Part shown: piece by piece, positions 1-64,000 of the stretch | Numbering within the stretch: the first letter of the stretch is position 1 | Layout: each line of letters begins with the position of its first letter | Origin: Phaeobacter piscinae | GTDB lineage: Bacteria; Pseudomonadota; Alphaproteobacteria; Rhodobacterales; Rhodobacteraceae | Assembly (NCBI RefSeq): GCF_002407245.1 | Contig: NZ_CP010681.1 | Span: 1,984,001-2,048,000, forward strand | DNA length: 64,000 bases | Direction of reading: 5' to 3' | Position numbers and translations under genes: made by a program | Notes under the pieces: generated by a model | Databases searched by the model: none | What the model was told of the DNA's origin: nothing | The model's input: the letters and a program-made list of their open reading frames with translations, nothing else

Positions 1-1
1 A

Positions 2-1012
2 ATCTACCGGGTCGAGGACGCCTCGGTTGGCCTTACCGGCTTTATCGCCGTGCATTCTACGTTGCTCGGTCCTGCGGCGGGCGGGCTGCGGATGCGCCCC
101 TATGCCGACGTCGAAGACGCACTGTCCGATGTCAAACGCCTCAGCGAAGGCATGACCTATAAGAACGCAGCGGCCGGCCTCGCACTTGGCGGTGGCAAGG
201 CTGTGATCATTGGCGACCCTGCGACCCAGAAAACGCCCGAGCTGCTGCGCGCCTTTGCCCGCGCCATCGACAGTTTGGATGGCCGCTACATCACCGCCGA
301 AGATATGGGCATGAGCCCCGCTGACATGGCGATCCTTGCCGAGGAAACCACCTCCGTCGCCGGGCTGGCCGATGGTGAATATGCCTCAGGTGATCCCTCC
401 CCCATTACCGCGCGCGGCATTTTCAACGCGATCCGCACCGCATGGGAGCATAAGACGGGGCAGATCGACCTCACCGATCGGGTTGTCTCCGTTCAGGGGC
501 TGGGTCACGTGGGCTGGTATCTCTGCGACTTCCTCAACAAGGCCGGCGCCAAGCTGATCGTCACCGATGTGAACGAAGCACAGGTCACCCGCGCGGTCGA
601 GGCCTTCGGTGCAACAGCCGTCGCGCCGGATGAGATTTACGCCGTTGAGGCAGATATCTTTGCCCCCTGCGCGATTGGTGGCATCCTCAACAGCAACACC
701 ATCCCGCAGCTCAAGGTGGCTCTGGTGGCCGGTGGCGCCAACAACCAGCTTGCCTCCTCCGAGGACGCAACCGCCCTGCATCAGCGCGGCATTCTCTACG
801 CCCCCGATTTTGTGGCCAATGGCGGCGGCATCATCAATGTGGCAACAGAGATTCTGAAGATCCGCAACCGCAACAGCTTTGTAGCGGACCGGTTGGAGGC
901 ACTTGAACTGACCATGAAGGCGATCTTGACGCAGGCCGCCGCCGATGCCACCAGCCCCGACGCTGTGGCGATTGCTACTGTTCATGCAAAAATGGCACCA
1001 AAAGCCGCCTGA
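2..1012 (+). CDS. Leu/Glu/Phe/Val dehydrogenase family protein, 5' end cut by window
   Basis: The frame is open from the first bases of the window, so the N-terminus is missing; 336 residues are visible. The family deaminates branched-chain or aromatic amino acids to 2-oxo acids with NAD(P) in the cytoplasm. Visible motifs are the glycine-rich substrate segment GGGKAVIIGDP, whose lysine is the conserved substrate-binding residue, and the Rossmann turn QGLGHVGWYL in the second half. The C-terminal part with APDFVANGGGIINV is typical of leucine dehydrogenase-like enzymes. The gene ends at TGA 1010-1012 and is followed by an intrinsic terminator at 1131-1164. Which amino acid is the true substrate cannot be read from the fragment; leucine or phenylalanine is most likely. 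Confidence 0.85.
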   Translation: MYRVEDASVGLTGFIAVHSTLLGPAAGGLRMRPYADVEDALSDVKRLSEGMTYKNAAAGLALGGGKAVIIGDPATQKTPELLRAFARAIDSLDGRYITAEDMGMSPADMAILAEETTSVAGLADGEYASGDPSPITARGIFNAIRTAWEHKTGQIDLTDRVVSVQGLGHVGWYLCDFLNKAGAKLIVTDVNEAQVTRAVEAFGATAVAPDEIYAVEADIFAPCAIGGILNSNTIPQLKVALVAGGANNQLASSEDATALHQRGILYAPDFVANGGGIINVATEILKIRNRNSFVADRLEALELTMKAILTQAAADATSPDAVAIATVHAKMAPKAA

Positions 1013-1130
1013 CCCGGCTGATCTACATTCGACGCGCCCCTCCAGCAGGGGCTGATGTTCAATTCCGCCATCAAAGAGCGGACGTCAGATGGAAGACCCC
1101 GACCTAATCGGGGAGCCCAAGACCAAACAG

Positions 1131-1164
1131 AGTGGGCGTCCGGTTTGGGCGTCCACTTTTTTTT
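1131..1164 (+). terminator. Intrinsic terminator after the dehydrogenase gene
   Basis: AGTGGGCGTC at 1131-1140 pairs with GGCGTCCACT at 1148-1157 (two G-U pairs) around a 7-base loop, followed by an unbroken T run to 1164. Confidence 0.85.
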
Positions 1165-1258
1165 GGACCGCGGGCCACTGGTGAAAAGAGACGTTGAACC
1201 AAAGCGCCATTCAGACGTTTTATGACCACATTACAGAGAACACCCCGAGGAGAACCGT

Positions 1259-1531
1259 ATGCCCCTGTTTCACCCCGACAACCGCAATCGCAGTGATCGG
1301 CACAAAAAGATCTACGCCTATTGCGAAATTGCCTACACCATTGTCGATGTCTCAGCCGCAGTACTTTTTGTGGTGGGCAGTGTGCTGTTTTTTAAGGAAG
1401 CCACGACCTATACCGGCACCTGGCTGTTCCTAATCGGATCGATCCTCTTCGGACTGCGCCCGACCATCAAACTCTACCGCGAATATGCCTATCTGCGGCT
1501 GGGCGACTATGAAGATGTCACGCAGCAGTAA
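1259..1531 (+). CDS. YrhK-like small membrane protein
   Basis: 90-residue protein with two strongly hydrophobic segments (about residues 29-45 and 52-66) separated by a short loop, a basic N-terminus and an acidic C-terminus. The aromatic and charged pattern around the hairpin (IYAYCEIAY, then LRPTIKLYREY) resembles the YrhK domain, a two-helix inner-membrane module of unknown function often found next to transporters or enzymes in Roseobacters. The ATG is preceded by GAGGAG at good distance. The gene stands alone between a terminator and a gene-poor region, so context gives no hint to its role. Confidence 0.7.
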   Translation: MPLFHPDNRNRSDRHKKIYAYCEIAYTIVDVSAAVLFVVGSVLFFKEATTYTGTWLFLIGSILFGLRPTIKLYREYAYLRLGDYEDVTQQ

Positions 1532-2484
1532 CATGGCTACCACCTGGGCCCACCCACAGCTTACCCGAGGCGGAAGAGCCGACGATCAGAGGTATGGCTC
1601 AGCCCACTCAAATCCCGTTCCACACTCGCCACAGATTGGATGGCTGCGGAGACACCCGCCAGGAGGCGTTCCGAACTAACGTCGGCTAGGCGGGCGCTGG
1701 ACGAAACCTTTCTCGTGGTAGTGTTGTGGCGTGTGCTGCGCGCTGATGTGAGTGGCGTGGATTTTGCGAAATGATACATCTGTCCGACGTTTGCGAGTTG
1801 CTCAATCCAATGGCAAGGGGGCTGATGACCATTCAATATGTTCCCAAGCGGCGCCAATATGTTTCTTGAAGATATGCGGATCAAGGATCTGCAGCCGCAG
1901 ACCCAGACAATCTACCTGCGTGCGATGCATGATTTCACCCGATTTGCGAGGCCTGCGCTGGGAAGCGCGACACCGCAGGAACTGCGCAAGGTCCAGCTGG
2001 CTATGTAAGAGCGCGGTGTTGCACCTGAACCTGCCTCAGTTGAAGGTGATCTTCACTGCCCGGCAGTGTAACGCGCAGCAATGTCACGAGAAAACAGTCG
2101 GGAACTGCCGGAGCACTGCTTTGGATGGCCCTGTTGCCACCTACACCAAATGCAGTCACCAGCACATCGCCCATAACTCTTGCCGCAACCGGCCTCGCAG
2201 CGACAAGGCACCGAACCAGTCAGATCGGCCCCTCCCCAAATCAAGCGACATCAGGCCTGTAGCCCCACGACGAGCAACCATCCAATCCAGCCGTGTCGGG
2301 GATTTAAGCTTGTATAGGCTGCTCGTCGTCACACGACCGTCTGCTCTCAACCTTCGACACCGCGGCTGCAACCCACAACCCCATAGACCCAAAACAGCCC
2401 GCGCTTTCTTACGTGTCCGATTGGTCGCTGCTGCTGCTCAGGCTGAACAGCAGTCACAAACCTAAGACGGAGCTGTCATCGGGC
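1532..2484. other. Gene-poor stretch with mobile-element debris
   Basis: About 950 bases with no intact gene that I can support. Frames are open on both strands in places but lack recognisable domains, good ribosome sites and consistent codon use. The only recognisable piece is the integrase remnant at 1859-2008. Base composition appears less GC-rich than the flanks by eye. A hairpin at 2485-2514 (GCCGACC paired with GGTCGGC) closes the region and overlaps the stop codon of the AraC gene. Confidence 0.5.
1859..2008 (+). pseudogene. N-terminal remnant of a tyrosine integrase
   Basis: The 49 codons from ATG 1859 read like the SAM-like N-terminal domain of tyrosine recombinases that travel with IS91-type elements: LEDMRIKDLQPQTQTIYL, then RAMHDFTRFA and TPQELRKVQL. 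The frame is closed by TAA at 2006-2008, after which family-like sequence (ERGVAPEPA) continues for some codons in the same frame before similarity fades. A further ATG at 1825 lies in another frame, suggesting another small indel. No catalytic domain (R-H-R-Y) is present, so the element cannot be active. Confidence 0.55.
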
Positions 2485-2501
2485 GCCGACCGGTTTGGTG
2501 C

Positions 2502-3352
2502 CTAACTGGTCGGCAGGAGCCGTGCCCGTCTTGTGAGCTTGCTCCACTCTCCCGGTGAAATCCCGAAGTTTGCCTTGAACTGGCGAGTCATATGAGCCTG
2601 ATCGCTAAATCCCGTCGTGATCGCTACGTCGGCTAATGTTCCACCGCTTGCGATTTCAGCCTTCGCACGATCCAGCCTACGCATTGTCTGATACCGGTAC
2701 GGGCTTGTACCAAAGGCTTTTCTGAAGTGCCTAGAAAGAGCGAAACGGCCTTGACCGGTTACAGTTTCCAGTTCGTCCGACGAGATGATCCTGCAGGCAT
2801 TGGCATCCATAAATTCACGGGCACACTGAGCAGCTTCAAAGTCAGTCAGGGGGGCTGACGCCCGCTGAGCCGACGGATCATTTGCCACGAGCCCATCCGC
2901 CAGGAGCGCCGATATCTCGTCAAGTGCTACTGGCTCCAAGACGTTTTCCATATCAGAGAACGCTGAATGGATTGCGCGCACAAGCACAGGGTCAGTCAGA
3001 ACCGCTTCGCGCAGAAACGGCAGCGCCGCACCCGCAACTCCAAGTGCTTGGCGAATCAGAGACGGTTCAACATACAGCATCCTGTAGTGAAACCCCGCTT
3101 CGGTGCCTGCCTCCCCGGTATGGATTTCATCGGGATGCAAGACGATCACCTGCCCAGGCAAGCTGTCCGACCGCGCCCCACGATAATCGAACCTCTGCAC
3201 GCCTCGGATCGTATACCCGATGAAAAGGTGTCATGGCGATGGGGCGCATACGCGTCGCCGAAGAAATAGGCTTCAATCCGCTGAACACCTGCCTGCCATG
3301 GCGCAGTGCAGACCCAATCCTGCGCGCACGATCGTTCAAGACCGGGCGTCAC
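2502..3352 (-). pseudogene. AraC-family regulator gene with a frameshift
   Basis: The reverse strand encodes an AraC-type regulator in two frames. The 5' part (from about GTG 3352) gives ERSCAQDW, APWQAGVQRIEAYFFG and APHRHDTF, typical of the start of the cupin-like sensor domain. The rest lies in another frame: FIGYTIRGVQRFDYRG, then LPGQVIVLHPDEIHTGEAGT, and finally the two helix-turn-helix motifs (SRHFRKAFGTSPYRYQ; ADVAITTGFSDQAHMTRQF). The break is in a T run near 3228-3232 and is best explained by loss of one base. The C-terminal 232 residues are otherwise intact and well conserved. It is divergent from the cupin and GFA genes, which it may once have controlled. A sequencing error in the T run is the alternative. 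Confidence 0.75.
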
Positions 3353-3452
3353 ATCATGTGATCTATCTCCTGGGGATGTCTGCGCCCGGTGAATATCGGA
3401 CCTCCTGAATGCCGTTGGCAGCACACTACACTGAACAGGAAAGGAATTCACA

Positions 3453-3809
3453 ATGAAAGCGATCAACCTTGCAGAGAAGCTGAGTAGGTTTTCCACCCAT
3501 TGGGACCCACATGTCATCGCTGATTACAATGACAATGAGATCATGGTCGTGAAGCTTCTTGGCGAGTATGAATTTCACAAACACGCCACGACGGACGACT
3601 TCTTTTATGTACTGGAGGGCGAGCTACAGATGGACATCAAAGGGGAACCAACGCGGACAATTTCGGCGGGTGAACTTTTCATCGTACCCAAAGGCGTCGT
3701 CCATCGTCCCCGTGCAGCAAGCGAGGTCAAGGTGCTGTTGATCGAACCAAAGGGAGAACCAAATTCCGGCGATGCGAACCGAGAAGCTGCGCCGAAGACT
3801 CGTATATGA
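3453..3809 (+). CDS. Small cupin-domain protein
   Basis: 118 residues forming a single cupin barrel. The metal-binding pattern is visible: HKHATTDDFFYVLEGE supplies the His-x-His and the downstream Glu, and VPKGVVHRP supplies the last His. Such one-domain cupins are cytoplasmic and bind a metal; a specific reaction cannot be assigned. The ATG follows GGAAAGGA. The gene lies 12 bases upstream of the GFA-family gene on the same strand and is divergent from the AraC regulator, so the three probably form one small locus. Confidence 0.8.
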   Translation: MKAINLAEKLSRFSTHWDPHVIADYNDNEIMVVKLLGEYEFHKHATTDDFFYVLEGELQMDIKGEPTRTISAGELFIVPKGVVHRPRAASEVKVLLIEPKGEPNSGDANREAAPKTRI

Positions 3810-3821
3810 TACACTCGTCAT

Positions 3822-4253
3822 ATGGATAAGACACCAAACGCAATCGGCTTCATGGGCGGCTGTCTCTGTGGCAAGGTTCGTTACAGTTCTGCTTCCAATC
3901 CCCTGGCCACTGTTCAGTGCTACTGTTCAGATTGCCGAAGGATCGGAGGGACCGGGCACGCGACACATACAGTCATTCCCTTCGACGCGTTTTTGTTGGA
4001 AGGCGCCGTAGCCGAATACACTAAATTGGCAGATAGCGGAAACCGGATCACCCGACGCTTCTGCCCTGTATGCGGGAGCGCGATCTACCATACGCGCGAT
4101 GGTCTAGAGGGGCTGGTTGTGCTTCGTACGTCCTCACTGGACGATCCGGAGTTGGCGCCGCCAGATCGCGCCATCTACGTCGACAGCGCCCTCTCTTGGG
4201 ACTACGTTGACCCTGATCTCCCCGCGTCGCCCAAGATGACGCCCAACCGATAG
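3822..4253 (+). CDS. GFA-family (CENP-V/GFA) zinc-binding protein
   Basis: 143 residues with the GFA fold signature: GGCLCGKVRY near residue 13, CYCSDCRRIGG near residue 33 and FCPVCGSAIY near residue 80, the cysteines that bind two zinc ions. The family is named after glutathione-dependent formaldehyde-activating enzyme, but most members have no proven catalytic role. It follows the cupin gene closely and probably shares its transcript. The start ATG at 3822 gives a normal-length N-terminus before the first CxC. Confidence 0.85.
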   Translation: MDKTPNAIGFMGGCLCGKVRYSSASNPLATVQCYCSDCRRIGGTGHATHTVIPFDAFLLEGAVAEYTKLADSGNRITRRFCPVCGSAIYHTRDGLEGLVVLRTSSLDDPELAPPDRAIYVDSALSWDYVDPDLPASPKMTPNR

Positions 4254-4350
4254 TTGCCGCTAATTTGACATTCATCGGCTCGCGCTCTGAGCGGCCATCA
4301 GGGCAGTGCCGATCCAACATGCGCCAGCCTGAGACATGTATATAAACGAT

Positions 4351-4380
4351 AACCGGGCGACCCCAGCAGGGCCGCCCGTT
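4351..4380 (-). terminator. Hairpin between the convergent GFA gene and lon
   Basis: AAC-GGGCG at 4351-4359 (one unpaired C) pairs with CGCCC-GTT at 4373-4380. It lies between two converging genes and may serve both strands, more likely lon. The T tail is weak on either strand. Confidence 0.5.
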
Positions 4381-4437
4381 TGTGATTGTCGAGTACAGAC
4401 CAATGTCAGACCATACGGGCAGCGCCCGCAGCGCCGA

Positions 4438-6852
4438 TCAATGGGCCGTGGCTCCCGCCGTGTCGTCGGGCGCGCCCAAGGCGGCCTTGGCTGCGGCGGC
4501 GGCTTCCTCTGCCGCCTCATCCCACTCCACCGGCTCCGGCGTGGCGGTCAGCGCGTGTTTCAGCACCTCGGAGACGTGGCTGACGGGAATAATGGTGAGC
4601 CCCTCTTTCACGTTGTCCGGGATATCCGGCAGGTCTTTCTCATTCTCCTGCGGGATCAACACCGTCTTGATACCACCGCGCAGGGCCGCCAACAGTTTCT
4701 CCTTCAGGCCGCCAATGGCTGTCGCGTTGCCGCGCAGCGTCACTTCGCCAGTCATGGCGATGTCCTTGCGCACCGGAATGCCGGTCAGCACCGACACAAT
4801 TGCCGTCACCATGGCCAGACCGGCGCTTGGCCCATCCTTTGGCGTGGCGCCGTCCGGCACGTGCACGTGGATGTCGATCTTGTCGAACTTCGGTGGTTTC
4901 ACCCCCAGTTGAGGTGAGATCGACCGCACATAGCTGGATGCCGCCTCGATCGACTCCTTCATCACATCGCCTAGCTTACCGGTGGTCTTCATCCGACCTT
5001 TGCCCGGCAGGCGCAGGGCCTCGATGCTCAGCAGTTCACCGCCGACCGATGTATAGGCCAGACCGGTCACGACACCGACTTGATCCTCTTTCTCGGCGAG
5101 CCCGTAGCGATACTTCGCAACACCAAGGAAATCATCCAGATTATCGCCTGTGACAGATACGGTCTCCGCCTCTTTCTTCACGATCTTGGTCAGCGATTTC
5201 CGCGCCACTTTGGCGATTTCACGCTCCAGGTTCCGCACGCCCGCCTCACGGGTATAGGTGCGGATGATCTCGGTCAGCGCCTCATCGGTCAGCTCGAACT
5301 CCTTGGCTTTCAGGCCATGGTTCTTCACCTGCTTTGAAATCAGGTGCTGCTTTGCGATCTCGCGCTTCTCGTCCTCGGTATAACCCGACAGCGGAATGAT
5401 CTCCATTCGGTCCAAGAGCGGCCCCGGCATGTTGTAGCTGTTCGAAGTGGTCAGGAACATCACGTTCGACAGGTCATATTCCACTTCAAGGTAGTGGTCC
5501 ATGAAGGTCGCATTCTGTTCCGGGTCCAGCACCTCCAGCATCGCCGACGCTGGATCGCCACGGAAATCCTGCCCCATCTTGTCGATTTCATCGAGCAGGA
5601 TCAGCGGGTTGGTGGTCTTCGCTTTTTTCAGCGCCTGAATGATCTTACCGGGCATGGAGCCGATGTAGGTCCGGCGGTGGCCGCGGATCTCGCTCTCATC
5701 GCGCACACCCCCAAGGGAGATGCGGATAAACTCACGACCGGTTGCCTTGGCGACGGATTTACCAAGCGAGGTCTTACCAACACCCGGAGGGCCAACGAGG
5801 CACAGGATCGGGCCTTTCAGCTTGGCCGAACGCTGCTGCACCGCGAGATATTCGACAATGCGCTCCTTGACCTTTTCCAGACCATAGTGATCGGCGTCCA
5901 GAATGTCTTGGGCCCGGCTCAGGTCTTTCTTCACACGCGATTTGGTGCCCCAGGGCAGCGCCAGGATCCAGTCGAGGTAGTTGCGCACAACTGTGGCCTC
6001 GGCCGACATCGGCGACATGTTCTTGAGCTTCTTCAGCTCACCTTCGGCCTTTTCGCGAGCCTCTTTTGAGAGTTTGGTTTCAGCGATCTTCGCTTCCAAC
6101 TCGGCGACCTCGTTAGAGCCGTCCTCACTGTCGCCCAACTCCTTCTGAATGGCCTTCATCTGCTCATTCAGGTAATATTCGCGCTGGGTCTTCTCCATCT
6201 GCGTCTTGACGCGGGTCTTGATCTTCTTCTCGACCTGCAGCACCGACAGCTCGCCCTGCATCAGGCCATAGACCTTCTCCAGACGCTCAGAGACCGACAG
6301 GGTCTCCAGCAGGTCCTGCTTGTTGTCGACCTCGATACCCAGATGACCGGCGACCAGATCGGCCAGCTTGGCCGGTTCCGTGGTCTCGCCAACGGCGCTC
6401 AGCGCCTCTTCCGGGATGTTCTTGCGGACCTTTGCGTAGCGCTCGAACTCATCGCCGACGGTACGCAGCAACGCCTCAACGGTGGTCACATCGCCGGGCA
6501 TTTCGGTCAGATACTCCGCCCGCGCCTCGAAGAAATTGTCGTTTTCCAGATATTCGGTGATCTTCACCCGCGCGTGGCCTTCGACCAGCACCTTCACAGT
6601 GCCGTCGGGCAGCTTCAGCAACTGCAGCACATTGGCCAGCACGCCAACATTGTAGATACCGTCGGATTGTGGATCATCCTCTGCCGGGTCAATCTGACTG
6701 GACAGCAGGATCTGCTTGTCGTCAGTCATCACCTCTTCCAGGGCACGCACCGATTTGTCCCGCCCGACAAACAGCGGCACGATCATATGCGGGAACACAA
6801 CGATGTCGCGCAGCGGCAGGACGGGGTAGGATGAATTGAGTGGCTCTTGCAT
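4438..6852 (-). CDS. lon: ATP-dependent protease Lon
   Basis: 804-residue LonA protease, which degrades misfolded and regulatory proteins in the cytoplasm as a hexamer. Domains in order: N-terminal substrate-binding LON domain (from [19 protein letters not shown]), coiled linker around residues 200-280, AAA+ module with Walker [14 protein letters not shown] and Walker [10 protein letters not shown], and the protease domain with catalytic serine in [11 protein letters not shown] and lysine further on. The C-terminus has an Ala/Glu-rich tail. I place the start at 6850-6852 ([10 protein letters not shown]), because AAGGA precedes it and family members begin there; an upstream ATG would add 14 poor residues. 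Transcribed alone, converging on the GFA gene. Confidence 0.97.
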
Positions 6853-7145
6853 ACTCGGTCCTTCGATTTGGCAAGACGCCCCCGCCCCGATCAACCGGCA
6901 GCTTTGGTGCGTCTCCTCATTGGCTTTTTTATCTGGTGCAGCAGGAGAAGGATTTCAACCGCCGTGCCTCAATGTTTGGGATCACATTGCCCGCAGCGCG
7001 TCCGGACCACAAGGGCGCAAATGGGCACAAGGATACCAAATGATGAAAGGCGACCCCGCGAGGCCGCTCATTCACAAATTCTGTTAACAGATCTGCCCAA
7101 AATGCCGTCGGTCAAGGGACATCCACACCACGTTCCGCTGCAGTG

Positions 7146-7298
7146 CTAGTCGATGGCTGTGACACTCAGATGGCCCAGACTACCGCCGCGCGCCATCGGA
7201 TCCGAGCGGTCATCCATCAGCGCAAAAATCGCCACCCCCGTGGCCAGTAAAATCATCAGCGAGCAATGCGCCAGTCCAGTCGAAGCGGTGTCATTCAT
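7146..7298 (-). CDS. Small single-helix membrane protein
   Basis: A 50-residue reading frame with one hydrophobic helix (about residues 13-28, CSLMILLATGVAIFAL) followed by a polar tail. The ATG is preceded by GGAGAG at suitable distance. It lies in the upstream gap of lon on the same strand. No family recognised; the ribosome site and helix are the support. It could be a chance frame. Confidence 0.45.
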   Translation of the reverse strand: MNDTASTGLAHCSLMILLATGVAIFALMDDRSDPMARGGSLGHLSVTAID

Positions 7299-7470
7299 CG
7301 GATCTCTCCACTTGGGTCGTTATATGCCTGCCTCGCAGTTCACTGCTGATTTGTGGCGCAAAGGTGTTCTGGGCGCGTCCCGCCGATGAACATTCGCTCA
7401 AGTTTTCGACAACACGGACACAACACAAAGGGAACACAGGCAAACTCCGACGCGCGCCCCTCCACCTCAA

Positions 7471-7534
7471 ATCACAACCGCTCAATATCGCCTTGCGCCC
7501 GGGTGTCGTGGAAGTCCTTTTGCCAGGCCTCAAA
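7471..7534 (-). repeat. Second copy of the tgt 3' end
   Basis: 64 bases that match 8791-8854 (the 3' end of tgt) at 59 positions, offset exactly 1320 bases. Read on the minus strand it encodes the same last 20 residues of Tgt (FEAWQKDF to GDIERL) and a stop. All five differences are synonymous codon changes or TGA for TAA. Similarity stops abruptly at 7534. See findings. Confidence 0.9.
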
Positions 7535-7572
7535 GCGGCTCCTCGCCAGTGTCAAACGCGGCTGCACGCATC

Positions 7573-8034
7573 TCAAAACTCTGCGGGCCGTTTGTCCTTA
7601 CGAAGCACGTACGGGACCATGCCCGATGACAAGTTGTACACATCACCAGCCAACGCACCCTCAAGCGCCCCACCCAAAACGGTCTGCAACTGGCATTCTT
7701 TTTGACCACCGACAACACCCGTCACGGAATTGTAGGAGCTGTGGGGATAGGTGAAGCAGAGGTAATACTCGCCCGCGACAAGCTCTTGCACCCAATCCCC
7801 ACGAAGCGCAGCCCTGTTTCCGGGATACCAAAGCCAGACATGCTTTTCGCTGTAGTAGGTGACTTGGTAGCCATGCCCCTTGTCCCAGTGCAGATAGGTC
7901 ACCCCTGAGGAGGGATAGGTCAATCCCTCCTCAGAGATCCGGTCTACGGAGGGATTGAGTTTGGTAACCTCGTGCCCGCTGCACGCGGCAACACATAGCG
8001 CAATGAGCCCGACACTCCTCCCTAGAACAAGCAT
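7573..8034 (-). CDS. Putative lipoprotein, unknown function
   Basis: 153 residues. The N-terminus is a short lipoprotein signal with the lipobox-like VAAC at about residues 15-18. The mature part is rich in Tyr and Trp (YQVTYYSEKHVWLWYPGN) and carries a few Gly repeats (VLGGALEGALAG); no family recognised. Its start overlaps the end of the preceding gene (8022-8717) by 13 bases, so the two are probably translated together. Both lie between two copies of the tgt 3' end and appear less GC-rich than neighbours, suggesting they arrived as one unit. Confidence 0.65.
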   Translation of the reverse strand: MLVLGRSVGLIALCVAACSGHEVTKLNPSVDRISEEGLTYPSSGVTYLHWDKGHGYQVTYYSEKHVWLWYPGNRAALRGDWVQELVAGEYYLCFTYPHSSYNSVTGVVGGQKECQLQTVLGGALEGALAGDVYNLSSGMVPYVLRKDKRPAEF

Positions 8035-8717
8035 TTCATCCTCAGTAAGGCTGATTTGGTGCCGCTGTAGCGATAAGTTTTGTAGTAGAAATTCGGTACC
8101 GGTCTGGTTTCACGATTCAGGAGAAAGCCAATTCCGAGCCGGTCTAAGTCCGCTTTTTTCATCTCCAGAATTCGATCCAAACGACCGCCTAGCGCCGCAT
8201 TCACACGGGCCTGTTGCTGGGGTGTCAACGGAACGCCCTCGCGGATCGGTCTGTCATCAAGGCTCACCGTGCCAGCGGCACAAATTGTCTGGCGTGCGGC
8301 CGTTTTTGCCAATCCCAAGACACGCCCTGACGTCCGGCCCGAGGTCAGGTCACTGTGAAGGGCAACCAGCTCAGGCTTTGATAGCCCGGCAAAAACGCTG
8401 CTCGGCAAATGCTCAGGCGGACGGAAGGTGCTTTCTGATGTGCCTACGGTAACTTGAAAGTAGACGGCGTTACCCTTGACGGCATCATGCCGCGCTGCAC
8501 CACCCGGAACAAAAAGCACCGCAGCCGAGACTCTCTTGGCTGCAAGGCCACCATCAAAAAAGGGTCTATCGCCACCGCGCTGATAGAGCTCCATCGCGGC
8601 AACATCTTGAAAGCTCAGCTGTTTAGGCGCTCGGGATGATGAGCTGCCACCCTCCATGCATGCAGAGAGGCTCAATACAGTGCTCAAACAAACTGTGACG
8701 CGTGTCAAAAAATTCAT
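8022..8717 (-). CDS. Putative lipoprotein, unknown function
   Basis: 231 residues from ATG 8717, chosen because it starts a clean lipoprotein signal peptide (MNFLTRVTVCLSTVLSLSAC) with lipobox LSAC; an upstream ATG at 8747 would put ten residues before it. After the lipid-anchored Cys comes a Ser-rich linker (GGSSSSRAP), then a globular region with no domain I recognise. A segment near the C-terminus is basic and aromatic. First gene of the two-gene insert; together with its partner it could act at the cell envelope, but nothing in the sequence shows how. Confidence 0.65.
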   Translation of the reverse strand: MNFLTRVTVCLSTVLSLSACMEGGSSSSRAPKQLSFQDVAAMELYQRGGDRPFFDGGLAAKRVSAAVLFVPGGAARHDAVKGNAVYFQVTVGTSESTFRPPEHLPSSVFAGLSKPELVALHSDLTSGRTSGRVLGLAKTAARQTICAAGTVSLDDRPIREGVPLTPQQQARVNAALGGRLDRILEMKKADLDRLGIGFLLNRETRPVPNFYYKTYRYSGTKSALLRMKCLF

Positions 8718-8790
8718 CAGGTCAATTCCATACCAGTGAAAAAACATAACTTCAAATCCACTGCCAGTGCGCAGTCGATTTTGGTTTGTG

Positions 8791-8854
8791 ATTACAACCG
8801 CTCAATATCGCCTTGCGCGCGGGTGTCGTGAAAATCCTTCTGCCAGGCCTCAAA
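8791..8854 (-). repeat. Native tgt 3' end, partner of the copy at 7471-7534
   Basis: The last codons of tgt and the stop TAA, matching 7471-7534 in direct orientation. The 1256 bases between the two copies hold only the two lipoprotein genes. Confidence 0.9.
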
Positions 8855-9922
8855 ACTGCACGCTGCGATCGCGTCGCGCATGCCCTGCATGATCTCCTGG
8901 AAGTAATGCAGGTTGTGCCAGGTCAGCAGCATGCCGGAGATCATCTCGTTGGAGCGGAACACATGGTGCAGATAGGCGCGGGAATAGGTGCTGCACGCTG
9001 GGCAGGTGCAATTCTCATCCAAGGGGCGCGGGTCATCCTGATGGCGGGCGTTTTTGATATTCACCACACCGTAGCGGGTGAACGCCTGCCCCGTCCGACC
9101 AGAGCGCGACGGCAACACGCAGTCCATCATATCGATGCCACGGGCCACCGCGCCAACGATATCATCGGGCTTGCCCACGCCCATCAGGTAGCGCGGCTTA
9201 TCCTCGGGAAGGAAACCGGGGGCATAATCAAGGCAATCAAACATCGCCTCCTGCCCCTCACCGACCGCAAGGCCGCCCACCGCATAGCCCTCGAACCCGA
9301 TCTTGGTCAGCGCCTCGGCGCTTTCTTCGCGCAGATCCTGCTCAAGCCCGCCCTGCATGATGCCAAACAGCGCATGGCCCGGACGGTCGCCGAACGCCTC
9401 GCGGCTGCGCTCGGCCCAACGCATCGACAGGCGCATCGATTCAGCAATGCGGTCGCGGTCCGCGGGCAGCGCCGGGCATTCGTCAAAACACATCACAATG
9501 TCGGACCCCAAGAGCTTCTGGATCTCCATCGACCGCTCTGGCGTCAGCTCGTGCTTGGAGCCATCCACATGGCTTTTGAAGGTCACGCCCTTCTCGGTCA
9601 GCTTACGCAGACCTGCCAGCGACATCACCTGAAACCCGCCACTGTCCGTCAGGATCGGCCGATCCCAATTCATGAACTTGTGCAAACCGCCCAGGCGGTC
9701 GATCCGCTCAGCCGTCGGGCGCAGCATCAGATGATAGGTGTTGCCCAAGAGGATATCCGCCCCGGTCGCACGCACGCTCTCCGGCATCATCGCCTTTACG
9801 GTTGCGGCCGTGCCAACCGGCATGAAGGCAGGCGTGCGGATCTCCCCGCGCGGTGTATTGATCACCCCGGTGCGGGCCTTGCCATCGGTGGCTTTCAGGT
9901 CGAATGAGATTTTCGGCGCCAT
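8792..9922 (-). CDS. tgt: Queuine tRNA-ribosyltransferase
   Basis: 376-residue TIM-barrel enzyme that exchanges guanine for preQ1 at the wobble position of GUN tRNAs. Visible signatures: [12 protein letters not shown], the substrate loop [11 protein letters not shown] with catalytic Asp, [13 protein letters not shown], and the zinc site CTCPAC followed by SRAYLHHVF. Length is normal for bacterial Tgt. The start ATG at 9922 follows GGAAGA. The 3' end is duplicated at 7471-7534. The upstream gap (9923-10285) shows no further gene of the queuosine pathway. Confidence 0.96.
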
Positions 9923-10285
9923 GATATCTTCCTCGGGGCTGTTTTATGCGGGGCCCGCCGCAGCAGGTCCATGTCCGACGGGATCACCTGACCCCGGCCT
10001 CTCTGCCGTCCGCAACCGGATCAACAGAACCTGCCGCATGTGCCCGATCCCGACCCGGTTTTCAACCCTGTATGGTCGCAGGCAAACCAAAGATCAAAGC
10101 GCCCCAACTCAGCCTCAGCGTCTCATAATGCGTCTGGTCCTGACAGGTTCCCCGTCTCTCGTCCCTTGCCTGCTAGCCCCGCAAACGCCATAGAAGACAG
10201 GACTGGGCGGCGGCGGCAGCCTTGAAACCCGCGATGGCAGCCCTCAAATGAATACCATAGTATACAAATGATATTGTGAGGCAAA
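9923..10285. other. Intergenic gap between divergent tgt and SPFH genes
   Basis: About 360 bases between two divergently read genes. It must contain both promoters; an AT-rich patch just before the SPFH gene (ATAGTATACAAATGATATT) is a likely promoter area. No coding frame with a good ribosome site and no RNA gene seen. Confidence 0.4.
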
Positions 10286-11179
10286 ATGACCGAAGAACTC
10301 CTGCTCAGCCTTCTGACGCAGAACATCATCTACATTCTTGGCGCGATTTTCCTGATCATCCTGATCTTCAAGGGCATCCGCATCGTGCCGCAGTCCGAGA
10401 AATATGTGGTCGAACGCTTTGGCCGCCTGCATGCAGTGCTTGGGCCGGGGATCAATTTCATCGTGCCGCTTCTGGATTCCGTAGCCCATAAGGTCTCCAT
10501 TCTGGAACGTCAGCTGCCCAATGCCAGCCAGGACGCCATCACCAAGGACAACGTGCTGGTGCAGATCGACACCTCCGTCTTTTATCGCATCCTTGAGCCG
10601 GAGAAGACCGTCTACCGGATCCGGGACGTGGACGGCGCCATTGCCACCACCGTGGCTGGCATCGTGCGAGCCGAGATCGGCAAGATGGATCTGGATGAGG
10701 TGCAGTCCAACCGATCCCAGCTGATCGGTCAGATCCAGAACAGCGTCGAAAGCGCCGTGGATGATTGGGGCATTGAGGTGACGCGGGCCGAGATCCTGGA
10801 TGTGAACCTCGATCAGGCGACCCGCGATGCCATGTTGCAGCAGCTCAATGCCGAACGCGCCCGCCGCGCCCAGGTGACCGAGGCCGAGGGTCAGAAACGC
10901 TCTGTTGAGCTGGCCGCTGACGCCGAACTCTACGCCGCCGAACAAACCGCCAAGGCGCGCCGCATTCAGGCTGACGCCGAAGCCTACGCCACCGAGGTCG
11001 TCGCCAAGGCGATCGCCGAAAACGGGCTGGAGGCCGCGCAGTATCAGGTTGCTCTGAAACAGGTGGAGGCGCTCAACACCCTTGGGTCCGGCGACGGCAA
11101 ACAGACCATATTGGTCCCTGCCAACGCGCTTGAGGCCTTTGGCAATGCGTTCAACATGCTGAAAGGTGCCGGCAAATGA
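10286..11179 (+). CDS. SPFH/band-7 membrane protein (QmcA/stomatin type)
   Basis: 297 residues: one N-terminal membrane helix (IIYILGAIFLIILIFKGI), the band-7 domain (YVVERFGRLHAVLGPGINFI to about residue 180), then an Ala/Glu-rich coiled coil (residues about 190-260) and a short C-terminal tail. Such proteins form membrane-bound oligomers in lipid microdomains and are usually coupled to an NfeD-like partner. The next gene encodes just that and overlaps by four bases (ATGA), indicating an operon and a physical complex. GAGG precedes the ATG. Confidence 0.92.
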   Translation: MTEELLLSLLTQNIIYILGAIFLIILIFKGIRIVPQSEKYVVERFGRLHAVLGPGINFIVPLLDSVAHKVSILERQLPNASQDAITKDNVLVQIDTSVFYRILEPEKTVYRIRDVDGAIATTVAGIVRAEIGKMDLDEVQSNRSQLIGQIQNSVESAVDDWGIEVTRAEILDVNLDQATRDAMLQQLNAERARRAQVTEAEGQKRSVELAADAELYAAEQTAKARRIQADAEAYATEVVAKAIAENGLEAAQYQVALKQVEALNTLGSGDGKQTILVPANALEAFGNAFNMLKGAGK

Positions 11180-11454
11180 CCGCCCTGCTCTCGGTCTGGT
11201 GGGTCTGGATCGCGATTGCGATCGGCCTCGCCATTGTCGAGATCCTGGCGCCGGGGTTCATGTTCCTCGGCTTTGCCCTCGGCGCTGTGGTGGTCGGGGT
11301 GCTCCTCGCCTTTGCGCCAGCAGGCAGCATTACCCTGCCCGTGCTTCTGTTGATTTACGCCACCCTCTCCCTGATCGCCTGGCTGGTCCTTCGCCACTTC
11401 TTCAAAGGACCAAAGGGCCAGGTGAAACATTTCGACCGCGATATCAACGACTGA
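11176..11454 (+). CDS. NfeD-family membrane protein (short form)
   Basis: 92 residues with an N-terminal helix and a closely following hydrophobic block (about residues 4-70), matching the short membrane form of NfeD (YbbK type). Unlike long NfeD there is no serine-protease or full OB-fold domain; only a short basic tail (HFFKGPKGQVKHF) follows the helices. It overlaps the SPFH gene by ATGA and probably acts with it in membrane quality control. A strong hairpin follows the stop. Confidence 0.85.
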   Translation: MTALLSVWWVWIAIAIGLAIVEILAPGFMFLGFALGAVVVGVLLAFAPAGSITLPVLLLIYATLSLIAWLVLRHFFKGPKGQVKHFDRDIND

Positions 11455-11459
11455 GTAGA

Positions 11460-11485
11460 CCCCGCCCGATAGACTTCGGGCGGGG
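11460..11485 (+). terminator. Hairpin after the SPFH-NfeD operon
   Basis: CCCCGCCCGA at 11460-11469 pairs perfectly with TCGGGCGGGG at 11476-11485. No T run follows, so it may be a terminator for either converging strand or an mRNA-stabilising end. Confidence 0.6.
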
Positions 11486-11545
11486 GTGTCGACCTTGGTG
11501 GTCGGATCCTTTGCGTTTTTGAACACCCGACAGACAGGCACCTCG

Positions 11546-12220
11546 TTAGTGCAGCGGCCCCCCGGCGGGCGCAGCCAGATGGTTGTCCACCTCCTCCTCC
11601 GGGTCGGTCACCGGATCCAACACCAGCACCAGACGGGTTTCACCGCTGCCTTCAATCGGCAGGGACCGGTGCAACAGACCGGATGCCGGTTGCGCAGGCC
11701 AGCGCGTGCCGCGCAGCAGCAGGGGGAATCCGGTCGCAACCGTTTGAACATGGGCCGGAGGCTCGCCCTGGTGAGATACCCCCAGCTGGGTTCCGGTGCC
11801 CCGGTAGTTGCAGACCAATCGGGCCGCGATGGCATCGACATGGAACTTACGGCAGGCGTTTGTGGTCACCACATCCAGCCGGAACCGCAGATATCTGGTA
11901 TCCATCAACGATGAAAACGCGCCAGCCAGCCGTGTGACATCCGCCTGAAGCCAGTCCTGTTCCGGCCCCTGTGGCAGGCGGGACATGGCGCAGACCTCCG
12001 CAAAGACCCGCGCCACCATATCTGGCTGAACGATGACACGCCCGCGGGGCAGTCGATCCGGGTCAACCCGGTCAAGCCAATGCTGCACATTGGCGGGCGC
12101 CTCCCGCTGCCAGATCAGCGCGGCGCAATCCGGGTCCAGAAACCGCCGCAGCCCGGTGTCATCCCGTGTCAGATCGCAGTGCAGCGCTACGTCCGGGGCG
12201 CTCTTGCGAAGCGCCCTCAC
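11546..12220 (-). CDS. DUF1826 protein
   Basis: 224 residues from a GTG at 12220 that overlaps the TGA of the CobW-type gene (GTGA). The sequence has [15 protein letters not shown], then [11 protein letters not shown] and a His-rich [20 protein letters not shown] segment, which I recognise as DUF1826. The family is of unknown biochemistry but is repeatedly found next to COG0523 GTPases under Zur control, so a role in zinc starvation is inferred. Longer frames upstream overlap the previous gene and are not supported. Confidence 0.8.
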
Positions 12221-13428
12221 GCCGCAGCCTCCGGCTGCCGCCAGATGGGAAAAGGATCCGTATAGTCGGGCAGTTGATCGCGGCCTGTGGCCACCTCCGC
12301 GGGCACAAGGCATCCATCCAGCTGTGCCTTCAGCCCGGCCCAATCGATACCGGATCCGATGAACACCAACTCCTGACGGCGATCCCCCCAAGGCTCTTGC
12401 CAATGGGCTTTTATGTAGGCACGCCCCTGCTCATGGGTTGGGTGCCGCTCCACCGGGACCGAGGCCCACCAGGTGCCGAGCGGTTTGACACTGGACAAAG
12501 CCCCGGCCAGCGAAAACTCCGCCACCCAATCCGGCCGGGTGGAGATCCAGAAATGCCCCTTGGCCCGGATCACCCCCGGCAAATCCCCATTCAGCAGCGC
12601 CAATATCCGCTCCGGTACAAAGGGTTGCCGTGCCCGGTATACATATGACGCGACGCCATATTCCTCGCTCTCCGGTACGTGATCGGCAAACCCGTAAAGT
12701 TCCTTGGCCCACATCGGGTGTTCATGCGCCTGTTCAAAGTCGAACAAGCCGGTATCCAAAATTTTCTCTGCCGTGACATCACTATGATTGGCATCGATGA
12801 TTTCGGCATCGGCATTCAGGCTGCGAATGATCTTGCGCGCTGCATCGGCCTCATCCGGGCCTGCGTCCGCCACCTTGTTCAGGATCACCACATCGGCAAA
12901 TTCGATCTGATCGGTCAGCAGATGCACCAGCGTGCGCTCATCTTCCTCGCCCAGCGTCTCTCCCCGATCCGCAAGGAAATCATGGGAGGAGAAGTTTCGG
13001 CGCAGGTTGACCGCATCCACCACCGTCACCATCGTATCAAGCCGCGCCACATCCGAGAGGCTTTCGCCCGCCTCATCGCGAAACTCAAAGGTTGCGGCAA
13101 CCGGCAGCGGCTCGGAGATGCCGGTGGACTCGATCAACAGATAGTCAAACCGCCCCTCCGCCGCCAGACGCCGCACTTCCGCCAGCAGATCATCACGCAG
13201 GGTGCAGCAGATACAGCCATTGGACATCTCCACCAGTGTTTCATCGGTGCGGCTCAGCTCTGTATGCGCGCGCACCAGATCCGCATCAATATTGATCTCC
13301 GACATATCATTCACGATTACGGCGACCCGGCGCCCGTCGCGATTGTTCAGAATACGATTGAGCAACGTCGTTTTTCCAGCTCCGAGAAACCCGGACAGGA
13401 CCGTTACAGGAAGGCGATTATCTTTCAT
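12217..13428 (-). CDS. CobW/COG0523 GTPase, probable zinc metallochaperone
   Basis: 403 residues. N-terminal GTPase domain with Walker [14 protein letters not shown], the metal-binding CxCC motif in [19 protein letters not shown] and NKVADA (guanine recognition); C-terminal CobW_C domain from about residue 270 with [10 protein letters not shown]. The class delivers zinc (or another metal) to client enzymes when zinc is scarce. A near-perfect Zur palindrome sits at 13515-13537, 86 bases before the start, and DUF1826 follows by a 4-base overlap, so the ZigA/ZNG1-like zinc-starvation subgroup is much more likely than cobalamin synthesis. Confidence 0.88.
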
Positions 13429-13514
13429 CGAAATAGATACCCAGTCTGATGCACAGCGCGACGGAGGAGAACGCCGCTGACACCGTCAGCAGGTCGATCC
13501 CTCGTGAGTCGCAA

Positions 13515-13537
13515 GAAATGTTACGATATAACATTTC
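13515..13537. promoter_or_regulatory. Zur-type operator
   Basis: 23-base palindrome whose arms read GAAATGTTA and TAACATTTC around a 5-base centre. This is almost the textbook Zur box of proteobacteria. It lies in the gap between the CobW-type gene (minus) and sufT (plus), 86 bases from the former and 126 from the latter. Zinc-dependent repression of the CobW-DUF1826 operon is inferred. Confidence 0.85.
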
Positions 13538-13663
13538 ACTATCTTGCTGCAAGATCCCTCGCCACGCCTGCGACGCTTGATCACAAACCGCGTGCGATCC
13601 GCCACTGGACCCTCGCGCCCGGCTTCCCTATATAAACAGTCAGGAAACGAACCGAGGCCCTTA

Positions 13664-14026
13664 ATGACCAACGCATCCGAACCATTGGAAGGCACACCGC
13701 TGATCGCCCCCTCCTCTGTCAGCCATGAGCTGTACGAGCCGGTGGTGGACGCGTGCCGGTCTGTTTATGACCCTGAAATCCCTGTGAATATCTATGAGCT
13801 GGGCCTGATCTACACCATCGACATCACGGCGGAAAATGATGTGAAGATCATCATGACCCTCACCGCCCCCGGCTGCCCGGTCGCCGGTGAGATGCCGGGC
13901 TGGATCGTCGATGCCGTCTCTCCCGTCCCCGGCGTCAAAAGCGTCGATGTCGAACTCACCTGGGAGCCACCCTGGGGCATGGACATGATGTCGGATGAGG
14001 CGCGGCTCGAACTGGGCTTCATGTAG
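13664..14026 (+). CDS. sufT: SUF-associated DUF59/SufT-like Fe-S assembly protein
   Basis: 120 residues with the MIP18/DUF59 core: VYDPEIPVNIYELGLIY and the conserved cysteine motif APGCPVAGEMP, then LTWEPPW. The family helps maturation of iron-sulfur proteins in the cytoplasm. The start is at ATG 13664, after CGAGG; an in-frame extension to 13544 lacks family similarity. It ends before a strong terminator (14085-14119), so it is a separate transcript from the A-type carrier gene 1.7 kb downstream. Confidence 0.88.
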   Translation: MTNASEPLEGTPLIAPSSVSHELYEPVVDACRSVYDPEIPVNIYELGLIYTIDITAENDVKIIMTLTAPGCPVAGEMPGWIVDAVSPVPGVKSVDVELTWEPPWGMDMMSDEARLELGFM

Positions 14027-14084
14027 CCGCATCGGCGGATGGCGGGGCCTGACCCTCGCCTGACCCGATCCTGTTCCACCAGAC

Positions 14085-14119
14085 AAAACGCGGCACGGCC
14101 CCTCGCCTGCCGCGTTTTT
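14085..14119 (+). terminator. Intrinsic terminator after sufT
   Basis: AAAACGCGGCA at 14085-14095 pairs with TGCCGCGTTTT at 14108-14118, 11 perfect pairs, with T run. The following 245 bases up to the GDPD gene show nothing else recognisable. Confidence 0.9.
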
Positions 14120-14364
14120 CGTGACCCGCTGCACAGTGCAGGCACAGTCACTGGGCGCGCGCAGCCTAAACGGGGCCGCACGCTGGCTGACGTCGCGCCC
14201 GGCCGTGTCAAACCGCGCCCCCCCTCTTGCCCCAGAGAGACAAGCCCCCGTAACATCCGAGATATAAACCGCTGCGGGGGATCCGCAGCCGCTCTTGGTG
14301 CGCCCCACGGAATACTGTCGCAACACACCCCAAGGGCGCCCCCAAATGATTTGGAGTTTCCCTA

Positions 14365-15624
14365 TTGTCCCGCATATCCCCCTTTTGCGCGCGTCTGATC
14401 TCTCTCACTCTTGCCGCGCCCCTATGTGCCAGCGCCGCCGCCGCGGACACCTCGCCTGCGGACACCATCGCACTCAGCTACGGTCCGCGCCCGGCCTATC
14501 TGGTGGAGGCCCTGCCCAACGGCGCGCTGAAGACAAAACTGCAATCCTGTGCCGGACGAACCCCGAAACGCAGCGATTTTTCCATCGCCCACCGGGGCGC
14601 GCCGCTGATGTTTCCCGAACATACGGCTGAGGGCAATCGCGCCGCCGCTACCATGGGCGCCGGGATGATGGAATGCGATGTGACCTTCACCAGCGATCTG
14701 GAGCTGGTCTGCCGCCACTCGCAGAACGATCTGCACACCACCACCGATATCCTCACCAGCGACCTAGCCGACCGCTGCACCCAGCCCTTTACACCGGCCA
14801 CCGCCGATACCCCCGCAAACGCCGAATGCCGCACCAGCGATCTGACGCTGGCAGAGCTGATGACGTTGCACCCCAAAATGGACAGCCGTGACCCCACCGC
14901 CACCAGTGCCGCCGCCTTTCAGGGCGGCCTGGCCCCCTGGCGCAGCAGCCTGCATCAGGACGGCACAACGCTGCTCAGCCATGCCGACAGCATCGCGTTG
15001 TTCCGCAACTTCGGCGCAAAATTCACCCCCGAGCTGAAGGCCCCAACCGTCACAATGCCCTTCAACGGGATGACGCAGGAGGCTTATGCGCAGAAACTGA
15101 TTGACGCCTATGTCACCGCCGGGATCCCCGCCAGCGATGTCTGGGTACAAAGCTTCGACCTCAGCGATATCAAATACTGGCTCACCCAGACGCCCGAATT
15201 TGGCCGTCAGGCCGTCTACCTTGATGATCGCTTTGCCCGCCATGACGAGGATGAAGGCCAGGTCGATCCGATGGATCCCGCAACCTTCCGCCCCTCCATG
15301 CAGGAGTTGAAGGAGATGGGGCTCAACTATATCGCGCCACCGATCTGGATGCTGCTGACACTGGACGATGGCCGCATGGTCCCCTCTCCCTATGCCAAGG
15401 CCGCGCGTGCCGCCGATCTCAATATCATCACCTGGACCCTGGAACGCTCCGGCCCGCTGAAAAACGGCGGTGGCTGGTATTTCCAATCGGTCGCAGCTGC
15501 GGTGCAATCGGATGCCGCCACTTATCAGGTGCTTGACGTGCTGGCGCAGGATGTGGGGGTTGTCGGGGTGTTCTCCGACTGGCCCGCAACCGTGACCTAT
15601 TACGCCAATTGCATGGGGCTGTGA
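14365..15624 (+). CDS. Secreted glycerophosphodiester phosphodiesterase
   Basis: 419 residues from a TTG start that has GGAG seven bases upstream. The N-terminus is a signal peptide ([16 protein letters not shown]), so the enzyme acts in the periplasm or outside. GDPD signatures are [16 protein letters not shown] near residue 73, with the catalytic His and Arg, and MMECDVTFT near residue 98, with metal-binding Glu and Asp; the barrel end is ITWTLERS. The family releases sn-glycerol-3-phosphate from lipid head groups and would serve phosphorus or carbon scavenging. The insert after residue 125 is longer than in minimal GDPDs. Transcribed alone. Confidence 0.85.
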
Positions 15625-15693
15625 CCGCAGCCCCTTGAGCCTGCGCCGCGCCCCCCCTAGATTAAGGGGTAACGCGCGATAGTGGAGACAGAC

Positions 15694-16053
15694 ATGTTCG
15701 GCATTCCCGGCAAACAAGCGGTGACCATCACCGACAAGGCAGCGGCCCAGATTGCCAAGCTGATGGACAAGGGCGGCCATTCCGGCCTGCGCATCGGCGT
15801 GAAGAAGGGCGGCTGCGCCGGCATGGAATATACCATGGAATATGTCGATCAGCCCGATCCCAACGACGAAGTGGTTGAACAGGATGGTGCCCGGGTGCTG
15901 ATCGCACCGATGGCGCAGATGTTCCTTTTCGGCACCGAGATCGACTATGAGGTCTCGCTGCTGGAGGCCGGGTTCAAGTTCAACAACCCCAATGTCTCCG
16001 AGGCCTGCGGCTGCGGAGAATCGATCAGCTTCAAGGATATGCCCGCAGGCTGA
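15694..16053 (+). CDS. sufA: A-type iron-sulfur carrier (SufA/IscA/HesB family)
   Basis: 119 residues. The three ligand cysteines appear as GGCAGMEY near residue 43 and CGCGES near the C-terminus. The protein receives Fe-S clusters from the SUF scaffold and passes them on. The start at ATG 15694 follows GGAGACAG; a GTG four codons earlier has no better site. No sufBCDS genes are in the window, but sufT lies 1.7 kb upstream, which suggests a scattered SUF set interrupted by the GDPD gene. Confidence 0.92.
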   Translation: MFGIPGKQAVTITDKAAAQIAKLMDKGGHSGLRIGVKKGGCAGMEYTMEYVDQPDPNDEVVEQDGARVLIAPMAQMFLFGTEIDYEVSLLEAGFKFNNPNVSEACGCGESISFKDMPAG

Positions 16054-16110
16054 TCCGCAACACAGCGCCCGGTCATCTCGCCGAGATTGCAACCAATGGC
16101 GCAGACCACA

Positions 16111-16144
16111 GCAAAAAAGAGGCAGCCGTCTGCCTCTTTTTTGC
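16111..16144 (+). terminator. Intrinsic terminator after sufA
   Basis: GCAAAAAAGAGGCAG at 16111-16125 pairs with CTGCCTCTTTTTTGC at 16130-16144. The A and T runs flank the GC core symmetrically, so it could stop transcription on both strands. Confidence 0.92.
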
Positions 16145-16315
16145 GGCCGGTTATCGGCGCACTTCGGTATTGTTCAACATGTGACGACCGCTGTCATTCG
16201 GTGAACAGGCGAATTGTTCCCTATTCCGAACAATGTTAGGACAGTTCCAGCAGCAAGCTGCCGCGCGCCAAAAGGTGACCGCAGGCAGCACCAGACGATT
16301 GAGGGAGATACGCAG

Positions 16316-17068
16316 ATGCGTCGGAAACTGGCCGCAGGCAATTGGAAAATGAACGGCACCGCAAGTGCGCTGACCGAGCTGGGCAATCTTGCCTATAGCT
16401 GTAAATCCGCCAAGGCCGAGGTGCTGATCTGCCCGCCTGCAACCCTGCTCTACCGCGCGGCCAATGTCTGCGTCGACAGCAAGGTGGACATTGGTGCCCA
16501 GGATTGCCACAGCGCCACCTATGGCGCCCATACTGGCGATCTGAGCGCCGAAATGCTGCATGATGCGGGCGCCACCGCCGTGATCCTCGGCCATTCCGAA
16601 CGCCGGGCCGACCATGGCGAGACGGATGAAACGGTCCGCGCAAAGGCCAAGACCGCCATCGCTGCGGGGCTGACGGCGATCATCTGTGTGGGTGAAACCC
16701 TTGAGGATCGCGAGGCGGGCAAAACACTTGATGTGGTCCGGGCACAACTTGCAGGCTCCCTCCCCGATGACACCAGCGGCACAACCGTGGTGGTCGCCTA
16801 TGAACCGGTCTGGGCCATCGGCACCGGCAAGGTGCCCACAGTCGAACAGATCGCCGAAGTCCACAACGACCTGCGCGCCAGCCTGGTCAAACGCTTCGGC
16901 GGCGAGACCGCAAACGCCATCCGGCTGCTCTATGGCGGCTCGGTGAAGGCCAGCAACGCCAAGGAAATTTTCGCTGTGGCCCATGTCGATGGCGCGCTGG
17001 TTGGCGGCGCCAGCCTGAAGGCGGCTGATTTTGCCCCCATCGTCGCGGCCCTCGACGCCAGCGCATAA
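16316..17068 (+). CDS. tpiA: Triosephosphate isomerase
   Basis: 250-residue TIM barrel that interconverts dihydroxyacetone phosphate and glyceraldehyde 3-phosphate. Catalytic residues are visible: Asn-Lys in AAGNWKMNG, His in LGHSERR, Glu in [11 protein letters not shown], plus the phosphate loop LYGGSVK. The start ATG 16316 is preceded by AGGGAGA and gives the canonical N-terminus; an upstream in-frame ATG at 16214 would add 34 unrelated residues. Single-gene transcript. Confidence 0.97.
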
Positions 17069-17086
17069 ATGCGCCTCACGGCGCAG

Positions 17087-17166
17087 CCTCCGGCGGGAGT
17101 ATTTGGGGAAAGATGACAGCCCCCCTTTGCGCCCGCCGTCACCTTTCAAAAAATTCTCTGGGGTGA
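17087..17166. repeat. Inverted pair of the GGAGTATTT spacer repeat
   Basis: 17087-17117 carries the repeat in plus orientation (CTCCGGCGGGAGTATTTG then GGGAAAGATGAC); 17138-17166 carries a second, more divergent copy in minus orientation (GTCACCTTTCAAAAAATTC). A further hairpin AGGGGC-AAA-GCCCCT is at 17183-17197. Other copies: 20736-20757, 26306-26332, 37956-37981. Confidence 0.7.
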
Positions 17167-17215
17167 CTGCGCGCCAGCGCAGAGGGGCAAAGCCCCTGAC
17201 TTAACGCCAGACAGA

Positions 17216-17246
17216 AAAAGGCCCGGGACTTGCGCCCGGGCCTTTT
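17216..17246. terminator. Bidirectional terminator between tpiA and dctM
   Basis: AAAAGGCCCGGG at 17216-17227 pairs perfectly with CCCGGGCCTTTT at 17235-17246; A and T runs on each side fit termination of both converging genes. Confidence 0.9.
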
Positions 17247-17271
17247 CATATTCTGAGGGGCGTGCACCACG

Positions 17272-18675
17272 CTATTTGGTTATGATCTCCGGCCCCATCA
17301 CCGCATTCGGCAGCACGGTTGAGATCCACGGGATATAGGTGATCATGATCAGGAACACGAAGAGCACCGCGAGGAACGGCAACGCAGCCCGCACCACCGC
17401 CATCATCGGCATTCCCGCAACCCCGGAGGTCACAAAGAGGTTCAGACCAACCGGCGGGGTGATCATGCCGATTTCCATGTTCACCACCATGATGATGCCC
17501 AGGTGGATCGGGTCGATGCCCAGTTCGATGGCAATCGGGAACACCAGCGGCGCCACGATCACCAACAACCCCGACGGCTCCATAAACTGTCCCCCGATCA
17601 GCAGGATCACATTGACCACGATCAGGAACATCACGGGGCCAAAGCCCGCCGACAGCATCGCCGTGGCGATCTGCTGTGGCACCTGCTCATCGGTCAGCAC
17701 ATGTTTCAGGATCAGCGCATTGGCGATCACGAACAAGAGCGTCACGGTCAGCTTGCCCGCTTCAAACAGCGCATGGCGCGTATCGGCGTGAAAGAAGGAT
17801 GGGATGAAATAAACCACCGTCTGTCCCAGCATCTTGGGCAGCATGGACAGGAATTGCCCCATATCCTTGGGTTTGGGCGCAGATTTCAACGGCCCCATAT
17901 CACGGTAGACAAAGGTCGCCACAAAGAAGGCATAGACCGACGCCACCGCCGCCGCCTCTGTCGGGGTGAAAATCCCGCCATAGATGCCCCCCAGAATGAT
18001 GCCGATCAGCAGCAGACCAACCGAGGCATTGCCAGCCGAGGCGGCAACCTCACCCCAGCCCAGCCATTCGCCCTTGGGCAGGTTCTTGACCTTGGCCATC
18101 ACATAAATGGTGACCATCAGCATCAGACCCGCCATCAGCCCCGGAATAACGCCTGCAAGGAACATCCGCCCGACGGAAACCTCAACCGCCGCGGCATAGA
18201 CCACCATCACGATGGACGGCGGGATCAGGATGCCCAGCGTGCCTGCGTTACAGATCACACCAGCGGCAAACTCCTTGGAGTAGCCCACCTGCCGCATCCC
18301 CGCGATCACGATGGAGCCAATGGCAACCACGGTGGCCGGGGAAGACCCGGACAGGGCCGCAAACAACATACAGGCAAAAACGCCGGCAATCGCCAGACCA
18401 CCCGGCAGATGACCGACACAAGCGATGGAAAAGCGGATGATCCGCCGTGCCACACCGCCCGTCGTCATGAAGCTGGAGGCCAGAATGAAGAAGGGGATCG
18501 CCAGCAGGGTGAAATGCCCCTCGAAGGCTTCAAACAGCGTGCCCGCAACCGAGGCCAGCGAGCTGTCGGAATAGATCAGCAGGAACAATGTCGAGCTGAG
18601 GCCAAGTGCCACCGCAATCGGAACCCCGATCAGCAACAGCCCAATGACCATGGAAAACAATAGGACGACATCCAT
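17272..18675 (-). CDS. dctM: TRAP transporter large permease DctM
   Basis: 467 residues, almost entirely membrane helices (about 12), the sodium-driven membrane domain of a tripartite C4-dicarboxylate-type transporter. Family signatures visible are GLSSTLFLLI at the start, ALSGSSPATVVAIGSI, NAGTLGILIPPSI and, near the end, EIGMITPPVGLNLFV. A central segment (about residues 240-290) is polar and longer than in minimal DctM proteins, as in the C4-dicarboxylate subgroup. The start ATG overlaps the TGA of dctQ by one base. Last gene of dctPQM. Confidence 0.95.
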   Translation of the reverse strand: MDVVLLFSMVIGLLLIGVPIAVALGLSSTLFLLIYSDSSLASVAGTLFEAFEGHFTLLAIPFFILASSFMTTGGVARRIIRFSIACVGHLPGGLAIAGVFACMLFAALSGSSPATVVAIGSIVIAGMRQVGYSKEFAAGVICNAGTLGILIPPSIVMVVYAAAVEVSVGRMFLAGVIPGLMAGLMLMVTIYVMAKVKNLPKGEWLGWGEVAASAGNASVGLLLIGIILGGIYGGIFTPTEAAAVASVYAFFVATFVYRDMGPLKSAPKPKDMGQFLSMLPKMLGQTVVYFIPSFFHADTRHALFEAGKLTVTLLFVIANALILKHVLTDEQVPQQIATAMLSAGFGPVMFLIVVNVILLIGGQFMEPSGLLVIVAPLVFPIAIELGIDPIHLGIIMVVNMEIGMITPPVGLNLFVTSGVAGMPMMAVVRAALPFLAVLFVFLIMITYIPWISTVLPNAVMGPEIITK

Positions 18676-19352
18676 CAGTCGTGCTCCCCGCGCTGCGCCT
18701 GCACTTCGGCGATTTCGTCTTCGACCTCGTGGCTGGCCACCAGCCGGTCCACATCACCGCGCAGAATTTGCAGACCCGCCTGCACAAACCGCAGCACCAT
18801 CAGCAGCATCGACAGCGGCAGCACCACATAGGGCACCACCTTGGGCAGTTTCTCATAGGAATCGCCGTAGTTGATCAAATCTTCCAAGAACCCAAAGAGC
18901 GCCACCATCGGCACATCCTGCACCTCGTAGAAACTCTGGCTCCGCGCCTTCATGTCGAAACCGGTGGGAAACCAGCGCCCGGAGGTCGGCGGCAGATCGG
19001 CAAAGACCGCCCAATAGTCATAGGCGCCCTTCAGCAGCAGCAGCGAGAACACCAGACAGCAGCCGACCGAGATCAGCCCGATCACCCGGCGCGCGCCCGG
19101 CGACACCATATTGAGGATCGCATCCACCCCCAGATGGGCGTGGACCTTCACCGCATAAGATGCGCCCAGCAGCACCAGCCAGGCAAACAGGGACACCGTC
19201 AGCTCCAGCGCCCATAGAATGTTGGAATTAAACACAAATCGCGCCACCACATTGGCAAATGTGATCAGGGTCATCAGCCCCAGCAGCAGCGCAATCAGCG
19301 TCTCTTCGAGTGTATTGATAAGCCCGGTCGGGCCAGGTTTTGCCCCCGCCAT
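18675..19352 (-). CDS. dctQ: TRAP transporter small permease DctQ
   Basis: 225 residues with four membrane helices, including ALELTVSLFAWLVLLGASYA, characteristic of DctQ. The loop between helices 3 and 4 is long and polar (about residues 120-165), as in dicarboxylate systems. It bridges the binding protein and DctM. The start at 19352 follows GGGAGAG and gives MAGAKPGPTG; an earlier ATG lies in poor sequence. A hairpin separates it from dctP. Confidence 0.93.
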   Translation of the reverse strand: MAGAKPGPTGLINTLEETLIALLLGLMTLITFANVVARFVFNSNILWALELTVSLFAWLVLLGASYAVKVHAHLGVDAILNMVSPGARRVIGLISVGCCLVFSLLLLKGAYDYWAVFADLPPTSGRWFPTGFDMKARSQSFYEVQDVPMVALFGFLEDLINYGDSYEKLPKVVPYVVLPLSMLLMVLRFVQAGLQILRGDVDRLVASHEVEDEIAEVQAQRGEHD

Positions 19353-19413
19353 ATCGCTCTCCCTCGATGTTTGGATAATGGGATACCGGCGCGGATGGCG
19401 CACCGTACAAATT

Positions 19414-19440
19414 GGGGCGGCGCGTCGTCGCGCCTGCCCC
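19414..19440 (-). terminator. Hairpin between dctP and dctQ
   Basis: On the minus strand GGGGC-(A)-GGCGCG pairs with CGCGCC-GCCCC around a 4-base loop, with one bulge, followed by AATTT. Position inside the operon suggests attenuation or mRNA protection, giving more binding protein than permease. Confidence 0.5.
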
Positions 19441-19460
19441 TGATCTTCAGGCCGCAGCCC

Positions 19461-20462
19461 TTACATGCCCGCGTTGATCGCCTGGGCTGCGTCGATCATG
19501 TCCTGACCCACGTCGCCTGCGAACTGCTCCCAGACCGGCTTCATCGCCTCAACCCAGGCCGCACGCTGCTCAGGTGACAGTTCACGCACCACGCCACCGG
19601 CATCGATGATCGCCTGACGGGCTTCGCCATTCACCTTGGTGGATTCCGAGTTCCGCGTCGCAGTGACCTCACCCAGGATGGTCAGGAACTGTTCACGCAC
19701 CGCCGGATCAAGGCTGTCGAGCCAATCCACCGAGGTCACCACCAGATAGTCCAGCGCGCCGTGGTTGGTCTCAGTGACACCGTCCTGCACTTCAAAGAAC
19801 TTCTTGCCGTAGATGTTGGACCAGGTGTTTTCCTGCCCGTCCACAACGCCCTGCTGCAGCGCGCCGTAAACTTCGGAGAAGGCCATTTTCTGCGGGCTGC
19901 CGCCGATCGCTTCCATCTGCGCCACCAGCACGTCCGAGGACTGCACACGGAATTTCAGACCATTGGCATCGGACGGGTTGATCAGCGGCTTGTTGGCTGA
20001 CATCTGCTTCATGCCATTGTGCCAGTAGGCCAGCCCCTGCAGACCACGGCGCTGCATGGAATCCAGCATCGCCTGACCGTTCTCGGACCCTTGGAAGGCA
20101 TCGACCGCATCAATGTTCTTGAACATGAACGGCAGATCGAACAGGCGGAATTGCTTGGTGAACTTCTCAAATTTCGACAGAGAAGGCGCAGCCAGCTGCA
20201 CGTCACCCTGCAGCATCGCTTCCAGCACCTTGTTGTCATTATACAGCGTGGAGTTCGGATAGACCTCCAGACACATGGTGCCGTTCATCTCTTCATTGAT
20301 GCGCTTTTCCAGCAACGAGGCCGCAATCCCCTTGGGATGCTTGTCGGTGTTGGTCACATGGCTGAACTTGACGACAATCTCACCGTCATCGCAGGCCGCC
20401 ATTGCGGTCCCTGCACTCATGGTCAGCGCCACAGCGGTGGCAGCAGCAGTTACAAATTTCAT
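19461..20462 (-). CDS. dctP: TRAP transporter substrate-binding protein DctP
   Basis: 333 residues with a Sec signal peptide (VTAAATAVALTMSAGTAMAA) and a mature periplasmic binding domain starting CDDGEIVVKFSHVTNTDKHP. The conserved arginine region GLKFRVQSSDVLVAQMEAIG and the QGVVDGQENTWSN motif mark the DctP family; the carboxylate of the ligand binds the Arg. Together with DctQM and the adjacent DctBD, succinate, fumarate or malate are likely substrates. The start at 20462 follows GGGAGGAAAG. Tandem DctD-type sites lie about 180-230 bases upstream. Confidence 0.93.
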   Translation of the reverse strand: MKFVTAAATAVALTMSAGTAMAACDDGEIVVKFSHVTNTDKHPKGIAASLLEKRINEEMNGTMCLEVYPNSTLYNDNKVLEAMLQGDVQLAAPSLSKFEKFTKQFRLFDLPFMFKNIDAVDAFQGSENGQAMLDSMQRRGLQGLAYWHNGMKQMSANKPLINPSDANGLKFRVQSSDVLVAQMEAIGGSPQKMAFSEVYGALQQGVVDGQENTWSNIYGKKFFEVQDGVTETNHGALDYLVVTSVDWLDSLDPAVREQFLTILGEVTATRNSESTKVNGEARQAIIDAGGVVRELSPEQRAAWVEAMKPVWEQFAGDVGQDMIDAAQAINAGM

Positions 20463-20583
20463 GTCTTTCCTCCCGGAATTTCTCCATAGCCTCCGCCCAG
20501 GCGAAGGCCCCAGACGCAGCATCACGGGCAAAGTGGCCCCGCTCAAGTCTTTGTTACCCACCAAAAATATATGTAATTTATCA

Positions 20584-20589
20584 ATTATA
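20584..20589 (-). promoter_or_regulatory. Candidate sigma-70 -10 box of dctPQM
   Basis: On the minus strand this reads TATAAT, with a poor -35 (TTTACC, 15-base spacing) upstream. A -24/-12 sigma-54 promoter was sought: TGGCAC at 20630-20635 has GC at the wrong distance (11 instead of 10 bases), so a sigma-70 promoter activated from the upstream sites is preferred. Confidence 0.4.
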
Positions 20590-20642
20590 AACAAATGTTT
20601 ACGCGGTAAAGTTCACCTTGCATGCTGGTGTGCCAGATTTTA

Positions 20643-20693
20643 TGTGCGATTTTCCGCACAGGGTGATCGTTGGCCTGTGCGGAAATCCGCACA
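20643..20693. promoter_or_regulatory. Tandem DctD-type activator sites
   Basis: Two 18-base palindromes, TGTGCGATTTTCCGCACA at 20643-20660 and TGTGCGGAAATCCGCACA at 20676-20693, with centres 33 bases apart (about three helix turns). They resemble the upstream activating sites of rhizobial dctA. They are about 55-110 bases upstream of the candidate -10 box of dctPQM. Confidence 0.75.
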
Positions 20694-21151
20694 CCCTGTT
20701 AGCGCCTGACAGTTCCTCAGGCGGAATCAACCCCCGTCACCTTTCTTCAAATACTCACATCCCGCCGCCCGCGACCGGCCCCGACGCCGATACAGACACC
20801 GACACCGACCTGGGCCGTTGCACAGGCGGAGCACGGTGATCTCGCGTTCGCTTAACCCGGATCTGCCAGATTGGGCATGTCGCGACACTCGGGCCGCCTG
20901 ACACGCAGCCCATCCATCCGGGGCATCTGGCATATGCCCCGGCAGGAGATCGGCCCGCTCTCGGATATCCTCCGCAGGTCGGGCGTTCAAATGACCGAAG
21001 TTGACGAAAAGGTCGACGAACATGGGGCCGGCTGACATCCGGTGCCCATCCCCCTCCGCCCTGCCCCCTTGCGGGGCGCCCGGCGGCGCCGCCACCTTAC
21101 TGCCCCGCGCCCTCCCCTAAGACGCGGACCACAACAGGCATCAGACCGCCC
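20694..21151. other. Gap between dctD and the dctP control region
   Basis: About 460 bases without a convincing gene. It holds a degenerate copy of the spacer repeat at 20736-20757 (GTCACCTTTCTTCAAATACT). On the minus strand a short stretch near 20850 reads LSEREITVLRL, which resembles the first helix of a LuxR-type HTH, but the flanking frame has no other family feature; a vestige is possible. A short ACCGAC-type simple repeat lies near 20795. Confidence 0.4.
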
Positions 21152-22387
21152 TCAGCGGCGATAATCTTCGGGCCGGATGCCATAACGCGCCAGCTTGTCA
21201 TAAAACGTCTTACGCGGCAGCTTCAGGGCTTTGGCCGCGGCAGAGGCATTGCCGTTCTGCCGCCCCAGTGCTGCAATAAGCAGGGACCGCTCCACCTGCG
21301 CCAACTGCTCCGCCAGCCCCAGCTCCGCGGATTGCGCGGCCTCCTCCGGCATCCCCAGCACAAACCGCATCGCCGCAGACATCAGCGAGCGCGCATTGCC
21401 GGGCCAATCCTGCGCCATCAGCGCCGCAAGATGGTCCTGCGGAATGTCCGGCGCAGCAATGCCCGCCTGCTCTGCGGCCTGGGCGACATAGTGGCTGAAC
21501 AGCACGGGAATATCCTCGGGCCGTTCGGACAGCGCCGGAATGCGCACCCGCATCACGTCAAGCCGGTAGAAAAGATCGGCCAGGAATCGCCCCTCTGCCG
21601 CCGCCTCTGCCAGATCCGCGACTGAGCCGACCAGAACCCGCGCCTCCAGCGCCTGCTCCTGTTCCAGCGCTTCCAACATGGCATATTGCGTCTCGCTTGG
21701 CAGGGCGGCGATTTCATCCAGGTACAGCGATCCGCCCGCCGCCGCGCGGCACAGATCCGCAAACCCATCCGGGCTGAGCCCTGCCGCCGGGCGTTTCACA
21801 AACGGGCCTTGCCCGCGCGGTGACATCAGGTGAATGACCTCCGCCACCTTGGAAATCCCGCCCCCCGGCGCGCCGGTCACCAGCACCTCGGCCCCCGTGG
21901 CCGCCACCGCACGCGCCCGCGCACGCAGCTCCTCCATCTGCGGTGAGGTGCCAAATATCATCCGCGCCGCCGGATCACCGCTTTCCAGGCGAGACTTCAG
22001 CGCCCGGTTTTCCCGCACCAGCGCCCGCGTCTTCAGCGCCCGGCGCACCACCGCCATCAGATCCACGCTGGCGCAGGGTTTCTCAAGGAAATCAAACGCC
22101 CCTTCGGCCATTGCCTGCACCGCCATCGGGATGTCCCCCTCGCCGGTCAGCAGGATCACCGGCAGATCAGCGTCCACCTCGCGCACATAGCGCAGCAGAT
22201 GAAACCCGTCGCGTCCCGGCATCCGCATGTCCGACAGGATCACCCCGTCAAAATCAGGCGTGATCAAATCCTTGGCTGCCACAAAGGACCCCACAGTAAT
22301 AGCATCACACTCCGCCAGCTCCAGCGTCTGGCCCAATGCGGCCCGAACGGCCGCATCATCATCCACCACCAAAACCCGATTGGTCAT
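21152..22387 (-). CDS. dctD: DctD-like response regulator with degenerate AAA+ domain
   Basis: 411 residues. Receiver domain (residues 1-120) with acidic pocket VVDDD, phosphoacceptor in LSDMRMPG and Lys in FLEKPC. The central domain should be a sigma-54-activating AAA+ module but is shortened: the Walker A is GAPGGGIS with no lysine, and the segment from it to Walker B (GGSLYLDEI) lacks the GAFTGA loop. Arginine-finger regions (FYRLDVMRVRIPALSERPEDI) and the Fis-type HTH (NASAAAKALKLPRKTFYDKL) remain. The gene overlaps dctB by ATGA. It should bind DNA and respond to DctB but not drive sigma-54 by ATP hydrolysis. Confidence 0.88.
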   Translation of the reverse strand: MTNRVLVVDDDAAVRAALGQTLELAECDAITVGSFVAAKDLITPDFDGVILSDMRMPGRDGFHLLRYVREVDADLPVILLTGEGDIPMAVQAMAEGAFDFLEKPCASVDLMAVVRRALKTRALVRENRALKSRLESGDPAARMIFGTSPQMEELRARARAVAATGAEVLVTGAPGGGISKVAEVIHLMSPRGQGPFVKRPAAGLSPDGFADLCRAAAGGSLYLDEIAALPSETQYAMLEALEQEQALEARVLVGSVADLAEAAAEGRFLADLFYRLDVMRVRIPALSERPEDIPVLFSHYVAQAAEQAGIAAPDIPQDHLAALMAQDWPGNARSLMSAAMRFVLGMPEEAAQSAELGLAEQLAQVERSLLIAALGRQNGNASAAAKALKLPRKTFYDKLARYGIRPEDYRR

Positions 22388-24186
22388 GCCACCTCATCCT
22401 GTTGCTGCGTGTCAGTGCCGGCCTGCGCCCGCCAGCGGTCCAGTTCCACCGTGAACTCTGCGCCATCACCGGTGTTGACCCCGCGGATATGGCCACCAAA
22501 GCTCTGCACCAACCCGTAGGAGATCGACAGCCCCAGCCCCATACCCTCGGAACTGCCCACCGCCTTGGTCGAATAGAAAGGGTCAAAGATCTTTTCCGGC
22601 TCCTTCAGGCCGGGGCCGATGTCGCGCACACTCACCGCAAGCCGCGCGCCCGCATCCGTGTCGCCCTCATCCTGGCGTGTCTCAATCGCAATGTGGATCT
22701 CGCGCTGCTCCTGCTCCAGCATTGCATCTGCGGCATTGTTGATCAGGTTCACAAACACCTGCGACAGGCGCACCTCGCCGCCCCAAGCAAAGACCGGCTC
22801 TGCTGGCGGCTGCCAGATTAGATCGACCCGATCCTGCCGCAGGCGGGGCTCTGTCAGCTCAATCGCGGAGGCAATCACCTGCCCCAGATCCACCCGCCCC
22901 ATCGGCTCGCTCTCGTTGCGGGCAAAGGCGCGCAGGTTCTTGATAATCCGCGCCATCCGCCCCGCCATCTGCGAAATCCGGCCAAGGTTCTCCCCCGCCC
23001 GCTCCGGCTTGCCCCGCGCCACAAAGGCCTCGCCGTTTTCGGCATATTGCTGGATCGCCATCAAGGGCTGGTTCAGCTCATGACTGATCCCCGCCGACAT
23101 CTGCCCCAGCGCCGACAATTTGCCCGCCTGCACCAGATCCTGCTGTGCGCGCTTCAGCGCCGCCTCGGCCTCTTGGCGTTCCTGCACCTCGCGGGTGAGC
23201 CGCATATTAGTGGCCGACAAGGCCCGCGTGCGTGCCGCAACCCGGCTTTCCAGCACCGTATTCGCCTCCGCCAGCGTGCGCCGACGTTCAAGCGCCAAGG
23301 CCAGCATCGCCCCAAGCGCCAGCACAATCGCCGCCATCGCCGCCGCCTGCAGCCCCGCCAGCCGCTGGGCCGGGGCCACATCGACCAGAATTTCGCCCAC
23401 CATGCCGATCTGCGGCAGGTTTACCGCCTGATGCAGCGCCCGCTCCGGCAGATAGGGCGACCAGCGCAGATCCCAGATCTCATGTGGACCCTCCATCCAG
23501 GCCCGAAGCGCCACCTGCCGCCCATCCGGCGGCGACAGCCCCGGTCCTTCGGCGCTGCGCTGCCAGAACAACAACTCCCGCCGGTTGGCAATGAACACCT
23601 CACCGCCGCGATTGGTGAAAAACACCGCAGGCAGCGACCCGCGCCAGGTCTGCTCCACATCCTCGACATCGGCGACCACCACCAAGGCACCGCGCACCCG
23701 ACCATCCACATCGAAGTCCGGTGCCGCATAAATATAGGCGCGCCGCCCATCCGGTTGCAGCACCCCGTAGCCAGTGCCCAGCGCCCCCTGCATCGCCCGG
23801 TGGAAATAGCTGCTCTGGGTCACATCGCGCCCCATCACCCCCTCAGCAGCGACCACCACCCGGCCCGCCCGGTCGACAAAGAACACATCCAGCGCCGCTG
23901 TCTTGTCGGCCACCTCGCGCAACAGCCCCTGCGCCGCCACCCGCGCCTCTGCCCGGTCCAAACGCTTCAGCGTCGGGTGATCGGCCATCAAAACCGCCAG
24001 CTCCTGATAGACCTGCAACTGCGTTGTCACCCGGTCCGAGGCCAGCGCAAGATCCGCCGCGCTGCGTTCGGCAAGCGAATCAAGTGCTTGGCGGTAGCCC
24101 AACCGATACACACCGCCCGCAACAGCGGCCACCGCCCCCAGAAGAAGCGCCAGAATGATCCACCGATGTGCGTGAAATTGCGTCAT
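22384..24186 (-). CDS. dctB: C4-dicarboxylate sensor kinase DctB
   Basis: 600 residues: N-terminal helix (WIILALLLGAVAAVAGGVY), a periplasmic double-PAS/Cache sensor (about 30-280), a second helix, a coiled coil (about 320-375), then DHp with the phosphorylated His in GISHELNQPLMAIQQYAEN and HATPase with FVNLINNAADAML, DIGPGL and GMGLGLSISYGLV. It senses external C4-dicarboxylates and phosphorylates DctD. Start taken at 24186 (MTQFHAHRW), which places the helix correctly; the ribosome site is weak. Divergent from the P450 gene with a gap of 61 bases. Confidence 0.92.
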   Translation of the reverse strand: MTQFHAHRWIILALLLGAVAAVAGGVYRLGYRQALDSLAERSAADLALASDRVTTQLQVYQELAVLMADHPTLKRLDRAEARVAAQGLLREVADKTAALDVFFVDRAGRVVVAAEGVMGRDVTQSSYFHRAMQGALGTGYGVLQPDGRRAYIYAAPDFDVDGRVRGALVVVADVEDVEQTWRGSLPAVFFTNRGGEVFIANRRELLFWQRSAEGPGLSPPDGRQVALRAWMEGPHEIWDLRWSPYLPERALHQAVNLPQIGMVGEILVDVAPAQRLAGLQAAAMAAIVLALGAMLALALERRRTLAEANTVLESRVAARTRALSATNMRLTREVQERQEAEAALKRAQQDLVQAGKLSALGQMSAGISHELNQPLMAIQQYAENGEAFVARGKPERAGENLGRISQMAGRMARIIKNLRAFARNESEPMGRVDLGQVIASAIELTEPRLRQDRVDLIWQPPAEPVFAWGGEVRLSQVFVNLINNAADAMLEQEQREIHIAIETRQDEGDTDAGARLAVSVRDIGPGLKEPEKIFDPFYSTKAVGSSEGMGLGLSISYGLVQSFGGHIRGVNTGDGAEFTVELDRWRAQAGTDTQQQDEVA

Positions 24187-24247
24187 TGGCCGCACAGTAG
24201 CAAAGCCCCCCTTGCATTGACCAGCCGCCTTGGCAAAAGCTGCGCGG

Positions 24248-25432
24248 ATGAAGACATTGACCCAATCCCCCACCGATCCCGATTTTGTCCAATCGCCCTA
24301 CGGATTTTATGCCGAGGCCCGCGCGATGGGACATCTGCATCATTGGCAGGACTACAATATGGTTGCGGCCTTTTCGCACCCCGCTGTGCATACCCTGCTG
24401 CGCGACCGCCGTTTTGGCCGCGAAATCCCGCCGGAGATGGCGCGAGAAAGCCCGGCCCATCTGGCCCCTTTCCTGCAGGTTGAGGCGCATTCGCTACTGG
24501 ACGCCGAACCGCCCCGCCACACCCGCCTGCGCCGGCTTGTGTTGCGCGCCTTCACCAGCCGCGAGATCAAGGCGCTGGCGCCGGGGCTGGAAACGCTCTG
24601 CCATGAGCTGATCGACGCCTTCCCCGCGGATGCGCCCTTTGATCTCCTAACCACCTATTGCACGCAGGTCCCGGTGATCGCGATTTGTCGCCTCTTGGGC
24701 GTGCCCACGGCGATGGCGCCGCAGCTCTTGGACTGGTCGCACAAAATGGTGGCGATGTATCAGGCCTCCAAAACGGTTGAGACAGAACATGCCGCCGCCC
24801 GCGCCAGCCAGGACTTCATCGACTTCCTCACAACCTATGTGGACGAGCGCCGCAAGACCCCGGGTGAGGATCTGATCACCCGCCTCATTCAAGCCGAGGA
24901 AGACGGCGAGAGCCTCTCCACGGATGAGCTGATCGGCACCTGTATCCTGTTGCTCAATGCCGGCCATGAGGCCACGGTGCATTCGCTGGGCAATGGCGTG
25001 AAAACCATGCTGCAACAGGGCTGGGACCAAAGCTGGCTTGCCCCTGACGGCATCGACGGTCTGGTGGAGGAAATCCTGCGCTATGACCCGCCGCTGCATA
25101 TGTTCACCCGCTACGCCTACGAGGAGATTGAGATGTTCGGTCATACCTTCCAGCGCGGCGATGAGGTGGCACTGCTGCTGGCCGCTGCCAACCGCGACCC
25201 AGAAATGCTGGAGGATCCCGAACGCTTCGATCCCACGCGCCCAGCCAAAGTGAACACCTCCTTTGGGGCGGGCCTGCACTTCTGCGTCGGCGCGCCGCTG
25301 GCGCGGATGGAAATGCAGATCGCGCTGCCGATCCTGTTTGAACGCTGCCCGGACCTGAAACTGGCCGCCGCGCCCGAATACAACAACACCTACCATTTCC
25401 ACGGGCTGACCCGTCTCATGGTCACGGTCTAA
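24248..25432 (+). CDS. Cytochrome P450
   Basis: 394-residue soluble bacterial P450. I-helix oxygen-activation motif AGHEAT, K-helix ExxR in EEILRYDPP and heme-binding loop FGAGLHFCVGAPLARME with the cysteine ligand are all intact. Class and length fit CYP families that use ferredoxin and ferredoxin reductase; no partner gene is adjacent, so electrons must come from elsewhere. The substrate cannot be told. ATG 24248 is preferred over a TTG six codons earlier; neither has a strong ribosome site. Confidence 0.93.
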   Translation: MKTLTQSPTDPDFVQSPYGFYAEARAMGHLHHWQDYNMVAAFSHPAVHTLLRDRRFGREIPPEMARESPAHLAPFLQVEAHSLLDAEPPRHTRLRRLVLRAFTSREIKALAPGLETLCHELIDAFPADAPFDLLTTYCTQVPVIAICRLLGVPTAMAPQLLDWSHKMVAMYQASKTVETEHAAARASQDFIDFLTTYVDERRKTPGEDLITRLIQAEEDGESLSTDELIGTCILLLNAGHEATVHSLGNGVKTMLQQGWDQSWLAPDGIDGLVEEILRYDPPLHMFTRYAYEEIEMFGHTFQRGDEVALLLAAANRDPEMLEDPERFDPTRPAKVNTSFGAGLHFCVGAPLARMEMQIALPILFERCPDLKLAAAPEYNNTYHFHGLTRLMVTV

Positions 25433-25475
25433 GGCCCCCTGCGGCGGGCCACCCCGGCCCGCCCCCTACCATGGC

Positions 25476-26268
25476 TCAGACAGGCTGGCGTCTGGGTGGA
25501 CGTCCGGCCATCAGTACAGCCCCCGCCACCACGGCCATCACCGATGCGCTGCGGATCACCGTCTGAAAATCATAGGCCTGCGCGATCAGCCCCACAGCAG
25601 GCCCGGCCATGACCCCGCTCACCATCAGCGTATTCCAATACAGCGCGGTCGCCCGCGCCGGCATCGCCTTGGCAAAGGACTGCACATAGCTGATGCCGAG
25701 GCTTGCATAGAACCCGTAGTACAGCCCCTCCAGCGCCGCTGCCGCCAGCATCTGGCCAAAGCTCTGCACCATCGCCAGCAGCTGGATCGTCACAATAGCA
25801 AGGCCGGTGACCGCCAGAAGTGCCCGCCACATGCCAATGCGGGCAATCACCCACGGGGTTGAGAAGATGGCAAAGACCTCAACAAATGTCTTCACGCTGA
25901 AGGCAAATCCGGGCGCAGAACCAGGCAAGCCCACCTCCTGCACATAGAACACCGGCAAGGCGGAACACGTCAGCGAACGCGCAGTGGAGAGGCAGAAGAC
26001 CCCGCCGCCGCCAGTCCGACCAGCGGAAACACCCGCGCGCCCGCATCAATGCGGCGGGCAAACTGCCGGTTGGCCACCAAGGTCAGGCTGATCGCCATCG
26101 CTGCCTAACCACTGATAACCCAAGGTTGATGCCCCAGCCCCTCAACCAAGAAATAGCTCATGAAAGAAACAATCATGACAGTGCAGATCGTGCCGCAGAA
26201 CAACAGCAGCAGAAACGTCAGGCGCGCCACGACCGGGCGCGGCCCCTCGGATTGTCCAAACCGCTCAT
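25476..26268 (-). pseudogene. Decayed MFS transporter gene
   Basis: The minus strand holds parts of one MFS permease in several frames. From ATG 26268 the reading (MSGLDNPRGRARS) shifts into LTFLLLLFCGTICTVMIVSF and LVEGLGHQPWVISG, which meets a TAG; the same frame goes on with MAISLTLVANRQFARRIDAG, then shifts again before VFYVQEVGLPGSAPGFAFSV. The last 160 codons (25476-25958) are open and keep helices of an MFS C-half. At least one in-frame stop and two frameshifts make function impossible. It resembles sugar-efflux MFS proteins. Converges on the P450 gene. Confidence 0.8.
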
Positions 26269-26305
26269 ACGGCAAAGGCATTCACGAGCCCAAGCAGCCC
26301 GCCCC

Positions 26306-26332
26306 GTCACCTTTCCCAAAATACTCCGGGGG
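26306..26332 (-). repeat. GGAGTATTT spacer repeat
   Basis: GTCACCTTTCCCAAAATACT followed by CCGGGGG, the minus-strand orientation of the copy at 17087. A perfect hairpin GAAAGGGGGC-AGC-GCCCCCTTTC follows at 26364-26386 and may end the Lrp transcript. Confidence 0.75.
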
Positions 26333-26363
26333 ATGTGACCTGTGCCGCAGGGACAGGTCACGA

Positions 26364-26386
26364 GAAAGGGGGCAGCGCCCCCTTTC
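26364..26386 (-). terminator. Hairpin downstream of the Lrp/AsnC gene
   Basis: Ten perfect pairs (GAAAGGGGGC with GCCCCCTTTC) around a 3-base loop, 28 bases beyond the stop of the Lrp/AsnC gene. Only a short T run. It is the hairpin half of the compound spacer repeat. Confidence 0.55.
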
Positions 26387-26413
26387 CTTTGGCAGCACCA
26401 GACCACCGCGCGC

Positions 26414-26893
26414 CTAGTCCTCTGCGATGGCCTCAAGCGGCAGCAGGGTGGTGGATTTGATCTCCTCCATCGACAGCAGGGCTGTCACATTATGCACCCG
26501 CACCTCAGAAATCAGCGCCTGATAGAAATTGTCATAGGCCCGCGCGTTCTTCACCCGCACCTTGAGGATATAGTCGATATCCCCCGCCAGCCGATGCGCC
26601 TCCTGCACCTCCGGGCGATCCTGCAGCGCCTTCAGAAACTTGGCCTGCCACTCCGCCTCATGGGCCGAGGTGCGGATCAGCACAAAGAAACAGGCCTCAA
26701 ACCCCAGCGCCTCAGCATCCAGCACCATGGTTTGTCGGCCAATGACACCTCCCTCGCGCAGCTTGCGAATGCGATTCCAGACCGGGGTCTTGGAACTGCC
26801 CACACGGCGGGCGATTTCGTCCAGCGACTGGCCTGCATCGCGTTGCAGCTCCGCCAGAATTTTCCGGTCCGTGCCGTCGATCCGCACTGTCAT
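26414..26893 (-). CDS. Lrp/AsnC-family regulator
   Basis: 159 residues: N-terminal winged HTH (LDEIARRVGSSKTPVWNRIR) and C-terminal RAM domain (about 70-150) that binds a small effector. Divergent from the cobA-cysIH operon across a 146-base gap, so it is probably the regulator of sulfite assimilation; no CysB-type LysR regulator is nearby. The effector cannot be inferred. Followed by the hairpin at 26364-26386. Confidence 0.9.
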   Translation of the reverse strand: MTVRIDGTDRKILAELQRDAGQSLDEIARRVGSSKTPVWNRIRKLREGGVIGRQTMVLDAEALGFEACFFVLIRTSAHEAEWQAKFLKALQDRPEVQEAHRLAGDIDYILKVRVKNARAYDNFYQALISEVRVHNVTALLSMEEIKSTTLLPLEAIAED

Positions 26894-27039
26894 CCCTGTT
26901 TTCTCCTTGTTTGGGGATCAACCCGCCTGCATCTGCCGTCAGCTGGAACATTCTTCCTTATTTGCCGCGCCATATAGCGGATAAGGGGGAATATTTCCTA
27001 TATCTAAGGGTAAGTCAAACAAACCAGATGAGGCCCCAG

Positions 27040-27873
27040 ATGACCGGTCCAGACACCCTTGCCCCCCGCGCGCCGCTGCCCATGCAGACCGGTGCCTGCG
27101 GATCTGTCGCCGCCGCGCTGGTGGCGGGTGAGGTTGCCTTTGCAGGCTCCGGCCCTGGGGACCCTGAGCTGCTGACCCTGAAGGTGGCGCGCGCATTGTT
27201 GCAGGCGGATGTGATCCTCTTTGACCGGCTGGTCAGCGCCGAGATCATGGCGCTGGTGGGCCCGCAGGCCCAGCTGGAAGACGTCGGCAAGGAGGGCTTT
27301 GGCCCACAGGTCAGCCAGGAAGAGATCTGCGCCCGCATGGTGGCCCATGCCCGTATGGGCAAAAAAGTCCTGCGCCTGAAATCCGGCGACCCCACCGTCT
27401 ATGGCCGTCTCGACGAGGAACTCACCGCCTGCGAGGAGGCCGGTATCGCCTATCAGATCCTGCCGGGTATTACTGCGGCCTCAGCTGCCGTCGCCTCCAT
27501 CGGCCAGAGCCTGACACAGCGCGGGCGCAATGCCTCGGTGCGGTTTCTGACTGGCCACGACATGAAGGGCTTTGCCGATCACGACTGGGCTGCGCTGGCC
27601 CGTCCGGGTGAGGTGGCCGCCATCTACATGGGCAAGAAATCCGCGCGTTTCGTGCAGGGCCGCCTGATCATGCACGGCGCCGATCGCGCCACACCGATGA
27701 CCATTGTTGAAAACGCCTCACGCGCCAATCAGCGGGTGATTGAAACCACGCTGGAGCGTCTGCCCACCGATCTTGCCGCCGCCGAACTGACCGGCCCGGC
27801 GCTGACATTCCTTGGCCTTGCCCCGCGCGCCAGCGCCCAGGCCCTGACAGATTTGAAACTGGAGCTTGCCTGA
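27040..27873 (+). CDS. cobA: Uroporphyrinogen-III C-methyltransferase
   Basis: 277 residues of the tetrapyrrole methylase family, making precorrin-2 for the siroheme of the sulfite reductase encoded downstream. Motifs: GSGPGDPELLTLKVARAL at the start, FDRLVS, RLKSGDPTVYGR and PGITAASA, then IYMGKK. No CysG-type dehydrogenase/ferrochelatase domain is fused. ATG 27040 is preferred because TGAGG precedes it; ATG 27028 is possible. First gene of the operon; its TGA overlaps the next start by one base. Confidence 0.92.
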   Translation: MTGPDTLAPRAPLPMQTGACGSVAAALVAGEVAFAGSGPGDPELLTLKVARALLQADVILFDRLVSAEIMALVGPQAQLEDVGKEGFGPQVSQEEICARMVAHARMGKKVLRLKSGDPTVYGRLDEELTACEEAGIAYQILPGITAASAAVASIGQSLTQRGRNASVRFLTGHDMKGFADHDWAALARPGEVAAIYMGKKSARFVQGRLIMHGADRATPMTIVENASRANQRVIETTLERLPTDLAAAELTGPALTFLGLAPRASAQALTDLKLELA

Positions 27874-28181
27874 TGCCCCGTCCCTTTACCCCGAAAATCA
27901 TCACCGCCAACGACCTGCTTGAGGGTGACGTGATCTATTTCACCGACACCAACAGCTGGAGCCGTGAGCTGCAGGAGGCTGAGCTGATCGAGGATGAGGC
28001 CGAGGCGCAGCTGCGGCTTCTGGAAGCGGAGAAAGACGCCCTGCGGGTGGTTGGCATCTACCTCACCGATGCGAAATCCGGCGACAACGGCCCCGAGCCA
28101 ACGCATTTCCGCGAAGACTTCCGCCGCACCGGCCCATCCAACTATCGCCACGGCAAACAGGAGGCCGCAGCAAATGTATAA
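27873..28181 (+). CDS. DUF2849 protein of the sulfite-reduction operon
   Basis: 102 residues, acidic and soluble (LLEGDVIYFTDTNSWSRELQ at the start), recognised as DUF2849, which is almost always placed between cobA and the sulfite reductase gene in alphaproteobacteria. No reaction is known. Both ends overlap neighbours (one base with cobA, eight with cysI), so its amount is tied to the reductase; a role in reductase assembly or electron transfer is a guess. Confidence 0.85.
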   Translation: MPRPFTPKIITANDLLEGDVIYFTDTNSWSRELQEAELIEDEAEAQLRLLEAEKDALRVVGIYLTDAKSGDNGPEPTHFREDFRRTGPSNYRHGKQEAAANV

Positions 28182-29838
28182 GTACAACGACTTCGACACC
28201 GCCTTTCTGGCCGAACGCAACGCCCAGTTCCGTGCCCAGGTCGAGCGCCGCATTGACGGCTCTCTCACCGAGGATGAGTTCAAGCCGCTGCGCCTGATGA
28301 ACGGCCTTTATCTACAGCTGCACGCCTATATGCTGCGGGTGGCGATCCCCTATGGTACGCTGAACTCTGACCAGATGCGCACCCTGGCGCTGCTGGCGGA
28401 GAAGTGGGACAAGGGCTATGGCCATTTCACCACCCGTCAGAACATCCAGTACAACTGGCCCAAGCTGCGCGACGTGCCTGATATGCTGGACGCGCTGGCC
28501 GAGGTTGGTCTGCACGCGATCCAGACCTCCGGCAACACCATCCGCAATGTGACCTCGGATCATTTTGCCGCCGCCGCCAAGGATGAGCTGACCGACCCGC
28601 GCCCCTATGCCGAGCTGATCCGCCAGTGGTCCACCGATCACCCGGAGTTCCAGTTCCTGGGCCGGAAATTCAAGATTGCCATCACCGGCAGCTCCACCGA
28701 CCGCGCCGTGACCAAGGCCCATGACATCGGCCTGCGTATGGTTGAGCGCGACGGTGTGGCCGGGTTTGAGGTCATCGTGGGCGGTGGCCTTGGCCGCACG
28801 CCGCTCATCGGCAAAGTGATCCGCGATTACCTCCCGCAGGCCGATCTGCTGCCCTATCTGGAGTCGGTTCTGGCGGTCTATAACCTGCTGGGTCGGCGCG
28901 ACAACAAATACAAGGCCCGCATCAAGATCACGGTGTTGGAAAACGGCATCGACACCATCCGTGAGATGGTTGAAGAGCGCTTTGAAGAACGCCGCAAAGC
29001 CTTTGACGGCACCGATCAGCAGCTCTTGGAGGAGATCAAGGCGCATTTCACCCCGCCCAAGCTGCGCGGTGGCAATGTGGAGACCTATCTGACCGCCTAT
29101 GACGCGGATCCGGTGTTCCGTTCCTGGGCCGATACCAATCTGGCGGCGCACCGGGATGACAACCACGCCATCGTCACCATCTCGATCAAGGCGCATGGCC
29201 AGACGCCGGGCGATGCCACCGCCGCGCAGATGCGCGGGATGGCGGACCTGGCTGAAGAGTTTGGCTATAACGAGCTGCGCATCAGCCATGAGCAGAACGT
29301 GATCCTGCCACATGTCCATAAATCGGACCTGCCTGCGCTGCATGCCAAGCTGAAAGAGCACGGGTTGGCCACCGCCAATGTCGGATTGATCTCCGATATC
29401 ATCGCCTGCCCCGGCATGGATTACTGCGCGCTGGCCACCGCCCGGTCGATCCCGGTGGCGCAGGAAATCGCCAGCCGTTTTGATGAGCTGAAGCTGGAAC
29501 ATGACGTGGGCCATCTGCAGATCAAAATCTCGGGCTGCATCAACGCCTGTGGGCACCACCACGTCGGTCACATCGGCATTCTTGGCCTCGACCGGGCTGG
29601 GGTGGAAAACTACCAGATCACCCTGGGCGGCGATGCGACTGAGACCGCCGCGATTGGCACCCGTACCGGACCCGGTTTTGCCTATGATGAAATCGTGCCT
29701 GCGGTGGAACGCCTGATCACCGCCTATCTCTCTCTGCGCGACAGCGCCGAGGAAACCTTCCTCCAGACCTATCGTCGCGTCGGCATGGATCCGTTCAAGG
29801 CCGCGCTTTACCCCGAGGCCCAGAAAAAGGTTGCTTAG
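28174..29838 (+). CDS. cysI: Assimilatory nitrite/sulfite reductase hemoprotein
   Basis: 554 residues with the two-fold repeat of siroheme reductases: ferredoxin-like half-domains and siroheme domains at about 60-330 and 345-540. The [4Fe-4S]-siroheme ligands are CPGMDYC and SGCINACGHHHVGHIG near the C-terminus. In this operon with cysH it should reduce sulfite to sulfide, taking electrons from ferredoxin through the reductase gene at the operon end. ATG 28174 is preceded by AGGAGG. A long open frame upstream of the ATG is a shadow of DUF2849. Confidence 0.93.
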   Translation: MYKYNDFDTAFLAERNAQFRAQVERRIDGSLTEDEFKPLRLMNGLYLQLHAYMLRVAIPYGTLNSDQMRTLALLAEKWDKGYGHFTTRQNIQYNWPKLRDVPDMLDALAEVGLHAIQTSGNTIRNVTSDHFAAAAKDELTDPRPYAELIRQWSTDHPEFQFLGRKFKIAITGSSTDRAVTKAHDIGLRMVERDGVAGFEVIVGGGLGRTPLIGKVIRDYLPQADLLPYLESVLAVYNLLGRRDNKYKARIKITVLENGIDTIREMVEERFEERRKAFDGTDQQLLEEIKAHFTPPKLRGGNVETYLTAYDADPVFRSWADTNLAAHRDDNHAIVTISIKAHGQTPGDATAAQMRGMADLAEEFGYNELRISHEQNVILPHVHKSDLPALHAKLKEHGLATANVGLISDIIACPGMDYCALATARSIPVAQEIASRFDELKLEHDVGHLQIKISGCINACGHHHVGHIGILGLDRAGVENYQITLGGDATETAAIGTRTGPGFAYDEIVPAVERLITAYLSLRDSAEETFLQTYRRVGMDPFKAALYPEAQKKVA

Positions 29839-29842
29839 CACC

Positions 29843-30622
29843 ATGGTCAATGCAGCGGCACTACCGACTGACACACGCCAAGGCCCGAGCAGTGCCCATC
29901 TTGAGGCACTGGCAACACAGGTGGATGCGCTTAATGCGCGCTTCCGCCACCACTCTGCCACCTCCGTGATGGAGGGCGCACTCAAGGATGCGGGCCATAT
30001 CGCGCTGGTCTCCAGCTTTGGCGCGGAATCCGTTGTGCTGCTGCATATGGCGGCGGTAATTGATCCGATGACGCCAGTGGTCTTTGTCGATACAGAATTG
30101 TTGTTCACCGAAACGCTGGTCTATCAGCAGGAGGTGAGCGAGCGGCTGGGCCTGCGCAATGTGCAGGTGATCCGCGCCGCTGACATCGCCGAGAAAGACC
30201 CCTATGGCGCGCTGCGCTTCTCGGATACCGACGCCTGCTGCGCCCTGCGCAAGACCGCGCCGCTGCAAAAAGCGCTGGCGGGGTTTGATGGCTGGATCAC
30301 CGGGCGCAAGCGGTTTCAGGCCGGATCCCGCGCGGCCCTGGACTTCTTCGAGGTGGAAGAGACCGCCACTGGCCCCACCGGTCGGCTGAAGATCAACCCG
30401 CTGGCCCATTGGGCCCCGCAGGATGTGCGCGCCTATATGGATGAAAACAGATTGCCCCGTCACCCGCTGGTGGCCAAGGGCTACCCCTCAATCGGCTGCG
30501 CCCCCTGCACCTCGCCCGTCAAGGAAGGCGAAGACCCGCGGGCCGGACGCTGGCGCAACCAAGACAAGGAAGAATGCGGCATCCACGTGGTGGATGGCAA
30601 ATTCATTCGCACAGGAGCCTGA
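29843..30622 (+). CDS. cysH: APS/PAPS reductase
   Basis: 259 residues. PP-loop-like nucleotide site (SSFGAESVVLLH) and the cysteine pairs of the [4Fe-4S] type: DACCALRK and IGCAPCTSP, plus catalytic KEECGIH at the C-terminus. The cluster cysteines indicate an adenylylsulfate (APS) reductase rather than a PAPS enzyme of the enterobacterial kind. It makes sulfite for the preceding reductase. The start is at ATG 29843; a TTG at 29831 inside the end of cysI is the alternative. Confidence 0.93.
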   Translation: MVNAAALPTDTRQGPSSAHLEALATQVDALNARFRHHSATSVMEGALKDAGHIALVSSFGAESVVLLHMAAVIDPMTPVVFVDTELLFTETLVYQQEVSERLGLRNVQVIRAADIAEKDPYGALRFSDTDACCALRKTAPLQKALAGFDGWITGRKRFQAGSRAALDFFEVEETATGPTGRLKINPLAHWAPQDVRAYMDENRLPRHPLVAKGYPSIGCAPCTSPVKEGEDPRAGRWRNQDKEECGIHVVDGKFIRTGA

Positions 30623-30625
30623 CAG

Positions 30626-31024
30626 ATGAGTGTGATTGTGACCGATGCGGGCTTTGGCCCCGACAGCTGGACGGCGGGCTTTGACAGCGACACCGCCATT
30701 GAGATGCAGCCGGATGCCGATCCGGCGGCCCTGTCCAACCAATTGCCGGGGCTGGAGATGATCCGTATTCATTTCCCCAGCTTTGCCGATGGCCGGGGCT
30801 TTACCCTGGCGCGGCGCCTGCGGCTGGCGGGCTACACTGGGCGCTTGCGGGCCTATGGCCATGTGCTGGCGGATCAATATGCGATGGCGCGCCGCTCCGG
30901 CTTTGATGAGGTCGAGATCAGCGAGGATCTCGCCGCCCGTCAGCCGCAGGAGCAATGGCTTGCCCGTGCCAATTGGCAGGCGCATGATTACCAGGCCCGC
31001 CTGCGTGGCACCGCCGCACGCTAA
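30626..31024 (+). CDS. DUF934 protein of the sulfite-reduction operon
   Basis: 132 residues. Conserved segment IRIHFPSFADGRGFTLARRL and later LADQYAMARRSGFDEVEI identify DUF934, the usual companion of cysH/cysI in proteobacteria. It starts three bases after cysH. A structural or regulatory function in sulfate assimilation is supposed in the family but not shown. Confidence 0.9.
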   Translation: MSVIVTDAGFGPDSWTAGFDSDTAIEMQPDADPAALSNQLPGLEMIRIHFPSFADGRGFTLARRLRLAGYTGRLRAYGHVLADQYAMARRSGFDEVEISEDLAARQPQEQWLARANWQAHDYQARLRGTAAR

Positions 31025-31162
31025 GCCAGCCCTCTCCGCTTCTCTGGAATTCCCCCCTCAGACCCGGTTCCGTTGCGCCCTGCGCGGAGCCGGTTTCTGA
31101 AAACAGGGGTTTTCCTGACCTGTATCAAAGATTAATCAGAGGTGCCGGATATTCCTCCGGTG

Positions 31163-32050
31163 ATGGATCCGATGAACGAGATGACACCCGTGACCGAAGC
31201 TGTGACCGACACTGCAACCGACCCGAAACCGGCCAAGGCCGTGCCCGCCCTGCCCGACGCCCAGACCGTGACCGAGGTCAAGCACTGGACCGACCGGCTG
31301 TTTTCCTTCCGCTGCACGCGGCCTGCCTCCCTGCGCTTCCGCTCAGGCGAGTTTGTGATGATCGGTCTGATGAACGATCCCGACCCCAAGACCGGCAAGG
31401 TGAAGCCCTTGCTGCGCGCCTATTCCATCGCCTCGCCCAGTTGGGATGAGGAAATGGAGTTTTATTCGATCAAGGTCGAGGATGGCCCGCTGACCTCGCG
31501 CCTGCAGCACATCCAGCCCGGCGACGAAATCATCCTGCGCCCGAAGCCCGTTGGCACGCTGGTGCATGACGCGCTGGTCCCCGGCAAACGCATCTGGTTC
31601 TTTGCCACCGGCACCGGCTTTGCGCCCTTCGCGAGCCTGCTGCGCGAGCCGGAAACCTATGAGAAATTCGACGAGGTGATCATCACCCACACCTGCCGCG
31701 AAGCCGGTGAGCTGACCTATGGTCGTGAGCTGATCGAGAGCCTGAAGGACGACGAACTCTTGAACGAGGTGATCGGCGAAGGCTTCTGGAAGAAGATCAA
31801 ATACTACCCGACCACCACCCGTGAAGAGAGCGCCAAGATGGGCCGCATCACCGACCTGATGCGCTCCGGCGAGGCATTTGCCGATCTTGGCGTGCCGCCG
31901 CTGAACCCGGAAAGCGACCGCGCGATGATCTGCGGCAACCTTGCGTTCAACCTGGAGCTCAAGGATCTGTTTGAGAATACTTATGGTCTGGAAGAAGGCG
32001 CAAATTCCAAGCCCGCGCATTTCGTGGTGGAAAAGGCGTTTCTGGACTGA
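31163..32050 (+). CDS. fpr: Ferredoxin-NADP reductase
   Basis: 295 residues from ATG 31163. FAD domain with LLRAYSIASPSWDEEMEFYS, NADP domain with FFATGTGFAPFASLL and the C-terminal aromatic FVVEKAFLD. The enzyme reduces ferredoxin with NADPH, giving electrons for the siroheme reductase 1.3 kb upstream. The N-terminus holds an extra low-complexity stretch of about 30 residues (Thr/Val/Ala-rich). The exact start is unclear: GTG 31142 and ATGs at 31172 and 31181 are also in frame. A terminator follows. Confidence 0.92.
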   Translation: MDPMNEMTPVTEAVTDTATDPKPAKAVPALPDAQTVTEVKHWTDRLFSFRCTRPASLRFRSGEFVMIGLMNDPDPKTGKVKPLLRAYSIASPSWDEEMEFYSIKVEDGPLTSRLQHIQPGDEIILRPKPVGTLVHDALVPGKRIWFFATGTGFAPFASLLREPETYEKFDEVIITHTCREAGELTYGRELIESLKDDELLNEVIGEGFWKKIKYYPTTTREESAKMGRITDLMRSGEAFADLGVPPLNPESDRAMICGNLAFNLELKDLFENTYGLEEGANSKPAHFVVEKAFLD

Positions 32051-32080
32051 TCCCAAGTCGTCCTATGCTCTTCAAGTGAC

Positions 32081-32115
32081 AAAAAGCCCCCGTCATATTC
32101 TGATGGGGGCTTTTT
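32081..32115 (+). terminator. Intrinsic terminator after fpr
   Basis: AAAAAGCCCCC-G-TCA pairs with TGA-T-GGGGGCTTTTT (one G-T pair), 5-base loop, T run. Ends the sulfite-reduction operon. Confidence 0.92.
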
Positions 32116-32277
32116 ATATGGGCCGACTGGATCAGGCGTCATGACCTGTGCTGGCCGCAGTACGGGACACGGCCCCCTTCGCTGCGGCCGCGTGACTGAC
32201 CGGTTTCATGCTGTTCCAATCGCCCCTCCCGCGGTCACTCTATTGCGCAGGGAGGTGCAAAGGCACATGGTAGCGCC

Positions 32278-33570
32278 ATGGCAACGGAAATTGAGTTCTC
32301 TTTCAAAACCTTGACGGGCACCGCACAACGGCACATCCGGGTGTTTCAGATCCACCAGTTTCTGGACCGGTTTGCCATGGGTCTGACAGTGGCCGTCGTC
32401 GCGCTTGCGCTGACGGACCGGGGCATGGATCTGTTGCAGATTTCGCTGCTCTTCGGGGTCTACTCGCTGACGACGATGGCGATGGAATTGCCGTTTGGCG
32501 GTCTGGCCGACACCATTGGTCGCAAACCGGTCTTTCTGGCAGCGGTCATCGCCAGTCTGATTTCGCTCGTGCTGTTTCTGTCATCGAGTGATTTCACTGT
32601 CCTGGCTCTCTCCTTCGCCTGCATCGGGTTCGGGCGTGCCCTGCGGTCAGGCACGCTTGATGCCTGGTTTGTTGAGACATTCAGGACCGCGGCGCCAAAT
32701 GTGGATGTTCAGCCCGCTCTTGCAAAGGCGCAGTGGGCCAATGCCATGGGCCTCGCCTTTGGTGCAATTTTGGGAGGTTTGCTCCCGGACGTATTTGGCA
32801 TGACCGCGCTGAGCTATGGGATCAGCATCTATGATGTGTCCTATGTGGCAAGCTTTGCCGTGATGATCGCAGTGTTGACCTACACGATGTTTGCCATCAC
32901 CGAAGAGCCACGCCCGTTGAATGCCAGCGCGTTGAGACAAGGGTTCACCAGCGTCCCGTCCGTGATCGCACAGGCGGGCGCGCTTGCCTTGAGGCATCCG
33001 ACGCTTTCCATGCTTCTGGCAGCACTGGCCCTGGTCCTGATGGCGACCAATCCGGTTGAGGTGATCTGGCCGACCTACGCAAAGCCCATGTTGGACGAGC
33101 GCTACGCCAACACCGCCATTGGCACCCTGACGGCGGGTTACTTTTTTGCAATCGCGTTTGGTGCGGCGCTGTCACCCTATATCAGCCGTGTCTTCAGGCG
33201 TCGTCATGCGGTCACGCTTGCGGCGCTTTTTTCCTGTCTTGCCGGTGTTCAGCTGGCCTTGGCGATGCAGGGCGATATCGTGGGATTTGTCGGCGTCTTC
33301 CTTCTGTTCTCCATCCTTCTTGGAGCAAGCGAAACGCCTGCAAGTAGCATCCTGCATCGCTGCGTGGACGATCGGCAGAGATCAACAATGCTGTCCTTGC
33401 GATCTCTCATACAGCAACTGGGGGCGGCATTGGGACTGGTGCTGGCCGGAGCCGTGGCCGATGTCTATTCCACGCCTGTTGCATGGGGTGTCAGCGCCGT
33501 GTTCCTGCTGATAGCGACGGTGCTGAGTTTGCTGCTGGCCAAGCGACTGACGGCGGCGGCGGAGAGCTGA
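32278..33570 (+). CDS. MFS transporter
   Basis: 430 residues, about 12 membrane helices. Motif A between helices 2 and 3 reads GGLADTIGRKPVF, a good MFS signature. The C-terminal half has a similar loop SPYISRVFRRRHAV. No substrate family is recognisable; the gene stands between the fpr terminator and the zinT control region. The ATG has only a weak ribosome site (GGTAGC); no better start was seen. Confidence 0.88.
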   Translation: MATEIEFSFKTLTGTAQRHIRVFQIHQFLDRFAMGLTVAVVALALTDRGMDLLQISLLFGVYSLTTMAMELPFGGLADTIGRKPVFLAAVIASLISLVLFLSSSDFTVLALSFACIGFGRALRSGTLDAWFVETFRTAAPNVDVQPALAKAQWANAMGLAFGAILGGLLPDVFGMTALSYGISIYDVSYVASFAVMIAVLTYTMFAITEEPRPLNASALRQGFTSVPSVIAQAGALALRHPTLSMLLAALALVLMATNPVEVIWPTYAKPMLDERYANTAIGTLTAGYFFAIAFGAALSPYISRVFRRRHAVTLAALFSCLAGVQLALAMQGDIVGFVGVFLLFSILLGASETPASSILHRCVDDRQRSTMLSLRSLIQQLGAALGLVLAGAVADVYSTPVAWGVSAVFLLIATVLSLLLAKRLTAAAES

Positions 33571-33807
33571 CGCCTGTGCAGCGGGCAGCGCCAAACATTT
33601 GACAGCCTTAACGGCCCGCGCCGGTAACTCTCCCCCGCTGACGAGCGAAACATGCGGGTTCCCATTTTTCCCTTTCCGGTCCTCGGCGCGAGGTTTGTGC
33701 TGCGCGGCAGAAACGACGCTGCGGTAGGCGATAGAGTGCCGATCATGCCATGCCGCGCTCTGACACCTCCGTGGGCCTTGCCAACCATCGACGTTCAGCT
33801 TAAACGA

Positions 33808-33830
33808 CAATTGTTATGTTGTAACATTAC
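33808..33830. promoter_or_regulatory. Zur-type operator of zinT
   Basis: A 23-base imperfect palindrome centred on GTTATGTTGTAAC, matching by eye about 17 of the positions of the classical Zur box and related to the stronger site at 13515-13537. It lies 33 bases before zinT, overlapping the expected promoter. Confidence 0.7.
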
Positions 33831-33862
33831 ACTCACACATTCAAAAACCGCTGGAGACGAAA

Positions 33863-34516
33863 ATGCTACGTACAATCTTCAAACGACCTGACCTCCTTGC
33901 CGTGGCCGCGCTGGTTGCCCTGTCCACGCAGGCCCCGGCCCAAACCGCGACCAGCTCCACCTCGACCCACAATCACAGCCATCAGGCCAAAGAGCCTGTC
34001 CTGATCAACGAAGCAGAGATTCAGCCCCGTGACCTCTCTGACTGGGAGGCCGACTGGCAATCGGTCTATCCGTTTCTGCAAGACGGCACTCTGGATCCGG
34101 TGATGGCGCACAAAGCAGAGAGCGGGAAGAAGACCGCCGAAGACTATCGCGCGTATTATGAGGCTGGCTACAAAACGGATGTGGAGCGCATTTTGATTGA
34201 CGGCTCCAGCGTCACATTCTTCCGCGATGGCAAGCCTGTGCAGGGCCAGTACACCAACGACGGATATGAAATCCTGACCTACGCATCAGGCAATCAGGGG
34301 GTCCGCTTCATCTTTGAAAAGTCAGGCGGAGACGCCGCAGCACCTCAGTTCATTCAGTTCAGCGACCATGAAATCGTGCCAACCAAAGTCGATCATTATC
34401 ACCTTTATTGGGGCGATGATCGCGCGGAACTGCTGACTGAGGTTACCAACTGGCCGACCTATTTCCATGCTGACTTGAGCGGTGCGGAGATTGCCGACGG
34501 AATGATGGCCCACTAA
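33863..34516 (+). CDS. zinT: ZinT-type periplasmic zinc-binding lipocalin
   Basis: 217 residues with a signal peptide (LAVAALVALSTQAPAQT) and, after it, a His-rich linker STHNHSHQAKEP. The ZinT domain is clear: LSDWEADWQSVYPFLQDG, YRAYYEAGYKTDVERI, IQFSDHEIVPTKVDHYHLYW and NWPTYFH; the histidines of SDHE and DHYHLYW are the metal ligands. ZinT captures zinc in the periplasm for ZnuABC when zinc is scarce. A Zur-type palindrome at 33808-33830 fits this. The znu genes are not in the window. Confidence 0.92.
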   Translation: MLRTIFKRPDLLAVAALVALSTQAPAQTATSSTSTHNHSHQAKEPVLINEAEIQPRDLSDWEADWQSVYPFLQDGTLDPVMAHKAESGKKTAEDYRAYYEAGYKTDVERILIDGSSVTFFRDGKPVQGQYTNDGYEILTYASGNQGVRFIFEKSGGDAAAPQFIQFSDHEIVPTKVDHYHLYWGDDRAELLTEVTNWPTYFHADLSGAEIADGMMAH

Positions 34517-34541
34517 GCCGCAGCGCTGTCGGCGCATAAGA

Positions 34542-34572
34542 AAGGCCCCCGTGACTCTCTGACGGGGGCCTT
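34542..34572. terminator. Hairpin between convergent zinT and the Ala/Glu-rich gene
   Basis: AAGGCCCCCGT at 34542-34552 pairs with ACGGGGGCCTT at 34562-34572 around a 9-base loop. Short T run on the plus strand and a short A run upstream. Confidence 0.75.
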
Positions 34573-34598
34573 GGTGTCTGATAGCTGTCTCACTCCGC

Positions 34599-35366
34599 TT
34601 ATTGCGGCAGCGCGTCCTTGATGCGGTTCAGCGTCGCCTCCAGCAGTGCCGGATTGTCTCGGGCCTGATCCAGCGTGGTGATCAGCAGCGCCTTCTGCGT
34701 CGCCTCGATCGAGGACTCCTCGATCATCGTGATCACCTTGTCATAGTTGAAACCTTCCGGTGTCAGCAGCGCATCCTTGGCGGCCTCGGTGCCCTCTTCG
34801 GCAGCGGCAGTGGCATCAGCCGCAGCATCTGTTGCAGCCTCAGCGGTCTCGCTCACAGCCGCCGCTGTGTCTTCGGCGGCCTCTGCAAGCTCATTAGCGG
34901 CCCCTGTTGCCGTGTCCTCAGCCGCAGCGGCAGTATCTGCAACCGCATCACCAGCCGCCTCTGCTGTTGCAGTGGCCTCCTCACTCAGCGCCGCTGCGCC
35001 CTCGTTGGCCTCATCAACTGCGGCAGCCGCGCTGTCCTGCAGCTGATTGGCGCCCTCGGTCAGCCCTTCGGCAATCTCGTTCACTGTTTCCGCTGCCGTC
35101 TCGGTCACGGCGGCAGCGGCTTCATTCACCGCCTCTGCGGCGGCATCAACGGAGCTTTCAATCGCGTCTTCGGCGGCTTCAGCAGCGGTGGCGATATCGG
35201 TCTCCACCTCGTTAGCGGTCTCCGCAGTCTCCTCAGCGGGGGTCTCGGTTTCAGGCGTCACGATAACAGTCTCTGGCGCCGACTCTCCGGTTTCCATGGA
35301 GGAGATATAGAAATATCCGCCCAATGCGACGGCTCCCACACCCAGGCCAATAACGATCGGTTTCAT
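34599..35366 (-). CDS. Membrane-anchored Ala/Glu-rich repetitive protein
   Basis: 255 residues. One N-terminal helix (IVIGLGVGAVALGGYFYI) anchors the protein; residues about 30-200 are almost only Ala, Glu, Thr, Asp and Val in an irregular short periodicity (motifs such as AAEAAEDA and TAAAAEDTA), very acidic and likely long helical, resembling LEA or apolipoprotein-like repeats. A compact C-terminal part (about 205-255, LTPEGFNYDKVITMIEES on) looks globular. I recognise no family; the C-terminal 50 residues may be the conserved functional part. Its own short transcript, converging on zinT. Confidence 0.75.
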   Translation of the reverse strand: MKPIVIGLGVGAVALGGYFYISSMETGESAPETVIVTPETETPAEETAETANEVETDIATAAEAAEDAIESSVDAAAEAVNEAAAAVTETAAETVNEIAEGLTEGANQLQDSAAAAVDEANEGAAALSEEATATAEAAGDAVADTAAAAEDTATGAANELAEAAEDTAAAVSETAEAATDAAADATAAAEEGTEAAKDALLTPEGFNYDKVITMIEESSIEATQKALLITTLDQARDNPALLEATLNRIKDALPQ

Positions 35367-35675
35367 GATAGATCTCCTTCTCTCTCCTAATGCTCCACAC
35401 GGGGCGGGGCTTGCGGCTTAGCACTTGGGCTTAGGGGCCTGAAACTACAAGGGGAATAAACTACCAGCAGCCCCATCGGCCAATCCCCGCCAGTCTGACA
35501 CCACCGGTCTGCCAAGTTCAGCGCAACGCAGAATTAACCCTTTGATGATGCTCTCAGGTGCAAACAAACCTTGAAAACCGCGATATGGACGGTCATACCC
35601 GCAATTGACTTGAATCGCAGGCCCGGGACCGTTATTTTCCGGGCACTTTTCCGAAGTGACAGAAGGATAGACGTC

Positions 35676-36224
<549 letters not shown>

Positions 36225-36248
36225 TCCCTGCCGCAACAGATGTTATGC

Positions 36249-36281
36249 AAAACCCCGCGCCCTCCGGTGCGGGGTTTTTTT
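36249..36281 (+). terminator. Intrinsic terminator after infC
   Basis: AAAACCCCGC at 36249-36258 pairs with GCGGGGTTTT at 36269-36278; T run to 36281. Confidence 0.93.
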
Positions 36282-36412
36282 CTTATCTGCGTCAACTCCG
36301 GGGGGAACTCACCGGAATTGCGATTGCTACATTCAATACTCACGTTTTCTTTACGCTCCCCCCTTAGCTCCTGAAGGGAGTTCGGTCGCTTCCGACAAAA
36401 TTCACCGCAATT

Positions 36413-37066
36413 ATGGAGCCTCTCTTGAAGCCACTTAGCGACGTCCAAAACAGTGCCTTCATGGCCATCGCCCCCTGCCGTGCCGCGTCTTTGGCGCTGG
36501 TGGTTCTGGCCAATGAAGACAGCCAACACGCCCCAGACACTATGAAGGAGCTGCTGGATCAGTCGGTACAGCGGATCAGGGCCGCTTATGAGATGTTGAC
36601 TGCAGGGCTCGACAAACTGCTGGCGGAAAGTGAACATGAATTGCCGGCTGATCTTGGCGCGCAGCGCAGAAAGTCCATCGAAGCACTGGAGCCTTTTGCC
36701 GAAATTCTAAGCACACAATCCGACGGCACGATCCTGAAGCGTGTACGCGAGATGCCCTCGCTCACCGCGCAGGCGCTCTACAAGGTCGAGCCGATTGTCT
36801 CGCAGTTCCTGATCGACATGACCAAAAACATGTTTGAGGCGCAGAAATCCCGCGACAGCGCCCGCGACGAGGGGATGCGTGATGCGATTGAAAATGCTGA
36901 AACGGTAGGCCGTCATATTCAGCTGATTGCCTTCAATGCCTCGATCGAGGCGGCGCGCATTGGCGACCAAGGCAAGGGGTTTGCAGTGATCGCGTCGGAA
37001 ATCCGCAACCTCTCGGGACGCACGCAGACATTGCTCGACACGATGTCAGGCTATCTGCGCGCCTGA
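36413..37066 (+). CDS. Short soluble MCP-like protein
   Basis: 217 residues without membrane helices. The C-terminal third is the hairpin tip of methyl-accepting chemotaxis proteins: IQLIAFNASIEAARIGDQ, then GKGFAVIASEIRNLSGRTQT, the CheA/CheW contact region. The protein stops soon after, so the long descending coiled coil is missing. The N-terminal 130 residues are helical without a recognised sensor. The ATG at 36413 has no ribosome site; a TTG at 36425 with GGAG seven bases before it may be the true start. It is transcribed alone. Confidence 0.78.
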   Translation: MEPLLKPLSDVQNSAFMAIAPCRAASLALVVLANEDSQHAPDTMKELLDQSVQRIRAAYEMLTAGLDKLLAESEHELPADLGAQRRKSIEALEPFAEILSTQSDGTILKRVREMPSLTAQALYKVEPIVSQFLIDMTKNMFEAQKSRDSARDEGMRDAIENAETVGRHIQLIAFNASIEAARIGDQGKGFAVIASEIRNLSGRTQTLLDTMSGYLRA

Positions 37067-37081
37067 CCCCTCGCGATGACA

Positions 37082-37122
37082 GAACCAGCCCCGGCGCGAC
37101 GCCGGGGCTGGTTCTTGTTTTC
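37082..37122 (+). terminator. Intrinsic terminator after the MCP-like gene
   Basis: A 15-pair perfect stem: GAACCAGCCCCGGCG at 37082-37096 with CGCCGGGGCTGGTTC at 37100-37114, 3-base loop, then TTGTTTT. Confidence 0.92.
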
Positions 37123-37133
37123 CAATGGCGGGA

Positions 37134-37922
37134 TTATCCCGCAGCAGCCACCGCCCGTTTGGTGATCACCCCAACCAGATGCGCGCGGTAGGCCTTGGTG
37201 CCATGCAGATCGCCGATCATCCCGTCCGGATCCACACCGAGGCCCTCAATGGCATCGGGGGAGAAATTCGCCGATAGCGCCGCCTCTGCCGCGCTCCAGC
37301 GGAAGACACCTTCCTCGGAGGCACCGGTCACGGCCACGCGCACAGCGTCGGCAAAGCGCGCGACAAACACCCCAACAAGCGCAAAGCGTGAGGCGGGCTG
37401 GACAAATTTCTCATAATGGGCCGCCTGTGGCACCGGTAGGCGGATATTGGTGATGATCTCCCCCTCTTCCAGCGCGGTGGTGAACAACCCCTGAAAATAC
37501 TCATCCGCCGCAATTTCGCGGCTGTTGGTCACGATGGTGGCACCGCTGGCGAGTGCTGCCGCCGGGTAGCAGGCTGACGGGTCGTTATTGGCGAGCGAGC
37601 CGCCAATGGTGCCCCGGTTGCGCACCGCCGGATCGCCGATCTGCCCCGCCAGCGCCGACAGGGCGGGGTAGCTGTCAGCGGTGGCGGCTTCGACCTCGCC
37701 GTGGGTGGTGGCGCCGCCAATGGCCAGCCCGTCGCCATCCGGGCAGACGCCCCGCATCTCGGCAATGCCGCTGAGGCTCACCAATGTGCTGGGCATCGCC
37801 AGACGCTGTTTCAGCGTTGGGATCAGGGTCTGCCCCCCACCAAGCGCCTGCGCGTCCTCCGCGCCCAGGGCCTTCACCGCATCCGCGATGGTCGAGGGCT
37901 TCTCGAACTCGAATTCATACAT
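37134..37922 (-). CDS. coxM: Molybdenum hydroxylase FAD subunit (CoxM type)
   Basis: 262 residues of the FAD-binding medium subunit: GGGQTLIPTLKQRLA for pyrophosphate and RNRGTIGGSLANNDPS for flavin, then the CO-dehydrogenase C-domain. It passes electrons from the [2Fe-2S] small subunit to the acceptor. Last of the S-L-M set, separated from coxL by 86 bases that hold a spacer repeat and hairpin. See coxL for the doubt about the substrate. Confidence 0.93.
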   Translation of the reverse strand: MYEFEFEKPSTIADAVKALGAEDAQALGGGQTLIPTLKQRLAMPSTLVSLSGIAEMRGVCPDGDGLAIGGATTHGEVEAATADSYPALSALAGQIGDPAVRNRGTIGGSLANNDPSACYPAAALASGATIVTNSREIAADEYFQGLFTTALEEGEIITNIRLPVPQAAHYEKFVQPASRFALVGVFVARFADAVRVAVTGASEEGVFRWSAAEAALSANFSPDAIEGLGVDPDGMIGDLHGTKAYRAHLVGVITKRAVAAAG

Positions 37923-37955
37923 GTCGTATCCTTTCCGAAAACCGGCTGACCGGCT

Positions 37956-38002
37956 GTCATCTTTCCGAAAATACTCCGGGGGTATGGGGGCAGCGCCCCC
38001 AT
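37956..38002 (-). repeat. GGAGTATTT spacer repeat with GGGGGC hairpin
   Basis: GTCATCTTTCCGAAAATACT at 37956-37975, then CCGGGG, and the perfect hairpin ATGGGGGC-AGC-GCCCCCAT at 37984-38002. The same order, repeat then hairpin with AGC loop, occurs at 26306-26386. It lies inside the cox operon, just before coxM. Confidence 0.75.
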
Positions 38003-38008
38003 GAACCC

Positions 38009-40372
38009 TTAGCCATTCATCGCCGCCCAGACCCGTGCGGGGCTCAGGGGCATGTCGATATGGGTGACATCCTTGCCGGCCGATTGCAGCGCATCCACCA
38101 CGGCGTTGACCACCGCAGGCGGGGTGCCGATGGCGCCCGCCTCGCCGCAGCCCTTCACGCCCAATGGGTTATGCGTGCAGGGCGTCTGACAGGAATGATC
38201 GACGGTGTAGAACGGCAGATCATCGGCGCGGGGCATGGCGTAATCCATGAAGGACGCCGACAGCAGCTGTCCGTCGTCATCATAGACGCACCCCTCCAAG
38301 AGCGCCTGACCGATACCCTGACCAATGCCACCATGGACCTGGCCGTCGACAATCATCGGGTTGACGATATTGCCAAAGTCATCCGCCGCGGCAAAGCTCT
38401 CGATACTGACCTTGCCCGTGTCGGGATCCACCTCTACCTCGCAGGCATAGGCGCCTGACGGGTAGGTGAAGTTCGCCGGATCGTAAAAAGCGGTTTCCTC
38501 CAACCCCGGTTCGATATCCTCCAGCGGGTAATTATGCGGCACATAGGCCGCAAGGGTCACATCACCCCAGGCCAGCGATTTATCAGTGCCGGCAACAGTG
38601 AACTGGCCGTCCTTCAGCTCGATATCCGCATCCGAGGCCTCCAGGATATGGGCTGCGATTTTCTTCGCCTTGGCGATGATCTTCTCGGTGGCGCGCACCA
38701 TGGCAGAGCCGCCGACCGCCAGCGAGCGCGAGCCATAGGTGCCCATGCCCATCGGAGCCTTGTCGGTATCGCCATGTTCGATTTCGACCATATCCTCCGG
38801 GATGCCGATCATATCGGCGATCACCTGCGGGAAGGACGTCTCATGCCCCTGCCCATGGCTGTGACTGCCGGTCATGACGACGATACCGCCAGTGGCATTC
38901 ACCCGCACCGTCGCACTTTCATAGAGACCAGCACGGGCCCCCAGCTGCCCCACGAGGTTCGACGGCGCAATGCCGCAGGCCTCGATATAGCAGTTGACGC
39001 CAAGCCCGCGCAGCTTGCCCTTGGCCTCGCTGGCGGCGCGGCGTGCATCAAAACCGCTGAGATCAGCAATCTCTTCCAGCTTGTCCATGGTCGCCACATA
39101 GTCGCCGGTGTCATATTCCACCGCAACCGGCGTCGCGTAGGGGAATTCGGTGATAAAGTTCTGGCGGCGCAATGCAATCGGGTCAACACCCAGCTCGCGC
39201 GCGGCCTTATCAATGACCCGCTCCAGCTGATAGGTCGCTTCCGGCCGGCCAGCGCCACGATAGGCATCAACAGCAACGGTATTGGTGAACACCGCCTTCA
39301 CATTCACGTAGATCAGCGGCGTTTTGTAATTGCCGGCCATCAGGGTGCCATGCAGCCAGGTCGGGACCGAGGGTGCAAAGGTCGACAGATACGCGCCCAT
39401 ATTTGCATAGGTTTCCGTGCGCAGCGCGGTGAAGTTGTTGTCCGCGTCCAGCGCCAGCTCAATCTTTGTCACATGATCGCGGCCATGGGCGTCCGACATA
39501 AACGCCTCGGACCGCGAGGAGGTCCATTTCACCGCGCGATTGAGGGCCTTGGCGGCAAAGGTGCAGAAGGCCTCTTCGGCGTAGTGGAAGATCTTGGAGC
39601 CAAAACCGCCCCCCACATCCGGGGCCACAACGCGCAGTTTATGCTCCGGGATGCCCAGCACAAAGGCGCCCATCAGAAGGCGGATCACATGCGGGTTCTG
39701 CGAGGTGGTATAAAGCGTGCTGTCGCCAGTGGCGCGGTTGAAATCCCCCACCGCGACGCGCGGCTCCATCGGGTTTGCGACCAGACGGTTGTTGACCAGT
39801 TCCAGCGTGGTGACATGAGCCGCATCCTTGATGGCCTTGTCCACGGCATCGCGGTTTTCCTCAACAAATCCCCAGTCATAGCAGAGGTTGGAGGTCAGAT
39901 CGTCATGCACCTTTGTGGCGCCATCCTTGACCGCTTCTTTCATGTTGATGACCGCTGGCAGGTCCTCGATCTCAACGGCGATAGCCTCTGCGGCGTCGCG
40001 CGCCTGCTCGGCCGTTTCGGCAACAACGGCAGCGATGGGATCGCCGACATGGCGCACTTTGCCTTGGGCCAGAACCGGATGAGCCGGCTCCTGCATCACC
40101 TCGCCGTGACGGTCGGTCACCTGCCAGCCGCAGGGCAGCCCGCCGACACCTTCAAAATCTGCGCCGGTAAAAATCCGCACCACGCCGGGCATGGCGGCGG
40201 CATCAGCGGTGTCAACCGAGGTCAGCCGACCATGGGCCACATCCGAGCGCAGGAAATGCACATAGGCCTGGCCGTTCAGGTTAATGTCATCTGTGTAATT
40301 ACCGGTTCCGGTCAGGAACCGCACGTCTTCGCGCCGTTTTGGGCTGGCGCCGATGCCGCTATCCTTTGGCAT
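38009..40372 (-). CDS. coxL: Molybdenum hydroxylase large subunit, form II CoxL
   Basis: 787 residues of the xanthine-oxidase family with molybdenum cofactor domains. The active-site loop reads AYRGAGR (in [15 protein letters not shown]) instead of the cysteine-bearing AYxCSFR of true aerobic CO dehydrogenase, so this is form II, whose substrate is debated. The other cofactor motifs GGGFGSK and GQGHET and the catalytic Glu in [10 protein letters not shown] are present. The start at 40372 ([10 protein letters not shown]) follows GGGAGGAG; an upstream ATG at 40483 adds 37 unrelated residues. Middle gene of coxS-coxL-coxM. Confidence 0.93.
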
Positions 40373-40525
40373 TGTCCAAATCTCCTCCCTGGACGGCCTG
40401 CACGCGGCAGACCTCTTGGTCATGCTTTGGTTCTGAACTGGGTCGCCTGTGCGACCTCCGTGCCCGCCTGTCTTCCCGGCCACAGTGCTGTGGCCTCCCT
40501 TTGAGGCGGGGTCTGGGGGCTGGCG

Positions 40526-41011
40526 CTATTCTGCCGCGACGGCAGAGACGTCCTGACCCGAAGCCGCCATGATCGCCTTGACGATATTGTGGTAGCCGGT
40601 GCAGCGGCACAGGTTGCCCTCAAGGTATTCGCGGATTTCCTGTTCGCTGGGCGTTGGATTGTCCTTCAACAGCGCTGCCGCAGACATCACCATGCCCGGC
40701 GTGCAGAAGCCGCATTGCAGCCCGTGATGATCCTGAAACGCCTGCTGGATTGTGTTCAAGGTGCCATCCGGGGCGGCTTGCCCCTCGATCGTGGCAACCT
40801 CTGCGCCGTCAGCCTCTGCCGCCAGCATGGTGCATGATTTCACCGCCTTGCCATCGACATGCACAACACAGGCGCCGCATTGGCTGGTGTCGCAGCCGAC
40901 ATGGGTGCCGGTCAGGCCCAATTCCTCTCGCAGGAAACCGGACAGCAACATGCGCCCCTCGACCTCTCCGCTGGCAGTCCGACCGTTTACGGTCATTGTG
41001 ACTTTCACCAT
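40526..41011 (-). CDS. coxS: Molybdenum hydroxylase [2Fe-2S] subunit (CoxS type)
   Basis: 161 residues with two clusters: plant-type ferredoxin domain with [16 protein letters not shown] and the later Cys in VKSC, and the four-helix domain with CGFCTPGMV and [11 protein letters not shown]. First gene of the enzyme operon. ATG 41011 follows GGAG; a TTG one codon earlier is also possible. Confidence 0.94.
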
Positions 41012-41129
41012 CAACTCCTCCCTTGGCTCGCGTAAACTCGCTGGCAGAAGTTAAGCACGGCGCAACAGCCGACGCGAAGCATTATTCGCAGGGCTTGGAC
41101 TAAAGTCGCAGGGCGACGCCAGACCTCGC

Positions 41130-42134
41130 TCAGACGTCGCTGCGACGTGGGCGGGGCCGTGTGGGGATTTCTTTGAGGAGGCCACCAACCCCCATGGCGG
41201 CGATATCTGCGCTGCTCACATCGATCCCGCAGACCAGCCGTTCCAGCACCCAATCGGCGCCGTTCAAAGCAAGCGAGCGCGCACAGCCCGGCAAGCCAAG
41301 CACAGGACGCCCCGCCAGATCGCCCAGAAACAACAGATTGCCCGGATCCACCGGCATGCCAAAACGGGCGACCTCACCGCCAGCCGCCCGAAGCGCAGAA
41401 GGGGCCACATCCAGCGGATCCGAGGTGGCCGACCCGGTGAGGATCAGGATCAGATCGCTGTCTGCACCAACCGATTGCAGGGCGGTCGCCAGCTCTGCCT
41501 CGCGGTGCGCCACCACCTGCCGGGGGGCCATCGACATGCCGAACCGGTCAAGCCGCCCGATCATCGCGGCGCGCCCCTTGTCTGGCGGGGTTTCCGCGCT
41601 GATGCGGGTTTCGATCAAGGTGGCGCGGCGCAGCTGAGGTGGGATCAGACGGATCGCCCCGGCCACATCGCAGGTGGCGGCTGCAAGCGCGGCCTCCTCC
41701 ACCGCGTAGGAGATGATCTTGGCCGTGGCCACCATACCGCCCGCATCTGCCCGGTGATAATCGGACACAGTCGCCAGCGTGATCATTGGATCGACCGCAT
41801 TCAACGCGTTGATCCGCGCAGCATCGACCCGAATCAAACCGGGGCCAAGCGCATGGAGGTTGACCCGCCCTGCCCCGGCACCAGAGATCCGCAGACCCAG
41901 GGCTGCGGCGTCGGGCAGCAGCGCCTCTGCCAACATCTCTGCCGCGCGATCCTCGTGGATATCGCCGGGTTCCAGCTGCGCCACGGTCAGCTGACGATGC
42001 CCAACGGCGGCAAGATCGGCAAGATCCTGCGCCGCCAGTCGGGTGCCCTTGGCGATACGATGCTCCGCGCCCTGCAGGGAATGCGCCAGATAGCAGCCCG
42101 CCGCCTCATTCAGGGGCACTGCACCAAAGATCAT
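41130..42134 (-). CDS. MoeA/MogA-like molybdopterin-binding protein
   Basis: 334 residues. The middle and C-terminal parts carry the MoCF-biosynthesis fold: LILILTGSATSDPLDVAPSA and VLGLPGCARSLALNGADWVL. The N-terminal part resembles MoeA domain 1-2 sequence only loosely. It overlaps the XdhC-like gene by ATGA and precedes coxSLM, so a role in inserting or tailoring the molybdenum cofactor of that enzyme is likely. A 118-base gap separates it from coxS. Confidence 0.82.
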   Translation of the reverse strand: MIFGAVPLNEAAGCYLAHSLQGAEHRIAKGTRLAAQDLADLAAVGHRQLTVAQLEPGDIHEDRAAEMLAEALLPDAAALGLRISGAGAGRVNLHALGPGLIRVDAARINALNAVDPMITLATVSDYHRADAGGMVATAKIISYAVEEAALAAATCDVAGAIRLIPPQLRRATLIETRISAETPPDKGRAAMIGRLDRFGMSMAPRQVVAHREAELATALQSVGADSDLILILTGSATSDPLDVAPSALRAAGGEVARFGMPVDPGNLLFLGDLAGRPVLGLPGCARSLALNGADWVLERLVCGIDVSSADIAAMGVGGLLKEIPTRPRPRRSDV

Positions 42135-43141
42135 GACCTGCGTCCGCGCAGCACGGCCGTCATCTCGGCAATAATGGACACAGCGATTTCAGCTGGCCCA
42201 GCTGCGCCGATATCAAGCCCGATGGGGCCATGGATGCGCTCAATGGCGGCTGCGTCAAACCCGGCCCCCTGCATCCGCGCGACCCGTTTGGCATGGGTGC
42301 GGGTTGATCCCAGCGCACCGATGTAAAAACACTCAGAGCGCAGAGCGGCCTCCAGCGCGGGGTCGTCGATTTTCGGGTCATGGGTGAGCAGCACAACAGC
42401 GGTGCGGGCATCAAGGCCGAGGAACGCAATCGCCTCATCCGGCCAATCCTCCACCAAGCTCTCCCCCGGGAAGCGTTCAGCGGAGGCAAAGACCGCGCGC
42501 GGGTCGATAATCACGGGGTCATAGCCCGCAATGCGCGCCATCGGCACCAGAGCCTGTGCGATATGCACCGCGCCGACCACAATCAACCGCAGGGGTGGAT
42601 TATGCACCGCTACGAAGGTCGTGCCGTCCGCCTCGGTCCCTGATTGGTCCATGCGTTTGCGATCAGTATAGCCCTCCGCGTCCAGATGCCCCGCGCCACT
42701 GTCAAGGTCCACCACATAAGACACCGCGCGTCGCTCGGCGCGGGCGGCGACCAGATCGGTCAATGTGCCCTCGGCCAGCGTGCCGCCGATGGGTTCAACC
42801 AGAATGCGGATGGTGCCGCCACAGGCCAGCCCGACGGCAAAGGCATCTTCGTCGCTGACGCCAAATTCCAAGAGCCGGTGACACCCGTCGGCAATCGCCT
42901 CCTGCGCGGCAAGGATCACCGCACCTTCGACACAGCCGCCTGAAACGGAGCCTTCGATCCGGCCATCGCTGGCGACCGCCAGTTGGGACCCGGTGCGGCG
43001 TGGGGCGGATCCCCATGTCTCCACCACCGTGGCCAGTGCTGCACTCCGGCCGCCTTGCTGGCCACTGCCCTTGGCTGCACGGTGCCAGTCGAGCGCCGTT
43101 TCAGGAATGTTATCAAAGCGCTGCAATCCGGGTGCCGACAT
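42131..43141 (-). CDS. XdhC/CoxF-like cofactor maturation protein
   Basis: 336 residues. N-terminal XdhC domain (GSAPRRTGSQLAV, SVSGGCVEGAV) and C-terminal Rossmann domain (LIVVGAVHIAQALVPMA; the usual second Gly is Val). The family binds molybdenum cofactor, protects it and adds the sulfido ligand. The start at 43141 (MSAPGLQRFD) follows AGAGG; an ATG at 43183 is in poorer sequence. First gene of a five-gene block XdhC, MoeA-like, coxS, coxL, coxM, all on the minus strand. Confidence 0.88.
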   Translation of the reverse strand: MSAPGLQRFDNIPETALDWHRAAKGSGQQGGRSAALATVVETWGSAPRRTGSQLAVASDGRIEGSVSGGCVEGAVILAAQEAIADGCHRLLEFGVSDEDAFAVGLACGGTIRILVEPIGGTLAEGTLTDLVAARAERRAVSYVVDLDSGAGHLDAEGYTDRKRMDQSGTEADGTTFVAVHNPPLRLIVVGAVHIAQALVPMARIAGYDPVIIDPRAVFASAERFPGESLVEDWPDEAIAFLGLDARTAVVLLTHDPKIDDPALEAALRSECFYIGALGSTRTHAKRVARMQGAGFDAAAIERIHGPIGLDIGAAGPAEIAVSIIAEMTAVLRGRRS

Positions 43142-43350
43142 CTGAAACCTCTGGGTTGGGGCGGTCGCCGCGTGGTGGTCCATAACCGGACAAGGCCTGC
43201 CGCAGACAGGGCGGACAAAGCCGACGATAGACAGAACGGGCCGTGACCTGACGGGTTTAGTCTAGCGCCGGAGCGCAGCCAGCGGGATCAAAAACACGCG
43301 CGCGCCCTTGCGACTTTGGTCGCAGGATGGCGCGCGGGGTGTGCGTGGGA

Positions 43351-43911
43351 TCACTTCAGCTTGGACAGTTTATCCTGCAACTCGGCCAATTGGCGTTTGA
43401 TATCATCCAGCCCGTCGCCGTCCTCAGCGCTCTCTGCATCGCCGGATGATTGGCTCGCCGCAGGCCAGCCGCCGGAGAACCCACCGGCCATCGCCTTCAG
43501 AAAGGCTTCCTGCTGCGCCTTGATCGCCTCAAACCCCGGCATCTGTGCCATCGGGTTCATCGCATTCATATTCTCAACCATCTTGCTTTGGTTCTCGCGC
43601 AGCATCTCGAACGAGCTTTGCAGGAACTGCGGCATCACCCCGCCGCCCGGCACCATATAGCTGCGCACCAGATCGTTGAGCACATTCACCGGCAGGATAT
43701 TCTCGCCCCGGCTTTCGTGTTCGGCGATGATTTGCAACAGATACTGACGGGTCAGGTCATCACCTGTCTTGAGGTCGACAATCTGAACCTCGCGCCCCTC
43801 CCGGATGAAGCCGGCGATATCCTCCAGCGTGACATAGTCGCTGGTCTGCGTGTTATAGAGCCGCCGACTGGCATATCGTTTGATCAACAAGGGTTTATCC
43901 TGATCCGACAT
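43351..43911 (-). CDS. phaR: PHA synthesis regulator PhaR
   Basis: 186 residues. N-terminal PHB/PHA accumulation DNA-binding domain (KRYASRRLYNTQTSDYVTL and IVDLKTGDDLTRQYLLQII), then Met/Gln-rich middle that in the family senses the PHA granule, and a C-terminal coiled coil (IKRQLAELQDKLSKLK). It represses phasin and other PHA genes until granules titrate it away. Three CTGC-N3-GCAG sites near phaP and phaC/phaZ are likely targets. Confidence 0.95.
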   Translation of the reverse strand: MSDQDKPLLIKRYASRRLYNTQTSDYVTLEDIAGFIREGREVQIVDLKTGDDLTRQYLLQIIAEHESRGENILPVNVLNDLVRSYMVPGGGVMPQFLQSSFEMLRENQSKMVENMNAMNPMAQMPGFEAIKAQQEAFLKAMAGGFSGGWPAASQSSGDAESAEDGDGLDDIKRQLAELQDKLSKLK

Positions 43912-44093
43912 GTCACTTCTCCCCAGACATGATGCGTTGCAGCAAAGCCTATGCGAGCGCAGAACAAAAGGGAAGCGTTACGCCAAGCAGCGCAACAATT
44001 GATCGTCGGATCCAATAACCCGCCCACCCCGTTTCCGAAGCTGGGCTGCCGGCCCCCTCGCAAGCCCTGTTTGGGCAATCGAAATAGGACAAC

Positions 44094-44124
44094 GAAAAAG
44101 GGCAGGTCCGATGACCTGCCCCCT
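44094..44124 (-). terminator. Intrinsic terminator after phaP
   Basis: On the minus strand GGGCAGGTC pairs with GACCTGCCC around a 4-base loop, followed by TTTTTCG. Ends the phasin transcript before phaR. Confidence 0.9.
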
Positions 44125-44184
44125 TCAGTGCAAAGAGATTTTGTTGGGAGGAGTATAAAACCCCTTTGCAAATGCGCGCGGCGC

Positions 44185-44628
44185 TTACTTAGCGGCGGCT
44201 TTTTTCGCAGCGGAGGTCACGTCGTTGGTGGCCTTCTTCACAGCGGCGGACGCCTCTTCGGACATGTCCTTGCCAGCCGACATCAGCAGCTCAACGGTGT
44301 CCATCTGAACCTTTTTCGCAACTTCAGCAAAGGCGGCCATGTTCTCAGCAGCCACTTCAGCGGAGGCGGACGCGAAATCAGTTGCCGCTTTGGCGTAATC
44401 CGCAGGCTCAGCCTGTGCCTTGGAGACGTCGCTCAGCTTGGTCAGGGTTTCTTTGGCCCAGCTGTTGGAAATCTCGGCGGACTTCTCAGCGGCCTGCAGG
44501 GCAACATTGGACAGTTTTTCGTTCAGGGCTGCGGTGGTTTTGAACGCATCTTCCATCGCGGTTGTGTCAACCGGAAACGCACCCATCATGTCTTTCATCA
44601 TCGCGGTAAAATCTTGGGTCTTAGCCAT
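44185..44628 (-). CDS. phaP: Phasin PhaP
   Basis: 147 residues, wholly helical, Ala/Lys/Glu-rich, with a Lys/Ala C-terminal tail (AAKKAAAK), matching phasin_2 type granule-coating proteins. It covers polyhydroxyalkanoate granules and limits their size. Two PhaR-type palindromes lie 68 and 98 bases upstream. It starts MAKTQDFTAM after AGGAACC. Expression is probably high and granule-dependent. Confidence 0.93.
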   Translation of the reverse strand: MAKTQDFTAMMKDMMGAFPVDTTAMEDAFKTTAALNEKLSNVALQAAEKSAEISNSWAKETLTKLSDVSKAQAEPADYAKAATDFASASAEVAAENMAAFAEVAKKVQMDTVELLMSAGKDMSEEASAAVKKATNDVTSAAKKAAAK

Positions 44629-44695
44629 TGTACTGGTTCCTCTTGGTTACGCGGCCAGATCGTTCTGCCGCCTTCGCATGACCCCAATATTGTTT

Positions 44696-44706
44696 CTGCA
44701 CCGCAG
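44696..44706. promoter_or_regulatory. PhaR-type operator 1
   Basis: CTGCACCGCAG, an exact CTGC-N3-GCAG site, between phaP and phaC. Confidence 0.75.
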
Positions 44707-44725
44707 CATTTCAAGATTTTTATTG

Positions 44726-44736
44726 CTGCAATGCAG
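44726..44736. promoter_or_regulatory. PhaR-type operator 2
   Basis: CTGCAATGCAG, exact CTGC-N3-GCAG, 30 bases (about three helix turns) from operator 1. Confidence 0.75.
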
Positions 44737-44761
44737 AATATTTTTTGAGAACGACCTAAAA

Positions 44762-46600
44762 TCAATCGCTTGCCTGACGGCGCGCCTTCACCCGCACATA
44801 GTCTCCCGGCGCTGGCGTAAGCGGCGGATGCTGGGAATCACCGGGATCACGGGCCGGGACCTGTTTGCCGGACCGTTTCTTGAGCCAGCTTTCCCAACGT
44901 GGCCACCAGGACCCTTCGTTGAAGGTGGCCCCCTCCCGCCAGCTGTCGGCATCGACCTTCAGATCGGTATTGGTGTAATGGCCGTATTTGTTGCGGGTCG
45001 GCGGATTGACGATGCCCGCAATGTGACCCGACTGGGCCACCACAAAGGTCTTCGAGCGCGACCCCATCTGCTGCACGCCGCGATAGCAGTCTTTCCAGCG
45101 GGCGATATGGTCAGTCTCACAGGTGATCGCCATCACCGGCACAGTCACGTCGCGCACATGCAGCGTGTGGCCCATCAGCTCAAACCCGTCACGCACGAAT
45201 TCATTGCGCTGGCACAGGCCGCGCAGATACTGCATCGCCATCCGTCCCGGCAGGTTGGCGCCATCGCCATTCCAATACAGCAGATCAAAGGCTGGGGGCG
45301 TCTCCCCCATCATATAGCTGCGGATGGCCGGGCCGTAGACCAGATCGTTGGAGCGCAGGAAGGAAAATGTCCGCGCCATAATATAAGAGCGCAGCAGACC
45401 GTTGTTGGTAATCTCCTCCTCGATCCCGTCGATGAAGTCGTTTTGCAGGAAGGGCGTGAACTCCCCCTGATCGGAGAAATCTGTCAGCGCGGTGAAAAAC
45501 GTCGCCGATTTGATCGAGGTATCGCCCCGCTGTTTCAGCAGCGACAGGGTCAGGCTGAGAGTGGTGCCCGCAATACAGTAGCCGACAGCATTGACCTGTT
45601 TGACCTTGCAGATCGACTTGGCGGTCTCGATCGCGCTCAGATAGCCCTTCTCGATATAGTCCTCCAGCCCCAGATCGGCGTGCTCCGCGCTGGGGTTGAG
45701 CCAGGACACCACAAACAGCGTATAGCCCTGCTCGGTCACCCATTTGATCAGGCTATTCTGCGCCTTGAGGTCGAGAATATAGAACTTGTTGATCCAGGGC
45801 GGGAACAGCACGATCGGGGTCTCATGCACGGTTTCCGTGGTGGGACGATACTGGATCAGCTCCATCATCTCGTTGCGGAACACAACTTCGCCGGGTGTCG
45901 TGGCGATATTGCGGCCGATTTCAAAGGCGCTCTCATCCGCTAGCCGCACCACCAGTTCGCCGTCATTGGCCTCCAGATCGGCAACCAGATTCTCCAGACC
46001 CTTGATCAGCGACTGACCTTCGGTCTCCACCGCCTTTTCCAGCGCGTCGGGGTTTGTCGCCAGAAAATTGGTGGGCGCCATCATCTGCACGATCTGGTCG
46101 GCAAAATAGCCGAGCCGCCGTTTGTCGATGTCGTCGATATCCTCAACCTCAGCCACGGCGTTGCGGATCGCCTCAGCATTGGTGAGATACTGCTGCTTGA
46201 TAAAGTGGAAATAGGGGTTTGATTGCCACATCGGATTGGCAAAGCGGCGATCCGCCGGCGCAGTAGACGCGGTGGGCGCGGTCTCATCCGGGCTGTCGCC
46301 CTCCAGGGATTTCGCCAAAAGCGACTGAGCTTCGGCGAAATTCACCACCGCCTGGCCCCAGTAAGCCACTTGTTTTTCCAACAGCTTTGCCGGGTTTTTC
46401 GCCATTTCCGACCAATAGGCCGTTGCTGCGCGTGCAAAAAGCTCTTGATTCGGACCATCCAGCGAAGCGGGGTGAGATTTTTTCTGAGCCAGAACATCCA
46501 TCAGACGTTTTGAAAGTTGCTCAACCTGCTCCATATTTTTTTTAATTCGTTCAATATGTTCCGGTGAGACGTCCGGATCCGTGCTCTCACTTGTTGTCAT
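44762..46600 (-). CDS. phaC: Class I poly(3-hydroxyalkanoate) synthase
   Basis: 612 residues. N-terminal PhaC_N domain and alpha/beta-hydrolase catalytic domain with the lipase-like box GYCIAGTTLSL containing the nucleophile Cys, plus catalytic Asp region TCETDHIA and His in SGHIAGIVNPP. It polymerises 3-hydroxyacyl-CoA on the granule surface. Length is normal for class I. It is divergent from phaZ across 145 bases with one PhaR-type palindrome (46623-46637). The gene reads towards phaP with 133 bases between. Confidence 0.96.
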   Translation of the reverse strand: MTTSESTDPDVSPEHIERIKKNMEQVEQLSKRLMDVLAQKKSHPASLDGPNQELFARAATAYWSEMAKNPAKLLEKQVAYWGQAVVNFAEAQSLLAKSLEGDSPDETAPTASTAPADRRFANPMWQSNPYFHFIKQQYLTNAEAIRNAVAEVEDIDDIDKRRLGYFADQIVQMMAPTNFLATNPDALEKAVETEGQSLIKGLENLVADLEANDGELVVRLADESAFEIGRNIATTPGEVVFRNEMMELIQYRPTTETVHETPIVLFPPWINKFYILDLKAQNSLIKWVTEQGYTLFVVSWLNPSAEHADLGLEDYIEKGYLSAIETAKSICKVKQVNAVGYCIAGTTLSLTLSLLKQRGDTSIKSATFFTALTDFSDQGEFTPFLQNDFIDGIEEEITNNGLLRSYIMARTFSFLRSNDLVYGPAIRSYMMGETPPAFDLLYWNGDGANLPGRMAMQYLRGLCQRNEFVRDGFELMGHTLHVRDVTVPVMAITCETDHIARWKDCYRGVQQMGSRSKTFVVAQSGHIAGIVNPPTRNKYGHYTNTDLKVDADSWREGATFNEGSWWPRWESWLKKRSGKQVPARDPGDSQHPPLTPAPGDYVRVKARRQASD

Positions 46601-46622
46601 CTTAACAAATCCCCCGTAATCT

Positions 46623-46637
46623 TTCTGCTATGCAGAA
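46623..46637. promoter_or_regulatory. PhaR-type operator 3
   Basis: TTCTGCTATGCAGAA, an arm-perfect palindrome containing CTGC-N3-GCAG, in the shared control region of phaC and phaZ. Confidence 0.75.
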
Positions 46638-46745
46638 TACTGTCCGCCCATCATACGACAAAGCAGTGAAACGTCCGATGGGTTGTGACACAACCGCACG
46701 TGGATTCAGATCGGATCCAAGCGGCCAACGCAATGGAGATATAAC

Positions 46746-48020
46746 ATGCGTTACATGATGTCGTACGATCTGATGGAAACCATGCGCAACACCAACCAGT
46801 GGCTTGGCGCAACGGCCCTGTCGATGGCGTCGAACCCCGCCTTTGCCGCGATCCCCAATCCGGCGCTCAGCTGGATGGCCGCCTGGGGCGAGGTCACGGA
46901 ACGCAGTTTCCAGCGCATGGTCACCAAACCGGACTGGGGCATTTACACCCAGACCTGCGCCGATGGCCGCGATCACGTGGTGGAGATCGACACGGTTGTG
47001 GAACGGCCCTTTGGCGATCTGATCCATTTCCGCGTGGCAGGCCGCGCCGAACAGCCGCGCAAGGTGCTGCTGGTGGCGCCGATGTCGGGCCACTACGCAA
47101 CCCTGCTGCGCTCCACCGTCAAAAGCCTGATCGAAAACTGCGAAGTCTATGTCACCGACTGGCATAACGCGCGCGATATTCCGGTCTCCGCAGGCAAGTT
47201 CGATATTGAAGATTACACCCTCTACCTCGTTGATTTCATGCGCGAGATGGGGCCGGACACCCATGTGATTGCGGTCTGCCAACCGGCGCCGCTGACCTTG
47301 GCGGCCACCGCTTATCTGGCGGAACAGGATCCCGGCGCCCAGCCCTGTTCGCTGACGCTGATTGGCGGGCCGGTAGATCCCGATGCGACCCCCACCGATG
47401 TGACGGATTTTGGCCGCCGGGTCACCATGGGTCAGCTGGAAGAAACGATGATCCAGCGCGTCGGCTTCAAGTATAAGGGTGTGGGCCGCAAGGTGTATCC
47501 AGGCCTGTTGCAGCTCAGCTCCTTCATGTCGATGAACGGTGAGCGTCACTCAAAGGCGTTTATGGACCAGATCCAGCGCGTCAGCCGGGGTGAGGCGTCG
47601 GATCACGACGCCCACAACCGGTTCTATGACGAATATCTCGCCGTGATGGATATGACGGCGGAGTTCTATCTCTCCACTGTGGAGCGTGTCTTCAAAGGGG
47701 GCGAAATCGCGCGCAATGAATTTGTCGTCGCCGGGCACAAGGTGGATATCGGCAAAATCACCGATGTGGCGGTCAAAACCGTCGAAGGCGCCAATGATGA
47801 TATCTCGGCGCCCGGTCAGTGCATCGCCGCGCTGGATCTCTGCACTGGCCTGCCGGAGACGAAAAAGGCCAGCCATGTGGAGCCGGGGGCGGGACACTAT
47901 GGCATCTTTGCCGGGCGCAGCTGGCGTGACAATATCCGCCCGCTGGTGATCGAATTCATGAACGCCAACGCCCGCAAGGCAAAGAAACCGGCCGCGAAAC
48001 GCGCCAAGGCAACCGCCTGA
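46746..48020 (+). CDS. phaZ: Intracellular PHB depolymerase
   Basis: 424 residues. PhaZ (DepA-like) signature with the nucleophile Cys in VCQPAPLTL, near residue 178, after VLLVAPMSGHYATLLRSTV and VTDWHNARDIP; catalytic His in EPGAGHYGIFAG. The C-terminus is basic (AKKPAAKRAKATA), perhaps for granule or DNA contact. It breaks down the polymer in native granules. GGAGAT precedes the ATG. Divergent from phaC with which it shares an operator. Confidence 0.94.
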   Translation: MRYMMSYDLMETMRNTNQWLGATALSMASNPAFAAIPNPALSWMAAWGEVTERSFQRMVTKPDWGIYTQTCADGRDHVVEIDTVVERPFGDLIHFRVAGRAEQPRKVLLVAPMSGHYATLLRSTVKSLIENCEVYVTDWHNARDIPVSAGKFDIEDYTLYLVDFMREMGPDTHVIAVCQPAPLTLAATAYLAEQDPGAQPCSLTLIGGPVDPDATPTDVTDFGRRVTMGQLEETMIQRVGFKYKGVGRKVYPGLLQLSSFMSMNGERHSKAFMDQIQRVSRGEASDHDAHNRFYDEYLAVMDMTAEFYLSTVERVFKGGEIARNEFVVAGHKVDIGKITDVAVKTVEGANDDISAPGQCIAALDLCTGLPETKKASHVEPGAGHYGIFAGRSWRDNIRPLVIEFMNANARKAKKPAAKRAKATA

Positions 48021-48094
48021 CACACCGCCAACAGCTGGACCGGGCTAGACCAGGGTCTGAACCAATCGGACGATGACACAAAGGAGCGCCCAGA

Positions 48095-48667
48095 ATGGCC
48101 GATCCGCTGAGTTTCGCATGTGACTGCGGAAAAATCCGTGGCGAGCTATCGCAAGAGGCGCGCAAGGCGGGCACCCGTATCGTCTGCTTCTGCGCCGATT
48201 GCCGCGCCAATGAAATCTATCACAACCAGCCCGACCCGGCCCCGGGCCCGGTTGATCTGTTTCAGGTCAATCCCGACGGGGTCCGGTTCCATCAGGGACA
48301 AGATCTGTTGCGGCTAATGCGGCTCAGTCCGAAGGGGCTGTTTCGCTGGTACGCGGGCTGCTGCGGCACCCCAATGGCCAATACGCTGGCCAAACCCACG
48401 CTGCCCTTCGCCGGGCTGCGGTCGGATCGATTTGCCGATAAAGATGCGCTTGGCAAGATCCGCGCGCGGGCTTCTGTTCCGAAACAGGGCAAACAGCCCC
48501 GCACCGAAGGTGCCGCGCGGATGGTCATGTCGCTGTTGAGCCGAATGATCTCGGCGCGGCTGTCAGGCCGGTGGAGGGAGACACCGTTTTTCGACGTCGA
48601 AAGCGGTGAGCCGGTGTCAAAGCCAGAGGTGATCAGCAAGGAAGAGCGCGCAGCCCTGCTCCGCTAA
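48095..48667 (+). CDS. GFA-like DUF6151 protein
   Basis: 190 residues with CDCGKIRGE near the start and CFCADCRANEIYHN, the zinc cysteines of the GFA-type fold, plus WYAGCCGTPMANT. I take it as the DUF6151 family, related to but distinct from the GFA gene at 3822. Function unknown. AAGGAG precedes the ATG. It lies 74 bases after phaZ on the same strand and may be cotranscribed. Confidence 0.8.
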   Translation: MADPLSFACDCGKIRGELSQEARKAGTRIVCFCADCRANEIYHNQPDPAPGPVDLFQVNPDGVRFHQGQDLLRLMRLSPKGLFRWYAGCCGTPMANTLAKPTLPFAGLRSDRFADKDALGKIRARASVPKQGKQPRTEGAARMVMSLLSRMISARLSGRWRETPFFDVESGEPVSKPEVISKEERAALLR

Positions 48668-48687
48668 CCTCCGTATAAATAACTGAT

Positions 48688-49563
48688 TCAGCTGGTCTTT
48701 AGCGGGTTTGTCAGGGTCAGTGGCGGTAGCGACGGCGCTGCCGGTTGTGCCACGCCCGCAGCGGTAGTTGCAGTCTCCCGCGGCGGGTCCGGTCTCTCGT
48801 CCTGATCCGGGGCAACCTCGGCCAGCCATGCGGCCATGGCACCGGTCACCTGATCCGGTTGTTCCAGCGTTGGCAGATGGCCTGCCTCCTCAATCACACA
48901 GAGCCGGGCGTTGGGCATCAGGGCCGCCATAAATTCATGCCGTTTCAGCGGCGTCAGCCGATCCTGCGCCCCGCAGAGGATCAGGGTCGGTCCCTTGAAA
49001 CGGCGCAGTGCCGCCTGCTGATCGGTGCGCCGCTGCAGGGCCCGCGCCTGCGCCACGAACAGCTCAGGTCCCAGACTGCAGCCCTGTTGATAGATGGTGT
49101 TGAGGATATCAAGCCGCTGCGGCGACGGCGCCAGACTGTCCACCGGCAGGCAGCCGCGCAGAACATCCTCCAGCCGACCACTGCGGGCCGCGATGATCAG
49201 CGGCTCCCACTCGGCGGCCTGTGTTGGCGTATCGGGCAAGGGGCTGGTCGACATCAGACACAACCGGCTGACCCGTTCGGGTGCGCGGCGCAGGATTTCC
49301 ATCGCAACAATGCCGCCCATCGACAGCCCAGCCAGCGCAAACCGCGCTGGCAGCTGCGTCAGCAGATGATCGGCGATGCGCTCAATCCGGTCGCCGCCCA
49401 GAAGCGGCGCCACCATGGTTGGCAGCACGCCGGAAAGCGCCCGCAGCTGCGGCACGAAGACTTCCGCCGTGCCCATCAGCCCCGGAAGCATCACCAGAGG
49501 CGCACTACCCGGCCCGCCTGCGCGCGTCTCGGTCTGCCCTGCTCTGCCCAGTTGATCCGCCAC
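48688..49563 (-). CDS. Alpha/beta hydrolase
   Basis: 291 residues. Nucleophile elbow GLSMGGIVAM near residue 100, oxyanion region VMLPGLMGTAEVF, catalytic Asp in GAQDRLTPL and His in EEAGHLPTLE. C-terminal 35 residues are Pro/Thr-rich and probably disordered. No substrate family can be named. It follows the VOC gene by six bases, so the two form an operon. Confidence 0.87.
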   Translation of the reverse strand: MADQLGRAGQTETRAGGPGSAPLVMLPGLMGTAEVFVPQLRALSGVLPTMVAPLLGGDRIERIADHLLTQLPARFALAGLSMGGIVAMEILRRAPERVSRLCLMSTSPLPDTPTQAAEWEPLIIAARSGRLEDVLRGCLPVDSLAPSPQRLDILNTIYQQGCSLGPELFVAQARALQRRTDQQAALRRFKGPTLILCGAQDRLTPLKRHEFMAALMPNARLCVIEEAGHLPTLEQPDQVTGAMAAWLAEVAPDQDERPDPPRETATTAAGVAQPAAPSLPPLTLTNPLKTS

Positions 49564-49569
49564 CCGCGC

Positions 49570-50013
49570 CTATCCTCCTGCCTCGGTCCCGTAGCCGTTC
49601 CAGCGAAACGCGCCGTCGTCAGACAGCGGCGAGAACGGATTATGCGCGATTTCCCAGATATGGCCGTCGGGCGCGCGAAAATAGCCGATGGTGCCGCCCC
49701 AGAACACCTCCCCCGCCGGGCGCAGGATTGTGGCGCCTGCCGCCTCGGCCTTGGCCAAAAGCGTGGCCACATCCTCAGCACTGCGCGTGTTGTGGCTGAG
49801 GGTCATCGCCCCGGTGCCGAGGTCTTCCACCGGCAGGCCGATATCCTCAGCGAGCGCCGCCAAAGGATACAGCCCCAACGTCTGTGAGATCAGGTCAAAA
49901 GCAATGACGCCATCGGGGCTCTGCGCCCGCTGCCAGCCAAGCGCCTCGTAGAAGGCGGCGGCCTGCTCCATGTCGGGCACCCCGAGGGTGATCAGGCTGA
50001 TGCGTTGGTCCAT
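49570..50013 (-). CDS. VOC-family (glyoxalase-like) protein
   Basis: 147 residues with two beta-alpha-beta-beta-beta modules: LITLGVPDMEQAAAFYEALG and the second half ending GYFRAPDGHIWEIAHNP. Metal residues (His, Glu) are present in the second module. The fold covers glyoxalases, dioxygenases and resistance proteins; no specific activity is assigned. Upstream partner of the hydrolase gene. Confidence 0.88.
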   Translation of the reverse strand: MDQRISLITLGVPDMEQAAAFYEALGWQRAQSPDGVIAFDLISQTLGLYPLAALAEDIGLPVEDLGTGAMTLSHNTRSAEDVATLLAKAEAAGATILRPAGEVFWGGTIGYFRAPDGHIWEIAHNPFSPLSDDGAFRWNGYGTEAGG

Positions 50014-50119
50014 CGGTTCCTCTCCTGCCCGTGGCGTCCCTGATGAGGGAGGCCTCGTATATTTAACAACTCGTGGCGCGCGTTAGATTGCACCCTGCGA
50101 AGGGCGCTCTCCTTCTAGC

Positions 50120-50899
50120 TTAGCGGATCCCATCCGCGTCAGATAGCCCCAGAACCTCTGCAACAGCCGTTTCGATCAGGGCCAGACAGGCGGGATCCGA
50201 AAACCGGTGATCCGCATCTTTGACCAGTTGCAGGCGCATATCGGCGCAGCTGGCATGATCGAGCAGCCGCAGGGCGGTTTCCGTGCTGACCGCGGTATCA
50301 GCGGTGCCTTGCAGACACCGCACCGGCATCGGCAGCGTAAGCGGGGCGCGCAACACCAGATGGTTGCGCCCGTCCTCAATCATGCGTTTGGTGATCACAT
50401 AAGGCTCCATGTAGTCGCTTGGCAGTTCGACCTGCCCGCGCGTCTCCAGCTCCGCCTTCTGGGCATCGGTGAAATTGGCCCAATAGCCGTCCTCGGTAAA
50501 ATCCGGGGCGGCAGCGATGGTGACCAGACCCGCGACCCGCTCCGGCAGGGTCCGCGCCAGCAAGAGCGCCTGCCAGCCGCCCATAGAGGAGCCGACGGGA
50601 ACAATTTTGCCCGTGGTCAGCGCCTGAACCGCTGCCAGCGTGTCCTGATGCCAGTCGCCAATGCAGCCCTCTTCAAATGTGCCGGAGCTTTCACCGTGGC
50701 CGGAGTAATCAAACCGTAGAAAGCCTAATCCACGCGCCTGCGCCCAGGCTTCCAGATGTATCGCCTTGGTGCCCTCCATGTCGGATTTCAGCCCGCCCAG
50801 AAACACCACCGTCGGCGCCGCTGTCTCGCCGCTTGCGGGGGTCAGATGATAGGCCAGGCGGCGGCCGGTATCAGTGTCCAGAAATTGGGTTGCGGTCAT
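50120..50899 (-). CDS. Alpha/beta hydrolase (serine aminopeptidase-like)
   Basis: 259 residues. Motifs: VFLGGLKSDMEGTKA (oxyanion), FDYSGHGESSG, nucleophile elbow PVGSSMGGWQAL, Asp in LQGTADTAV and His in KDADHRFSD. This pattern resembles the carboxylesterase/palmitoyl-thioesterase ABHD10 type. Single gene, separated from the VOC-hydrolase pair by 106 bases. Confidence 0.87.
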   Translation of the reverse strand: MTATQFLDTDTGRRLAYHLTPASGETAAPTVVFLGGLKSDMEGTKAIHLEAWAQARGLGFLRFDYSGHGESSGTFEEGCIGDWHQDTLAAVQALTTGKIVPVGSSMGGWQALLLARTLPERVAGLVTIAAAPDFTEDGYWANFTDAQKAELETRGQVELPSDYMEPYVITKRMIEDGRNHLVLRAPLTLPMPVRCLQGTADTAVSTETALRLLDHASCADMRLQLVKDADHRFSDPACLALIETAVAEVLGLSDADGIR

Positions 50900-51141
50900 A
50901 CTGTCCCCCGTTGGTATTGTGCCAAATCACAGGCCTTCAGATCTGCCACGGCAACGGCGCGACGGCAATGGCGTGTTTCACCGCAGCCGCATGGGATCCC
51001 GGCATAGGTTGGCCACGGTGCAACGCGGCAACGCCTTCAGACTTGGCGACTTTTCACCGTCGCAACACCCTTGCGACCCATCGCCGCCATGCCTAGGGTC
51101 CGCGCGATATCCCTCTTTGCCCCACGATCAGGAGCCAGCCC

Positions 51142-52146
51142 TTGCCCCGTGCCCTTCGTCTTTTCTGTCTCGGCCTCCTCTGTCTGCTGATCCTTCTGAC
51201 CACCGTCTGGGGGGCCATGGCGCTGTGGTACCGTCTGCCCGTTGACAGCCTCTGGCGCACAGCCGCGGCTTCCGGCTTTGCCGGTCTTGGTCTGGCCACG
51301 CTCTGGGCGGTGATCCGGGGGCGGGCCTTGCGCGGGCTGTCGACCTTCTGTCTCGCGCTTGCGGCGCTGATCTGGTGGTGGGCCAGCCTCACACCCCCGG
51401 CAGAGGCCAACTGGTCGCCCGATGTCGCGCGGCAGGTCACCGGCACCCGCAATGGCGATATCCTGACGCTGACAGATGTGCGCAATTTCGACTGGACCAC
51501 CCCGACCGAATTCACCCCCCGGTGGGAAACCCGCAGCTATGACCTCAGCCAGCTGGAGACCGTCGATCTGTTCATGTCCTACTGGGCCGGGCCGGAGATG
51601 GCGCATATGGTGGTCAGCTTCGGCTTTGAGGATGGCGCGCATATCGCCTGGTCTGTGGAGGTGCGGCGTCAGGTTGGCGGTGGCTTCTCCCCCATCGCGG
51701 ACCTGTTCAAGACCAATACGCTGGTGTTGATCGCAGCGGATGAGCGCGACGTGGTGGGCACCCGAACCAATGCCCGCGGCGAGGACGTGCAGCTGTTTCG
51801 CATCGACACTGATCCGGACACCGCCCGCGCGCTGCTGATGCAATATGTCGAGGCCGCCAACAGGCTGGCCGCGCAGCCGCAATGGTATAACTCGCTGACC
51901 TCAAACTGCACCACCGTGGTGATGACGATGATCCGCATCATCGTCGAGGACGTGCCGCTGGACTGGCGGGTGCTGGCCAATGGCTACCTGCCCGAATACG
52001 CCCATGATCAGGGGGTACTGGCGACAGGCTACAGTACTGAGGAGCTGCGCAACCTTGGTAGTATCACCGCCAAGGCGCAGGCCGAGGGCATCACACCAGA
52101 CTTCTCCGCCCTGATCCGCGAAGGTGTGCCAGCTCCTGCCCCCTGA
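51142..52146 (+). CDS. DUF4105 membrane protein
   Basis: 334 residues from TTG 51142, with AGGAG seven bases before it. Three N-terminal hydrophobic segments within the first 95 residues, then a large non-cytoplasmic domain with VRNFDWTTPTEFTPRWE, VSFGFEDG and NSLTSNCTTVVMTMI, recognised as DUF4105 (papain-like Cys-His folds are proposed; Cys and Asn-Ser are visible). It may process or anchor envelope proteins; no proof. It precedes thrS but a gap of 174 bases separates them. Confidence 0.8.
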   Translation: MPRALRLFCLGLLCLLILLTTVWGAMALWYRLPVDSLWRTAAASGFAGLGLATLWAVIRGRALRGLSTFCLALAALIWWWASLTPPAEANWSPDVARQVTGTRNGDILTLTDVRNFDWTTPTEFTPRWETRSYDLSQLETVDLFMSYWAGPEMAHMVVSFGFEDGAHIAWSVEVRRQVGGGFSPIADLFKTNTLVLIAADERDVVGTRTNARGEDVQLFRIDTDPDTARALLMQYVEAANRLAAQPQWYNSLTSNCTTVVMTMIRIIVEDVPLDWRVLANGYLPEYAHDQGVLATGYSTEELRNLGSITAKAQAEGITPDFSALIREGVPAPAP

Positions 52147-52320
52147 TCCAGGACCCTAATCCGGCTTTTGCATCTTCTGGCACAAAATATCCCAGGGAGC
52201 GCGCGGGGCTGGCCCCTCGCCCGCTTGACAGCCTCGCGCGCCCCTGCCAAACGGGCAAAACACATATAACCCGCAACCGGGCGTTCAGTGGGCGCCAAAC
52301 CGACGAGGAGCAGCCAGACA

Positions 52321-54267
52321 ATGGCCCAAATCTCTCTCACCTTCCCTGATGGCAATGCACGATCCTATGACGCAGGCATCACCCCTGCTGAGGTCGCAGC
52401 CTCCATCTCTACCTCGCTTGGCAAAAAAGCGATCTCTGCCACCGTGAACGGTGCGCATTGGGATCTGCAGTGGCCGATTGACACCGACGCCTCCATCGCG
52501 CTTCACACCATGAAGGACGAAGAGCAGGCCAATGAGCTGATCCGCCACGATCTGGCCCATGTGATGGCGCGCGCGGTGCAGGAGATCTGGCCCGACACCA
52601 AGGTCACCATCGGCCCGGTGATTGAAAACGGCTGGTACTACGACTTTGATCGCGCAGAGCCCTTCACCCCCGAAGATCTCGGCACCATCGAAAAGAAGAT
52701 GAAAGAGATCATCAACAAGCGGGACGAGGTGCGCACCGAGGTCTGGGACCGCCCCCGCGCGATCCAGCACTACACCGACAACAATGAACCCTATAAGGTC
52801 GAGCTGATCGAGAGCATCCACGGCGATGAGCCGCTGCGGATGTATTGGCATGGCGACTGGCAGGACCTCTGCCGTGGCCCGCACCTGCAGCACACCGGCC
52901 AATTGCCGAGTGATGCCTTCAAGCTGATGTCCATCGCTGGCGCTTACTGGCGCGGCGACAGCGACCGCGCCATGCTGCAGCGGATCTATGGCGTTGCCTT
53001 CACCGGCAAGGAGAAACTGAAAGCCCATCTCCATATGCTGGAAGAGGCCGCCAAGCGCGACCACCGCAAACTGGGCCGCGAGATGAACCTGTTCCACATG
53101 CAGGAAGAGGCTCCCGGCCAGATCTTCTGGCACCCGAACGGCTGGAAGATCTACACCACCCTGCAGGATTACATGCGCCGCATGCAGGACCGCGACGGCT
53201 ATGTCGAGGTGAACACCCCGCAGGTGGTGGACCGCAAACTGTGGGAAGCCTCTGGTCACTGGGACAAATACCAGGAAAACATGTTCATCGTTGAGGTCGA
53301 CGAGGATCACGCCCGTGAAAAGGCCGTGAACGCGCTGAAGCCGATGAACTGCCCCTGCCATGTGCAGGTGTTCAATCAGGGCCTCAAATCCTACCGTGAT
53401 CTGCCGCTGCGCATGGCCGAGTTTGGCTCCTGTGCCCGCTATGAACCCTCGGGCGCGCTGCATGGCATCATGCGGGTGCGTGGGTTTACTCAGGATGATG
53501 GTCACATCTTCTGCGCCGAGGATCAGATCGAATCTGAAACCGCCAAGTTCATCGCCTTCCTGTCGAAGGTCTATGCCGATCTTGGCTTCCATGACTGGAC
53601 CATCAAGCTCTCGACCCGCCCGGAAAAACGCATCGGCAGCGATGAAAGCTGGGATCTGGTGGAGAAGGCGCTTGGCGATGCCTGCAAGGCGGCGGGCTAT
53701 GACTATGAGCTGCTGGAGGGCGAAGGTGCCTTCTACGGTCCCAAGCTGGAATTCACCCTGACCGACGCGATTGGCCGGAACTGGCAGTGCGGCACCCTGC
53801 AGGTGGATCCCAACCTGCCGGAACGTCTGGATGCGAATTTCATCGGTCAGGACGGCAGCAAGCACCGCCCGTTCATGCTGCACCGCGCAACCCTTGGCAG
53901 TTTTGAACGCTTCATCGGCATCCTGATCGAAGAACACGCAGGCAAGCTGCCGTTCTGGCTCGCGCCGCGTCAGGTGGTTGTCGCCTCCATCACATCGGAT
54001 GCGGATGACTATGTGAACGAAGTGGTTGAGACCCTGCGCGCCGCCGGTGTGCGGGCCGAGGCGGATATCCGCAACGAGAAGATCAACTACAAGGTCCGCG
54101 AGCATTCCGTGGGCAAGGTGCCGGTCATTCTGGCCGTCGGCCACCGCGAGGTCGAAGAGCGCACCGTTTCCGTCCGGCGTCTGGGCGAGAAACAGACCAA
54201 GGTCGAAGCGCTGGACGCTGTAACAAAAACCTTGGCGGTTGAGGCAACGCCGCCGGATCTTCTGTAA
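52321..54267 (+). CDS. thrS: Threonyl-tRNA synthetase
   Basis: 648 residues, class II synthetase. TGS domain at the start, then the editing SAD domain with [11 protein letters not shown] near residue 80, catalytic core with NCPCHVQVF (zinc Cys) and [17 protein letters not shown] (motif 2), [10 protein letters not shown], and motif 3 [15 protein letters not shown], anticodon domain at the C-terminus. ATG 52321 follows CGAGGAG; the in-frame ATG at 52288 adds only 11 residues. Terminator at 54303-54335. Confidence 0.97.
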
Positions 54268-54302
54268 CATTTCTGCGGTCTTTTGCTGATCTTTACCCAT
54301 TT

Positions 54303-54335
54303 ACCGGCCCCCACTTGCGGGGCCGGTTTCTTTTT
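54303..54335 (+). terminator. Intrinsic terminator after thrS
   Basis: ACCGGCCCC at 54303-54311 pairs with GGGGCCGGT at 54319-54327, followed by TTCTTTTT. Confidence 0.92.
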
Positions 54336-54501
54336 GCGCATGGTTTTAAGGGTTCGGCAGCCAGAAGGTTGTAATATACGGTCACAGCTGCTGACGCCCG
54401 CGTGAGACACAGGCTCGTGAATTCAAAGACTTCCCGGCCTGAGCTAATGTCTGACTTGTAACACCGCCCTCGCAACCAAATTCCAAAGAAGGAAGACACC
54501 A

Positions 54502-54807
54502 ATGTCCAACACCGCAAAATCCCTCGCCGTCGCTGGTGCCGTTGCTGCTGCGCTGACCTCTGCCATGGTCACCCCGGCCGCCGCCCAGTCCAAAGAGAAA
54601 TGCTATGGCGTCTCCCTCGCCGGTCAAAACGACTGCGCCGCCGGTCCCGGCACCACCTGCGCCGGCACCTCGACCGTCGATTATCAGGGCAATGCCTGGA
54701 CCCTCGTGGATGCCGGCAGCTGCGAAGGCATGGATCTGCCAGCCATGGCGGATGGCAGCGACCGCAAGGGCTCGCTGGAGCCGCTGGAGCGCGACCTGCC
54801 TGCATAA
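54502..54807 (+). CDS. bufA: DUF2282 bufferin-type precursor peptide
   Basis: 101 residues with a Sec-like signal ([20 protein letters not shown], then AAAQS) and a mature part with four cysteines at 34, 45, 53 and 74 in the contexts EKCYGV, NDCAAG, TCAGTS and GSCEGM. This is the DUF2282 pattern of BufA1, precursor of bufferins, whose cysteines are converted by an MNIO enzyme into thiooxazole-like groups that bind copper. AAGGAAG precedes the ATG. The next three genes are the expected enzyme, partner and DoxX. A hairpin separates it from bufB, suggesting excess precursor. Confidence 0.88.
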
Positions 54808-54823
54808 GCAAAGGATTAACGCC

Positions 54824-54852
54824 AAGGGCGGGGGGAGTCTCCCGCCCTTTTT
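54824..54852 (+). terminator. Attenuator-like hairpin between bufA and bufB
   Basis: AAGGGCGGG at 54824-54832 pairs with CCCGCCCTT at 54841-54849 around an 8-base loop, followed by TTT to 54852. It meets the form of an intrinsic terminator but lies inside the operon, so partial termination is likely. Confidence 0.8.
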
Positions 54853-54875
54853 GTAACCCGACCCGAGGACCTGCC

Positions 54876-55724
54876 ATGCTGGACGCCGCTTCTTCCCTAC
54901 CCGCCGCAGCCGGTGTTGGCTACAAGCCGCAGCATTTTGCCGATATCCTCGCCGAAGCCGGCGCGGTGAAATGGCTGGAAATTCACGCTGAGAACTACAT
55001 GGGTGACGGCGGCCGCCCTATTGCGCAGCTGCGCCATCTCTGCGAACAGTTTGCGATGTCGGTGCACGGTGTCGGCCTCTCTATCGGTGGTGAGGGGGCA
55101 TTGGACGGCGATCATCTGGCGCGGCTGAAACATCTGGTCGGCTGGCTCAATCCGGCGAGTTTTTCTGAGCATCTCGCCTGGTCCACCCATGACAGCCATT
55201 TCTACAACGACCTGCTGCCGCTGCCCTATACGGATGCCACGCTGGCGCGGGTCTGTGATCATATCAATCAGGTGCAGGACAGCATCGGGCGGCGGATGCT
55301 GCTGGAAAACCCCTCCAGCTACCTCGCCTTTGCCGAGAGCAGCTGGTCCGAGCCGGAGTTCCTGGCAGAGATCACCCGCCGCACCGGCTGCGGGCTGCTG
55401 CTGGATGTGAACAACGTCTTTGTTTCTGCCACCAATCTCGATTTCTCGCCGCAGGGCTATATTGATGCCTTTGCGCTGGATCAGGTCGGCGAGATCCACC
55501 TGGGCGGCCATGATGAGGATGAGGACGACCACGGCAAGCCGCTGCTGATTGACAGCCACGGCGCTGAGGTGGTGGATCCTGTCTGGGCGCTGCTGGATTA
55601 TACGCTGGCCAAATCCGGCCCCAAACCGGTGCTGGTTGAATGGGACACCGATGTGCCCGACTGGCCCGTCTTGGCCGCCGAGGCAGACCGCGCCGCATCC
55701 GCGCTGGAGCGCGTCCCGGCATGA
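54876..55724 (+). CDS. bufB: MNIO (DUF692) enzyme of the bufferin operon
   Basis: 282-residue TIM barrel of the multinuclear non-heme iron oxidase family. Conserved metal residues are visible in KWLEIHAENYMG, MSVHGVGLSIGG, SEHLAW, LENPSSYL, LLLDVNNVF, GEIHLGGH, IDSHG and LVEWDTDVP. The enzyme should oxidise cysteines in BufA. ATG 54876 follows CGAGGAC. Its TGA overlaps the bufC start (ATGA). Confidence 0.93.
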   Translation: MLDAASSLPAAAGVGYKPQHFADILAEAGAVKWLEIHAENYMGDGGRPIAQLRHLCEQFAMSVHGVGLSIGGEGALDGDHLARLKHLVGWLNPASFSEHLAWSTHDSHFYNDLLPLPYTDATLARVCDHINQVQDSIGRRMLLENPSSYLAFAESSWSEPEFLAEITRRTGCGLLLDVNNVFVSATNLDFSPQGYIDAFALDQVGEIHLGGHDEDEDDHGKPLLIDSHGAEVVDPVWALLDYTLAKSGPKPVLVEWDTDVPDWPVLAAEADRAASALERVPA

Positions 55725-56476
55725 CTGTCTCGCAAACAGATTTCACCCGCGCCATGATCGACGCGGCGCAGCCGGTGCCGGAGGGGCTGCTGGATGCGAC
55801 CGGCCAGCCTGCCGGGCGCCGGTTCAGCGTCTATCGCAACAACGTCGCCGTCTCCCTGACGGAGGCGATGCACAGCGCCTTTCCCCTGATCGCAAAGCTC
55901 TTGGGCAAACAGAACCTTGATGGGCTAGCGGGTTTGTATCTGCGCGCTCACCCGCCCTCCTCGCCGCTGATGATGCACTATGGGGCCGAATTTCCGGATT
56001 TTCTTGCCGGGATGGAGCAACTGAAACACCTCGGCTATCTGCCGGATGCGGCGCGCCTCGATCTGGCCCTGCGCCGGGCGTATCACGCGGGCGACGCCAC
56101 GCCGGTTGACCCGGCGCGTCTAGCAGCCCTGCCCCCTGAGGCGCTGATGGCGACCCGGCTGACGCTGGCCCCCGCCGTTGCCCTGTTGCGCTCACCCTGG
56201 CCAATCTATGACATCTGGCGCTTCAATACCGAAGAGGACGCGCCCAAGCCCCGGCATATGGCGCAGGATGTGCTTATCACCCGGCCCGAATTCGACCCGG
56301 TTCTACAGGAACTGCCTGCGGGTGGTGCCGACTGGATCACCGTCATAGCAGGTGGCGCCACATTGGAAGAGGCGCTGACCACGGTTCAGGCCGACCACCC
56401 GGATTTCGACCTCTCACACCCGCTCGCCCTGTTGCTGCAAGGCGGTGCAATCATTGACCTAGATCGCAAAGGATAA
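55721..56476 (+). CDS. bufC: DUF2063 partner protein of the bufferin operon
   Basis: 251 residues. N-terminal DUF2063 region with FSVYRNNVAVSLTEAMHSAF followed by PLIAKLLG, then a C-terminal domain of about 90 residues. In bufferin systems this protein presents the precursor to the MNIO. It overlaps bufB by four bases and is followed by the DoxX gene after three bases. Confidence 0.9.
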   Translation: MTVSQTDFTRAMIDAAQPVPEGLLDATGQPAGRRFSVYRNNVAVSLTEAMHSAFPLIAKLLGKQNLDGLAGLYLRAHPPSSPLMMHYGAEFPDFLAGMEQLKHLGYLPDAARLDLALRRAYHAGDATPVDPARLAALPPEALMATRLTLAPAVALLRSPWPIYDIWRFNTEEDAPKPRHMAQDVLITRPEFDPVLQELPAGGADWITVIAGGATLEEALTTVQADHPDFDLSHPLALLLQGGAIIDLDRKG

Positions 56477-56479
56477 CCG

Positions 56480-57016
56480 ATGCACGCGCTTGTTTCCTCT
56501 TACACCTCCATCTTTGGCAAAGCTGATAGGCTTTCGGACATCATTCTGCCAATCCTTGCACGGCTGGTTTTTGCGGCGGTCCTGTTGGTTTACTACTGGA
56601 ACTCCGCCGGGCTGAAGACGGATGGGTCGATCTTCTCACCCTCCGCCGGGGCCTTCGGCCAGATCTTCCCGCATGCGGCTGAGGCCGTGCTCTATGATGT
56701 CTCGCAGCTCAATATCTTTCAGCGGTTGGTGATTTTTGCCGGGACAGTGGCAGAATATGTCCTGCCTGCGCTGATCCTGGTCGGGCTGCTCACCCGGCTC
56801 GCCGCCCTTGGCACCATTGGCTTCATCTGGGTGCAGACCATCGTCGATGTGACCGGCCATGGCGTCAAACTGGGCAGTCTTTTTGACAATGCCATCGGTC
56901 TGGTGGATCAGCGGGTTATGTGGACATTCCTGCTGCTGGTTCTGGTGTTCAAAGGTGCAGGCCCGCTGTCGCTGGATGCGCTTGCACGGCGCGCCACGGC
57001 GCCTGCCGCCGCCTGA
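56480..57016 (+). CDS. DoxX-family membrane protein of the bufferin operon
   Basis: 178 residues with four to five membrane helices (IILPILARLVFAAVLLVYYW and later VAEYVLPALILVGLLTRL), a DoxX-type protein. DoxX genes are frequent last members of DUF2282/DUF692 operons. Its role there (redox or metal handling in the membrane) is unknown. A strong terminator follows. Confidence 0.88.
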   Translation: MHALVSSYTSIFGKADRLSDIILPILARLVFAAVLLVYYWNSAGLKTDGSIFSPSAGAFGQIFPHAAEAVLYDVSQLNIFQRLVIFAGTVAEYVLPALILVGLLTRLAALGTIGFIWVQTIVDVTGHGVKLGSLFDNAIGLVDQRVMWTFLLLVLVFKGAGPLSLDALARRATAPAAA

Positions 57017-57038
57017 TCTGATCCGCTTTCAAATCCAA

Positions 57039-57075
57039 AAAAAAGGCGCCCTGCATCCGCAGCGGCGCCTTTTTT
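57039..57075 (+). terminator. Intrinsic terminator after the bufferin operon
   Basis: AAAAAAGGCGCC at 57039-57050 pairs with GGCGCCTTTTTT at 57064-57075; inner CTGC-GCAG extends the stem. Confidence 0.94.
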
Positions 57076-57097
57076 CATGACCATTATTCACGTCGGT

Positions 57098-57466
57098 TCA
57101 GAAATGCGCTTTCGGCTCATCCGGTTTGCCCGCAGCCAACGCCAGCAGCCCGCCCAGAAGCGCCAGTGAGATCGGGAAGATGGTAAAGACATTCAACCCG
57201 AACCCCGCATAGAGCCCCGCCGCCGACGCAAGCAGCAACACCCCGCCCCACAGCGCGCGGGAGATTGCCATCGCGCCGCCTGCCAGCGCCAGAATGGGCG
57301 AGATCACCGCCAAGAGCCGCAGCTGATCAACGTCATCGACCTGCCGGACAATCCCGTCGACCTCGCCAAAATACTCGACGGCGGCGGTATAGCCATAACC
57401 CGCAAACCCCACCATCATCCCAATCAGCCCGGCCACGATGCCCAGCACCAGCGCTGCATTGCGCAT
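57098..57466 (-). CDS. Small four-helix membrane protein
   Basis: 122 residues from ATG 57466 (MRNAALVLG). Hydrophobic segments at about 3-25, 50-70, 72-90 and 95-115; between the first two is an acidic loop DGIVRQVDDVDQ. I do not recognise a family with certainty; DUF4064-like four-helix proteins have a similar shape. Sits between the bufferin operon and the ArsC-like gene, reading toward the former. Confidence 0.65.
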   Translation of the reverse strand: MRNAALVLGIVAGLIGMMVGFAGYGYTAAVEYFGEVDGIVRQVDDVDQLRLLAVISPILALAGGAMAISRALWGGVLLLASAAGLYAGFGLNVFTIFPISLALLGGLLALAAGKPDEPKAHF

Positions 57467-57506
57467 TGCCGCTCTCCTCATCTACTCCGGAACTGAGATG
57501 GGGATC

Positions 57507-57839
57507 CTAGCCCTCAACGCCAAGGGCCGCCTTGGTTTTGGCATCCCAGCCGAGATACAGATCGCCGTTCAAATCGGGGCCGGACTGGATCAGTGGACGT
57601 TTCATCAATGTCGGATGGGCCTTCAGCAGATCCAGAGGATCCGTCGCCCGCTCCGCCTCGCTCAACCCGCGCCAAGTGGTGGAGCGGGTATTGACCAGAC
57701 GATCGCCAAACTGCGCCATGGCTGCTGTGAGAACGGCCTCCGGCACACCATCGGCGCGCACATCGACCAGCTGCGCCTCCGGCAGCTGTTTCAGCGCCTT
57801 GCGGCAGGTGTCACAGGTCTTCAATCCGTAGAGTTGCAC
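57507..57839 (-). CDS. ArsC/Spx-family protein (YffB-like)
   Basis: 110 residues from GTG 57839, chosen because AAAGGAAA precedes it and the domain begins VQLYGLKTCDTCRKAL. The thioredoxin-like ArsC fold with redox CxxC and RPLIQ in the C-half is clear. Such YffB/ArsC-like proteins are mostly uncharacterised reductases; a role in arsenate reduction is not implied. Reads in the opposite direction to csp. Confidence 0.85.
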   Translation of the reverse strand: MQLYGLKTCDTCRKALKQLPEAQLVDVRADGVPEAVLTAAMAQFGDRLVNTRSTTWRGLSEAERATDPLDLLKAHPTLMKRPLIQSGPDLNGDLYLGWDAKTKAALGVEG

Positions 57840-58059
57840 GCTTTTTCCTTTCCCGAGGGGATGGCTCAGCACAATTTATGGTAGAGCCACACTGTTTTGC
57901 TTGATTTTTACATGGTCCGTGCAAAAGTTAAAACCGGGTTGGGACAATCTCCCTGGCCTGTTCTGTCAGCGCATTGCGGCAGAACCGATCATGTCGCCCG
58001 GAAACGTGAAATTATCGTGTATTCATGGCGGCTCACTAGAAGGAAGGAGACACGGGAAC

Positions 58060-58266
58060 ATGGCGAGTGGCACCGTGAAATGGTTTAATACAACCAAGGG
58101 TTATGGCTTTATCGAGCCCGAAGGCGGCGGCAAGGATGTGTTTGTGCACATCTCACAGGTTGAACGGTCTGGGCTGACGGGCCTTGCGGATAATCAAAAA
58201 GTTGATTTCGAGATGACCGAAGGGCGCGATGGTCGCCAGATGGCCAGCGACATTCGCCCCCTTTAA
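58060..58266 (+). CDS. Cold-shock-type RNA-binding protein
   Basis: 68 residues, a single CSD: GTVKWFNTTKGYGFI (RNP1) and VFVHISQVER (RNP2). Binds single-stranded RNA and DNA. AAGGAG precedes the ATG. The gap to the previous gene is about 220 bases, so a long 5' leader, common in csp mRNAs and often thermoregulated, is possible. A bulged hairpin GGCTGCGCC-GAGG at 58276-58307 follows but has no T run. Confidence 0.93.
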   Translation: MASGTVKWFNTTKGYGFIEPEGGGKDVFVHISQVERSGLTGLADNQKVDFEMTEGRDGRQMASDIRPL

Positions 58267-58363
58267 ACACGATACGGCTGCGCCGAGGTTGACCCTCGGG
58301 CGCAGCCTGCCGCGCGATCGAATGACCCCGTCAGCACCGGTCTGCTTGTCGGCCACCCTGCGA

Positions 58364-59830
58364 TCACCGCATGACAAAGGGATCCGGAATGGGCGCGTCA
58401 CTGGTGCGCAGCCAGACCGTTTTGATCCTTGTGTAATCCAGCGCAGCCTGCAATCCGCCCTCGCGCCCATGGCCTGACAGCCCCTGCCCGCCAAAGGGCG
58501 CAATCGGGCTGACGGCACGATAGGTATTGACCCAGACAATGCCGGCCCGAATGCCCCGGATCATCCGATGCGCGCGGGTGAGATCTCGGGTGAAGACGCC
58601 AGATGCAAGGCCATGGTCAGTGTCATTGGCCAGCGCCAGCGCCTCGGCCTCGGTGTCGAACCCGCGCACCGACAGGACCGGGCCAAAGAATTCCTCCCGC
58701 AAACAGGGCGCCTCGGGGGCCTCAGAGCAATCGAGTATGGTCGGCGGAAAGAAATACCCCCCTTGCTCCAACCGCTGACCGCCTGTGACAAGCTGCGCCC
58801 CAGCGGCCAAGGAGGCAAAGATCAGTTCCTCGGCCCGGCTGAGCTGGGCACCGGTGCAAAGCGGTCCAATCTCGGTCTCGGGTAGCTCTGGCGCACCAAT
58901 GCGGATGTTCTCGGCTTTTTCTTTCAACCGGTGCAGAAACTGCGCCTTGATTTGATTGGATATGATCAGTCGAGACCCGGCCACGCAACTTTGCCCTGTC
59001 GCGGCAAAAATCCCAGAGACCTGCGCATTGACCGCGCTGTCGATATCTGCATCCTCAAACACGATGAAGGGGGATTTTCCGCCCAGTTCCAGAGAGGTGG
59101 AGGCGAGGTTCTCGGCTGAATTGCGCACCACATGGCGCGCGGTCTCCGGCCCGCCGGTAAATGCCACGTGATCAATCCCAGGATGGGAAGTCAGCACCGC
59201 GCCACAATCGGCGCCAAATCCGGTGATGACGTTCAAAACCCCCGCCGGAAACCCGGCCTGATCAAAGATCCGGGCAAACTCCAGCAGCGGTGCCGGCCCC
59301 TCCTCAGATGCCTTCAACACCACGGTACAGCCTGCTGCCAGTGCCGGGCCAATCTTGACCGCCGCCAAAAACAGCTGCGAATTCCACGGCACCACGGCTG
59401 CCACCACCCCAAGCGGTTCGCGGCGCAGCCAGACCTCCATATCCGGTTTGTCAATCGGCAGATGGGCGCCTTCGATCTTGTCTGCTAGTCCAGCATAGTA
59501 ACGGTAGTAGTCGGCTACATAGGCAATCTGGGCGGAGGTTTCGCGAATGATCTTGCCAGTATCACGGGTCTCCAACAGGGCCAGAGTCTCTGCATTCTCG
59601 GCAATCAAATCGGCCAGCCGAAAAAGCAGCTTGCCGCGCGCAGTGGCGGTCATGCCCGCCCAACCCGGCGCGTGGAAGGCCGCGCGCGCTGCTGCAACCG
59701 CGGCCTCCACATCGGCCTTGCGGGCCTCAGGCATCATCGCCCAAACCTCTCCGCTTGCTGGATCGCGGCTCTCAAAACGGGCAGAGCCGTCGGAAAACAC
59801 CCCGCCGATATATTGCTGGAACTGCTGCAT
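58364..59830 (-). CDS. Aldehyde dehydrogenase
   Basis: 488 residues. NAD(P)-dependent ALDH with catalytic Glu in LELGGKSPF and Cys in GQSCVAGSR, PWNSQLFLA and the C-terminal FGGQGLSGHGREGG. Last gene of a five-gene minus-strand operon with a flavin-dependent oxygenase; it probably oxidises an aldehyde from that pathway to the acid. Follows the LLM gene by 11 bases. Confidence 0.93.
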   Translation of the reverse strand: MQQFQQYIGGVFSDGSARFESRDPASGEVWAMMPEARKADVEAAVAAARAAFHAPGWAGMTATARGKLLFRLADLIAENAETLALLETRDTGKIIRETSAQIAYVADYYRYYAGLADKIEGAHLPIDKPDMEVWLRREPLGVVAAVVPWNSQLFLAAVKIGPALAAGCTVVLKASEEGPAPLLEFARIFDQAGFPAGVLNVITGFGADCGAVLTSHPGIDHVAFTGGPETARHVVRNSAENLASTSLELGGKSPFIVFEDADIDSAVNAQVSGIFAATGQSCVAGSRLIISNQIKAQFLHRLKEKAENIRIGAPELPETEIGPLCTGAQLSRAEELIFASLAAGAQLVTGGQRLEQGGYFFPPTILDCSEAPEAPCLREEFFGPVLSVRGFDTEAEALALANDTDHGLASGVFTRDLTRAHRMIRGIRAGIVWVNTYRAVSPIAPFGGQGLSGHGREGGLQAALDYTRIKTVWLRTSDAPIPDPFVMR

Positions 59831-59841
59831 GGTGATCCCCT

Positions 59842-60879
59842 TCAGGCAAAGGCTGGCATAACATCACGGATGAACCGCTCAAGCGAAGCTTTCTTACGCT
59901 CAAAACTCATCCCGCTGTCGATCCAGAAACTGTATTCATCATACCCCAGCGCCTCATAGCCCCGGATCCGGGCAATCGCATCTTCGGCGGTGGCGATCAC
60001 ATTGTCACGCAGCATCGCCTCCGGCGAATAGAACGGATGGGCCGCGATTTCCGCTTCGCTCAACGGCGCGATCAGCCCCTGCGACACCGGGCGCTCGTTT
60101 TTGAACCAGGCGCCGAAGTAGCAATAAAACCGGTTGATTTCTTCCGCCGCCTGCTGCGCATCGGCGGCATCTGCGGCAATATAGGTGTGGTTCAACAGCA
60201 TGATATCCGGGCGCTGCACGTCAGGGTATTTGGCGCAGGCGTCGTTGAACGTCTCAATCAGCCGGGTGATCTCCTCATCCCCTTGCCACAGCGGCGTCAC
60301 CTGCACATGGCAGCCATTGGCGACGGCAAATTCATGGCTGTTGGGGTCGCGCGCTGCGACCCAGATCGGGGGGCCGTTTTCCTGTCGCGGCTTGGGTGAG
60401 GATGTCGTGGCCGGGAAGGAATGATAGGTGCCCTCTTGTGCGTAGTCGCCCCGCCACAACCCCTGGATCGCCGGTATCAGCTCCCGCATCCGCTGGCCTG
60501 CGTCCCAGGCATCCATCCCCGGCACCATCCGTTCGTATTCGTAACTATAGGCGCCGCGCGCGATGCCAAGTTCCAACCGCCCTTCGGTGATCAGATCGGT
60601 CATCGCCGCCTCCCCCGCAAGGCGGATTGGATGCCAGAAAGGCGCGATGATCGTGCCGGTTCCCAACCGCACATTTCTGGTCTGGCGCGCCAGATCGACA
60701 AGATTCAGAAACGGGTTTGGCGCGATGGTGAAATCCATCCCGTGATGCTCTCCGGTCCAGACTGCGTGCATACCGCCATCGTCGGCAATCTTGGCCAAGG
60801 CGACGAACTCATCGTAGAGCCGCTTTTGATCCTGTTCCGCCGAGGTCCGTTCCATATGTACAAACAGAGAAAAGCGCAT
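59842..60879 (-). CDS. LLM-class flavin-dependent monooxygenase
   Basis: 345 residues of the bacterial luciferase-like fold: RFSLFVHMERTSA, MHAVWTGEHHGMDF and RLGTGTIIAPFWHP, and GIARGAYSYEYERM. It would use reduced flavin supplied by the flavin reductase encoded 13 bases upstream, making a two-component monooxygenase. Substrate unknown. Confidence 0.9.
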   Translation of the reverse strand: MRFSLFVHMERTSAEQDQKRLYDEFVALAKIADDGGMHAVWTGEHHGMDFTIAPNPFLNLVDLARQTRNVRLGTGTIIAPFWHPIRLAGEAAMTDLITEGRLELGIARGAYSYEYERMVPGMDAWDAGQRMRELIPAIQGLWRGDYAQEGTYHSFPATTSSPKPRQENGPPIWVAARDPNSHEFAVANGCHVQVTPLWQGDEEITRLIETFNDACAKYPDVQRPDIMLLNHTYIAADAADAQQAAEEINRFYCYFGAWFKNERPVSQGLIAPLSEAEIAAHPFYSPEAMLRDNVIATAEDAIARIRGYEALGYDEYSFWIDSGMSFERKKASLERFIRDVMPAFA

Positions 60880-60892
60880 GTGTCACCTGCCG

Positions 60893-61816
60893 TTATGCGA
60901 TCTGGCGGATTTCGCCGCTGCGTTGATTGCCGGAATAGATCCCAAAATCCCCCAATGCTGCCTCGCGGGCGAACCGCTCCAGCATGGTCAGGATCGCGGG
61001 GTCGCTGATGTCCTCAAGACCTGCTTCAGCCGCCCCGTCCTGCGCCAGCGGCACAAAGGTTCCGCGCGTCGGCGCACCTGCCCCTGCCTGACAGAGAAAG
61101 GCGATATGCTGGCGTTTGCGCGCAACATCCTCAAACACCGAATAGACAAAGCCCGGCTCAGCCGTGAGCCCGGTATCGGCAATCAACTGGCGCACCGTGG
61201 CAGCGGCACCATCGGGACCAGCCAGCGCCTCCGGTAGGGTCGCACCGCCCTGGCCATCATCGACCAGCAGCACCTCGCCGTCGCGTTCGATCAGGGCGGA
61301 GACCACCAGATCGGGGCCGGTTCCGGCAGGTTCCGCTGTGGTGGCCGCCGTGACGTAGGCGCCGCGCGCATAGCCCAAACCCGGATGTGGGCTGACATCA
61401 AAGGCTTTCACTTCACCAATCAGGATCACATGATCGCCCGCCTCAACCGTCTTGTGCAGGCTGCAATCGAACCAAGAAGACACCCCGTCGATCAGAGGCG
61501 ATCCAGCGGGACCGGGCCGCCAATCGAGACCGGCAAAGCGGTCCTCAGTCGGGCGGGCGAATGTATTGGAAATCTCTATCTGAGTTTCCGCCAGCACATT
61601 CACCGCAAACCCAGCACCGTTGACCAGCGCATCATAGTTGCGCGACTGGTTGGCCAAGCACACCAGCACCAGCGGCGGATCAAGCGAGACGGAGGTAAAG
61701 GAATTGGCAGTAAAGCCAATCGGCTGGCCGCTTTGGTCATGGGAGGTCACAACCGTTACACCGGTCATGAAACTGCCAAAGGCATGGCGCAAGGCGCGCG
61801 GATCAAGCGATGTCAT
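60893..61816 (-). CDS. Flavin reductase fused to a NUDIX-like domain
   Basis: 307 residues. Residues 1-160 form a flavin reductase domain (HAFGSFMTGVTVVTS, FTANSFTSVSLDPPLVLV); from about 170 on, VSALIERDGEVLLVDDGQGG and the following ATVRQLIADTGL resemble a NUDIX fold, but the canonical GX5EX7REUXEEXGU box is incomplete. Most partners lack this tail. The start at 61816 is preferred over one 19 codons earlier. It overlaps the hydrolase gene by 14 bases. Confidence 0.85.
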   Translation of the reverse strand: MTSLDPRALRHAFGSFMTGVTVVTSHDQSGQPIGFTANSFTSVSLDPPLVLVCLANQSRNYDALVNGAGFAVNVLAETQIEISNTFARPTEDRFAGLDWRPGPAGSPLIDGVSSWFDCSLHKTVEAGDHVILIGEVKAFDVSPHPGLGYARGAYVTAATTAEPAGTGPDLVVSALIERDGEVLLVDDGQGGATLPEALAGPDGAAATVRQLIADTGLTAEPGFVYSVFEDVARKRQHIAFLCQAGAGAPTRGTFVPLAQDGAAEAGLEDISDPAILTMLERFAREAALGDFGIYSGNQRSGEIRQIA

Positions 61817-62621
61817 GATACGTCTCCTCAGGGGCGGTTGCCAGCCAGTCGCGCAGATGAGCGGTGACCACATCAGGCGCTGTCAGATTCACCATATGAC
61901 GATGGCCGGTTATGACGATGGCGCGTCCGTGCTGCGCCTGCGCGGCCATCTCCTGCGCCATGGCCGGGGTGGAATTGGGATCACCATCGCCGGTGACGGC
62001 GAGGAAGGGGCAGGCGATCTCTCTCAGACGGTGGGCATAGGTCGCATCCCCCCGCGCAAAAGCGCTGTAGGCGGTGGCATAGCCTGCTGGATCAACCGTC
62101 CCCAGCCAGCCCGCAACCCGGTCGCGGGCGCTGATGTCAGCAGGCGTCTCACCAAACCAGCGTGCCAACGGCGTTGCCAGATCCAGCTGACCAGCCCCGA
62201 TTTCGGCAGCACGGGCGAGCACAGCCGCCCGTGCCTGCGGCGTGCGTCGGTAGACCCCATTCAGCAGTGCCACCCGGCGGGTCATTGCAGGGCGCTCTAC
62301 AGCAAAGCCAGTCGCGATTAACGCCCCCATTGAATGTCCTGCCAGACTGACAGAACCGAGATCCAGCGACTGCACCACTGCCTTCAGCCAAGCGACATAA
62401 TCGGGCAGCTCACTCCCACTAGGCAGCGGATCACTGCCGCCATGTCCGGGCAGATCCAGCGCGATGACCCGGTGGCTCCGGCTCAGATCCGCAATCTGCG
62501 GCCCCCAGGCGGCGGATTGCATACCGACGCCATGCAGCAGGACCAGCGGCGCGCCCGCCCCCGTATCCCGCAGGGCGACCGTGCGTCCAGCCTCAGACAG
62601 CTGCAGGATTGTCGACGTCAT
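61803..62621 (-). CDS. Alpha/beta hydrolase of the flavin oxygenase operon
   Basis: 272 residues. VLLHGVGMQSAAW (oxyanion), LDLPGHGGSD, nucleophile elbow LAGHSMGALIATG, and catalytic His in TGHRHMVNL. Its position suggests it opens a ring or ester made by the oxygenase. Overlaps the flavin reductase gene (14 bases) and the preceding amino acid synthesis-family gene (29 bases). Confidence 0.9.
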   Translation of the reverse strand: MTSTILQLSEAGRTVALRDTGAGAPLVLLHGVGMQSAAWGPQIADLSRSHRVIALDLPGHGGSDPLPSGSELPDYVAWLKAVVQSLDLGSVSLAGHSMGALIATGFAVERPAMTRRVALLNGVYRRTPQARAAVLARAAEIGAGQLDLATPLARWFGETPADISARDRVAGWLGTVDPAGYATAYSAFARGDATYAHRLREIACPFLAVTGDGDPNSTPAMAQEMAAQAQHGRAIVITGHRHMVNLTAPDVVTAHLRDWLATAPEETYHDIA

Positions 62622-63195
62622 GGCCAAGCTCTTTCAAATCCTGATAGCGGTCGCCGATCCGATGGTGCGGACGGCCCCCGATAGAGGCTCCCAGCGCAAT
62701 CAGGATCTCATCAGCGGCTGGCGCATCCGCGACAGCCGTCTGGATCGTCAGGTAGTGGGATCGCTTGCCCCCGTCGTTCTTGTCCATCAGCGGAATCATC
62801 AACGGCGCATTGGCAGGTCCGCGGGTGTTGCAGAATGACAGGTAGGATTTTGCCCCCACCGCGTTGCGATAATGGTTGCCGAATTGCAGCGTGTGGATCA
62901 GCGCCGAGGCGTGTTCGACCTCACCATTGAGGCCGACAATCGCGGATTTCCCATAACCTTCGACCCGGTCGCCGCCGCCTGCCGCCTCCAGAATCATCTC
63001 GGTCAGCAAAAGGCCCAAGCCCGGCGCGCAGTCCCGGATCTGCGGCCCCAGATCCTCGACAAATCCCTGTCCTGCCCATGGGTTCTGAATCACTGCCATG
63101 GCCGCGATCATGGTGAGCGGGCTGGGCGCGGTCTTGCCCCCTTCGATCAATGTGTTTTCGACATAAAGCAGCGTTTTGCGAATGGCAGCGGGCAT
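62593..63195 (-). CDS. Amino acid synthesis (DUF1185) family protein
   Basis: 200 residues. Identified as the PF06684-type family: KTLLYVENTLIEGGKTAP, IQNPWAGQGFVEDLGPQI and VEGYGKSAIVGLNGEVEHAS. Members are often found in catabolic operons with unknown reaction. First gene of the operon, divergent from the GntR gene by 100 bases. Confidence 0.85.
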   Translation of the reverse strand: MPAAIRKTLLYVENTLIEGGKTAPSPLTMIAAMAVIQNPWAGQGFVEDLGPQIRDCAPGLGLLLTEMILEAAGGGDRVEGYGKSAIVGLNGEVEHASALIHTLQFGNHYRNAVGAKSYLSFCNTRGPANAPLMIPLMDKNDGGKRSHYLTIQTAVADAPAADEILIALGASIGGRPHHRIGDRYQDLKELGHDVDNPAAV

Positions 63196-63227
63196 AAGGG
63201 TCTCCTAAGCGGCAATCTTCTGGTATC

Positions 63228-63239
63228 ATGGTATACCAT
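63228..63239. promoter_or_regulatory. Palindromic operator candidate between the operon and GntR
   Basis: ATGGTATACCAT, a perfect 12-base palindrome, in the 100-base divergent gap. Related half-sites (GGTAT, ATACG) flank it. Size and place fit a FadR/GntR dimer site that controls both sides. Confidence 0.6.
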
Positions 63240-63295
63240 TATACGATATGTCAATCATACTTGCCGCAACCAGACTCGGTTGTTATGAGAAAGCC

Positions 63296-64000
63296 ATGGA
63301 CAGCCCTCAGACAACGCTCCGAAAAATCGACAAGGCGCCGCAAACTCTGCGAGATATTGTGCAGGACCGGATGCGCGAGGCCATCATCGACGGACATTTT
63401 GCGCCCGGTGAACGGTTGGTGGAGCGCCCGCTCTGCGATCAGCTCGGCGTCAGCCGGACCGTCGTGCGCGAAACGATTCGCTATCTTGAGGCAGAGGGGC
63501 TGGTCGAGATCATCCCCAATCGCGGACCGGTCGTTGCGCGGCTCTCTTGGGATCAGGCCCGCCAGATCTACGACGTGCGCCGCCAGCTGGAAGGGTCCGC
63601 TGCTGCCGCCTGCGCCATGCAACAAAGACCGGCATTCGCTGGCAAGCTGACCCGCGCGCTTGATACGGTGGAGGCCACAATGGCCGATACCGAGTGGAGC
63701 AACCTGCTGCGCGCAACGACTGATTTTTATCAGCTTATCTTTATGGAGGCGGGCCACAGCATTGCCTGGGACATCGTGCAGCGCCTGAATGGGCGGATCA
63801 GCCGGTTGCGGGCCTTGACCATCGCGGCAAAGGACCGCGAAACCTCAGGGATGAGCCATATGACCGCGATCCATGATGCCATTCTCAGCCGCGACCCGGA
63901 CAGGGCGCGCAAAGCGGTTGAAGCGCATATTGCCGACGCGGCCCAAACTGCGCAGCGGTTCCTGAAAGACCCTGCGCCAACAGCTAAAGAGACGCCAAAT
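63296..64000 (+). CDS. GntR/FadR-family regulator, 3' end cut by window
   Basis: 235 codons from ATG 63296 remain open to the window edge. N-terminal winged HTH (IIDGHFAPGERLVERPLCDQ, then LGVSRTVVRETIRYLEAEGL), then a FadR-type C-terminal domain with the metal-site pattern around HDAILSRDPDRARKAVEAHI. Likely represses the divergent oxygenase operon in the absence of its substrate; the palindrome at 63228-63239 is a good operator. The tail beyond KDPAPTAKE looks like the end of the protein. Confidence 0.9.
   Translation, partial: MDSPQTTLRKIDKAPQTLRDIVQDRMREAIIDGHFAPGERLVERPLCDQLGVSRTVVRETIRYLEAEGLVEIIPNRGPVVARLSWDQARQIYDVRRQLEGSAAAACAMQQRPAFAGKLTRALDTVEATMADTEWSNLLRATTDFYQLIFMEAGHSIAWDIVQRLNGRISRLRALTIAAKDRETSGMSHMTAIHDAILSRDPDRARKAVEAHIADAAQTAQRFLKDPAPTAKETPN

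Follow-up and report, generated by a model that had tools for sequence, protein, structure and literature searches.

The window analysed here is a stretch of 64,000 nucleotides from the genome of Phaeobacter piscinae. Its minus strand carries the genes dctB, dctD, dctP, dctQ and dctM, in that order. The dctB gene (22384..24273, with a putative GTG start) encodes a sensor histidine kinase with HisKA and HATPase_c domains, plus a Cache match that stays under the cut-off. Its 3' end overlaps the start of dctD (21152..22387), an intact open reading frame with an ATG start. This gene encodes a response regulator of 411 amino acids, made up of a receiver, a degenerate AAA+ domain and a Fis-type helix-turn-helix (HTH).

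Next on the same strand is dctP (19461..20462), for a TRAP solute-binding protein. Its likely ATG is at 20462 (MKFVTAAATA), behind GGGAGGA, and is preferred over the start of a longer open reading frame. The small and the large TRAP membrane subunit are assigned to dctQ (18675..19403, putative start) and dctM (17272..18675), both by position and by a tblastn match to the gene order of L246, a Ruegeria pomeroyi locus. DctD orthologues are recognised here by the gene order dctB-dctD-dctPQM and by a receiver-AAA-Fis layout, and both are present in the window. At the far end of the cluster, a cytochrome P450-like gene (24230-25432) is divergent from dctB and overlaps its annotated 5' end. This assignment comes from several P450 models, none of which reaches its cut-off.

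The interval from dctD to dctP contains two 18-bp palindromes of the type TGTGCGG-N4-CCGCACA, presumably the DctD operators. On the minus strand, the distal one (TGTGCGGATTTCCGCACA) lies at 20676..20693 and the proximal one (TGTGCGGAAAATCGCACA) at 20643..20660, 33 bp away. Further along the same strand follow an IHF-like element with A/T tracts (20575..20601; by eye one mismatch to the core YAA-N4-YTGAWW), a -35-like hexamer TTGAGC (20541..20546) 114 bp away from where the proximal palindrome starts, and a weak -10-like hexamer GATGCT (20518..20523), 17 bp from the -35.

Loss of GAFTGA and of the Walker A lysine

The original prediction, made from the letters of this locus, saw a DctD with an intact receiver and an intact Fis-HTH. 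Both are indeed over their Pfam cut-offs (Response_reg at residues 5-114, HTH_8 at 362-402), as are Sigma54_activat, Sigma54_activ_2 and AAA_lid_14 (288-356). It also saw a Walker A motif without its lysine, and this is borne out. The motif reads GAPGGGIS (residues 172-179), with isoleucine at position 178, where an alignment has lysine in 14 of 14 relatives of the GAFTGA and GAFxGA types.

LYLDEI, in which the Walker B Asp-Glu is present, starts at residue 221. The stretch before it was said to be too short for GAFTGA, and the comparison agrees: 38 residues separate Walker A from Walker B in the window, versus 57 in the GAFTGA-bearing orthologue L125. GAFTGA was sought in the window protein and is absent. 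Across alignment positions 182-218, 106 of 107 degenerate proteins have 37 residues where L125 has 56; with 19 residues fewer, the GAFTGA loop is therefore among what is missing. A further loss was not part of the prediction. Arg269, which we take to be an arginine-finger position, is an arginine in 14/14 relatives and in 0/107 degenerate orthologues. A claim that sensor I is lost too was dropped; the comparison rows vary at those positions as well.

To collect the degenerate orthologues, 295 genomes of the family were searched; 244 have a match at E <= 1e-60, a count that includes other NtrC-type regulators. Among the matches listed, 126 were full-length with 50% identity or more, of which 110 were fetched; the other 16 and two partial ones (G220, G079) were left out. 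Together with 20 matches of lower identity this makes 130 loci. The 110 rows comprise 107 intact degenerate proteins, one with an internal stop (L042), and two with the Walker A lysine and without GAFTGA (L120, L121). L042, from genome G009, has an internal TAA in dctD and still has the palindrome pair and a downstream dctP. It is excluded from the protein counts, and its upstream region is included in the counts over 95 and 98 loci.

Position 178 is never lysine in the 107 intact orthologues: it is Ile in 59, Thr in 29, Val in 11, Asn in 4, Leu in 2, and Met and Ser in one each. The pattern GAF.GA is found in 0/107. The named genomes agree, with a Walker A lysine in the DctD of 0/80 loci (two of these rows judged by eye). 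Given that both features are gone from all 107, neither chance nor a sequencing fault accounts for the loss. An alignment with other DctDs, which had been suggested as a check, thus finds the losses in every intact orthologue. The prediction was about a switch in this one DctD: the change stands, its peculiarity to this protein does not, since a whole clade of the family shares the change.

Other residues are new to these proteins. Two positions beyond the missing Lys178, at 180, 105 of the 107 proteins have Lys and the other two Arg. At position 183, 106 have Glu and one has Asp, versus Arg in 14/14 rows of the GAFTGA and GAFxGA types. Met336 (103/107) and Met340 (105/107) stand where relatives have Arg/Lys and Asp/Glu. 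These four are new, near-invariant residues of the degenerate DctD. The phospho-acceptor Asp53 and Lys103 are invariant (107/107), and Arg333 is kept in 105/107. Walker B is in between: D224 is present in 102, E225 in 92 and both in 88, which leaves it incomplete in 19/107. Because Walker B is mostly kept, a nucleotide may still have some role.

Pooled dN/dS over eight pairs of more than 80% identity is 0.094 for the receiver, 0.173 for the AAA core, 0.107 for the lid and 0.109 for the HTH, with synonymous changes near saturation. Judged by these sequences, the degenerate DctD is under purifying selection, with newly fixed residues.

In trees that took in 40 of the 107 degenerate rows, these rows sit on one branch with an SH-aLRT of 99, and of 99.1 if the Walker A to Walker B columns are removed. 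L120-L122, which have the Walker A lysine and no GAFTGA, branch outside this clade. The branch that joins them and a divergent group of five rows to the degenerate rows has 97, or 92 (not starred) without those columns. As L120-L122 lie outside and still have the lysine, this order of branching suggests that GAFTGA was lost first, and the ATP site later.

The five divergent rows (L123, L124, L126, L128 and L139, from genomes G105, G156, G171, G123 and G160) form a second DctD group, in which Walker B is lost too. Their dctP matches precede the dctB-like gene and are encoded on the other strand. In yet other rows (L127, L130-L137, L140, L141, L164, L165, L173 and L174), GAFPGA, GAFAGA or similar replaces GAFTGA, in genomes with and without RpoN.

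Sigma-54 and the dctP promoter

The window's genome is 4.13 Mb in 8 contigs and is listed as 100% complete. For RpoN (sigma-54), Pfam model PF04963 gave no match there and PF04552 a single one under threshold, at C1:3336808. This candidate was rejected, and is read as the HTH of a LacI-type protein. A PF00158 search of the same genome found five NtrC-type regulators, with the remaining matches read as other ATPases. None of the five has GAFTGA, and the Walker A lysine is missing solely from DctD. L001, L002 and L004 are regulators of this kind with the lysine, and so is the DctD-like half of L003 (G000:C1:1342108-1345566), a second DctB/DctD-like pair.

Within the family, RpoN was found in 89 of the 295 genomes and was not found in 206. 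Two of the eight named genomes that carry the degenerate DctD have it, Ruegeria pomeroyi among them, and 26 of the 107 degenerate proteins come from genomes with RpoN. The degenerate state is therefore stable with or without RpoN.

Canonical DctDs offer a comparison. The L125 protein was searched against 289 genomes of the class, which gave 29 loci in 21 genomes; 7 of the 29 have a downstream dctP, scored by tblastn at E <= 1e-4. L125, L150, L151, L154, L155 and L166, which we take to be of the Rhizobium type, have the same receiver-AAA-Fis layout as the window, with a dctB-like kinase before and dctP after. Unlike the window DctD, they keep both GAFTGA and a -24/-12 element before dctP.

A matrix for sigma-54 sites was made with our own weighting of what we take to be the consensus, and applied to the region between 400 bp before and 90 bp after the called dctP start. 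An element of at least 22.5 out of 25.5 precedes dctP in 6/6 loci with GAFTGA versus 0/107 without. The latter are 98 degenerate loci (L042 included), three intermediates and six GAFPGA-like loci. As the threshold was set post hoc after L125, which scores 22.5, and the 113 loci are related to one another, the Fisher value of 4e-10 should be taken as no more than an indication. Loci that lack GAFTGA score at most 22.0, some 350-390 bp upstream of the called start, which by position is the 3' part of dctD. The six GAFPGA- or GAFAGA-like loci with a downstream dctP have no strong -24/-12 element.

A real -24/-12 element at dctP would speak against the original prediction. It was looked for and not found: upstream of dctP in the window the best score is 18.0 of 25.5, which 67% of shuffles reach, and a wider search stayed under 22.5. 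Between this result, the RpoN search and the five regulators without GAFTGA, the idea that DctD has left sigma-54 is strongly supported by the sequences.

The palindromes are a constant of the clade. A pair at 32-34 bp, matching 17 or more of the 24 scored letters, is found in 95 of 98 loci with dctP (L042 counted): the spacing is 33 in 62, 32 in 32 and 34 in one. L088, L111 and L114 fall short of this. In the named genomes, with 80 loci, the pair is present at all 78 that have the dct gene order. The pair at dctP is the sole tandem pair of perfect palindromes in the window's genome. With up to one mismatch there are 12 sites in that genome versus 7 for the reversed pattern, which puts the number of single sites close to what chance would give. 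Another perfect palindrome is at G000:C1:2869284.

A pair 32 bp apart also occurs in the GAFTGA loci L125 and L151, and one clear palindrome in L154; the TGTGCG palindrome was sought in L150, L155 and L166 and none was seen. Judging by this distribution, the palindromes seem to be an ancestral trait of some canonical DctDs, and what changed would be the type of promoter.

The IHF-like element and the promoter emerged when upstream regions were aligned on the proximal palindrome. At about +60 to +84 from it there is a motif YAA-N4-YTGAWW with A/T tracts, which resembles the IHF consensus read on the other strand. It has a likelihood of 598 versus 68-100 in 10 shuffled sets, and a position of 56-59 in 85/95 loci. 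A relaxed IHF core is exact in 31/95 loci (mean of 0.8 in 500 shuffles), and the complete textbook consensus in 5/95.

The promoter motif consists of TTGAGC-N17 and then a hexamer resembling TTTACT, in which the final T is strong. Its likelihood is 720 versus 101-139 in 10 shuffled sets, and it starts at 104-110 in 80/95 loci. Independent of this fit, TTGA[GT] is found 114-119 bp from the proximal palindrome in 52/95 loci, where the best 6-bp bin in 500 rotations held at most 13. There are also five occurrences at 104-107 bp and none at 108-113. The gap hints at helical phasing, with the proviso that three or more of the five have the same Walker A letters and could reflect a single event.

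These elements keep their distance relative to the palindromes rather than to the dctP start codon. The -35-like element follows about 115 bp downstream of the palindromes, at a nearly constant distance and with the IHF-like element between. The dctP start codons as first called were wrong in the window and probably at other loci as well; distances to the ATG are therefore not used as evidence. A general sigma-70 scan of unanchored upstream regions did no better than shuffles at most loci. The fit of the promoter is poorer in genomes with RpoN, with standard spacing in 14/22 versus 65/72. The -10 lacks the usual second A, both in the window and in the consensus, which makes it uncertain which sigma factor is used.

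Relation to known activators

Activators without GAFTGA that work with sigma-70 are already known, and the degenerate DctD would be a further variant. What is distinctive here is that the lysine of the ATP site is lost in every member examined, with an enhancer-like geometry retained.

Rhodobacter capsulatus, from the same broad bacterial group, has an NtrC that lacks GAFTGA like the window DctD. According to the available part of PMC10274813, it activates sigma-70 polymerase and requires its receiver aspartate and ATP binding. The NtrC of the window's own genome keeps the Walker A lysine, unlike the window DctD. HupR of R. capsulatus has its binding site a long way upstream of hupSL, with an intervening IHF site; its target differs from that of DctD. 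It is an NtrC-family protein with no working GAFTGA and is sigma-70-dependent, and is grouped as such with TyrR and DhaR (PMC3162934, in part).

VpsR of Vibrio cholerae and Caulobacter NtrC likewise lack GAFTGA and act at sigma-70 promoters. VpsR is reported to be independent of ATP, and in Caulobacter NtrC the Walker A and B residues are needed for growth on ammonium (excerpts of PMC10274813). The accessible portions of their descriptions make no mention of remote sites that come in pairs with an IHF-like element, such as those proposed for DctD.

Judged by sequence alone, the window does show a pair of sites that precede a -35/-10 promoter by a good distance. We take paired remote sites to be a hallmark of activators of the R. 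capsulatus NtrC/HupR type.

The best-scoring NCBIfam model for DctD is the PgtA response regulator (NF047793), which matches end to end over 414 positions. The score of 258 bits is below the cut-off of 650, so DctD is not assigned to that family. PgtA could possibly show a parallel loss. Among the matches listed, judged by title and the start of the abstract, no published work on the degenerate DctD clade was found; most subscription journals were outside this search.

A physiological hint comes from R. pomeroyi, where the fitness of transposon mutants was compared between multibacterial and single-species cultures. In the part of that study available (PMC10041152), Rp+V has values of -0.13 for dctM (SPO2626), -0.17 for dctQ (SPO2627) and -0.25 for the regulatory protein SPO2630. 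Rp+V+M has -0.12 for dctM and -0.65 for dctQ, with nothing significant given for SPO2630, whose effect is significant in just one of three treatments. From the numbering, SPO2630 would be the dctD or dctB of this cluster. The common sign of the regulator, dctQ and dctM effects is a slight hint of an activator. L246, from another R. pomeroyi strain, has a degenerate DctD, the palindromes, the IHF-like site and TTGAGT-N17-TTCACT.

How DctD may act

We consider it rather likely that DctD is an ATPase-dead, sigma-54-independent protein derived from a canonical enhancer-binding protein, and that it activates a sigma-70-type promoter through an IHF-bent loop without ATP hydrolysis. It would probably switch genes on at a distance without ATP. 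In this scheme, DctB would phosphorylate D53, and DctD would occupy the two 18-bp palindromes, which precede the predicted start of the dctP transcript by about 145 and 178 bp. IHF would bend the DNA between palindromes and promoter. DctD would contact a sigma-70-type RNA polymerase at the TTGAGC-N17 promoter with its poor -10, and raise the activity of the polymerase without hydrolysing ATP; we infer that it does not bind ATP either.

The original prediction had offered either sigma-70 activation or a repressor. Activation of the sigma-70 type is favoured, because remote palindromes stand at near-fixed spacing with an IHF-like element between, and because of the sign of the R. pomeroyi mutants. 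The repressor is disfavoured. DctD would then hold down dctP through a repression loop or by wrapping DNA, with phosphorylation either relieving or strengthening this. The parts needed for sigma-54 activation are gone from DctD, as such a role would allow, and Caulobacter NtrC, also without GAFTGA, activates and represses alike (PMC10274813 and PMC12421884, both in part). However, about 115 bp separate the palindromes from the -35-like element downstream, with no overlap, the weak -10 suggests that an activator is needed, and the R. pomeroyi regulator mutant has the sign of the transporter mutants. All this makes a repressor distinctly improbable.

That DctD activates the same kind of promoter but needs to bind a nucleotide seems unlikely. 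Lys180 would replace Lys178, next to a retained Walker B and Arg333; both Walker B acids are there in 88/107, Lys or Arg180 in 107/107 and Arg333 in 105/107. The R. capsulatus NtrC, as far as described in the available part of PMC10274813, needs ATP binding and not hydrolysis. Against this, Lys178 and Arg269 are each lost in 107/107, and Walker B is incomplete in 19/107.

The -10, unlike the housekeeping consensus, could mean that another factor of the sigma-70 family (RpoH or ECF) serves the promoter, or that DctD merely counters a silencer and does not touch the polymerase. This is improbable too: RpoD promoters of Sinorhizobium meliloti have been proposed to be dominated by TTG, with little other consensus (PMC3616915, in part), and the near-fixed spacing between promoter and palindromes suggests contact.

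It is hardly credible that DctD is an ordinary sigma-54-dependent regulator or a decaying pseudogene. Databases do call the degenerate DctD sigma-54-dependent, and one orthologue, L042, has its internal stop. But RpoN was not found and dctP has no -24/-12 element, and purifying selection with newly fixed residues does not fit decay.

Activation through a loop may be one part of a larger picture, to which we would give an even chance. This would be an ATP-free bacterial enhancer, in which an AAA+ pseudo-ATPase uses the old sigma-54 enhancer geometry (paired remote sites, an IHF bend and a near-fixed loop length) on a sigma-70-type promoter. It would go back to one change at the base of a family-wide clade, in which the loss of GAFTGA preceded that of the ATP site, and Lys180, Glu183, Met336 and Met340 would form a new allosteric or polymerase-contact surface.

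For the family, this means that the label "sigma-54-dependent transcriptional regulator" misleads for the degenerate DctD clade, given that RpoN was not found in 206 of 295 genomes. The target of this regulator is dicarboxylate uptake in marine bacteria. The loci also make up a natural series, in which activator and promoter changed together and the palindromes were kept. The uncoupling of an AAA+ activator from sigma-54 and ATP therefore becomes testable, and so does the question of whether action at a distance needs ATP.
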